A stretch of DNA of 36,568 nt, from contig CACGMG010000007.1 in NCBI GenBank assembly GCA_902574045.1, positions 1 to 36,568 of the forward strand. The letters are read 5' to 3'. Of the stretch, positions 1 through 36,568 are shown one piece after another. The position numbers and the translations under genes are program-made. The notes under the pieces are model-generated. The model was not told the DNA's origin. It worked only from the letters and a program-made list of their open reading frames with translations, and ran no database searches. This DNA is from an uncultured Pelagibacteraceae bacterium (GTDB lineage: Bacteria; Pseudomonadota; Alphaproteobacteria; Pelagibacterales; Pelagibacteraceae). The stretch's first letter is position 1; each line of letters begins with the position of its first letter.

Positions 1-108
1 GCTGAAGACTTAAGAATGGCCACGCGGCATCTAGGGAGTATAGTTGGCAAAGTAGATGTTGAAGAAATACTAGGATCTATTTTTAAAGACTTCTGTATAG
101 GTAAATAA
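1..108 (+). CDS. mnmE: tRNA modification GTPase MnmE, C-terminal end only
   Basis: The open frame enters from the left edge and ends at TAA 106-108, giving 35 residues that end in FCIGK. That ending is the hallmark C-terminus of MnmE/TrmE, whose terminal Cys-containing motif contributes to modification of the tRNA wobble uridine. The residues before it ([20 protein letters not shown], then ILGSIFKDF) match the last helices of the family. MnmE works as a complex with MnmG, the next gene, placing (carboxymethyl)aminomethyl groups on U34 of certain tRNAs. The GTPase domain lies outside the window. Identification rests on the terminal motif plus the neighbour and is solid. Confidence 0.9.
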
Positions 109-150
109 AATACTACTTGTAATCTTAATTTAGACCGTTACATTCTTATC

Positions 151-2019
151 ATGGCAAAACAGAGTTTTGATGTTGTAGTTATAGGAGGTGGTCATGCAGG
201 ATGCGAGGCTGCTGCTGCATCCGCTAGAATGGGCGTAAATACTGCACTTTTTACCCATAAAATTGAGACTATAGGGGAAATGTCATGTAATCCTGCTATA
301 GGAGGACTTGGAAAAGGTCATCTTGTCAGAGAAATAGACGCTTTAGACGGTGTTATGGGTGTTGTGGCCGATAAGTCCGGAATTCAATTTAGGCTATTAA
401 ACAGAAGTAGAGGTCCTGCAGTTCAAGGTCCTAGAACTCAATCTGATAGAGCCCTTTATAAGAAGCATATGCAAAAAATTTTATTAAATTATAAAAATTT
501 AAAAGTTATAGCAGATCCCGTAGTTAAATTTTTATTTAAGAATAATAAAGTGATAGGTTTTATTTGTGAAAGTGGAAAAGAAGTATCAACTAAAGAATTA
601 ATATTGACCACAGGAACCTTTTTAAACGGATTAATTCATATAGGTGAAAAACAAATACCAGCAGGTAGATATGATGAAAAACCATCCACTGGATTGAGTG
701 AACAATTAGCAAAATTTAAAATGGAAATTGGTAGATTAAAAACAGGGACACCGCCCAGACTTGATGGTTCTACAATTAATTATGATGAATTAGAAATGCA
801 GCCAGCCGATGATGAGCATTTTTATTTTTCTTTTTTAACCAATCAAACCGAAAACAAGCAAATTAAATGTGGAATGACATACACAAACAATGATGTTCAT
901 AAAATTATAAGCGATAATATTACCAAAAGCGCTATGTACTCTGGGAACATAAGGGGGGTTGGACCAAGATATTGCCCATCAATCGAGGACAAAATCGTAA
1001 AATTTAAAGAAAAAGAAAGACATCAAATATTCTTAGAGCCTGAGGGCCTTAATGATAACACCATATATCCTAATGGCATTTCAACATCTCTGCCAGAGGA
1101 GGTTCAGCTTAAAATACTGAGTAAAATCAATGGTTTAGAGCAAGTTAGAATGAAAAGGGCAGGATATGCAATTGAGTATGATTACGTAGACCCGCGAGAG
1201 TTAAAAGTAACACTCGAAACTAAAAAAATTAGCTCGCTTTTTTTAGCAGGTCAAATTAATGGCACCACTGGATACGAAGAAGCTGCAGCTCAAGGACTTG
1301 TAGCAGGAGTAAACGCTGCTCTAAAAGTATTGAAACGGTCAGAATTTATTTTAAATAGATCAGACTCTTATATTGGGGTTATGATTGATGATTTGATAAC
1401 AAAAGGAGTTTCCGAGCCTTATCGAATGTTTACTTCTAGAGCTGAATATAGATTAACTTTAAGAGCTGATAATGCAGATCAACGATTAACTAATCTAGGT
1501 TTAAAAACCGGGTTAGTTTCAACTTTGAGAAAAAAAATATTTAAAGACAAAGAAATGAAATTATATAATTTACGAAATAGTTTAAACGATAATTTTCTTA
1601 CTCCTAATCAAGCTAAAAAATATTCAATTAAAATTGCAATGGATGGTGTTAAGAGATCTGCTTTTGAGGTAATAGGTCAAAGAAATGTAAATATGGCAAA
1701 AATAAGGCAAATATTTCCCAGTTTACCTGCATATAGTGCTGCACTTGAAAAGCAGGTTGAAATCGACGCTCATTATTCAGGTTACTTAAATCGTCAATCA
1801 AATGATATAAAAGCTTTTAAGAAAGATGAGGCAGTAATTATTCCAGTTGGCATTGACTATAGTAAAATGAGTGGACTTTCTAATGAGATTCAATTTAAAT
1901 TAAATAAAGTCATGCCAAAAACACTTGGACAGGCTCTTAGAATAGATGGTGTTACACCCGCAGCTGCTATAATTTTGTTATCGCACATAAAGAAGTTAAA
2001 GATTAAAGCTTCGGCTTAA
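151..2019 (+). CDS. mnmG: tRNA uridine-5-carboxymethylaminomethyl synthesis enzyme MnmG (GidA)
   Basis: This FAD-dependent partner of MnmE modifies wobble uridine 34 of tRNAs in the cytoplasm. The protein has 622 residues, the usual family length. An N-terminal dinucleotide-binding motif [10 protein letters not shown] spans about residues 12-21. The family signatures [18 protein letters not shown] (about 50-67) and [13 protein letters not shown] (about 194-206) follow, and the C-terminal helical domain that contacts MnmE ends in an alanine/lysine-rich helix. The ATG at 151 starts the standard [14 protein letters not shown] opening. A 42-base spacer separates it from mnmE. Its stop overlaps the rsmG start by one base (TAATG), so the two are probably translationally coupled. 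Nothing is unusual in it. Confidence 0.97.
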
Positions 2020-2633
2020 TGACAGAACATGATGCAATAAATGTATTAAAAAAGCTGGGTTTTTCAGATATAGCTGTTAAAAAACTGATTAAATTTCACT
2101 ATTATTTAATAAAATGGAATTCTAAATATAATCTTATTTCTAAAAACAGCGAAAAAGATATTTGGGGAAGACATATCGTCGATTCTGCTCAATTAGTAGG
2201 TTTTATTAATCCCTTAAAAGCAAACACTATAGCAGATTTAGGTTCTGGGGCCGGTTTTCCTGGTTTAATTTTAGCTATATTTTTCCAAGATTCTAAATTT
2301 CACGTGAAACTTGTAGAGAAATCACCTGTTAAAAGAGCCTTTTTAAATGATATGATCGTAAAATTGGATATAAAAGCAGATATATTAGATAATGTTTATG
2401 AGGATGAGGTATCAGCCGATATAATAGTTTGTCGAGCTTTTAAAAAACTTGACAAAATAATGAAAATTTCACGTGAAATATTGAAAAAACCACATAAAAT
2501 AATGATTTTAAAGGGAAAAGATGCACAGGCTGAAATTAATAACCTACCATTAGATAAGAATTGCAGTTATAAATTAGAAACTAGTATTACAGATAGTAAA
2601 TCAAAAATATTACTAGTAGAAGTAAAAAAATGA
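2019..2633 (+). CDS. rsmG: 16S rRNA (guanine527-N7)-methyltransferase RsmG (GidB)
   Basis: This SAM-dependent enzyme methylates N7 of G527 in 16S rRNA. At 204 residues it has normal family length. The SAM-binding motif I reads ADLGSGAGFPGL at about residues 68-79. It is preceded by the RsmG signature around WGRHIVDSAQL (about 49-59), and the later VEKSPVKRAFL segment (about 98-108) is also typical. The gene sits between mnmG (one-base overlap) and parA (ATGA overlap), the conserved gid-par order found near many bacterial replication origins. It also carries two parS-like palindromes (2296-2311 and 2465-2480), so this coding region probably doubles as the chromosome partition site. Confidence 0.96.
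   Translation: MTEHDAINVLKKLGFSDIAVKKLIKFHYYLIKWNSKYNLISKNSEKDIWGRHIVDSAQLVGFINPLKANTIADLGSGAGFPGLILAIFFQDSKFHVKLVEKSPVKRAFLNDMIVKLDIKADILDNVYEDEVSADIIVCRAFKKLDKIMKISREILKKPHKIMILKGKDAQAEINNLPLDKNCSYKLETSITDSKSKILLVEVKK
2296..2311. other. parS-like centromere site 1
   Basis: The sequence AATTTCACGTGAAACT matches the widely conserved parS consensus TGTTTCACGTGAAACA at 13 of 16 positions, including the whole TTTCACGTGAAA core. It lies inside rsmG, about 320 bases before parA. ParB is known to load on such sites near the origin. The site was found by eye; binding is inferred. Confidence 0.75.
2465..2480. other. parS-like centromere site 2
   Basis: The sequence AATTTCACGTGAAATA has the same TTTCACGTGAAA core, within a perfect 14-base palindrome, and matches the parS consensus at 13 of 16 positions. 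It lies 169 bases after the first site, also inside rsmG and just upstream of parAB. Two close copies beside their own parAB genes make chance occurrence unlikely. Confidence 0.75.
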
Positions 2634-3430
2634 ACAACAAATCTATCATCTCAGTAATCAATCAAAAAGGAGGAGTTGGCAAAACTACAACAGTTATCAA
2701 TTTAGCATCTGCCTTGTCCATTTTGGGTCAAAATAATTTAATCATAGATTTAGACCCTCAAGGAAACGCAACGACAGGTCTTGGAGAATCTAACAACGAC
2801 GAAGAATGTAATATTTATAATATGTTAATCAAAAAAATTAAATTAGAAGATGCAATAAAAAAAACAAAAATTAAAAATTTAGATATTATCGGATCAAATG
2901 TAAATCTCTCTGGATTAGAAGTCGAAACTGCAAATGATTCAGATCGAGCCTTCGTTTTAAAACAAATTCTTAAAGATCAAAAAGATTTGTTGTCAAAATA
3001 TAATAATATTTTCATAGACTGCCCTCCTTCATTAAGCCTATTAACTATTATGGCACTGGTTGCATCAGATGAATTAATGGTTCCATTGCAAACAGAATTT
3101 TTTGCTTTAGAAGGCATAACTCAGCTAGTAAAAACTATAGAACGAATAAAGGTTAATTTAAATCCAGAACTTGAGGTCAAAGGGATTTTACTAACTATGT
3201 TTGATAAGAGAAACAAATTATCCACTCAAGTTGATCGAGAGGCCAGAAATTATTTTAAGGAAAAAGTTTACAAAACTGTTATCCCAAGAAATGTAAGACT
3301 ATCAGAAGCCCCGTCTCACGGATTACCTTGCGTTATATACGATAAGACATGTTCCGGTAGTAAGTCATATTTTAAATTAGCAAAAGAATTCATATCGAAT
3401 GATGGCTCCAATGTAGAAAGCGCAGCATGA
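2630..3430 (+). CDS. parA: Chromosome partitioning ATPase ParA (Soj)
   Basis: ParA is a Walker-type ATPase that binds DNA non-specifically and moves the ParB-parS complex during chromosome segregation. The protein has 266 residues. The deviant Walker A motif KGGVGKTT spans residues 13-20, with the signature lysine at 14. The DLDPQGNATTGLG motif sits at about 40-52, and a Walker B-like FIDCPPSLSLLT at about 127-138. It lacks the long N-terminal DNA-binding domain of plasmid ParA, which fits the short chromosomal Soj class. ATGA overlaps link it to rsmG before and parB after, so the three should be translated as one unit. Confidence 0.97.
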   Translation: MNNKSIISVINQKGGVGKTTTVINLASALSILGQNNLIIDLDPQGNATTGLGESNNDEECNIYNMLIKKIKLEDAIKKTKIKNLDIIGSNVNLSGLEVETANDSDRAFVLKQILKDQKDLLSKYNNIFIDCPPSLSLLTIMALVASDELMVPLQTEFFALEGITQLVKTIERIKVNLNPELEVKGILLTMFDKRNKLSTQVDREARNYFKEKVYKTVIPRNVRLSEAPSHGLPCVIYDKTCSGSKSYFKLAKEFISNDGSNVESAA

Positions 3431-4293
3431 GTATTAATAAAAAAAAAGGACTGGGTAGAGGCTTATCAGCTTTATTTGGAGACCAATCAAAAGAGATTAA
3501 AGAAAAAAAAATTTCAGTTTCTAATAGTTTAAAAGCTGAAATAAGCGATCTAACAGCCAATAAATATCAGCCTAGAGTAAGGTTCGATGAATTAAAGTTG
3601 CAGGAGTTAGCTAATTCGATCAAAAAAAATGGGATAATCCAACCTATTGCTGTTCGAGAAGAGAAGGGTGATTCCGGCAGATATCAGATAGTTGCAGGAG
3701 AAAGAAGGTGGTTAGCAGCTCAAAAGGCCGGACTACATCAAGTGCCTATTATAATATTAGATCTTGATGACAACGAAGCTCTAGAGATTGCCATCGTTGA
3801 GAATATACAAAGAGATGATCTTAATACTATAGAGGAGGCTAAAGGATATCAACGGTTAGCAAATGAGTTTGGATATGATCACGAAAAAATTGCTAAATTT
3901 ATGTCGAAGAGTCGTAGTCATATAAGCAATACACTTCGTCTGTTAACTTTGCCTGAAGATATAATAGGGATGTTACAGGAGGGCACTCTGTCAGCAGGTC
4001 AAGCTAGACCTTTAATAGGATTGTCAAATGCCACAAATATTGCAGAAGAAATTGTATCTAAAAATCTCAGTGCTAGAAGTGTTGAGTCATTGGTGAGACT
4101 TAAAAAAGGACCTCAAAAATCAGGTCAGGTTAAGATTGATGCTAATACGGTTAATGAGCAAAAAAAAATAATGGAAAATTTAGGTTTGAATGTAACAATT
4201 TACAACAAAAAAAATAATTCTGGTAAAATAACAATTGAATACAAAGATTTAGAACAATTTGAATATTTGTCTAATTTACTTAAGGGCAATTAG
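3427..4293 (+). CDS. parB: Chromosome partitioning protein ParB (Spo0J/Noc family)
   Basis: ParB is a CTP-dependent DNA clamp that loads at parS and spreads on neighbouring DNA. The protein has 288 residues. The N-terminal ParA-interaction peptide KKGLGRGLSALFGD spans about 6-19. The CTP-binding domain contains GERRW (91-95) and the ENIQRDDLNTIEEAKGY segment (about 129-145). A helix-turn-helix follows, and the C-terminal dimerisation domain is shorter and less conserved. The ATGA overlap with parA gives the usual operon. Its last 14 bases overlap convergent holA. Its likely targets are the two parS-like sites in rsmG about 1 kb upstream. Confidence 0.96.
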   Translation: MSINKKKGLGRGLSALFGDQSKEIKEKKISVSNSLKAEISDLTANKYQPRVRFDELKLQELANSIKKNGIIQPIAVREEKGDSGRYQIVAGERRWLAAQKAGLHQVPIIILDLDDNEALEIAIVENIQRDDLNTIEEAKGYQRLANEFGYDHEKIAKFMSKSRSHISNTLRLLTLPEDIIGMLQEGTLSAGQARPLIGLSNATNIAEEIVSKNLSARSVESLVRLKKGPQKSGQVKIDANTVNEQKKIMENLGLNVTIYNKKNNSGKITIEYKDLEQFEYLSNLLKGN

Positions 4294-5281
4294 CAACATT
4301 ACAAAGATCTACGATTAAATTTTTAATTAACAGATCTTTACGTATTGATGAATTTGATTTTAAATTAATTTCAACATCAAAGGTTTTAATAAGAGCTTTT
4401 TGTAGCTTATTTTTATTCCATTTTTTTGATTGTGAAACAATCATAGGCTTGTCTTTCCAAAAGATTGGAGGTTTAAGTGATGGCATTATTAATTCAATAC
4501 TTAATTTTTTATCAGTTTTTAAATTTTCAATTTCATATAGTTTATTAATTCTCTGATTTATTAAATTTAAATAATAAACATTATTTTCCATCTCAAAAAC
4601 TGTATCAGCTAAAAGTTTATTGATTGTTACTTTATTACCATTCAAGGCTTCATCTTTGAGTCGATTAAAATCCTCATTTTCGCTTATATTTAGTATAGAT
4701 TCAATTTTACTCAAATCGATTTTTTTATCTTTAAAACAACTTTGTATTTTATCTATTTCATTATTTACCTTATTTCTATCTAGATTAGTATTTTGTAATA
4801 TTAAGTTCATTACTTGAGGGCTTAACCCGTTGTAGTCCTTTAGTCTTTTTTCTATTATTTTTCTTATTGAAATTTCATTGTCAGGGTAACACGCTGTAAT
4901 ACCTAGATGATTTGATTTTTCAAAATAAGATCTTATTTTTGATCTTTTATCTAAAGTACCCGAAAAAATATAAATTTTTTCATTATCTATTTTTTCAATT
5001 ATTTCCTCAATTATATTTAGAATTTTGTCATTTGCCTGTTCTATAAATATTATCTTATTTTTTTCAAACAAAGAATCGTTTAATACTTCATCAATAAGGA
5101 TATTCTTATTTTTTATTATTTCATCTTGATAATGTCTCAATATATCTAATTTAGGATTATTTTTTTTTATTATTTCCTTAAACTCTTTTTTAAGGCCCTC
5201 ATTCTCTCCATAAAATAAAAATATTTTATTTTTTAATAAGGGTGAAAAATCTTGTTCAATAATATAACTTTTATAGATCAT
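4280..5281 (-). CDS. holA: DNA polymerase III delta subunit HolA
   Basis: This is the clamp-loader subunit that opens the sliding clamp. The protein has 333 residues, close to family length. Its N-terminus (MIYKSYIIEQDFSPLLKNKI, then FLFYGENEGLKKEF) gives the FLFYGEN-type motif that corresponds to the degenerate P-loop region of delta. Further segments (KIYIFSGTLDKRSKIRSYFEK; helical C-terminal domain) fit the family, although the sequence is divergent and lysine-rich. The position directly after lptE and leuS is the common proteobacterial order leuS-lptE-holA, which supports the call. The start at 5281 falls 11 bases inside the out-of-frame extension of lptE, as expected for coupled genes. 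Confidence 0.88.
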   Translation of the reverse strand: MIYKSYIIEQDFSPLLKNKIFLFYGENEGLKKEFKEIIKKNNPKLDILRHYQDEIIKNKNILIDEVLNDSLFEKNKIIFIEQANDKILNIIEEIIEKIDNEKIYIFSGTLDKRSKIRSYFEKSNHLGITACYPDNEISIRKIIEKRLKDYNGLSPQVMNLILQNTNLDRNKVNNEIDKIQSCFKDKKIDLSKIESILNISENEDFNRLKDEALNGNKVTINKLLADTVFEMENNVYYLNLINQRINKLYEIENLKTDKKLSIELIMPSLKPPIFWKDKPMIVSQSKKWNKNKLQKALIKTFDVEINLKSNSSIRKDLLIKNLIVDLCNVANCP

Positions 5282-5354
5282 TTAATTTTAAAACTATTTC
5301 ATCAAGAATTTTTTCAGATAAACTTTCTACTAAATCATCAACAATTTTTTTTTT
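5271..5354 (-). other. Out-of-frame C-terminal extension of lptE after a poly(A) run
   Basis: Reading past the A10 tract with one base skipped gives KK-IVDDLVESLSEKILDEIV-LKLNDL and a TAA at 5273-5271. This is an amphipathic helix of the sort that closes LptE proteins. It leaves no stop in between and ends 11 bases inside holA. Without it the 56 bases between lptE and holA would be an unexplained gap in an otherwise overlapping operon. Confidence 0.75.
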
Positions 5355-5739
5355 CATTGTTTATTGTAGCTGAATAATTATTTCCTGCAGTAAAATCCCC
5401 TGTTACAGATTTACTAAAGTTAGCCCTAATATCATCTTTAATCAAAAAAAATTCGACTTTGCTAATTAAAAAAATTTCATATTTTGTGATTTCATTTTTT
5501 ATATTTTTTTCTTTTATATTCTTAATTTTCTTAGTGTTTAAATTAATTACCACTTGATTTTCGCTAGCTTCTTTTGAATTGATAAGTATATTATTCTTTA
5601 TTTTGTAGTTAATTCTCATCTCACCAGAAGTTCTAACTTCTTGTATTGAAAAGTTATTATTTTTTGATTTGTCTAAAACTTTAAACCCACAGTTTGTTGT
5701 TAGTAAAAAAAACGTTATAAATGAGATAATTATTTTCAT
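5338..5739 (-). CDS. lptE: LPS-assembly lipoprotein LptE, frameshifted near the C-terminus
   Basis: LptE is the outer-membrane lipoprotein that plugs LptD during LPS insertion. The uninterrupted frame gives 133 residues. It has a signal peptide with lipobox LTTNC (Cys17) followed by GFKVLD, the usual opening of mature LptE, then a beta-rich body (VVINLNTKK, YEIFLISKVEFFLI). The frame ends abruptly with EKKNC right after a run of ten A on the coding strand (5345-5354 here). One fewer A would continue it for 24 residues into the frame ending at 5271, giving 155 residues and an 11-base overlap with holA. The one-base overlap with leuS and the leuS-lptE-holA order support the name. The break could be a slippage site, a sequencing error or a real mutation. 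Confidence 0.8.
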   Translation of the reverse strand: MKIIISFITFFLLTTNCGFKVLDKSKNNNFSIQEVRTSGEMRINYKIKNNILINSKEASENQVVINLNTKKIKNIKEKNIKNEITKYEIFLISKVEFFLIKDDIRANFSKSVTGDFTAGNNYSATINNEKKNC

Positions 5740-8267
5740 TAATTTAATACTATATAATTTATTATTTTATTTTTAATAAATATCGTTTTAGTTATTTTTT
5801 TATCAATTATGTACTTCTTAGCTTTTGAGTTTTTTTCAATTAACTGGTAAATTTCTTTTTCATTTACATTCTTTTTAACTGTTAATACATCTCTAGTTTT
5901 TCCATTCACTTGTATAACTAAGTTAATTTTAGCATTTTCAAATATTTTATTATTAACCGCAGGCCAAGTATTTGAGTTTTTACAATTTAAGATTGAAAGG
6001 CATTCCATAGCTAAGTGTGGTGTAAAAGGGATCATTAACTTCATTAACTTGGTGAATCCATCTAAAAATACCTCGTTACTTATGTTTAAATTTAAAGAGT
6101 CTTGAAAGTATTTATATACCTCATAAAATTGAGCAATAGCAACGTTCAGCTGAAAATTATTTATGAACTTATCTATTTTATAAATATAAGTTTCTACATT
6201 TAGATTAAATTCTTCTTCACTTTTTTTATTTGGTTTAGCTTGTTTTCTGTTAGAAATTTGAAAATTTAAATTCCAAATTTTCTGCAAAAATTTATTAGAT
6301 GATGCCACCCCACTGTCTGACCATTGAACGTCTTTATCTGGAGGGCTGTCAGATAATATAAACCACCTTATGGAATCCGCTCCATATTGTCTAATCATGG
6401 TCTCAGGATCGATCGTATTTTTCTTTGATTTTGACATCGACTCTGAAGGACCAATTTTAACATTAGTTTTATCCTTTTTCTTAATTGCTTCTTTCGATGA
6501 TAATTTTTCTATATCTTCAGGATATAACCAATTTCCATCTTTATCTTGGTAAGTTTCATGACAAACCATTCCTTGAGTAAATAAGTTTTTAAAAGGCTCA
6601 GTGCACTTAATTTTTTTATTTGATTTGTTAATCGCTTTCATGAAAAATCTCGAATAAAGCAGGTGAAGTATAGCGTGTTCTACACCTCCAATGTATTGAT
6701 CTACAGGCATCCAATAATTAGCCTTTTTGTCTTCAAAAGATCCCTGCATGAAACTAGGAGAGCAAAAACGAAGAAAATACCAAGATGAGTCAACAAAAGT
6801 ATCTAAGGTGTCCGTTTCTCTGATTGCAGGTTTACCAGTTTTTTTATGTATTGTGTTTTTCCAATCTGGGTGATTATCCAAAGGATTACCACTTGAATTA
6901 AGATCTACTTTATCTGGTAATTTAATAGGTAACTCGTCTTTATCAACTGGGACAACAGAACCATCTTGTAAGTAAATCATTGGAATTGGACATCCCCAAT
7001 ATCTTTGTCTTGAGATACCCCAATCTTTAAGTCTAAATAAAGTTTTTTTTTGACCTATTTTTTTTTTTTCAACTTCTTTAATGATAGCATTTTTTGCTTC
7101 AGAAATATTTAGATTATTCAAAAATTTTGAATTTACCATTTTTCCAATACCAGTATAAGCTTCTTTCATTGCATCACTATCTCTGGAATTATCTTTGTCT
7201 GCAACTACTCTTATAATAGGTAACTTATATTTTTTAGCAAAATCAAAATCCCTTTGGTCGTGAGCAGGACATCCAAAAATTGCTCCATTTCCGTAGTCCA
7301 TCAAAACAAAGTTTGCTACATATACAGGCAACTTTTTATCTTTTATAAAAGGATGCAAAGCAAATAACTCAGTTTTAAAACCCAGTTTATCTGCATTAGC
7401 TAGTGCTTCCTCAGTAGTTCCAATTTTCGAACACTCGCTCTTAAATTTTTTAAATTTATCTAATTTGTGTAAATCTTTACAGATTTCATGATCTACTGAA
7501 ACAGCAATAAAACTAGCTCCAAATATAGTGTCAGGTCTTGTAGTAAAAATACTTAACTTTTTTTTAGTATTTTGTATGTTAAAATCTATTTCACATCCAA
7601 ATGATTTTCCTATCCAATTTTTTTGCATTAATTTAACTTTTTCTGGCCATCCTTTAAGATCCTCAAGATCTTTTAAAAGATCTTCGGCAAATTCAGTAAT
7701 ATTAAAAAACCATTGGGACAATTTCTTTCTTTCAACAACCGCATTGGATCTCCAACCTTTGCCATTAATTACTTGTTCATTGGCCAAAACTGTTTTTTCT
7801 ACTGGATCCCAATTTACATAAGTTTCTTTTTTAGATACTAAGCCTTGATTATAAAAATCTATAAAAAGCTCTTGTTGATGTTTGTAATAATCTTCACTAC
7901 AAGTAGAGATTTCTAAATTCCAATCAATAGACAAACCCAACATTTTTAATTGTTTTTTCATAGTTTCAATATTTTTTTCTGTCCATTTTTTTGGATTAAG
8001 ATTATTTATTCTAGCAGCATTTTCAGCTGGCAAACCAAAGGAGTCCCATCCCATTGGATGTAAAACATTAAATCCTTTCATGTACTTGTATCTGGCTATC
8101 ACGTCTCCTATTGTATAGTTTCTAACGTGCCCCATATGAATTTTACCTGATGGATAAGGAAACATCTCAAGACAATAAAATTTTTTACCTTTTTTGTTAT
8201 ACAGATTTGATGAAGCAAATTTTTCTTGCCACTTTTTTTCAATTACTTGAAAATTTACTCTTTCCAT
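5739..8267 (-). CDS. leuS: Leucyl-tRNA synthetase
   Basis: LeuRS is a class I aminoacyl-tRNA synthetase that charges tRNA-Leu with leucine. The protein has 842 residues, a normal bacterial length. The HIGH-type motif HMGH is at residues 44-47, inside [20 protein letters not shown]. The CP1 editing domain follows ([12 protein letters not shown] and [10 protein letters not shown] regions). The KMSKS loop is present as SMSKSKKN in the C-terminal third, and a C-terminal domain ends in [13 protein letters not shown] plus a short tail. It heads leuS-lptE-holA and lies six bases after the DUF3576 lipoprotein gene. Two long in-frame A runs (12 and 9) occur around EKKKIGQKK, which is notable given the frameshift in the next gene. 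Confidence 0.98.
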
Positions 8268-8273
8268 TTGGAT

Positions 8274-8825
8274 TTATTTCTTTTTTTTGGCTTCTTTTTC
8301 TAATAAAGCAGCTTTTCTTAAAATTGCAGTATGTAATTCCTCTTTAATCTTGGTTTTATTTAACAGGTTAACTTTACAATCTAGGTTTGCAGAGCAAGTT
8401 TTTTTGTGAACAATTACTTTTAGATTTTCACCTCTTATGTCATTTCCTAAAAATCTAAGTGAAATTTTAATTGACTCTTTGTTACTGCTTGAGTCTGAGT
8501 ACCAATCCGTGATGATCATACCTCCGGAATAATCAACAGTTATCAAAGGTAAAAAATCTAAGGTTTCCAAGGAAGCTCTCCACATAGGATTAGAAGTGCT
8601 AAATTCATAATTAGTGTTTCTGTTTCCTTTTAAAGCTCCTCCTATAGAAATTCCTTTTCCTTGCTCAATATTTTTTCTGGCTTTTTCATCCGGGTCTAGT
8701 GGGGCCGTTCTCAAATCTACAGGCTTCCTAATGTTTTTAAGTTTTTCTCCCGCACCACACGAGTTCAATAAGAAAAGAAGAGATAAGAGAATAGTGAAAA
8801 TTTTGATATTTTTATTTGTGTTCAT
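8274..8825 (-). CDS. DUF3576 family outer-membrane-type lipoprotein
   Basis: The protein has 183 residues. The N-terminal hydrophobic stretch ends in lipobox LLNSC (Cys23), so the mature protein should be a lipid-anchored periplasmic protein. The body (GISIGGALKGNR, NPMWRASLETLDFLPL, VDYSGGMIITDWY) matches the alphaproteobacterial DUF3576 family, whose function is not established. A lysine-rich tail ends the protein. In many alphaproteobacteria this gene lies just upstream of leuS, as it does here with a six-base gap, which suggests a shared transcript and a link to LptE/LPS assembly. That link is inference from context. The start ATG at 8825 faces the divergent porin across a 220-base spacer. 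Confidence 0.85.
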   Translation of the reverse strand: MNTNKNIKIFTILLSLLFLLNSCGAGEKLKNIRKPVDLRTAPLDPDEKARKNIEQGKGISIGGALKGNRNTNYEFSTSNPMWRASLETLDFLPLITVDYSGGMIITDWYSDSSSNKESIKISLRFLGNDIRGENLKVIVHKKTCSANLDCKVNLLNKTKIKEELHTAILRKAALLEKEAKKKK

Positions 8826-9045
8826 GCTTGCTTTATGAAAATAACTTAAATTTTGTTATATTAAAAGTTGTGATTTAGCTAAAAAACCATATTTTTAAGG
8901 CTTTATTAAGTGTTGTATATATATCACTCTAACTACAAAAACAAACAAGAAATACAGAAAATACAGTAATTATCAGTAAATTACATTATTTATACATCAT
9001 AAATATAGAAAATATATTTTATTAATAAAATAAATAGGAGAACAA
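8826..9045 (+). promoter_or_regulatory. Porin promoter and leader region (longest gene-free stretch)
   Basis: This 220-base AT-rich spacer separates divergent DUF3576 and porin genes and is the longest in the window. It has no ORF worth calling. A TGTTGTATATATATC stretch near 8911-8925 could hold an extended -10 for the porin. A perfect all-AT palindrome (TATTTTATT/AATAAAATA, 9015-9032) lies just before the ribosome binding site. The promoter position is a guess; the size of the leader is what stands out. Confidence 0.35.
9036..9040 (+). promoter_or_regulatory. Strong Shine-Dalgarno site of the porin gene
   Basis: AGGAG sits at 9036-9040, five bases before the ATG at 9046. Most genes in this window have weak or no Shine-Dalgarno sequence, so this one suggests strong translation. 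Confidence 0.7.
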
Positions 9046-10086
9046 ATGAATAAAATCAAACTAATCGTAGCTCTTACAGCTGGTTTATTTGCATTCACAT
9101 CTGTTAACGCAGGTGAGATGTCAGTAACTGGTTCTATGCATGTTTCGTATCAGTCTGAACAGAATAATGTTACTGGTAACCCGTTAGGTATGAATACAGA
9201 CTTAACGTTTAGCGGTTCAACAGACACTGATTTCGGTACTGTATCGATGTCATTAGCTACAGACGGTACGTTCGTTGGTGACTCAGGAGCAGACCATACT
9301 TATAGCTTAGCTACAGGTTATGGAACGTTCAGTGTTGCTAACAATGGTGACGCTGCAAACGCAGTTGACGATATAACTCCAACAGCATTTGAAGAAGCTA
9401 ACGGTTCAGGTTCTGGATCATACACTACGGACTTCGGTTCAGGTATGGACGGATCAATGAGTATTGCTTACGCAAATGGAGACATTTTAGGTACAGGAAT
9501 ATCAGTTAAATATTCTTACTACCCACGTCTTGATGGAACAACTAATAATGAAAAAGCTGCTTCAGGTACGCAATCTGCAAACACAGAATCAGCTGAGTCA
9601 ATTAATGTTGGAATACCATTAGCTGGTATACCAGGAATTGGTTCAACACCTCTAGGTGGAGCAAAAATTACTCTAGGTTATGAGAATTCAGACTCAAGAG
9701 TAACAGATGCACAACCTAAACAAGGTGGTACTGTAGCGGTAGTAATGCCTCTAGGTGCTTTAAAAGTTGGTTACCAGAAGAAAGGTTACCAAGCAGTTGG
9801 TACTTCTACAGCAGATGCACAAGATGGATTCTTTAAAGATGACATTCTTGGTATAGCATATGCAGTAAATGACGAACTAGCTGTTTCTTACAACATCATT
9901 CAGTCTGACAGACACCTTCTTTCAAACGCGAATGGAGAAGTTGAGCAAGAAACAAAAGCAATCAACGTAGCATACACTGTAGGTGGTTTAACTCTTGGTT
10001 TCCAAGATGCTAAAACAACAAACAGTGGTTATGTAAAAGCGACTGATAACGATACTAGAACAATTAGTATTAAAACAGCGTTTTAA
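9046..10086 (+). CDS. Outer-membrane porin
   Basis: The protein has 346 residues. A clear signal peptide runs through residue 22 (LFAFTSVNA, then GEMS). The rest alternates short beta strands rich in Gly, Ser, Thr and Asp with polar turns, for example TDLTFSGSTDTDFGTVSMSL and DDILGIAYAVNDELAVSYN, typical of a 16-stranded general porin. It ends with the outer-membrane insertion signature IKTAF with terminal Phe. Codon use is less AT-biased and less lysine-rich than in its neighbours. Together with the strong Shine-Dalgarno site and a clean terminator, this points to high expression. It fits the Gram-negative porin superfamily; the substrate cannot be read from the sequence. It is a single-gene unit. 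Confidence 0.85.
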   Translation: MNKIKLIVALTAGLFAFTSVNAGEMSVTGSMHVSYQSEQNNVTGNPLGMNTDLTFSGSTDTDFGTVSMSLATDGTFVGDSGADHTYSLATGYGTFSVANNGDAANAVDDITPTAFEEANGSGSGSYTTDFGSGMDGSMSIAYANGDILGTGISVKYSYYPRLDGTTNNEKAASGTQSANTESAESINVGIPLAGIPGIGSTPLGGAKITLGYENSDSRVTDAQPKQGGTVAVVMPLGALKVGYQKKGYQAVGTSTADAQDGFFKDDILGIAYAVNDELAVSYNIIQSDRHLLSNANGEVEQETKAINVAYTVGGLTLGFQDAKTTNSGYVKATDNDTRTISIKTAF

Positions 10087-10100
10087 TAGTTAATTACTTA

Positions 10101-10673
10101 TTAAAAAAGCCGGCTAATTATAGCCGGCTTTTTTTTTATCTCCGATAAAATTGCAAAAGAACTAGATTTAATATTTTTTAATTTATTTAAATTTGAGAGT
10201 CTAATTCCTCCTAAAGGGAACAAATCTTTATTAAATATTTGCCTTAAAAGGTTAAATTTAACTATTCCAAAAAAGTTAGGTTTTTCAAGATATGTCGTTT
10301 TAAAAAGTCTAGAAAATAAGATCTCCTGGCAACCTTGAAGAATTTTAATATTGATCTCTTTAATATTGTGTGCAGATCCTATGAGCTTGTATTTAAGTCT
10401 CTTTATTCGATTTATACTTAAGTCTCTGTTATATGCTGAAATATAAATTCCGTCTGCTTTTAATATTGATGCCAATTTTAGATTATTTGTAACAAAAAAA
10501 GTTATTCTTTTTTGCTTACAAAATCTTCTAAATTCAAGGAGATCTTTAATATTATCAGTATCTTTTTTACCTCTATAAATTATATTGAATTTGTTTACTT
10601 TTTTTTTATTACTTAAATTGATATCTTTGATACTTTCTATAATAAGAAAATATTTTTTTTTAAAGGCAAACAT
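10101..10673 (-). CDS. ThiE/TenI-like thiamine-phosphate synthase family protein, degenerate
   Basis: The protein has 190 residues and a (beta/alpha)8 pattern of the thiamine-phosphate synthase/TenI family: IIYRGKK (31-37) where ThiE has a QLREK-type motif, FFVTNNLKLA (59-68) for the ND Mg/pyrophosphate site, LKADGIYIS (71-79), KLIGSAHNIKEI (96-107), EILFSRLFKT (117-126) for GPxxPT, and PLGGI (153-157). Several ligands differ: the Gln is Tyr33, the Asp of ND is Asn64, and the GPxxPT loop is altered. Standard ThiE catalysis is therefore doubtful, and a TenI-like or other role is possible. Its ATG abuts the yggS ATG with no spacer, and its C-terminus is encoded by the shared terminator. Confidence 0.65.
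   Translation of the reverse strand: MFAFKKKYFLIIESIKDINLSNKKKVNKFNIIYRGKKDTDNIKDLLEFRRFCKQKRITFFVTNNLKLASILKADGIYISAYNRDLSINRIKRLKYKLIGSAHNIKEINIKILQGCQEILFSRLFKTTYLEKPNFFGIVKFNLLRQIFNKDLFPLGGIRLSNLNKLKNIKSSSFAILSEIKKKPAIISRLF
10103..10137. terminator. Bidirectional intrinsic terminator between porin and the ThiE-like gene
   Basis: A perfect inverted repeat AAGCCGGCTA-ATTA-TAGCCGGCTT is flanked by A6 on the left and T7 on the right, so it works as a hairpin plus U-tract on both strands. It is the only GC-rich hairpin noticed in the window. It starts 16 bases after the porin stop. On the minus strand it encodes the last residues of the ThiE-like protein (KPAIISRLF) and contains its stop codon. 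Confidence 0.93.
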
Positions 10674-11324
10674 ATGAGCAATATAATTGAAAGATTAAAT
10701 AAAATAAAAGCTAATATTACAAAAGTAGATATCAATAACACAGCGAATATTGTTGCTGTTAGCAAAACTTTCCCTCTAGAACATGTCATGCCACTAGTAA
10801 ATTACGGTCATATTCATTTTGGAGAAAATAAAGTTCAAGAAGCTGATGCAAAATGGTCTGTTATTAAAAAGTCTCGAAAGAATCTCAGGCTTCACATGAT
10901 AGGTAAATTACAAACTAATAAATCAAAAAAAGCTGTTGAATTATTTGATTACATTCACTCAGTAGACAGTCAAAAGCTTGCTGATAATCTTTCAAAATTT
11001 CAAAGTGCAATCAAAAAATCAATCAACTATTTTATTCAAGTAAATATTGGTAACGAAACACAAAAATCGGGAATCCCTCTTAATGAGGTTGATGCTTTTT
11101 ACAATTATTGTGTGAAAGAAAAAAAAATGAATATTTTGGGCTTAATGATTATTCCTCCTAATGACGGTAAAGTAACTGAGTACTTCAAAAGTGTTTCGGA
11201 ACTAAATTCATCATTAGGTTTAAAGGAGCTAAGTATGGGGATGTCAGCAGATTACATCGAAGCTTTGAATTTCAAAGCAACTTACCTGCGTCTAGGCAGT
11301 GCTATTTTTGGGCAAAGAACCTAA
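10674..11324 (+). CDS. yggS: YggS family pyridoxal-phosphate homeostasis protein
   Basis: This cytoplasmic PLP-binding protein of the alanine-racemase-fold (PLPBP) family regulates vitamin B6 and amino-acid pools and has no known catalytic turnover. The protein has 216 residues. The PLP lysine lies in IVAVSKTFP (K31). The family motifs HFGENKVQEADAKW (about 48-61), LHMIGKLQTNKSK (about 73-85), IHSVDSQKLA and GLMIIPP, plus the C-terminal LSMGMSADYIEAL and LRLGSAIFG, are all present. The start at 10674 has AAAGG at a good distance before it (in the 5' end of the divergent gene). The final four bases overlap the convergent L,D-transpeptidase gene. Confidence 0.94.
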   Translation: MSNIIERLNKIKANITKVDINNTANIVAVSKTFPLEHVMPLVNYGHIHFGENKVQEADAKWSVIKKSRKNLRLHMIGKLQTNKSKKAVELFDYIHSVDSQKLADNLSKFQSAIKKSINYFIQVNIGNETQKSGIPLNEVDAFYNYCVKEKKMNILGLMIIPPNDGKVTEYFKSVSELNSSLGLKELSMGMSADYIEALNFKATYLRLGSAIFGQRT

Positions 11325-11812
11325 TTAATTTCAATTATTGTTTTTTTATTAATTTTTCTGATGATTTTTTTTAAATCTTTTTTATTTACAGCAATACATC
11401 CCTGAGTAGGTTTATATTTTTTTGTCGCTATGTGTATAAAAATAGCACTACCTTTATTTTTAACTATAGGATTTAAGTTATAGTTTATAACCAATATTAT
11501 ATCGTAAATATTTTTCTTTATATAAAGTTTTTCTGCACTAGGTATAAATGGAAATTTAATCAGTTTATTATAATATTTTGAATTAGGGTCGTCACACCAG
11601 CCCATATTTTTTCTTATAATGAACTTTGGTATTTTAGTGCTTATAGAGGAAATGCGGTCTTTCCTGTAAAGGATATATTTAACTTTAAATTTCCCTTTTG
11701 GTGTTATTCTATCACCCTCTTTTAATTTTTTTCCAATTCCCCTTTTACCAACAACACATTTTACTTTATAGTGGTCAACAATTAGGCACTTACTATTTAT
11801 ATATACATGCAT
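11321..11812 (-). CDS. YkuD-fold L,D-transpeptidase (COG3786-type), no signal peptide
   Basis: The catalytic domain is complete in 163 residues. GDRITPKGKF (33-42), MGWCDDPNSKYYN (70-82), SAEKLY and YDIILVINYN precede the active-site segment GSAIFIHIA...PTQGCIAV, with His127 and nucleophile Cys139. This is the short subfamily seen in alphaproteobacteria, where PTxGC replaces SHGC. L,D-transpeptidases make 3-3 peptidoglycan cross-links or attach proteins, but this one shows no signal peptide, so export or substrate is unclear. I chose ATG 11812; an upstream TTG at 11821 would add three residues. The chosen ATG overlaps the divergent regulator's ATG within the palindrome ATGCAT. Confidence 0.82.
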   Translation of the reverse strand: MHVYINSKCLIVDHYKVKCVVGKRGIGKKLKEGDRITPKGKFKVKYILYRKDRISSISTKIPKFIIRKNMGWCDDPNSKYYNKLIKFPFIPSAEKLYIKKNIYDIILVINYNLNPIVKNKGSAIFIHIATKKYKPTQGCIAVNKKDLKKIIRKINKKTIIEIN

Positions 11813-12439
11813 ACTATTCAAGTTTTAGCATTTGGATCAGAAAACTTTAACACTTCACTTGAAGAACTTAAAGATTATTTAAATTTTAAGTTAACAACTT
11901 CTAGTGATGATTTAAAAAATGTAAAAGTTGAAGAATATGACATTTTATTAATTCATGAGGATTATCTAACCAATTTAACAGAATTAAAAAAAGATCTTTT
12001 AAAAAAAACTCATAGATTAAAGATTTTAGCAACTCACTCTTTGAGTAACTCATCGAGTAATTTTTCAGAAAAATTACTTCTTCCTATTCATCTAAAAGAT
12101 TTTAGACAAATTATAGAAAATTCAGTGGTTAAAAAGAGTTTTAGTATAAACTCTTCAATAAAAATCAAAAGTTATATTCTAGATAAGAATGAAAAAAAGT
12201 TAATTAAAGATAAAAATTATATTTTATTAACAGAAAAAGAAATTCAACTATTAGAATTATTATTAAGAAATTCTACTCCTCTTAGTAAGAATAAAATTTT
12301 AGAAAATGTTTGGAAATATTCTTCAGATGCTGACACTCATACAGTTGAAACTCATATTTATAGATTAAGAAAAAAAATTAAAACAAATTTTTCAGATGAA
12401 AAATTTATTTTAAATGATCAGGATGGCTACATTTTGTGA
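11807..12439 (+). CDS. Winged-helix transcriptional regulator with a degenerate receiver domain
   Basis: The protein has 210 residues. Residues 120-210 form an OmpR/PhoB-type winged helix: LTEKEIQLLELLLRN (141-155), LSKNKILENVW (159-169), the recognition helix THTVETHIYRLRKKI (177-191) and the wing GYIL (207-210). Residues 1-105 follow the alternating pattern of a receiver domain, but the acidic pair after strand 1 is missing (IQVLAFGSEN), the phospho-acceptor Asp of DxxLLD is His50 (YDILLIH), and the conserved KP motif reads LLPI (91-94). Phosphorylation-independent control is therefore likely. No sensor kinase is adjacent. Its stop overlaps the start of the ArfA-like gene (GTGA), and it is divergent from the L,D-transpeptidase. 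Targets are unknown. Confidence 0.8.
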   Translation: MHTIQVLAFGSENFNTSLEELKDYLNFKLTTSSDDLKNVKVEEYDILLIHEDYLTNLTELKKDLLKKTHRLKILATHSLSNSSSNFSEKLLLPIHLKDFRQIIENSVVKKSFSINSSIKIKSYILDKNEKKLIKDKNYILLTEKEIQLLELLLRNSTPLSKNKILENVWKYSSDADTHTVETHIYRLRKKIKTNFSDEKFILNDQDGYIL

Positions 12440-12543
12440 AAAAGAGAAATAAATTTGCTCTTGAACTATTTACCAAAAAATACCGCAAAAGAGTTATTAA
12501 ACCAAAAAAAGGAAAAGGAAGTTTTAAAAGAAGAAAAAAATAA
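12436..12543 (+). CDS. arfA: ArfA-like alternative ribosome-rescue factor, 35 residues
   Basis: This small gene starts at GTG 12436, overlapping the regulator's TGA by four bases, and ends at TAA 12541-12543. The product (M)KKRNKFALELFTKKYRKRVI, then KPKKGKGSFKRRKK, matches the core of ArfA (DUF331). ArfA has an A-L-x-LF-x-x-RV helix that recruits RF2, followed by a basic KKGKGS(Y/F) tail that enters the empty mRNA channel of stalled ribosomes. E. coli ArfA is active when truncated to roughly this core. The coupling to the regulator argues for joint expression. It converges on the PfkB gene with one base between stops. The call rests on a short but specific motif. Confidence 0.75.
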   Translation: MKKRNKFALELFTKKYRKRVIKPKKGKGSFKRRKK

Positions 12544-12576
12544 ATTAATTCAATCTAGCACCAATTAATTGAATTA
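12529..12576 (-). terminator. Possible terminator of the PfkB gene, overlapping its last codons
   Basis: A nine-base inverted repeat (TAATTCAAT 12546-12554; ATTGAATTA 12568-12576) spans the final codons and stop of the PfkB gene. On the minus strand a T-rich tract follows (ATTTATTTTTTTCTTC). The stem is all AT but for one pair, so it is weak. On the plus strand the same hairpin directly follows the arfA stop. Confidence 0.35.
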
Positions 12577-13474
12577 CTTTTGAAGACATTTCTGTTCCAG
12601 ATTCTAAACTTTCTTTAATAGATTTATTATTAATTAAACCGTGTAAAAAACCACCTGCAAATAAATCCCCCGCACCAGTTAAATCTTTAATTTGAAGATT
12701 TTTTTTTGCAGAACATTCTACAATTTCATTCTTATTAATTGCAACTGCTCCTTTATCACCACGCGTAACTACTATTAACTTATTTATTTCTTTAGCAAAA
12801 TTTATTATGTCATCAAATTTTTTGGCATCAATTAATGAAATTATTTCTTGCTCATTCGCAAAAGTGATATCCAATTTAGTTTTTACTAATTCTAGGAAAT
12901 GAGGTTTATGTCTTTCTACACAGAATAGGTCTGATAACGACATTGCGACTTTATTAGAGTTATTTATTGCTTTTTCAAATGCTTTTTTAGGATCGCCTTC
13001 GTCCCATAGGTAACCTTCTAGGAATAGGATTTCACTATTTTTCACGGCATTTGTATCAATATCATTTTCATTAATTTTTCCTGCGGTACCAAGAAAAGTC
13101 ACCATGGTTCTTTCAGAATCAGGGGTAATTAATATTAGGCAAGTTCCGGTTGGAATTACCTCTTTTTTCTTTGAATAGAAGTATTGTACATTTTCTTTTT
13201 TTAAACCTTCTTCGTACTTATTACCTAAATCATCGTCACTTACTTTACCAATAAAGCCAACTTTATTTCCAAGTTGTGAAAGACCTACTATTGAGTTTGC
13301 AACTGATCCACCTGAGACAGTTTCTTCTATTTTAAGAGTAGATAATAGTTTTTTAAATTCAAACTCATCCACAAGCTTCATTGTACTTTTTGTTAAATTA
13401 TTTTGAGTAATAAATTTGTCTTCAACTTTACAAATTACGTCAACGATAGCGTTGCCAATTCCTAAGATTTTCAT
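12545..13474 (-). CDS. PfkB/ribokinase family kinase, adenosine kinase-like
   Basis: The 309-residue cytoplasmic kinase has the N-terminal GIGNAIVDV strand (5-13), the substrate-binding GGSVANSIVGLSQLG (55-69), and the PfkB second signature DLTGAGDLFAGGF (264-276) with the GAGD anion hole and catalytic Asp270. The overall pattern (VSGGSVANS; FLGTAGKIN; FANEQE) is that of the adenosine kinase/sugar kinase group common in alphaproteobacteria, so phosphorylation of adenosine or a similar nucleoside/sugar is the best guess. The exact substrate cannot be fixed from the sequence. It lies four bases after nth on the same strand and is probably the last gene of the dnaJ-to-pfkB transcript. Convergent arfA ends one base away. 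Confidence 0.85.
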   Translation of the reverse strand: MKILGIGNAIVDVICKVEDKFITQNNLTKSTMKLVDEFEFKKLLSTLKIEETVSGGSVANSIVGLSQLGNKVGFIGKVSDDDLGNKYEEGLKKENVQYFYSKKKEVIPTGTCLILITPDSERTMVTFLGTAGKINENDIDTNAVKNSEILFLEGYLWDEGDPKKAFEKAINNSNKVAMSLSDLFCVERHKPHFLELVKTKLDITFANEQEIISLIDAKKFDDIINFAKEINKLIVVTRGDKGAVAINKNEIVECSAKKNLQIKDLTGAGDLFAGGFLHGLINNKSIKESLESGTEMSSKVIQLIGARLN

Positions 13475-13478
13475 TTAA

Positions 13479-14132
13479 TTACGCTTTTTTTACTTTAATT
13501 GGTTTTTTTCTATTGGGATAACAGCTTTTACAAATTTTACAAGTTATTCCATAGCAATCTCGGGCCTTACAGTATTCCCTTCCATACCAAATTATTTGCA
13601 AATGTAGTCTGTTCCAATATTTTTTAGGAAAAATTTTCTTTAAATCCTCTTCTGTCTGAACAACGTTTTTTCCATTTGTTAAGCCCCATCTCTGAGCAAG
13701 TCTATGAATATGAGTGTCCACTGGAAAAGCAGGAAATCCAAATCCTTGAGACATCACAACGCTAGCCGTCTTGTGACCAACTCCAGGCAATCGTTCTAAC
13801 TCTTCGTAAGTTTTGGGCACCTTACCTTTGTATTCTTTAACTAAAGTTTTTGATAGATAGAATATACTTTTTGCTTTAACTCTAAATATCCCAATTCTTT
13901 TTATTAATCTTTCAATCTTTTTCCTACCAAGTTTAACGAAGTGTTTTGGTTTATTATATTTTGGATAAATATTTTTTGTAACATTATTTACATTTACATC
14001 AGTGCATTGAGCTGAGAGTAAAACAGAAACTAGTAATGTAAATATATTTCTGTAATTTAAAGGAATTGGGACCTTAGGATAAATCTTATTTAAGATCTTT
14101 AAAATAGTCTTAGATTTTTCTTTATTATTCAC
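13479..14132 (-). CDS. nth: Endonuclease III
   Basis: Nth is a bifunctional DNA glycosylase/AP lyase that removes oxidised pyrimidines. The protein has 217 residues. The family segment VSVLLSAQCTDVNVN is at about 35-49. The helix-hairpin-helix is LERLPGVGHKTASVV with catalytic Lys121, and PVDTH contains catalytic Asp139. The iron-sulfur loop is unusual. Canonical Nth has Cys at spacing 7-3-6, but here Cys are at 188, 193, 198, 201 and 204, so positions one, three and four of the canonical set are kept and the second is shifted. A lysine-rich tail follows. The gene overlaps dapB by four bases (ATGA), so it is part of the same operon. Confidence 0.94.
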   Translation of the reverse strand: MNNKEKSKTILKILNKIYPKVPIPLNYRNIFTLLVSVLLSAQCTDVNVNNVTKNIYPKYNKPKHFVKLGRKKIERLIKRIGIFRVKAKSIFYLSKTLVKEYKGKVPKTYEELERLPGVGHKTASVVMSQGFGFPAFPVDTHIHRLAQRWGLTNGKNVVQTEEDLKKIFPKKYWNRLHLQIIWYGREYCKARDCYGITCKICKSCYPNRKKPIKVKKA

Positions 14133-14905
14133 TTAAAATTTAAAAGATCTCTCATGGAGTAAAGGCCAGCTTTTTTATTTACTAACCATTTTGCAGCAGC
14201 TAAAGCTCCTTCAGAGTATAAAGCTCGATCAAAAGACTCGTGATTTAAAGTTACTATTTCTTTTCCACTTGAAAACTTTACTTCATGCTCTCCTACTACA
14301 CTTCCTTTTCTTATGGAATTAAAATTAATTTTCTTACCATAAGGAAATGATTTTTTATTTAAATATTTTTTTCCTATCATACTGTAGAGATTTTTATTTT
14401 TTCCTGTGGAAATGCCCTCTCCAAGCATTAAAGCAGTACCTGAAGGATAATCTTTCTTTCCTTTGTGGTGAACTTCATAAACTTTACTTAAAAATTTTCT
14501 TCCTAATGATTTAGATGCAATTTCAGTTAAGTACATTAAAAGGTTTACACCTAAGCTCATATTTCCAGCTTTTAAAATAGGAATTTTTTTGGAGTAATTT
14601 TTAATTATTTTCTCTTCTTTTTTTGTAAAACCTGTTGTTCCAATTACAACTCTTTTTTTTTGTTGTGCAGCAATTTTTAAAACTTCTAAAGTACATTTAG
14701 GAATAGTGAAATCAATAATTATATCGGCTTTTTTAAATGCATTTGCAGTATTAAGTTCAAGCTTGAGGGCGCCTATCTTTTTATTTATTTTTTTGTTTTC
14801 TGTTAAAGACACTAATTTAAAATACTTATCCGATCTTGAGGACTTAATTAAATTTTGACCCATCCTCCCCATACACCCAGTAATTGATAATTTGATTTTT
14901 TTCAT
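14129..14905 (-). CDS. dapB: 4-hydroxy-tetrahydrodipicolinate reductase
   Basis: DapB performs the NAD(P)H-dependent step of lysine and meso-diaminopimelate synthesis. The protein has 258 residues. The N-terminal nucleotide-binding segment is ITGCMGRMGQNL (8-19). DFTIP (65-69) and GTTGF (89-93) follow. The catalytic and substrate-binding signature EVHHKGKKDYPSGTA (144-158) carries the His-His-Lys and Lys residues typical of DapB. The C-terminal GEHEVKF, LNHESFDRALYSEGA and AAKWL segments are also conserved. It overlaps the small membrane protein upstream (ATGA) and nth downstream (ATGA), and belongs to a run that begins with the dnaK chaperone genes. This order (dnaJ then dapB) recurs in alphaproteobacteria. 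Confidence 0.96.
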   Translation of the reverse strand: MKKIKLSITGCMGRMGQNLIKSSRSDKYFKLVSLTENKKINKKIGALKLELNTANAFKKADIIIDFTIPKCTLEVLKIAAQQKKRVVIGTTGFTKKEEKIIKNYSKKIPILKAGNMSLGVNLLMYLTEIASKSLGRKFLSKVYEVHHKGKKDYPSGTALMLGEGISTGKNKNLYSMIGKKYLNKKSFPYGKKINFNSIRKGSVVGEHEVKFSSGKEIVTLNHESFDRALYSEGALAAAKWLVNKKAGLYSMRDLLNFK

Positions 14906-15072
14906 TTTTTAATAAGATAAATAATTACAATAATAACAAGCACAATTATACTCCAAATAGATAGATTTTTCATAAATTGTTTAATCTTGTTATTACTAGA
15001 CAAAAACCCTGGTAAGACTAAAGCAAGCACAGCAATTAAAAAAATTGCTGACATTATCTGATTAGTTTCCAT
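14902..15072 (-). CDS. Small two-helix membrane protein, 56 residues
   Basis: This short gene fills the otherwise empty gap between dnaJ and dapB. It starts at ATG 15072, five bases after the dnaJ stop, and its TGA overlaps the dapB ATG (ATGA). The product starts METNQIMSAIFLIAVLALVL, giving a first membrane segment at about 8-25, then has a basic loop with NNKIKQFMKN (27-36), and a second hydrophobic segment IWSIIVLVIIVIIYLIKK to the C-terminus. The positive loop between the helices predicts both termini outside the cytoplasm. I do not recognise the family. The exact fit between neighbours and the clean transmembrane pattern make it a real gene of unknown function. Confidence 0.75.
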   Translation of the reverse strand: METNQIMSAIFLIAVLALVLPGFLSSNNKIKQFMKNLSIWSIIVLVIIVIIYLIKK

Positions 15073-15077
15073 TTAAA

Positions 15078-16199
15078 TTATGAACTTTTCCAAAATTTTT
15101 TAGCTTTTTCGAAAAATGTTTTTATAACTGGATCGGGTTTGTTGGCTTCTATTTCATTAAACTCTTCCAATATTTCTTTCTGCCTTTTTGAAAGTGCTGT
15201 AGGTACCTGTGTAACAATTCTTATATACAAATCACCAAATATACTTCTTCTTAAAACTGGCATTCCTTTTCCTTTCAATCTAAATTGTTTTCCATGTTGA
15301 GTGCCTCCAGGAATTTTAATTTTTGACTTACCACCATCAATGGATGGGACTTCAACAGTTATACCGAGTGCAGCGCTTGAAAATGATATTGGCAGCTCAT
15401 AATATAAGTTTTCTTCTGATCTTTTAAAAATATTATGATTTTCAATTGATATAAATAAATAAAGATCACCGCTAGAACCCCCTTTAGATCCAGCTTCACC
15501 TTTACCTGATAATCTTATTCTAGTTCCATCATCTACTCCTTTTGGAATTTTTACTGTTACATTCTCACTTCCTTGAGTTTTTCCATTCCCATTGCAGTTT
15601 TTACAAGGATCTCCAATAGTTTCTCCATACCCACTACATTGAGGGCAAGTTTGTTGGATTGTAAAGAAACCTTGGTTAGTTCTAACTTTACCTCTTCCAG
15701 AACAATAATTACATTTTACAGGTTTAGACCCTTTTGCCGCTCCACTACCAGAGCATGATGAACATCTTTTATATGTTGTGTATTTAACATTTTTTTCTAA
15801 ACCTTTATAAGCTTCATCTAAACTTATACTAACATCATATCTTAAATCATTTCCTCTATTGCTGGATCTTCTTGGCGAGCTTCCACCTCCAAAGTCGCCA
15901 AAAAAATCTTCAAAAATATCTGAAAAAGACGAAGTATCAAAACCACCAAATCCTTGTCCACCTCCCCCTGAGCCTTCGAAAGCGGCATGACCAAATTGAT
16001 CGTAGTTAGCTTTCCTTTTTTCATCGGAAAGTATGTGGTATGCCTCACTAGCTTCTTTAAATTTTTCCTCGGATGATTTATCACCCTTTGTTTTATCTGG
16101 ATGATATTTTAGAGCTAATTTACGATACGCTTTTTTGACTTCATCTTTAGATGCTGATTTATTAACACCTAAGACATCATAATAATCTCTTTTTGCCAC
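15078..16199 (-). CDS. dnaJ: Chaperone protein DnaJ
   Basis: DnaJ is the Hsp40 co-chaperone that delivers substrates to DnaK and stimulates its ATPase. The protein has 373 residues. The J domain covers 1-70 with HPD in YHPDKT. A Gly/Phe-rich linker ([20 protein letters not shown], about 76-95) follows. The zinc-binding domain has four CxxCxGxG repeats: [24 protein letters not shown] and CKNCNGNG. The C-terminal substrate domains contain [13 protein letters not shown] and [13 protein letters not shown]. The start codon is GTG at 16199, placing [11 protein letters not shown] at the N-terminus as in the family, with a good AGGAG site seven bases before it in the 23-base spacer after dnaK. Confidence 0.98.
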
Positions 16200-16222
16200 A
16201 GGACGTCTCCTTTAATATTATC

Positions 16223-18154
16223 TTAGGCGCTTTTTTCTTTGTCTTCTTCTTTTTCTTTTTCTTTTACGTCTTCGAAATCTGCATCTACAACGTTGTCTTT
16301 GTCTTCAGGTTTATTTTGATCTTTGTTATCAGTTTTTGCATCGGGTTTCTGCTGACTTTTATACACTGCTTCTCCCAGTTTCATAGAAACTTGAACTAAA
16401 CTCTGAGTTTTTTTCTTGATATCATCTACGTCAGTACCTTCTAAAGATTTTTTTAGATCTGAAATTCCATTCTCAATAGCCTTTTTATCTTCTGCACTTA
16501 CTTTATCTCCGTGCTCTTTAAGACTCTTCTCAGTAGAAAATACTAAACTATCTGCCTGGTTTCTAGCATCAACTGAGTCTCTTTTTTTCTTATCAGCTTC
16601 TTTATTTGCTTCTGCATCCTTGACCATTTTTTGTATTTCTTCCTCTGAAAGACCTCCTGAAGCTTGTATTTGGATTTTTTGCTCTTTTCCTGTGCCTTTA
16701 TCTTTTGCTGATACATTAACAATTCCATTAGCATCAATATCAAAAGTAACCTCAATTTGAGGAGTGCCTCTTGGTGCAGGTGCTATGCCAACTAATTCAA
16801 AGTTTCCAAGAATTTTATTATCTGCTGCCATCTCCCTTTCACCCTGCAACACTCTTATAGAAACTGCAGGTTGATTATCTTCTGCAGTTGAAAAAACTTG
16901 GCTTTTTTTTGTAGGTATAGTTGTATTTTTTTCTATTAATTTTGTTGATACTCCACCAAGGGTTTCGATACCAAGAGATAGAGGAGTGACATCTAGTAAG
17001 AGTACGTCCTTCACATCGCCTTGTAAAACACCTCCTTGAATAGCTGCACCCATAGCTACAACTTCGTCTGGATTAACGCTTTTGTTTGGTTCTTTTCCAA
17101 AAAAGTTTTTAACTGTTTCTATAATCTTAGGCATTCTCGTCATACCACCAACTAAAACAACTTCATTTATTTCAGCGGCTGAGAAACCTGAATCTTTTAA
17201 GGCTGTTTTACAAGGCTCCAGAGTTCTATCAACTAAAGACTGCACTAAAGCTTCTAACTTAGCTCTAGTAAATTTTAGATTTAAATGTTTTGGCCCGGAT
17301 TTATCTGCAGTAATAAATGGAAGATTTATTTCAGTTTGAGCTGCAGAAGAAAGTTCAATTTTTGCTTTTTCAGCTGCTTCTTTTAATCTTTGTAAAGCAA
17401 GTTTGTCTGATTTTAAGTCAATACCGTTGTCTTTTTTAAATTCTGTTGCAAGATACTCCACAATAGAGTCATCAAAATCTTCACCACCTAAGAATGTATC
17501 ACCATTAGTAGATTTAACTTCAAAAACTCCGTCTCCAATTTCTAAAATTGAAATATCGAAAGTACCGCCACCTAAGTCATAAACTGCAATTTTTTGACCG
17601 CCTTTTTTATCTAAACCATACGCAAGAGAAGCTGCAGTCGGCTCATTAATAATTCTTAAAACTTCAAGTCCAGCAATTTTTCCTGCATCTTTTGTGGCTT
17701 GTCTCTGAGAGTCGTTAAAATAAGCTGGAACAGTAATAACAGCTTTAGTGACTGCTTGACCTAAATATTTTTCAGCAGTCTCTTTCATTTTTTGCAACAC
17801 AAAAGCAGAAATTTGAGACGGAGAATATTTTTTACCTTTACCTTCCACCCAAGCATCTCCGTTATCGGATTTTATAATTTTATAAGGTACTTTTGAAATA
17901 TCTTTTTGGACAGAGGGACCATCAAACTTCCTGCCAATTAATCTTTTAACAGCATAAATGGTATCAACTGCGTTGGTAACTGCTTGTCTTTTTGCCGGTT
18001 GACCAACAAGTTTCTCCTCTTTTTCTAAAAAAGCCACAACAGATGGAGTTGTTCTTGCGCCTTCCACATTTTCTAATACTTTAGCTTGTGTGCCATCCAT
18101 TATTGCGACACAAGAATTTGTTGTTCCTAAATCTATTCCTATTACTTTGCTCAT
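16223..18154 (-). CDS. dnaK: Chaperone protein DnaK (Hsp70)
   Basis: DnaK is an ATP-dependent folding chaperone. The protein has 643 residues, the usual length. It opens [20 protein letters not shown], and the nucleotide-binding domain has [36 protein letters not shown] and [12 protein letters not shown]. The linker [16 protein letters not shown] leads to the substrate-binding domain. The acidic, lysine-rich tail ends [20 protein letters not shown] plus KSA, with the EEVD-like bacterial motif as VDADFEDV. It lies between grpE (60-base spacer with a sigma-32-type promoter) and dnaJ (23 bases), with an AAAGGA site just before the ATG at 18154. Confidence 0.99.
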
Positions 18155-18185
18155 AAATTTTATATCCTTTTAAATAACAACTCTT

Positions 18186-18213
18186 ATATGGGTGTTTTTT
18201 TCCTCTCTACAAG
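18186..18213 (-). promoter_or_regulatory. Sigma-32 (RpoH)-type heat-shock promoter of dnaK
   Basis: On the minus strand CTTGTAG (18213-18207) is followed after 13 bases by ACCCATAT (18193-18186). The RpoH consensus is CTTGAAA, 11-15 bases, CCCCATNT. The site fills most of the 60-base spacer between grpE and dnaK and puts a start about 20-25 bases before the dnaK ATG. Identified by eye. Confidence 0.6.
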
Positions 18214-18214
18214 G

Positions 18215-18799
18215 TTATTTATCCTCTTTTTTTTCTTCATTTTCGTTACTTTTACTTACTTTTTTCTTTGCTACGCTTACAAGAGCAGGTCTTAGAAGTC
18301 TATCCCCAATCATATATCCAGCTTGAATCTCTTGTAAAATTATTCCTGGTTCCACATTTACATTCTCTATTTCGGACATAGCTTGGTGTAAATTTGGGTT
18401 AAATTTTTTTTTATCTGTATCAATTTTCTTTATCTTATTTCGTTCAAATATTGATATTAAGTCCTTTTCGATAATCGTAATATTTTCTATAAATTTTCCT
18501 AAATCTTTATTTTCTTTTAATGTTTCATCATTTTTTATTGCTTCTTTTGCCCTATGTAAATTATCTAAAATAGCTAAACTTTCTTTTGCAAAATTAAAAG
18601 ATCCAAATTCAAAAGCATCCTTAATTTCTTTTTCAAATCTACGTCTTTGATTTTCTATTTCTGCTAATGATCTTAATAATTTATCCTCAGACTCTTTGAG
18701 CTTTTCTTCAACAGATCTCTCTTCTTTTGAATCAGAAGCTTCCTGCTTAGATTGAATTTCCTCTGGTTTTTCCGCTTCATTTTTGACATCTGTGCTCAT
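18215..18799 (-). CDS. grpE: Nucleotide exchange factor GrpE
   Basis: GrpE is a dimeric exchange factor that releases ADP from DnaK. The protein has 194 residues. A charged, disordered N-terminus (ENEAEKPEEIQSKQE-type) precedes a long coiled coil that includes LLRSLAEIENQRRRFEKEI (about 42-60). The compact beta domain carries the family signature NPNLHQAMSEI and the end segment VEPGIILQEIQAGYMIGDRL, then LRPALVSV. The tail is lysine/glutamate-rich. No hrcA gene or CIRCE element lies next to it, so regulation is probably through RpoH. It is divergent from rdgB with 38 bases between starts. Confidence 0.96.
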   Translation of the reverse strand: MSTDVKNEAEKPEEIQSKQEASDSKEERSVEEKLKESEDKLLRSLAEIENQRRRFEKEIKDAFEFGSFNFAKESLAILDNLHRAKEAIKNDETLKENKDLGKFIENITIIEKDLISIFERNKIKKIDTDKKKFNPNLHQAMSEIENVNVEPGIILQEIQAGYMIGDRLLRPALVSVAKKKVSKSNENEEKKEDK

Positions 18800-18810
18800 A
18801 ATACTTGGTA

Positions 18811-18816
18811 TATAAT
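18811..18816 (+). promoter_or_regulatory. Possible -10 box of rdgB
   Basis: TATAAT at 18811-18816 lies 22 bases before the rdgB ATG in the 38-base grpE-rdgB spacer. No matching -35 at 17 bases is visible; the nearest TTGACA (18783-18788) is 22 bases away. The call is tentative. Confidence 0.35.
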
Positions 18817-18837
18817 ACCTAATAATAAAATTACTAG

Positions 18838-19422
18838 ATGTTTATGAAAAAAATATTAATTGGTACCCACAATTCAGGAAAATTTAAAGAATTAAGCTTT
18901 TTGTTATCAAATAAAATAAAAAAGATATCTCCGCAGACACTAAGAATCAAAAGTCCACGAGAAACTGGCAAAACTTTTCCAGCAAATGCGAAATTAAAAG
19001 CTAAGTATTTTGCTAAATATACTAATTTGCCTGTCATTTCCGATGACTCTGGTTTGTGTATTAAATCTCTTAAAAATAAACCTGGTATTTATTCTGCACG
19101 TTGGGCAAAAAAATACGGGAATTTCGATAAAGCAATGAAATTTATTTTAAAGAAAATGGCTAAAAAAAAAGATAGATCTGCCACATTTGTTTGTAGTTTA
19201 GCTCTAAAATTACAAAAGAAAAAAGTAATATCTGTGACTGGAAAAGTTAAAGGCCTGATTTCATTTAAGATAAAAGGAAAAAAAGGTTTTGGATATGATC
19301 CAATCTTTATTCCAAATAAAAAATTAATCACTTTTGGTCAAATGAAAAAAGATAAGAAAATTAGAATGGACCACAGATATATAGCTTTTAAAAAACTTAA
19401 AAAAAAAATTAAAATTTTATAA
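18838..19422 (+). CDS. rdgB: Non-canonical purine NTP pyrophosphatase RdgB/HAM1
   Basis: RdgB hydrolyses ITP, dITP and XTP to keep them out of nucleic acids. The protein has 194 residues. GTHNSGKFKEL (9-19) is the phosphate-binding opening. TFPANAKLKAKYFAKYT and VISDDSGLCI (about 61-70, with the catalytic Asp pair) follow, then PGIYSARWA, and FGYDPIFIP near the C-terminus. The last signature, normally (K)ISHR, reads RMDHR here, so the Ser is Asp. The call is otherwise textbook. A second ATG two codons in (18844) would give MKKILIGTHNSGK, an equally good start. Its 3' end overlaps the convergent LpoA-like gene by 14 bases. Confidence 0.94.
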   Translation: MFMKKILIGTHNSGKFKELSFLLSNKIKKISPQTLRIKSPRETGKTFPANAKLKAKYFAKYTNLPVISDDSGLCIKSLKNKPGIYSARWAKKYGNFDKAMKFILKKMAKKKDRSATFVCSLALKLQKKKVISVTGKVKGLISFKIKGKKGFGYDPIFIPNKKLITFGQMKKDKKIRMDHRYIAFKKLKKKIKIL

Positions 19423-20563
19423 ATTTTTTATTTTCTGCTTTATAAATATTTAAATCTTGCATTGTTTTTTTATTTTTAAAAGAAAAAGTTCCTATTTTAC
19501 CTTTAATTTTACCTTTAAACGAAAAATCATTAACAGAATTTATCTTACCATTTTTTTTCCATGTATAATAAATTAAACCTAATGCATCATAGGTTAAAAT
19601 TGTAATCTCATTAGGATAATTTTTAAAAACTTTAAAATAATTATCTTTATATTTTTTAAATTCTTTATAGTTAACAGAGGGATAGTATAATTTTTTTACT
19701 GTATTCTCATAAAAAATGCTCTCATCAAACCATTGATTTACAGTTGAAAATAAAACTTTTTTTTGATCCACATCCGTAAAAACTAGCGAGGTTAATACGC
19801 TTTTTAAACTGCTACCAAAATCAATAATTATAACAGAATCAAAACTTACATCACCTAAAGTATATTTCTGTTCAAGTCTATCTAATTCACGTTTCGATTG
19901 TTCATCCTCTTTGTCCTCAAACATTTTTTTTCTTAATTTAAGATTTCTTTTTCTTTGAGAGTAATTTGTAAGTATTTCAATCTCTCCAGTTAATATTTTT
20001 GGATCTGGATTGTACTTAAAAAACCTATAATTTTTTAATTCTAAATTTTTTAGTTTTTCATCAATTAAATCTGTGTATTGGTTATTAGGTATAAGTATGA
20101 CAGTTTTATTTTTTTTTTGTTTTTTTATGAAGTTGATTAAAGCTATCATTTGGGACTCTAGACTTATACCAATACTAATTATGTTATCTTGAAAATCTGG
20201 ATTTATATTTGAAGGCGATATAAAGACTAAATCTTTAAACTTTTTTACTTCGTTAAAATCTTTGTAATTTATAGGTCCAATTATAATTTTAGCCCCTTTG
20301 GATTTTATCTCCCTAACGGCATTATTTAGTTTTTCAGGATCATCAAATCCAGAGTCTCTAGGTATTAATAAAACATTTTCATCATCAATTTCTTTTAGAG
20401 CTAGCTGAAGAGAGTAAAGTAGCGAGTTTCCAAGGCTTTTATATTCTCCACTTAAAGGCGCCAACAAGCCAATTTTTAGAACATTACTATTTTCATTACT
20501 TAATAGATTAGAATTAAAAAAAACCAAGATATAAGTTATTATTAGTATGATTCTATTTTTCAT
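19409..20563 (-). CDS. LpoA-like periplasmic-binding-fold protein (penicillin-binding protein activator)
   Basis: The 384-residue protein has a signal peptide (1-22) without a lipobox Cys, then a periplasmic binding protein type I fold. KIGLLAPLSGEYKSLGNSLL (30-49) opens it, followed by GAKIIIGPINYKD and a ligand-domain core ending in ILTYDALGLIYYTW and the GKIGTFSFKN segment. This fits the ABC-type branched-chain amino acid receptor fold, and the GLLAPLSG...IGP pattern plus divergence from rsmI is the hallmark of YraM/LpoA, which activates penicillin-binding protein 1A. No transporter genes are adjacent, which argues against an ABC receptor. The rsmI and lpoA-like ATGs are only three bases apart. 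An activator role is inferred from context. Confidence 0.75.
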   Translation of the reverse strand: MKNRIILIITYILVFFNSNLLSNENSNVLKIGLLAPLSGEYKSLGNSLLYSLQLALKEIDDENVLLIPRDSGFDDPEKLNNAVREIKSKGAKIIIGPINYKDFNEVKKFKDLVFISPSNINPDFQDNIISIGISLESQMIALINFIKKQKKNKTVILIPNNQYTDLIDEKLKNLELKNYRFFKYNPDPKILTGEIEILTNYSQRKRNLKLRKKMFEDKEDEQSKRELDRLEQKYTLGDVSFDSVIIIDFGSSLKSVLTSLVFTDVDQKKVLFSTVNQWFDESIFYENTVKKLYYPSVNYKEFKKYKDNYFKVFKNYPNEITILTYDALGLIYYTWKKNGKINSVNDFSFKGKIKGKIGTFSFKNKKTMQDLNIYKAENKKFIKF

Positions 20564-20566
20564 TTT

Positions 20567-21409
20567 ATGAACTTATCTATAAATAGCTTATATATTGTTT
20601 CAACCCCCATTGGAAATTTAGATGATATAACTATTAGAGCTATAGAGATATTAAAAAATTCAGACATAATTCTTTGCGAAGACACTAGACACTCTTTAAA
20701 GTTACTTAATCATTTCAAAATTAAAAAAACATTAATTTCATATCACAAGTTTAATGAAAAAAAAGAACTTGCAAAAATTATAAAATATATAAATGAAGGC
20801 AAAATTTTGTCCCTTATATCTGATGCGGGTACCCCATTGATTTCGGACCCAGGTAAGTTATTAGTTAAAACTTGCATTGATAAAAAAATAAAAGTTATAC
20901 CTATACCTGGAGTTTCTTCAATTACTGCATCAATGAGCATTTCTGGTTTTAGTGATCAGTTCCTTTTTTATGGATTTTTACCTAAAACTGAAAAGGAACT
21001 TCAAAAAGTATTATCATCGTTATCTAATATCGCTTTTTCTCAGGTGTTTTTTATAACGGCAATAAAAGCAAATTTTTATTTAAAAATGATAAAAAAATTT
21101 TATAAAGGACGAAGAATATTAATTGCAAGAGAGATTACAAAATTACATGAAACATTTTACAGAGGAAATATTGATGAAATGAATATGTTCAAAACTGGAA
21201 TTAAAGGTGAGTTAACTCTTGTAATATCAGAAAAAAATATTAAAGATAAAATTTTTGATGAGGCAGATATTCGAAAAAAAGCAAAATTATACTTGAAAAA
21301 ATATACTTTAAAAGATGTTGTTGAATTATTATTTAAGTCAGAAAAAATGTATAAGAAAAAAATTTATCAAATTTGTTTAGAAATAAAAAAAAATGAAAAG
21401 TTTAATTAG
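20567..21409 (+). CDS. rsmI: 16S rRNA (cytidine1402-2'-O)-methyltransferase RsmI
   Basis: RsmI 2'-O-methylates C1402 of 16S rRNA near the ribosomal P site. The protein has 280 residues of the tetrapyrrole-methylase-like SAM fold. LYIVSTPIGNLDDITIRAIE (8-27) and IILCEDTRHSLKLL (34-47) are the N-terminal signatures. SLISDAGTPLISDPGKLLV and VIPIPGVSSITASMSISGF form the SAM-binding core, and the C-terminal domain ends in a lysine-rich tail. The E. coli gene is yraL, next to yraM (lpoA), and that pairing is kept here. The last 17 bases overlap the BON-domain lipoprotein gene, so the two are likely coupled. Confidence 0.96.
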   Translation: MNLSINSLYIVSTPIGNLDDITIRAIEILKNSDIILCEDTRHSLKLLNHFKIKKTLISYHKFNEKKELAKIIKYINEGKILSLISDAGTPLISDPGKLLVKTCIDKKIKVIPIPGVSSITASMSISGFSDQFLFYGFLPKTEKELQKVLSSLSNIAFSQVFFITAIKANFYLKMIKKFYKGRRILIAREITKLHETFYRGNIDEMNMFKTGIKGELTLVISEKNIKDKIFDEADIRKKAKLYLKKYTLKDVVELLFKSEKMYKKKIYQICLEIKKNEKFN

Positions 21410-21971
21410 TATATTTTTAATTTTCTTATTAGCATCATGTACTACCGCTGGTAGGTTTGGAGCAGGAGTTGATATTACTTTTGATCCAAGAACAATTGGA
21501 ATGCAAATTGATGACACTATTATGCAAAAAAACTTAAATGCCAGGTTAGCACTTGCTGAAAAAAAATATTTTCTAACAATTCAATCAGAAGTAATTGATG
21601 GTAGAATATTCTTGTCTGGTAAGGTCGATAATCCAGAAGAAAAAATTAAAATTACAAAAATGGCATGGGAAACAAAAGGAGCTAGGTCAGTTAAAAATGC
21701 GATAAGCATTAAAGGTCAAAGTAATTTTAAAAGCACAGCAAAAGATATTTTGATAACAAGCCAACTAAGAACGTCTTTGATATTAAATAAAAAAACGAAA
21801 TCAAGAAATTATACTTTAGAGACAATAGATAAAAATGTTTATATTTTTGGAATTTCAATGTCAGAAGACGAAAAAAAAGAAGTTATTAGAGAGGCAAATC
21901 AAATTTATGATGTTAAAAAAGTTATACCTTCAATATATTTGATATCTGAACTTAGCCGAAATAAACTTTAA
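21393..21971 (+). CDS. BON-domain outer-membrane lipoprotein, DolP/YraP-like
   Basis: The protein has 192 residues. A short signal peptide ends in lipobox LLASC (Cys16). Two BON domains follow, about 50-115 and 120-188, each with the pattern LNARLALAEKKYF...V..GRIFLSGKV and ILITSQLRTSLILNKK...NVYIFGISMSEDEKK. DolP/YraP carries the same two-domain arrangement, supports outer-membrane integrity and binds anionic phospholipid. The position next to rsmI and the LpoA-like gene matches the E. coli yraL-yraM-yraN-diaA-yraP cluster with yraN and diaA missing. Function is inferred from that match. It ends two bases before convergent maeB. Confidence 0.87.
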   Translation: MKSLISIFLIFLLASCTTAGRFGAGVDITFDPRTIGMQIDDTIMQKNLNARLALAEKKYFLTIQSEVIDGRIFLSGKVDNPEEKIKITKMAWETKGARSVKNAISIKGQSNFKSTAKDILITSQLRTSLILNKKTKSRNYTLETIDKNVYIFGISMSEDEKKEVIREANQIYDVKKVIPSIYLISELSRNKL

Positions 21972-21973
21972 AA

Positions 21974-24250
21974 TTAATATTCAATAACATGTGATGAATA
22001 AGCTGCGATTGAAGCGAGATTCAAAATATCTGATGTACTTGATCTTAAAGGAGCAACTTCGATTGGGAGCCCTAAGCCTATCAAAAGAGGACCAATCAAT
22101 TTAGCCCCACCAAAAACTTTCATCATTTTTGTTGATATCGCTGCACTATGTAAAGCAGGCATTATAAGTATATTTGCATTACCAACAATTTTTGAAAAAG
22201 GATAGGTTTCTTTATAAATTGGATTTAAAGCAACGTCTGGCTGCATTTCTCCATCAAAATCAAAATCAACATTTTCATTCTTAAGCAAATCAATAGCATC
22301 TCTTACATGTTTAGTATTTTTTGAAACAGGATTTCCAAATGTGGAGTGGGATAAAAAAGCTACTTTTGGATCAAATCCAAAAAGTCTTGCCACTCGAACA
22401 CAAGACTTTGCTACATTAACTAATCTTTGAGACGAAGGAAAATCCTGAACATTGGTATCTGCTACCAAAACTGTTTTTCCTTTGGAATTTATCATGGTCA
22501 TACCAAAAATTTCTTCTCCCGGCCTTGGGCTAACAACTTTTTTTAATTTCACAATTGATGCAGCATAATGTCTTATATTACCGGTTACCATTGCATCAGC
22601 ATCTTTACATGCAATCATCGAAGCACCCCAAGCTATACGGTCATTTCTGACTAATCGATCCACATCTCTCTCTAACTGTCCCTCTCTTTGTAATTTTTTG
22701 TATAAGTGTTTAACATATTTCTCTCTCTTTTCTTTATTTGTAGAGTTAACTATTTCGATTTTATGATTTTCATCTAAACCAATTTTCTTTAATTGCTCTT
22801 TAATTCTTTTTTCAGCTCCAATTAAAATAGGTGTACCTAGTTTATTTTTTCCAAATTCAATTGCAGCCTTAAGCATGTTTTCATCTTCCCCTTCAGCAAA
22901 TATTACTCTTTTTGGGTTTTTTCTAACTTTAGCATTGATACCTTGCATTAATGACATTGAGGGATCTAAACGATTAGTTAATTGATCTTTATATAAATCT
23001 AAATCAGAAATTTTTTTCCTTGCAACTCCACTTTTCATAGCAGCCTGTGCAACTGCAGCTGGAATTACACTTATTAATCTAGGATCAAATGTAGAAGGAA
23101 TAATATAATCTTTACCATATTTTGGCCTATCGCCACCATAAGCAGAAACTACTTCATCAGGAACATCTTCTCTTGCTAATAAAGCAATTGCTTTTGCAGC
23201 CGCTACTTTCATTTCCTCGTTTATTTCTTTTGCTCTAACATCAAGTGCTCCTCTAAATATATAAGGAAATCCTATTAAATTATTTACTTGATTTGGATAA
23301 TCTGATCGACCTGTTGCTACTATAGCGTCGGACCTTACTTCATTTATTATTTCTGGCTTAATTTCTGGATCTGGATTAGCGCATGCAAAAATTATTGGAT
23401 TCTTGGCCATAGATTTTATCATTTCTTTTGACACAACATCTTTAGCAGATAAACCTAAAAATACATCCGCACCTTTCATAGCATCTTCTAAAGTTCTTAA
23501 TTTAGTATTTGATGCAAAAGAAGATTTAAACTGATCTATATTTTTTCTACCTTTATAAATTACTCCTTTGCTGTCACACATAATTATGTTTTCATTTTTA
23601 ACACCTGAACTTATGAATAAATTTGTGCAAGCTTGGGCAGATGCACCTGCCCCATTAATTACAACTTTAACGTTTTTGATATTTTTCTTGCTTACATCTA
23701 AGGCATTTATAAGTGCAGCCAATGTAATTATTGCAGTACCATGCTGATCATCATGAAAAATTGGTATATCTAGAATATTCTTAAGTTTTTGCTCTATTAT
23801 AAAACAATCTGGAGCTGCTATGTCTTCGAGGTTAATTCCTCCGAACGTACCACCAATATTTTTAATTGTTTCAACAATCGAGTCAACATTATTACTGTTT
23901 ATTTCAATATCTATAGAGTCAATATCAGCAAACCTTTTAAATAATACTGATTTACCTTCCATTACTGGTTTAGAGGCTAAGGACCCAAGGTTACCTAATC
24001 CTAAAATTGCAGACCCATTACTTATGACGGCAACTAAATTCCCTTTGCTGGTATAGTCGTAAGCTAATTCTGGATTTTTAGCTATTTCTTTAACTGGAGC
24101 GGCTACGCCAGGAGAATACGCCAAAGATAAGTCTCTTTTAGTGATTAGAGGCTTAGAAGAATGTATCTCAATTTTGCCTGACTTTCCTTTAATATGAAAA
24201 TCTAGAGCTTCTTTATCTGAATAGTGATCAATTTTGGATTTTTTTGTCAT
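21974..24250 (-). CDS. maeB: NADP-dependent malic enzyme with C-terminal phosphotransacetylase-like domain
   Basis: This enzyme decarboxylates malate to pyruvate while making NADPH. The protein has 758 residues, the typical two-domain MaeB. The N-terminal malic domain shows LSLAYSPGVAAPVKEIAKNP, NLVAVISNGSAILGLGNLG, PVMEGKSVLFKRFADIDS-type residues and HDDQHGTAIITLAAL. The NAD(P) domain has VVINGAGASAQAC and FACANPDPEI. The C-terminal part (from about residue 430) resembles phosphotransacetylase (NPKRVIFAEGEDENML, SHSTFGNP, DGEMQPDVALNP) and is thought to be regulatory rather than catalytic. It is a single gene, divergent from murJ with 74 bases between starts. Confidence 0.96.
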   Translation of the reverse strand: MTKKSKIDHYSDKEALDFHIKGKSGKIEIHSSKPLITKRDLSLAYSPGVAAPVKEIAKNPELAYDYTSKGNLVAVISNGSAILGLGNLGSLASKPVMEGKSVLFKRFADIDSIDIEINSNNVDSIVETIKNIGGTFGGINLEDIAAPDCFIIEQKLKNILDIPIFHDDQHGTAIITLAALINALDVSKKNIKNVKVVINGAGASAQACTNLFISSGVKNENIIMCDSKGVIYKGRKNIDQFKSSFASNTKLRTLEDAMKGADVFLGLSAKDVVSKEMIKSMAKNPIIFACANPDPEIKPEIINEVRSDAIVATGRSDYPNQVNNLIGFPYIFRGALDVRAKEINEEMKVAAAKAIALLAREDVPDEVVSAYGGDRPKYGKDYIIPSTFDPRLISVIPAAVAQAAMKSGVARKKISDLDLYKDQLTNRLDPSMSLMQGINAKVRKNPKRVIFAEGEDENMLKAAIEFGKNKLGTPILIGAEKRIKEQLKKIGLDENHKIEIVNSTNKEKREKYVKHLYKKLQREGQLERDVDRLVRNDRIAWGASMIACKDADAMVTGNIRHYAASIVKLKKVVSPRPGEEIFGMTMINSKGKTVLVADTNVQDFPSSQRLVNVAKSCVRVARLFGFDPKVAFLSHSTFGNPVSKNTKHVRDAIDLLKNENVDFDFDGEMQPDVALNPIYKETYPFSKIVGNANILIMPALHSAAISTKMMKVFGGAKLIGPLLIGLGLPIEVAPLRSSTSDILNLASIAAYSSHVIEY

Positions 24251-24324
24251 CTAAAAATGTGTATGTAATATAATTGTAATATTGCATTTATTATTTGTAA
24301 TTTGTGGCTTAATTTTGAATTAAT

Positions 24325-25851
24325 ATGAACTTGTTATCGTCGACATATGTGTTTAGTTTTTTTACTTTATTAAGTAGATTATTAGGCTATCTCAGAGATA
24401 TATTAATTGCAATATTTTTAGGTGCTTCTATTTTTGCTGATGCTTTCTTTGTAGCTTTTAGACTTCCTAACACGTTTAGACGTCTTTTTGCAGAAGGGAC
24501 GTTTAATGCGGCTTTTATTCCAAGCTATGTTTCAGCCAAGTCAGACAGTAAAAAAAAGGGCAAAAAATTTGCTGATGATGTTTTTAATATATTAATCTTA
24601 ATTTTATTTTTAATAATACTCATTGTAGAAATATTTACTCCTTACGTCGTAAATATTATTGCTCCTGGTTTTGAGGAAAACACTCAGACATTTAATCTTG
24701 CAGTTGAGTTTACAAGAATAACATTCCCTTTTTTATTATTTGTAAGTTTATCTTCTTTTTTTTCAGGAATATTAAATTCTAATAACAAATTTGCTGCAGC
24801 AGCAGCTGCACCAATTTTTCTTAATATTATTTTGATATTTAGTTTAATTATATCATATTTGCTTAAATTAGATTTTGCCAAACAATTATCTTATGGAGTT
24901 ACTCTAGCAGGAATAATTCAATTTATATTTTTATTTTTTTTTACAAAAAAGTTTTATAAGCCTACGCTTGAATTTAAGATTAAAATAAACAGTAAAGTTA
25001 AATTTTTTTTTAAAAAGTTATTACCGAGTATCTTATCCTCTGGAGTTACGCAAATAAATATTTTAGTAGGAACAATAATAGCATCATTTGAGTCTGGTGC
25101 TGTTTCTTACTTGTATTATGCAGACCGTATTTATCAAATTAATTTAGCTTTAGCAGGTATAGCTGTTGGGACAGTTTCATTGCCAGCTTTGTCAAATGCT
25201 TTTAAGAAAAAAAATATTTCTATGATTTCAAAAATACAAAATAAATCAATTGAATTATCTCTTTTATTATCGATTCCTGCTAGCTTAGGTTTGATTATCG
25301 CTTCAGATGAAATTGTCAGTGCTTTATTTGGATATGGATCTTTTAGTTTAGAAAGTGCTCAAATGACAGCATCAGCATTAAAGTTTTTTGGTTTTGGCGT
25401 ACCTGCTTTTGCTTTAATAAAAATCTTATCTAATTTCTTTTTTGCTAGAGATGATACTAAGACACCTTTTTATATTTCATCATTTGTTGTTTTACTAAAT
25501 ATTTTTTTAAGTGTTACTTTTTTTGATGAATATGGTTTTATAATTATTCCAATCGCTACTTCAATTTCAACTTGGACTGGTGTTTTAATTTATTGTTTTG
25601 TCTTAAGTAAAAAAAATTCTTTATTACTTAAAAGTTTTTTAATAAAAAATATAATAAAGATAATTTTAATTACAATTTTAATGACATTTATACTTGTCTC
25701 TGCATTGGATTTTTATTCAAATTATCTTGATTATTCATATAAGTTTAAAGCGGTATATTTATTGTTAATAGTTGGTTTTGTTGCAGTTTTTTATTTGATA
25801 ACGTGTTATTTTGTTGGAATATTAAAAACAAAGAATTTTAAAACAAATTAA
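24325..25851 (+). CDS. murJ: Lipid II flippase MurJ
   Basis: MurJ flips undecaprenyl-pyrophosphate-linked peptidoglycan precursor across the inner membrane. The 508-residue protein has about 14 transmembrane helices, and its opening is typical of the family ([20 protein letters not shown] about 17-36, then [31 protein letters not shown]). The Arg-rich loop SRLLGYLRD and RLPNTFRRL match the central cavity residues of MurJ. It starts a plus-strand run, and trpS follows after one base. The C-terminal hydrophobic pair of helices is also present. The call is confident. Confidence 0.95.
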
Positions 25852-25852
25852 A

Positions 25853-26857
25853 ATGATTAATAAAAAGTTAGTTTTTTCAGGTGTTCAACCTACAGGAAAT
25901 CTTCATTTAGGTAATTATTTAGGAGCGATTAAAAATTTTGTTTTATTACAAAAAGAATTAAATTGTATTTACTGTGTCGTAGACCTTCACGCTATAACTG
26001 TTTTTCAAAATCCAAAAGAACTTATGAAAAACACATTAGAAACAGTCGCAAGTTTTATAGCAACAGGACTTGATCCAAATAAAAGTATTATATTTAATCA
26101 ATCATCAGTATCTGCTCATTCTGAATTAGCTTGGATATTTAATTGTGTTTCTCGAGTCGGATGGTTGAATAGAATGACTCAATTTAAAGATAAAGCTGGG
26201 TCAAATAAAGAAAAAGCTAGCGTTGGTCTTTATATATATCCAAATTTAATGGCTGCAGATATATTATTATATAAAGCCACACATGTTCCAGTAGGAGCTG
26301 ATCAAAAACAACATTTAGAATTAGCTAGAGACATTGCTCAAAAATTTAATAAAGATTTTAATTGTGAGGATTTTTTTCCTTTGCCGGAGCCCCTTATTCT
26401 TAAAAATATTTCCAGAGTAATGAGCTTGAGGGACGGTACAAAAAAAATGAGCAAATCAGATGAATCTGATTATTCAAGAATTAATTTAAAAGATAGCCCT
26501 GATGAAATTATTAAAAAAATTAAAAAAGCAAAATCTGGTTCTGAACCCATTCCAGATAATTTAAAGTCATTGGAAGAAAAACCTGAAGCATTAAACCTTC
26601 TCAATATTTATACAGAAGTTTTGAAATCAAACCTAGAAAAAACGATAAATGAAATGGCTGGAAAAGAGTACTCTTTTGTCAAAAATAAATTAACAGAACT
26701 CTTGATAAGTGAAATATGTCCTATTGGTAAAGAAATTAAAAAATTGATCAATGATGAGACACATTTACGAGAGGTATTGAATAAAGGCGCTGAAAAAGCT
26801 AGAATTATAGCTGAGGAAAACCTTAAAAATGTTCGTGAAAAAGTAGGTTTGATATAA
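25853..26857 (+). CDS. trpS: Tryptophanyl-tRNA synthetase
   Basis: TrpRS is a class I synthetase that charges tRNA-Trp. The protein has 334 residues, the compact bacterial length. The HIGH-type motif is PTGNLHLGN (13-21), and KMSKS is at 198-202. The binding-site segments [28 protein letters not shown] and [17 protein letters not shown] are present. It follows murJ after one base and precedes nfu by 12 bases. The murJ-trpS-nfu order is common in alphaproteobacteria. Confidence 0.98.
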
Positions 26858-26869
26858 TATAAATTTTTT

Positions 26870-27421
26870 ATGATACAAGTTGAAAATACACCAAATCCCG
26901 AGTCTCTTAAATTTTTATCAGAGCAAATAATTTCTGAAACAGGGACCGAGGAGTTTCAAAAAAGCGATATAGAAAATATATCAAATGCTTTTATAAAAGA
27001 ATTATTAAATTTTAAAGGAGTTGAGTTAGTTTTATTGTCAAAAAATTTTTTAAGTGTAAAAAAAGATAAAACCGTTTCTTGGAATGAGCTAAAACCAATG
27101 GTTATTTCTCACTTAAATCACTATTTTGAAAATAATAAAAATCCGATATTAGAAACAAAAAATAATTTGAAAAAAAATGTCAGCGCTGGAGATGATGAAA
27201 CTATTGAAAAAATAAAAGAGGTTTTAGATACTAAAATTAGACCTGCAGTGGAAAAAGATGGGGGAGATATTAAATTTAAATCTTTTAAAGCTGGAGTAGT
27301 AAAAGTTGAGCTTCAAGGAAGTTGTTCAGGTTGTCCTAGCTCATTAGTAACTCTTAAACAAGGTGTGCAAAATTTATTAAAACACTATGTAAAAGAGGTG
27401 AATTCAGTCGAAGCTAACTAA
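26870..27421 (+). CDS. NifU-like iron-sulfur carrier (Nfu family)
   Basis: This scaffold/carrier delivers iron-sulfur clusters to target proteins. The protein has 183 residues in two domains: an N-terminal Nfu_N domain (IQVENTPNPESLKFL 2-16; VLLSKNFLSVKK) and a C-terminal NifU domain (IRPAVEKDGGDIKFKSF; VELQGSCSGCPSSLVTLK with Cys152 and Cys155, the CxxC cluster ligands). This arrangement matches the alphaproteobacterial/mitochondrial Nfu1 type. It is part of the murJ-trpS-nfu run. MiaB, itself an Fe-S enzyme known to depend on Nfu-type carriers in E. coli, is 3.3 kb downstream. One base separates the stop from the Bax-like gene. Confidence 0.95.
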   Translation: MIQVENTPNPESLKFLSEQIISETGTEEFQKSDIENISNAFIKELLNFKGVELVLLSKNFLSVKKDKTVSWNELKPMVISHLNHYFENNKNPILETKNNLKKNVSAGDDETIEKIKEVLDTKIRPAVEKDGGDIKFKSFKAGVVKVELQGSCSGCPSSLVTLKQGVQNLLKHYVKEVNSVEAN

Positions 27422-27422
27422 A

Positions 27423-28898
27423 ATGAAAAAAAATTTAAGTTATAAAGATAAACTCATTGAACTTGCTCACATTTATGATGTTAAAGAAATCAAAGAATAT
27501 TTAAAAAGAAGAAAAGAACTAACTACAGGTCAATTAGAATTAATTTTAAGAAAAAATAAGATAGTCATACCAAAAGATTTCAAAACAAATTTTATTAAAG
27601 AAAATTTTTATAAACCACTATCAAAAGTTACCAAGCAAATTGATGATTTGAAAATAGATAGTTCAAAAAAAGTTGCAAAACTTTCTAGGCAAGTAGTTTA
27701 TTTAAAAGAGGATAGTTCCAGATCTGTTTCAAATTTCTTTTATAATTTATGGAGGACTTTAGGTAATATAGGTATTGCAGTTTTAAACGTTTTTCCTTTA
27801 ATAGGTAAAACATTTTACAAATTTTTTGGTGATTTCTTGACTAACACCCTCAACGCAATCTACGAACAGCAAATTAATAAAAAAAAAATAGGACAATCTT
27901 TAGTAGTTGTTTTTATAATAACAGGTATTTTTACAATTATATTTTCTGGAATTTCAACATTTAATAAAGAGGAAACACAGTTAGAAAAAGAAGCAATAAT
28001 AAAAACGGAAACAAAAATTAAAAAAGAGGTAAAAAAACCTAATTTAGAGGAAAAAAAAGAAATAAAAAAACCTAAAGCTGAAGTAAAAAAAGAAAAAATT
28101 CCAGAATTAATTTTACCAGACTTAAATTTAAAAACAGCGACTGTTTTAAACCTATTCGAAGATGTAGATTATAATTTAAAAACAGTAAGATTTGAAAAAG
28201 TAGTAAAGCCTATATATTTTACTCAGTTTCCTAAAGATCTTGATGAAATACAAAGTGTAAAGTTAAAAAAGGAAACATTTATCAAAATTGTTTTACCACT
28301 AATCGTTGCCGAAAATGAAAAGATATTAGAGGATAGATATAAACTTAATAAGATCGTTGCAAAAAAAATGACAACAGATGAAGAAAAACAATGGTTAAGA
28401 CAAAAATTTTTGGAGTATAAAGTTAAAAAAGGAAATGTAGGTGAATTAAAAATTAGAATGGATATAATACCTACTTCAATTGCCTTGGCACAAGCTGCAA
28501 AAGAGAGTGGTTGGGGCACATCTAGATTTGCGTTGGAGGGCAATGCAATTTTTGGTCAATGGACTTGGAATGGAAAAGGTATTGAGCCATTATTTAAAGA
28601 TAAGTCTAAAAGTCATAAAATTTTAAGATTCCCAATTTTAAGAGCTTCTGTAAAAGCTTATAAAAATAATTTGAACACACATAAAAGTTATACAAAATTT
28701 AGAGAAAAAAGGAACAATCTTAGAATAAAAAACAAAAAAATTAACGGTCTGGAATTAACAAAAACTCTTGGAAGTTATGCGCAAACAGGGAGTGAATATA
28801 CAAAAATTTTATCTCAAATTATTGTTCAGAACAGGTTAACAGATTTTGAACCTGTAAGATTAGCAAGTTCTGTCAAAAAACAAGAACTAGATTTATAA
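27423..28898 (+). CDS. Bax-like glucosaminidase-domain membrane protein
   Basis: The 491-residue protein combines three parts. A lysine-rich N-terminal domain of unknown type (1-155) carries no signal peptide. One membrane segment lies at about 156-178 (GQSLVVVFIITGIFTIIFSG). A charged KxEKK-type linker (about 182-225) follows, and then the C-terminal catalytic region. There ALAQAAKESGWGTSRFALEG (355-374) has the likely catalytic Glu361, followed by NAIFGQWTW and the Bax-family end segment GLELTKTLGSYAQTGSEYT. E. coli Bax is shorter and has no comparable cytoplasmic domain. It should hydrolyse peptidoglycan outside the membrane while the N-terminus senses or binds something inside. The latter part is inference. 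Confidence 0.82.
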   Translation: MKKNLSYKDKLIELAHIYDVKEIKEYLKRRKELTTGQLELILRKNKIVIPKDFKTNFIKENFYKPLSKVTKQIDDLKIDSSKKVAKLSRQVVYLKEDSSRSVSNFFYNLWRTLGNIGIAVLNVFPLIGKTFYKFFGDFLTNTLNAIYEQQINKKKIGQSLVVVFIITGIFTIIFSGISTFNKEETQLEKEAIIKTETKIKKEVKKPNLEEKKEIKKPKAEVKKEKIPELILPDLNLKTATVLNLFEDVDYNLKTVRFEKVVKPIYFTQFPKDLDEIQSVKLKKETFIKIVLPLIVAENEKILEDRYKLNKIVAKKMTTDEEKQWLRQKFLEYKVKKGNVGELKIRMDIIPTSIALAQAAKESGWGTSRFALEGNAIFGQWTWNGKGIEPLFKDKSKSHKILRFPILRASVKAYKNNLNTHKSYTKFREKRNNLRIKNKKINGLELTKTLGSYAQTGSEYTKILSQIIVQNRLTDFEPVRLASSVKKQELDL

Positions 28899-28899
28899 G

Positions 28900-29955
28900 T
28901 TATCTATCTGCTAAAACAAATTGAATGCCTAACCATCTCCAGTAACCATCTTTTTCTCTTAAAGAACAATTTATTCTACCTCTCTCACCTAAAAACTTTT
29001 CATCTATATTAATTTTAAGAGAATAATCGCTTATAAAATTAATTTTCGAATTTCGCCATTTATTCCCTTCGTTTGAATAACAGTTGAGAGATTTTAAGTT
29101 ATTAATATTATTATAAAACTCAATTTTTACTTTTGGTGGATTATTATTTTTTAATAAAAATCTTTCTTCTGGAAAAATCTTTTTAAATTTTAATGGAAGC
29201 GTTTTGGTTATTGTAACAAATCTTTTGATCTCACCGTATTTTTCATTAATTGGGAATCTTGGTAGCTCGTAAAAATCTTTAGTCTCATCTATTACACCAG
29301 AGTGTTGACCAAGTGCATATTTAAATCCTAAAGATTTAATGAGTTCTTTAAATTCCAAACTATATTCACCAAATGGGTAAGAAAAAAAATTTGAATTATG
29401 TCCCATATTTTTCTTAAAAATATTAATTGATGTGACTATATCTCGTTTAATGGTTTCTAAATTTTCGTCAACTAAGTATTCATGTGTATGGCTATGATTT
29501 CCTATTTCAACAAAATCCTCTTTACTTATGTTTTTTATTTGTTCCCAATTCATATAACCGTTTGAACCAACCTCTCGGGTGCTTATAAATAAAATAAAAG
29601 GTATTTTTTTTTCTTTTAGAATTGGCCAAGCATTTTCATAAAAAGATGAATATCCATCATCTATTGTGAGTAAAATTTTCCTTTTTTTTTTCTTTTTTGA
29701 TAAATCTATTTCAAAATTCTTAGGATTAACAAATTCAATATTTTGATTTTTGATAATTTCTATATGTTTTTTAAAATCTTCAATCTTGATGTTGGTAGAT
29801 GGATATTTATTTTCATTAAATCTATGGTACATAATTGAAATAATACCAAAATCATCAATATTTAACTTTTCAACGGAAGGATAAAGTTTGTTTTGACCGA
29901 GTAAAAAAAATATAAATATAAATATGATAAAAGATTTTTTAATAATTAGTTGCAC
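28900..29955 (-). CDS. Polysaccharide deacetylase (NodB-like, carbohydrate esterase 4)
   Basis: The enzyme probably removes acetyl groups from a cell-surface or peptidoglycan sugar. From the GTG at 29955 the product has 351 residues: a signal peptide (IIKKSFIIFIFIFFLLGQ), then the NodB domain with ILLTIDDGYSSF (Asp-Asp metal/base motif), IPFILFIST, VEIGNHSHTHEYL (HxxxH metal ligands as HSHTH) and FFSYPFGEY. A C-terminal beta-rich region of unknown type follows (about the last 100 residues). A TTG at 30009 could add 18 residues but buries the signal peptide and overlaps tsaB by 86 bases, so GTG is preferred. Even so, the GTG start overlaps the divergent tsaB start by 32 bases. Confidence 0.8.
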   Translation of the reverse strand: MQLIIKKSFIIFIFIFFLLGQNKLYPSVEKLNIDDFGIISIMYHRFNENKYPSTNIKIEDFKKHIEIIKNQNIEFVNPKNFEIDLSKKKKKRKILLTIDDGYSSFYENAWPILKEKKIPFILFISTREVGSNGYMNWEQIKNISKEDFVEIGNHSHTHEYLVDENLETIKRDIVTSINIFKKNMGHNSNFFSYPFGEYSLEFKELIKSLGFKYALGQHSGVIDETKDFYELPRFPINEKYGEIKRFVTITKTLPLKFKKIFPEERFLLKNNNPPKVKIEFYNNINNLKSLNCYSNEGNKWRNSKINFISDYSLKINIDEKFLGERGRINCSLREKDGYWRWLGIQFVLADR

Positions 29956-30307
29956 AGGTAACAATGATAAAATTGGTTTAAAAATCAATAATAATTTTTT
30001 TATCCACAATTTTCAAACTAAAATTTATAAAAATGAGTTATTAGTTTCCACAATATTGAATTTAATCACCAAGCACAAAGTAAATATTGATAATAATTTT
30101 TCAGTTATAGTAAATAGTGGTCCGGGCAGATTCTCCTCAATAAGAGTGGCTTTATCTGTAGCTAAAGGAATAAAAATATCAAATAACGCTAAGTTGTATG
30201 GTTTTAGAGATAAAGATTTACCTACTTTTAACCTTGAAAACGTTGAAATTTTAATAAATAAAAAGTTATTAGAAAAAAAATTGATTAAACCGTTATATTT
30301 AAGTTAA
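29924..30307 (+). CDS. tsaB: TsaB, threonylcarbamoyladenosine biosynthesis subunit, compacted
   Basis: TsaB is the non-catalytic partner of TsaD in making t6A37 on tRNAs that read ANN codons. The gene encodes only 127 residues against roughly 220-230 in typical TsaB. The N-terminal ASKHA strands (DFLIISCTGNNDKIGLKI, 4-21) and the signature VNSGPGRFSSIRVALSVAKGIK (62-83) are kept. The middle, second subdomain, is almost gone, yet the end (KPLYLS) matches the usual PLYLR C-terminus, so this looks like internal deletion rather than loss of the end. The N-terminal part forms the TsaD contact surface in known structures. Its position before fur/miaB fits the alphaproteobacterial nfu-tsaB-rimI-fur-miaB order, with rimI absent here. 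Confidence 0.82.
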   Translation: MIKDFLIISCTGNNDKIGLKINNNFFIHNFQTKIYKNELLVSTILNLITKHKVNIDNNFSVIVNSGPGRFSSIRVALSVAKGIKISNNAKLYGFRDKDLPTFNLENVEILINKKLLEKKLIKPLYLS

Positions 30308-30317
30308 ATTAAAAATT

Positions 30318-30737
30318 ATGAGTAATATCGAAGAAAAATGTAAAGAAAAAGGTGTAAGACTTACAGAACAAAGAAAGATTATTGCAAAAATACTCTCTGA
30401 GTCCAAGGAGGAGTATGGTTCTAAAGATCATCCTGATGTAGATGAATTACATAAACGTGTTACTCAAATCGATGACAAAATAAGCATTGCAACAGTTTAT
30501 AGAACTGTAAAACTTTTTGAAGAAGCTGGAATTTTGATTAAGCATGATTTTAAAACTGGTAAAGCGAGATATGAAATTAATGACGATCACAATCATCTAA
30601 TTGATATTAATAGCGGTGAAATAGTTGAATTTGTTGATAAAGATATTGAAGCATTACAGGAAAAAATTGCAAATAAGTTAGGTTATAAATTAGTAGATCA
30701 TAAACTTGAATTATACGGATCAAAAATCAAAAAATAA
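30318..30737 (+). CDS. fur: Fur-family metal-responsive regulator (Fur/Mur)
   Basis: The protein has 139 residues. A winged helix (VRLTEQRKIIAKIL at about 14-27; SIATVYRTVKLFEEAGIL at about 56-73) is followed by the dimerisation/metal domain DDHNHLIDINSGEIVEF. Fur proteins with a structural zinc have CxxC after this His segment, but here it reads DINSG. The C-terminal LGYKLVDHKLELYG is shared with the alphaproteobacterial Fur/Mur branch, which often responds to manganese rather than iron. The metal is therefore uncertain. The gene lies 10 bases after tsaB and one base before the preferred miaB start, in a conserved cluster. Confidence 0.92.
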   Translation: MSNIEEKCKEKGVRLTEQRKIIAKILSESKEEYGSKDHPDVDELHKRVTQIDDKISIATVYRTVKLFEEAGILIKHDFKTGKARYEINDDHNHLIDINSGEIVEFVDKDIEALQEKIANKLGYKLVDHKLELYGSKIKK

Positions 30738-30738
30738 A

Positions 30739-32061
30739 TTGATAAAAAAAATATTCATTAAAACCTTAGGCTGTCAAATGAATGAATATGATAGCAACCT
30801 AATTGTAGATAATCTAAAAAAGATCAATTACATGGCAACTACTGACCCTCAAGAAGCTCACTGCTATATTCTTAATACTTGCCACATAAGAGAAAAGGCC
30901 ACTGATAAAGTTTATCATGACATTGGTAGAGTAAAAAAAATTTTTAGAAACAAAAAAAAACCTATTGTAATAATCGCTGGATGCGTTGCCCAAGCGGAAG
31001 GTGAAATTTTAATGAAAAGAGAAAAATATATTGATGGAGTAGTCGGTCCTCAATCCTATCAATATTTGAATAATATACTTCTTCAAATAGAAGAAAAAAA
31101 TAAAAAGGTTATCTTCACTGAGTTTGAAGCCGAAAATAAATTTGATAATTTGGAAAATATTAAAAATAAAACAAGTAAGATTTCTTCTTATTTAACAATA
31201 CAAGAAGGTTGCGATAAGTTCTGTAAATTTTGTGTTGTTCCTTATACTAGAGGACCTGAGTATTCTAGAAAGTTTGATCAAATAATTTCTGAAGCAAGAC
31301 AAAATGTTGATAAAGGAACAAAAGAAATTATATTACTCGGTCAAAATGTAAATGCATATGATTATCAAGGTAAAAAATTATCTGATCTAATTTACAGTTT
31401 AGAAAATATAAAGGGTTTAGAAAGGATTAGGTATACAACATCTCACCCTAGGGATATGAGTGATGACTTGATTAAAATACATGGTGTATCTAAAAAATTA
31501 ATGCCCCTTTTACATTTACCCGTCCAAAGTGGATCTGATAAAATTTTAGATGAAATGAATAGAAAGCATACGATTGATGAATATATAAATGTAGTTGAGA
31601 AGTTAAAAAATGAAAAACCTGATATCGAGTTCTCCAGTGATTTTATAATAGCATATCCAGGAGAAACTGAGGACGATTTTACAAAATCATTAGAGTTAAT
31701 TAAAAAAATTCAATTCATTAATACTTTTTCATATGTTTTTAGTCCTCGCCCAGGAACACCTTCTGCGAAATTAAATTTAGTAGACAATGAAACATCAAAA
31801 AGGAGATTGATTAAATTTCAAAAAATTTCTGATGAAATAAAAAAAAGGTATAAAACCCAACTTATTGGAAAAAAGGTAAAAGTTTTATTTGAAAATAAAA
31901 CTATAAATAATCAATTTTTTGGAAGAGATGAATATCAAAATTCAATAATTGTTAACTCTAATAAAGATATTACCGGTAAAATTTTAAATGTGAAAATAAG
32001 AGATTGTAATCTTCACACTATTTTTGGTGATTTATTTGATCACAAAGATGTGGCCGCCTAA
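30739..32061 (+). CDS. miaB: tRNA-2-methylthio-N6-dimethylallyladenosine synthase MiaB
   Basis: MiaB is a radical-SAM enzyme with two Fe-S clusters that methylthiolates i6A37 of tRNA. From the TTG at 30739 the product has 440 residues. The N-terminal UPF0004 domain contains IKTLGCQMNEYDSN, NTCHIREKATDKVYHDIGR and AGCVAQAEGE, whose three Cys bind the auxiliary cluster. The radical-SAM motif is EGCDKFCKFCVVPYTRG, followed by the C-terminal TRAM domain. No ATG precedes the first motif. A TTG at 30706 would overlap fur by 32 bases and add 11 residues without family similarity, so TTG 30739, one base after the fur stop, is the likely start. Confidence 0.96.
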   Translation: MIKKIFIKTLGCQMNEYDSNLIVDNLKKINYMATTDPQEAHCYILNTCHIREKATDKVYHDIGRVKKIFRNKKKPIVIIAGCVAQAEGEILMKREKYIDGVVGPQSYQYLNNILLQIEEKNKKVIFTEFEAENKFDNLENIKNKTSKISSYLTIQEGCDKFCKFCVVPYTRGPEYSRKFDQIISEARQNVDKGTKEIILLGQNVNAYDYQGKKLSDLIYSLENIKGLERIRYTTSHPRDMSDDLIKIHGVSKKLMPLLHLPVQSGSDKILDEMNRKHTIDEYINVVEKLKNEKPDIEFSSDFIIAYPGETEDDFTKSLELIKKIQFINTFSYVFSPRPGTPSAKLNLVDNETSKRRLIKFQKISDEIKKRYKTQLIGKKVKVLFENKTINNQFFGRDEYQNSIIVNSNKDITGKILNVKIRDCNLHTIFGDLFDHKDVAA

Positions 32062-32063
32062 TT

Positions 32064-33086
32064 ATGAATGAATATGTTAATTGGGGCTTAATTGGTTATG
32101 GGAAATTCGGAAAAAAAATAGAAGACTCATTTTTGCAAACTAAATATTCAAAATTATTAGGTATTGCCAGCAAGTCGTTTAAATCAAAAATAGAAGAGAA
32201 TTCAAAATTGCAAAAAGATAAAATCTTCTATCAATCTTATGATAATTTGATTAATGATAAAACAATTAAAAGTATTTATATTGCTACAACAAATAATTTA
32301 CATAAGAATTTAATTATTTTAGCAGCTAAAAATAAAAAAAATATAATTTGTGAAAAACCTGCTTGTTTAAATTTAAAGGATTTTAAAGAATGTTTGGTAG
32401 AAATAAAAAGAAATAAAATTTTTTTTATGGAAGGCTTGATGTATTTGCATCACCCACAAATAGTTAAGGCAATAGAAATAATAAAAAGTGGAGAAATTGG
32501 AGAAATAAAAAAAATAAATTCAAGTTTCGGTTATAGAATAGGAAAAAAATTATTTTTTTTGGAATTAAAAAAGATTGATACCAAATCAAGAATTTTTAAT
32601 CCTTCACTTGGTGGTGGAGCTATATATGATCTAGGTTGTTATCCAATGACTGCTGCAATGTTATTTTTTAATATTGTTAGATCGGACAACAAAGTAAAAA
32701 ATTGTAAATTTAGAAGAAATGACGGAAGATATGGAGTTGATGAAAGTGCAGAAGCTAAATTGATTTTTGAATGCGGTGGAGAAGCTAATCTTAAAGTCTC
32801 AATACGCAAGGATTTAGAAAATATAATTCAAATAATAGGTAATAAAGGTGAAATAAAGATACCATATCCCTGGAAAGCACCAATAGACTCCAATATAGAA
32901 ATAAGAACTGGCAAAAAAACAATGAAATTAGATACAAACTTAGATCAAGATATATATGCTTTAGAAATTGATAATGCTTCTAAGGCTATAATTGCAAATA
33001 AAACTGAAATTGATTTCCCAGGAGCAAACCTAGAAAGATCTTTAGAGTATATTAAAATTATGGATAATTGGAAAAATAATAAATGA
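32064..33086 (+). CDS. Gfo/Idh/MocA family oxidoreductase
   Basis: The 340-residue NAD(P)-dependent oxidoreductase has an N-terminal Rossmann fold (VNWGLIGYGKFGKKI, 5-19). The EKP motif (ICEKPACLN, 96-104) carries the conserved lysine, and the later GGGAIYDLGCYPMTAAMLFF matches the C-terminal alpha/beta domain, where Asp-x-x-x-His/Tyr residues act. Such enzymes oxidise, reduce or rearrange sugars, often NDP-sugars of surface polysaccharides. The substrate cannot be told from the sequence. It sits two bases after miaB and 9 bases before a GT17 glycosyltransferase, together splitting the usual miaB-phoH order. The two probably work on the same surface glycan. Confidence 0.85.
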   Translation: MNEYVNWGLIGYGKFGKKIEDSFLQTKYSKLLGIASKSFKSKIEENSKLQKDKIFYQSYDNLINDKTIKSIYIATTNNLHKNLIILAAKNKKNIICEKPACLNLKDFKECLVEIKRNKIFFMEGLMYLHHPQIVKAIEIIKSGEIGEIKKINSSFGYRIGKKLFFLELKKIDTKSRIFNPSLGGGAIYDLGCYPMTAAMLFFNIVRSDNKVKNCKFRRNDGRYGVDESAEAKLIFECGGEANLKVSIRKDLENIIQIIGNKGEIKIPYPWKAPIDSNIEIRTGKKTMKLDTNLDQDIYALEIDNASKAIIANKTEIDFPGANLERSLEYIKIMDNWKNNK

Positions 33087-33095
33087 AAATTAATT

Positions 33096-33923
33096 ATGGT
33101 ATTTGATTGCTTTACTTATTTTAATGATGAATTAATAACTGAACTTAGATTGCACATATTAGATAAGTTTGTAGATAAGTTTATAATAGTGGAAGCTACT
33201 ACAGATCATTCAGGTAAAAAAAAAGATTTAAATTTTAATTTGGAGAAGTTTAGCTCGTTTAAACATAAAATTAGATATATTGTTGTAGATGATCTCCCAA
33301 AAAATACAAAGCCGTTTTATTATAATAAAAGAAAATGGCATGAGAATATGGTTAGAGAAGAATACCAGAGAAATCAAATTATGAGGGGACTATTCGATGC
33401 TAAGGATGAAGATTTAATTATTATTTCAGATAATGATGAAATTCCAAATTTAAAAAATATTCATGATATAAGTTTTAGAAGATACGCAGTTTTTAATCAG
33501 AAGTTTTACAAATACAAATTTAATTTATTAAGTGAAGGACAGACACCTTATCAGGGATCTAGAATTATAAGGAAAAAATATTTAAAAAAAAATATCACAC
33601 CTCAGTGGCTAAGGTATCAATACACTAAAAGAATTAAATTTTGGCAGTTTCATAGACATTTCACTAACCCCACTATTATAGAAGACGGAGGATGGCACTT
33701 TTCTTTTGTAATTAGCCCTGAAAAAATTAGTTATAAAATGAAAGCTTATGGTCATGGAGAACTTAACACAGAAAAATTTACAGATATTAATCATATTAGA
33801 AACAAAATTGAAAACCAGAGAGATTTTATTTCTGATACACCATTAAAAAAGGTGAAAATAGATGATACCTTTCCAGAATATATTTTAGAAAATAAAGGTA
33901 GATTTAAAGAATTTATTATATAA
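33096..33923 (+). CDS. Glycosyltransferase family 17 protein (N-acetylglucosaminyltransferase-like)
   Basis: The 275-residue protein starts MVFDCFTYFNDELITELRL, the GT17 opening (FxxFNDELD-type). It continues DKFIIVEATTDHSGKKK (28-44), the metal-binding IIISDNDEIPN (108-118, DND at 112-114) and the C-terminal IEDGGWHFSFVISPE segment. GT17 is named for eukaryotic beta-1,4-mannosyl-glycoprotein GlcNAc transferase III, and bacterial members occur in polysaccharide loci. No transmembrane segment is visible, so action is on the cytoplasmic face. Linked with the upstream oxidoreductase, it suggests decoration of a surface sugar. Its stop overlaps the phoH start by one base. The substrate is unknown. 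Confidence 0.86.
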   Translation: MVFDCFTYFNDELITELRLHILDKFVDKFIIVEATTDHSGKKKDLNFNLEKFSSFKHKIRYIVVDDLPKNTKPFYYNKRKWHENMVREEYQRNQIMRGLFDAKDEDLIIISDNDEIPNLKNIHDISFRRYAVFNQKFYKYKFNLLSEGQTPYQGSRIIRKKYLKKNITPQWLRYQYTKRIKFWQFHRHFTNPTIIEDGGWHFSFVISPEKISYKMKAYGHGELNTEKFTDINHIRNKIENQRDFISDTPLKKVKIDDTFPEYILENKGRFKEFII

Positions 33924-34930
33924 TGAGTAAGTTAGACAAACTACAAAATAATTTTACCTATAAAAAAATTGATAAAGAGAGCATCAATATACAAATATCT
34001 AATAATAATTTACTAATGGCAATTGTTGGTAGCTTCAATGAAAATTTATTAAGTCTAGAAAAACTTACAAAAACTACCATTTTTTTTAGAGGAAACTCCC
34101 TTACTATCAAAGGCCAAAGTGAAAATACCTTATTAGTGTTAGAGTCAATTAAGTTTCTTATAGATAAGTTTATATTGACAAATGTTATAGAAAAAAATGA
34201 TATTGTTATTTCGGTGAAAAAAAATATTGAAAATAATAAGAAGTCTAATGTTCAGTCTTTAGATCAACTGATTAAAACGCCTAAAAAATCAGTTATAGCT
34301 AGGTCAGAAAAACAATCAGAATATATTAAATCTTTAAAAACAAATGATATAATTTTGGCGTTAGGACCAGCGGGTACAGGAAAAAGTTTTTTAGCGGTGT
34401 CAGTTGCGATAACTTTACTTATGGAAAAGAAAGTTGAGAGGGTCATTTTATCTCGTCCAGCAGTTGAGGCTGGAGAAAAACTTGGATTTCTTCCTGGTGA
34501 TATGAAAGAAAAAGTTGATCCATACTTAAGACCATTATACGACGCTTTGTATGATTTATTTGGATTTGAAAAAATACAAAAAAAAATCGATACAGGAGAA
34601 ATTGAGATAGCACCTCTAGCATTTATGAGAGGAAGAACCTTAAAAAACTGTTTCGCAATTTTAGATGAGGCACAGAATGCAACAGAAACGCAAATAAAAA
34701 TGTTTTTAACTAGAATCGGAGAAAATTCAAAACTAGTCGTAAATGGAGATCCATCTCAAATTGATCTCATTAATAAATCTCAATCAGGATTAATTAAGTC
34801 TAAAGAGACCTTAAAACATATAGAAGAAATAAAAATAGTTGAATTTGATCATACCGATGTTGTTAGACATCCGCTAGTTTCAAAAATTATTCGGGCTTAT
34901 CAAAAAAAAAGCACTGATGATAAAAATTAA
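33923..34930 (+). CDS. ybeZ: PhoH-like ATPase (PhoH/YbeZ family)
   Basis: The protein has 335 residues. The N-terminal part (to about 110, with TTIFFRGNSLTIKG) is the small RNA-binding-like domain of YbeZ proteins. The ATPase core has Walker A LGPAGTGKSFLAV (147-159), VILSRPAVEAGEKLGFLPGD and Walker B-like CFAILDEAQNAT, then VVNGDPSQIDL. PhoH/YbeZ partners with the endoribonuclease YbeY in rRNA/RNA quality control, and ybeY follows here with a 14-base overlap. It overlaps the upstream GT17 gene by one base (TAATG). The name is certain at the family level. Confidence 0.95.
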   Translation: MSKLDKLQNNFTYKKIDKESINIQISNNNLLMAIVGSFNENLLSLEKLTKTTIFFRGNSLTIKGQSENTLLVLESIKFLIDKFILTNVIEKNDIVISVKKNIENNKKSNVQSLDQLIKTPKKSVIARSEKQSEYIKSLKTNDIILALGPAGTGKSFLAVSVAITLLMEKKVERVILSRPAVEAGEKLGFLPGDMKEKVDPYLRPLYDALYDLFGFEKIQKKIDTGEIEIAPLAFMRGRTLKNCFAILDEAQNATETQIKMFLTRIGENSKLVVNGDPSQIDLINKSQSGLIKSKETLKHIEEIKIVEFDHTDVVRHPLVSKIIRAYQKKSTDDKN

Positions 34931-35381
34931 TGTTATTTTTAATAATACTCTATGGAAAAAGACCTTAAAAAATCCTCAGAGTTATTTTGATGATAAAATA
35001 AAATTAATTAACAAGAAAAATGATTTATTTAAAAAGAACAAGTTAATATGCTCCTTACTTCTGTCAGATACAAAAGAAATAAAAAGATTAAACAAAAAAT
35101 TTAGAAAAAAGAACAAATCTACAGATGTTTTATCTTTTCCTTTTTATGAAAAAAAGGAGCTTCAAAAAAGAATTAAAAAAGAAAAAGAAATTTATATTGG
35201 AGATATTATAATAAATTTTAACAAAATAGATTATAAAAATTCTGAAAATGATTTTGAAAATAAACTTAATATTTTATGGATTCATGGACTTGTGCATTTA
35301 TTTGGATACAAACACAAAAAGAATAAAGATTTCAAATCTATGAATAAGTTAGAAAAAACATATCTTAATTTTATTAATTAA
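34917..35381 (+). CDS. ybeY: Endoribonuclease YbeY
   Basis: YbeY is a single-strand-specific endoribonuclease needed for 16S rRNA 3'-end maturation and late 70S quality control. The protein has 154 residues. The zinc motif HGLVHLFGYKH gives H-x3-H-x5-H, and the flanking KSTDVLSFPF and GDIIIN segments are also typical. The usual Asp after the third His (GYDH) is Lys here (GYKH), but the three metal ligands are kept. It overlaps phoH by 14 bases and abuts lnt without spacer. The YbeY-PhoH pairing supports its role. Confidence 0.95.
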   Translation: MIKINVIFNNTLWKKTLKNPQSYFDDKIKLINKKNDLFKKNKLICSLLLSDTKEIKRLNKKFRKKNKSTDVLSFPFYEKKELQKRIKKEKEIYIGDIIINFNKIDYKNSENDFENKLNILWIHGLVHLFGYKHKKNKDFKSMNKLEKTYLNFIN

Positions 35382-36568
35382 ATGATTAATAAGATTTTAG
35401 ATAATAGATTTATCATTATATATTTATTACCTTTTTGTCTTGGAGGTCTCACAGTATTTTCATTTCAACCGTTTAATTTTTCATACATTAATTTTATTTT
35501 ACTTCCTATATTTTTCTCTTTAGTAGCATTTGTCAGTAAACGAACTAAAAGTGTTTATCGTAAAAAACCTTATAAAAAAAATTTATTTTTAATCGGCTTT
35601 ATATTTGGATTTGGTTTTTACTTAAGTGGAATACATTGGATAACTTACTCATTGACGTTTGATGAAAGTTTTAAATTTCTTATTCCATTTGCTCTTATTT
35701 TTATACCACTGTTTTTAGGTTTGTTTATGGGATTGACAATTTTTATTATAGGTCCTTTTATTAATTACAATATTTCATCTGTTTTATTATTTTCAGGTTC
35801 TTTTGCACTCTCAGAATATATAAGAGGAAAAATATTATCAGGTTTTCCTTGGAACTTAATCGGTTATAGCTGGTCATGGTTTACTGAAGTTTTGCAAATT
35901 TTAAATTATTCCGGGGTATATGCTTTCAATCTAATTGCTATTACAGTATTTACTGTTCCTATAGTTATCTTCTTTAGAATAAAATTGATTAGCAAAATGA
36001 TAGTTTTAAGTCTTACTTTTGTACTGCTTTTTTCTATATATTTATATGGAACTTTTTCGATAAATAAAAATAGAGGTTTATTAAATTATCTTAATAAAGA
36101 TGAAAAAATATACGTAAAAGTAATTTCTCCAAATTTTAAATTAGATTATAATTCATCGATTAAAGATATAGAGGACAAATTAAACAAGGTAATAAGATAC
36201 AGTGATCCCGATAAATCAAAAAGAACAATTTTTATTTGGCCTGAAGGTATTTTTACAGGTTATACTTTTGATGAAATTTTAAATTTTAAAGATATTATCA
36301 AAAAAAGTTATGGTAAATCTCACTTAATATTATTTGGTATCAATTCAATTAATAAAAAAAATGGAAATTATTTTAATAGCCTGATTTTGGTGAATCATGA
36401 ACTTAAAATTTTATATAAATATAATAAAAGAAAACTTGTACCTTTTGGTGAATTTTTACCATTTGAAAAAAGTTTAAACAGAATTGGTTTAAAAAAAATT
36501 ACTCAAGGCCACGGATCTTTTTTAAAAGGAAAAAAACAAAACAATATTTTAATTGATAATATGAATAT
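35382..36568 (+). CDS. lnt: Apolipoprotein N-acyltransferase Lnt, 5' part (runs off the window)
   Basis: Lnt adds the third acyl chain to lipoproteins at the periplasmic face of the inner membrane. The open frame starts at ATG 35382 straight after the ybeY stop and stays open to the edge (395 codons). N-terminal membrane helices cover about residues 10-225, with the family signature SGFPWNLIGYSWS (153-165) between them. The nitrilase-like domain follows: WPEG with catalytic Glu288, and YNKRKLVPFGEFLPF with catalytic Lys349. The Cys lies beyond the end of the window. In many proteobacteria corC lies between ybeY and lnt; here it is absent. Confidence 0.94.
   Translation, partial: MINKILDNRFIIIYLLPFCLGGLTVFSFQPFNFSYINFILLPIFFSLVAFVSKRTKSVYRKKPYKKNLFLIGFIFGFGFYLSGIHWITYSLTFDESFKFLIPFALIFIPLFLGLFMGLTIFIIGPFINYNISSVLLFSGSFALSEYIRGKILSGFPWNLIGYSWSWFTEVLQILNYSGVYAFNLIAITVFTVPIVIFFRIKLISKMIVLSLTFVLLFSIYLYGTFSINKNRGLLNYLNKDEKIYVKVISPNFKLDYNSSIKDIEDKLNKVIRYSDPDKSKRTIFIWPEGIFTGYTFDEILNFKDIIKKSYGKSHLILFGINSINKKNGNYFNSLILVNHELKILYKYNKRKLVPFGEFLPFEKSLNRIGLKKITQGHGSFLKGKKQNNILIDNMN

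Follow-up and report, generated by a model that had tools for sequence, protein, structure and literature searches.

The locus and its conservation

The window, by which we mean the whole 36,568-nucleotide stretch of Pelagibacteraceae DNA that was analysed, contains a very short gene between a regulator and a convergent sugar kinase. The features at this locus are:

11321-11821, minus strand: gene for a YkuD-type L,D-transpeptidase, which runs divergently from the regulator
11807-12439, plus strand: OmpR/PhoB-type winged-helix regulator of 210 amino acids (Trans_reg_C, E = 7.7e-17, residues 139-203 only)
12436-12439, plus strand: GTGA overlap, in which the regulator's stop codon is shared with the start codon of the arfA-like gene
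12436-12543, plus strand: arfA-like gene of 35 amino acids with a GTG start and a TAA stop (PF03889, E = 9.6e-6; dN/dS of 0.11 among relatives)
12448-12495, plus strand: N-terminal and middle part (N5 to V20), gapless against Asn14-Val29 of E. coli ArfA in the profile alignment
12505-12522, plus strand: KKGKGS motif, which corresponds to the part of E. coli ArfA in the mRNA channel (no variation among the 28 rows of alignment A1)
12545-13474, minus strand: convergent pfkB-family sugar kinase (PfkB, E = 5.4e-44), whose stop codon is 1 bp from that of the arfA-like gene

The product of ORF 12436-12543 (plus strand) is VKKRNKFALELFTKKYRKRVIKPKKGKGSFKRRKK. It is very short and lysine-rich, and five of its last six residues are basic. 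The initial annotation had described a GTG-started gene of 35 residues that overlaps the regulator by GTGA, and we found just this overlap with regulator ORF 11807-12439; the stretches LELF...RV and KPKKGKGSFKRRKK are both present in the translation. Among the matches listed, named Pelagibacteraceae relatives share up to 91% identity with the protein, and it is from these relatives that we take the window to be SAR11. When the genome it belongs to (722 kb, 66.9% complete) was searched in all six frames, the window locus was the sole match (E = 2.1e-5).

Relatives are found across the SAR11 family. PF03889, the Pfam family for ArfA, matches 237 of 297 family genomes at E ≤ 0.01, including 102 of the 127 high-quality ones, and exceeds its curated cut-off in 159 of the 297. 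Among 14 control genomes, only E. coli has a match. We also searched named genomes with the pattern PKKGKGS[FY], which gave at least 598 matches, of which at least 390 encode a relative; we retained 80 loci, all of them SAR11 by title. (The same pattern was used to pick 80 viral loci.) Because these loci were picked by the motif, the invariance of KKGKGS in the 80 named and 80 viral loci is no evidence of its conservation. Alignment A1 contains SAR11 proteins only (28 rows from 31 loci, leaving out two proteins that are identical to kept rows and one whose frame lacked a usual start codon), and KKGKGS is invariant in all 28 rows. The refuting outcome that the initial annotation had named, no conservation of the motif at this spot in relatives, is the opposite of what we saw.

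The gene's place is conserved as well. The initial annotation had suggested looking downstream of the same regulator in other SAR11 genomes, and the regulator lies in front of the gene at 79 of the 80 listed named loci. The convergent pfkB kinase lies behind it at 73 (both flank it at 72), and the exact 4-nt overlap with the upstream ORF is present at 73. At the loci from the PF03889 family search, both neighbors are present at 26 of the 30 listed, and the 4-nt overlap is found in 24 of 31 (the 30 listed plus the window's own). In one genus (L003, L005, L009, and L019), arfA lies behind a different ORF of 490 codons, with the 4-nt overlap and the sequence kept. The start codon varies (ATG in 32, TTG in 27, and GTG in 21 of the 80 listed named loci), and the protein is exactly 35 amino acids long in 46 of them and 36-43 amino acids long in the remainder.

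Pairwise comparisons gave a median dN/dS of 0.11 over 32 codons (1,089 pairs with a synonymous difference below 0.6). Since the loci were picked by their motif, we reran the selection test on the 20 codons that precede it, and dN/dS was 0.18 (1,038 pairs). The other two frames of the same DNA had dN/dS of 0.93 and 2.97 (3,083 and 2,299 pairs, with the same filter). Because dN/dS is low in frame as compared to the shifted frames, the coding sequence is under purifying selection: ORF 12436-12543 is a conserved gene under selection.

As for the neighbors, Pfam recognises no receiver domain in the first 138 residues of the regulator, which is probably an orphan whose receiver has degenerated. The regulator is far more variable than arfA, with the best pieces about 34-70% identical across the 79 listed named loci. 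A YkuD-type homologue is present at 25 of the 30 listed loci of the PF03889 family search.

Relationship to ArfA

The only Pfam family that matches the 35-residue protein is PF03889 (E = 9.6e-6). This match covers residues 16-35 only, and its score of 25.4 bits is 0.1 below the curated cut-off of 25.5. There was no match in NCBIfam. When the single sequence was compared to the PDB with phmmer, the only matches were to chains of E. coli ArfA, and these were weak (E = 0.021-0.051). With the profile of A1 the match was stronger: at E ≤ 10, it matches six distinct PDB sequences, all of them E. coli ArfA (E = 1.4e-7 to 3.8e-7), and the match is gapless across E. coli residues 13-44. Furthermore, all 28 rows of A1 match PF03889 and no further Pfam family at E ≤ 1. 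So the earlier claim that this ORF encodes the core of ArfA is supported by both the Pfam match and the gapless profile alignment, and across this functional core the protein is homologous to E. coli ArfA. And the search with the ArfA profile, which had been set as a refuting test, did find a match, though one slightly under the cut-off.

In E. coli ArfA, the basic end is described as lying in the empty mRNA channel, while residues 21-30 are said to occupy the A site, with RF2 on one side and the decoding centre on the other (PMC5378476). The segments in the mRNA channel and the A site are the conserved ones in the SAR11 proteins. In particular, the positions of Leu20, Phe25 (Tyr/Phe), Arg28 (Arg/Lys), and Val29 (Val/Ile) are kept in A1 but for one row, and the exception (of the L008 type) still has Lys/Ile. 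The equivalent of Ala18 is leucine in the window protein and lysine in 36 of the 80 listed relatives, and compared with E. coli ArfA, 9 residues are missing from the N-terminus; because of these two differences, RF2 activation could differ. At the other end, E. coli ArfA is reported to stay active when truncated down to Asn47, with shorter forms inactive (PMC5378476). The last residue of the window protein corresponds to Lys44. Thus, the proposal that it ends at the limit of activity of E. coli ArfA holds to within about three residues, but strictly the protein is three residues short of Asn47.

Overall, the SAR11 protein has in common with E. coli ArfA the gapless core, KKGKGS, the basic end, and a genome that also encodes RF2, tmRNA, and SmpB. 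It differs in being 35 instead of 72 amino acids long, with a shorter N-terminus, no hydrophobic tail, and no strong hairpin in the gene; also, the gene overlaps an upstream regulator by 4 nt and sits in Alphaproteobacteria. Among other factors with the same task, ArfB carries a catalytic GGQ domain of its own, whereas the window protein has 35 amino acids and no GGQ, and BrfA is described as a protein of unrelated sequence (PMC6881298).

A 2024 survey reports arfA in none of 2,376 Alphaproteobacteria (a total for the class, not a count for SAR11) and gives its range as Gammaproteobacteria, some Betaproteobacteria, and ten Bacillus species; its method is described as DNA-level profiles run against NCBI representative genomes (PMC11633108). 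DNA-level profiles from other phyla could miss such short AT-rich genes. A restriction of ArfA to beta- and gammaproteobacteria is also given in PMC8012679 and PMC6881298. In the literature we searched on ArfA or trans-translation in SAR11 or Alphaproteobacteria, we found no paper on a host ArfA in SAR11, so within these searches it is unreported. It is plausible that annotation misses a short gene without an ATG.

Control, rescue setting, and competing readings

The in-gene hairpin (an RNase III site) and the hydrophobic tail make up the E. coli type of control, and both are dispensable for the activity of ArfA. In E. coli, the stem-loop is reported to lead to a non-stop mRNA, and the hydrophobic end is unstable (PMC8012679). 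In the ORFs, the lowest fold of any 75 nt was -31.8 kcal/mol for E. coli, as compared to -13.6 to -2.6 (median -7.5) for the 80 SAR11 genes, although the AT-rich DNA of SAR11 accounts for part of this gap. The last 75 nt of the SAR11 ORFs, taken alone, had a median of -4.6. Relative to shuffles of the same composition, E. coli arfA had z = -3.5 and -4.4, while six SAR11 sequences, the window ORF and five of its relatives, each extended slightly beyond the stop codon, had z = -0.6 to 0.9. A scan of 11300-13600 found no terminator-like site, but this simple scan also missed the long hairpin of E. coli, giving three other sites there, so it is the folding comparison that carries the absence of the hairpin. 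The hydrophobic C-terminal tail is absent from the SAR11 protein as well. With E. coli as the positive control and no comparable fold in the SAR11 genes, we rejected E. coli-type hairpin control.

The elements for tmRNA-dependent control are thus missing, as the initial annotation had supposed, and E. coli-type tmRNA control of SAR11 arfA seems unlikely from the sequences. Because the gene lacks the hairpin and tail that tie E. coli ArfA to the failure of tmRNA, ArfA would probably be produced at a standing level; we infer that it may be constitutively usable. Its translation would be coupled to that of the upstream regulator through the 4-nt overlap. Within 12480-12600 we did see z = -1.9, with the end of arfA pairing with the end of the kinase gene, and a weak 3' structure that is common to these convergent genes is possible according to the folding model.

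The genome of the window has the partners that ArfA would need or back up. Its RF2 has the SPF motif and a switch loop with tryptophan (DIGWGHQ), it has a permuted tmRNA with the tag ANESYALAA, and it encodes SmpB. More broadly, alpha-tmRNA was found in 81 of 99 family genomes (38 of 40 high-quality ones), SmpB in 84 of 99 (39 of 40), and RF-1 domains in 98 of 99. Among the matches listed, there are at most two RF-1 domains per genome, except for one genome with three, one of which is in a shorter frame. The ArfB model gave weak matches, and it was over its cut-off in none of the 147 genomes of the order (and in two of the 14 control genomes). We also considered ArfB as the true backup, but rejected it on these counts, and the RF-1 domains fit RF1 and RF2. 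Since no ArfB was found in the order and tmRNA, SmpB, and RF2 are kept, ArfA looks like the only known backup of trans-translation that we found in these streamlined cells.

Could the protein be something other than ArfA? It might be a release-factor-dependent factor of the ArfT kind, with a similar channel-binding tail, that recruits both RF1 and RF2 and is not a true ArfA. Francisella ArfT is described as having 40 amino acids, a KGKGS-like stretch, and no E. coli ArfA-type control (PMC6299226), and the 80 listed SAR11 proteins, with 35-43 amino acids and no hairpin, are similar in these respects. However, the SAR11-only profile matches E. coli ArfA without a gap across 32 residues, while ArfT, which we compared by description only, is reported to use RF1 or RF2 and to be low in similarity to ArfA (PMC6299226). 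We consider this alternative improbable. Less probable still is a small basic protein with another job, such as an RNA-binding partner of the regulator, which would resemble ArfA in composition only. A very short lysine-rich protein beside one regulator in nearly all of the listed named loci would fit this, but the profile matches in Pfam and the PDB are specific to ArfA, and the four loci elsewhere in the genome keep the arfA sequence. A chance open frame behind the regulator would be short, could lack an ATG, and might yield a weak Pfam score like that of the window copy; but the conserved sequence, frame, place, and overlap, along with purifying selection, led us to reject this idea, to which we assign almost no weight.

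This leaves our preferred reading, with a probability of roughly 0.87: the 35-residue ORF would be a true minimal ArfA, the sole known backup found, which is probably made at a standing level and coupled to the regulator. Most likely, the SAR11 protein frees ribosomes that are stuck on broken messages. Several observations count against a minimal ArfA. The window copy is 0.1 bit under the Pfam cut-off, matches over residues 16-35 only, and is missed by NCBIfam; 60 of the 297 family genomes lack PF03889, and of the 25 of these that are of high quality, 10 lack a match to a wider profile too; given the residue at the Ala18 position and the shorter N-terminus, activation of RF2 could differ; and the protein ends three residues before the shortest active truncation of E. 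coli ArfA. ArfA in most SAR11-family genomes would revise the view of backups to trans-translation in bacteria, and it may explain how streamlined genomes cope when they have no ArfB. It would also be a natural minimal ArfA without the control circuit of E. coli.

KGKGS-less relatives and phage copies

In 10 of 13 pfkB loci, which came from 13 of 15 genomes without a PF03889 match, the regulator adjoins pfkB. Our first reading was that these SAR11 had simply lost arfA, but this was undone by a sister form that we found elsewhere. A mixed profile (A3) matches 23 of the 60 PF03889-negative family genomes, with 22 proteins that lack KGKGS and one KGKGS-type frame that is cut by the end of its contig. 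A3 also matches 11 of 12 genomes of the order's second family and 8 of 8 KGKGS carriers, with exactly one match in each of the 42 matching genomes. We read all of the 22 family and 11 second-family proteins, and none has KGKGS. Among the 25 high-quality PF03889-negative genomes, 15 carry the sister form, and in the other 10 we found neither.

An example of the sister form (from G005) is MKRNPIAKALRTPKFKKKVIKDKKKYNRKKVKKYF, which is right at the cut-off for DUF7230 (E = 4.8e-6, 27 of 27 bits). The sister's pattern is N-P-x-A-x-x-L...V...KK, followed by Y-x-RK. In the PDB, a profile of 19 KGKGS-less proteins (A4) matched nothing significantly except E. coli ArfA (E = 1.7e-5, with a three-residue gap at GKG); the remaining matches were two unrelated designed peptides (E = 4.5 and 5.7). 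A4 and A1 align with a probability of 97.8%, although A3 and A4 were partly built from the hits of earlier profiles, so these scores cannot count as wholly independent. Of the 19 A4 proteins, 16 score higher with the A1 profile than any of 3,800 shuffled sequences (at most 10.2 bits), and three do not. At E ≤ 1, 13 of the 19 match DUF7230, three match PF03889 (best E = 0.008), and two match DUF4322 weakly. DUF7230 (PF23876, of unknown function) is three residues shorter than the window protein, at the GKG of KGKGS, and it did not match the window protein in our Pfam search. On this evidence, the KGKGS-less sister is related to DUF7230, which suggests a function for that family; DUF7230 is not mentioned in the literature we searched.

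The tail of the second-family proteins is NKKK or NKKR instead of Y-x-RK, and because it differs further, their case is weaker. These proteins (L205-L209, L282, and L294-L303) have NPxAxxLRTxKF/KY... and a KK-rich end with neither KGKGS nor Y-x-RK, and their gene is a third, more diverged tail form. At L205-L209 and L282, the small gene follows an ORF that ends in FVTGQTxMVDGGSVLL (dehydrogenase-like by eye).

Across the class, matches to PF03889 occur in 10 of 385 genomes (SAR11 accounts for 3), to DUF7230 in 3 of 289, and to A3 in 27 of 289. Nine non-SAR11 and two SAR11 genomes among the 27 had supplied rows of A3 or identical proteins; the other 16 are new, and four of these (G371, G374, G417, and G580) are doubtful by eye. 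ArfA-like genes outside SAR11 appear to be real but sporadic at this sensitivity. Small ArfA/DUF7230-like proteins are scattered in other families of the class (L236, L237, L241, L244, L245, L247, L248, and L249).

In IMG/VR, at least 196 of at least 600 candidate stretches encode a relative. We retained 80 of these as IMG/VR lists them, so some might be host sequence, and we read the flanks of three. In one T4-like viral contig (L058), arfA lies among clamp-loader genes:

4036-4980 of L058: clamp loader, with 80% identity to the clamp loader of Pelagibacter phage Mosig
4989-5132 of L058: arfA
5287-5685 of L058: second clamp-loader subunit, followed by a translation repressor and DNA polymerase

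The L058 ArfA protein matches phrog_37108 and phrog_20887 of PHROGs, which are families without an assigned function. In another T4-like viral contig (L072), arfA (4992-5099) lies directly behind the same clamp-loader gene, by eye, and in the third stretch that we read (L106), a GroES-like gene precedes arfA. Mosig and HTVC008M do not share the position of arfA beside the clamp loader and have other annotated genes there.

Some phage relatives were already named or deposited. Among cultured pelagiphages, HTVC027P gp30 (KKGRGS) and HTVC034P gp63 (KKGKGS) were deposited as hypothetical proteins. HTVC027P gp30, which shares the ArfA core but has a longer N-terminus and KKGRGS instead of KKGKGS, has been called ArfA (PMC12753301), as has g10 of Citromicrobium phage RXM, whose likeness to ArfA we take from the published name only (PMC8953757). 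Some records from Brevundimonas phages also bear the name ArfA. A BLAST search of phages with a 35-residue SAR11 protein found nothing, probably because BLAST masks lysine-rich sequence, and a plasmid search that was also empty is uninformative for the same reason. With a longer protein from a phage contig as the query, the search gave 22 mostly weak records (E up to 10). PADLOC gave no match.

A broader reading, which we favor by a small margin over its being wrong, would join these observations. ArfA would belong, as a single branch, to a wider superfamily in which DUF7230 is also found, and would not be a late invention of beta- and gammaproteobacteria. Most genomes of the SAR11 order would have exactly one member, either with KGKGS or without it and with an altered mRNA-channel segment, which would replace the missing ArfB and would lack tmRNA-dependent control. 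The same factor would be found in phages of these and other Alphaproteobacteria, in some T4-like ones inside the clamp-loader operon.

Two-piece tmRNA is reported for phage Melnitz and, along with a riboswitch, for pelagiphage Mosig (PMC9004378). In Caulobacter phage Cr30 (L286), we noticed a frame at 1138-1302, between two annotated genes, with ...RNPIAKALRSSHLQPKIVKPRKGKGSFTRKGK; judging by this stretch, it is a putative phage ArfA that was also overlooked.
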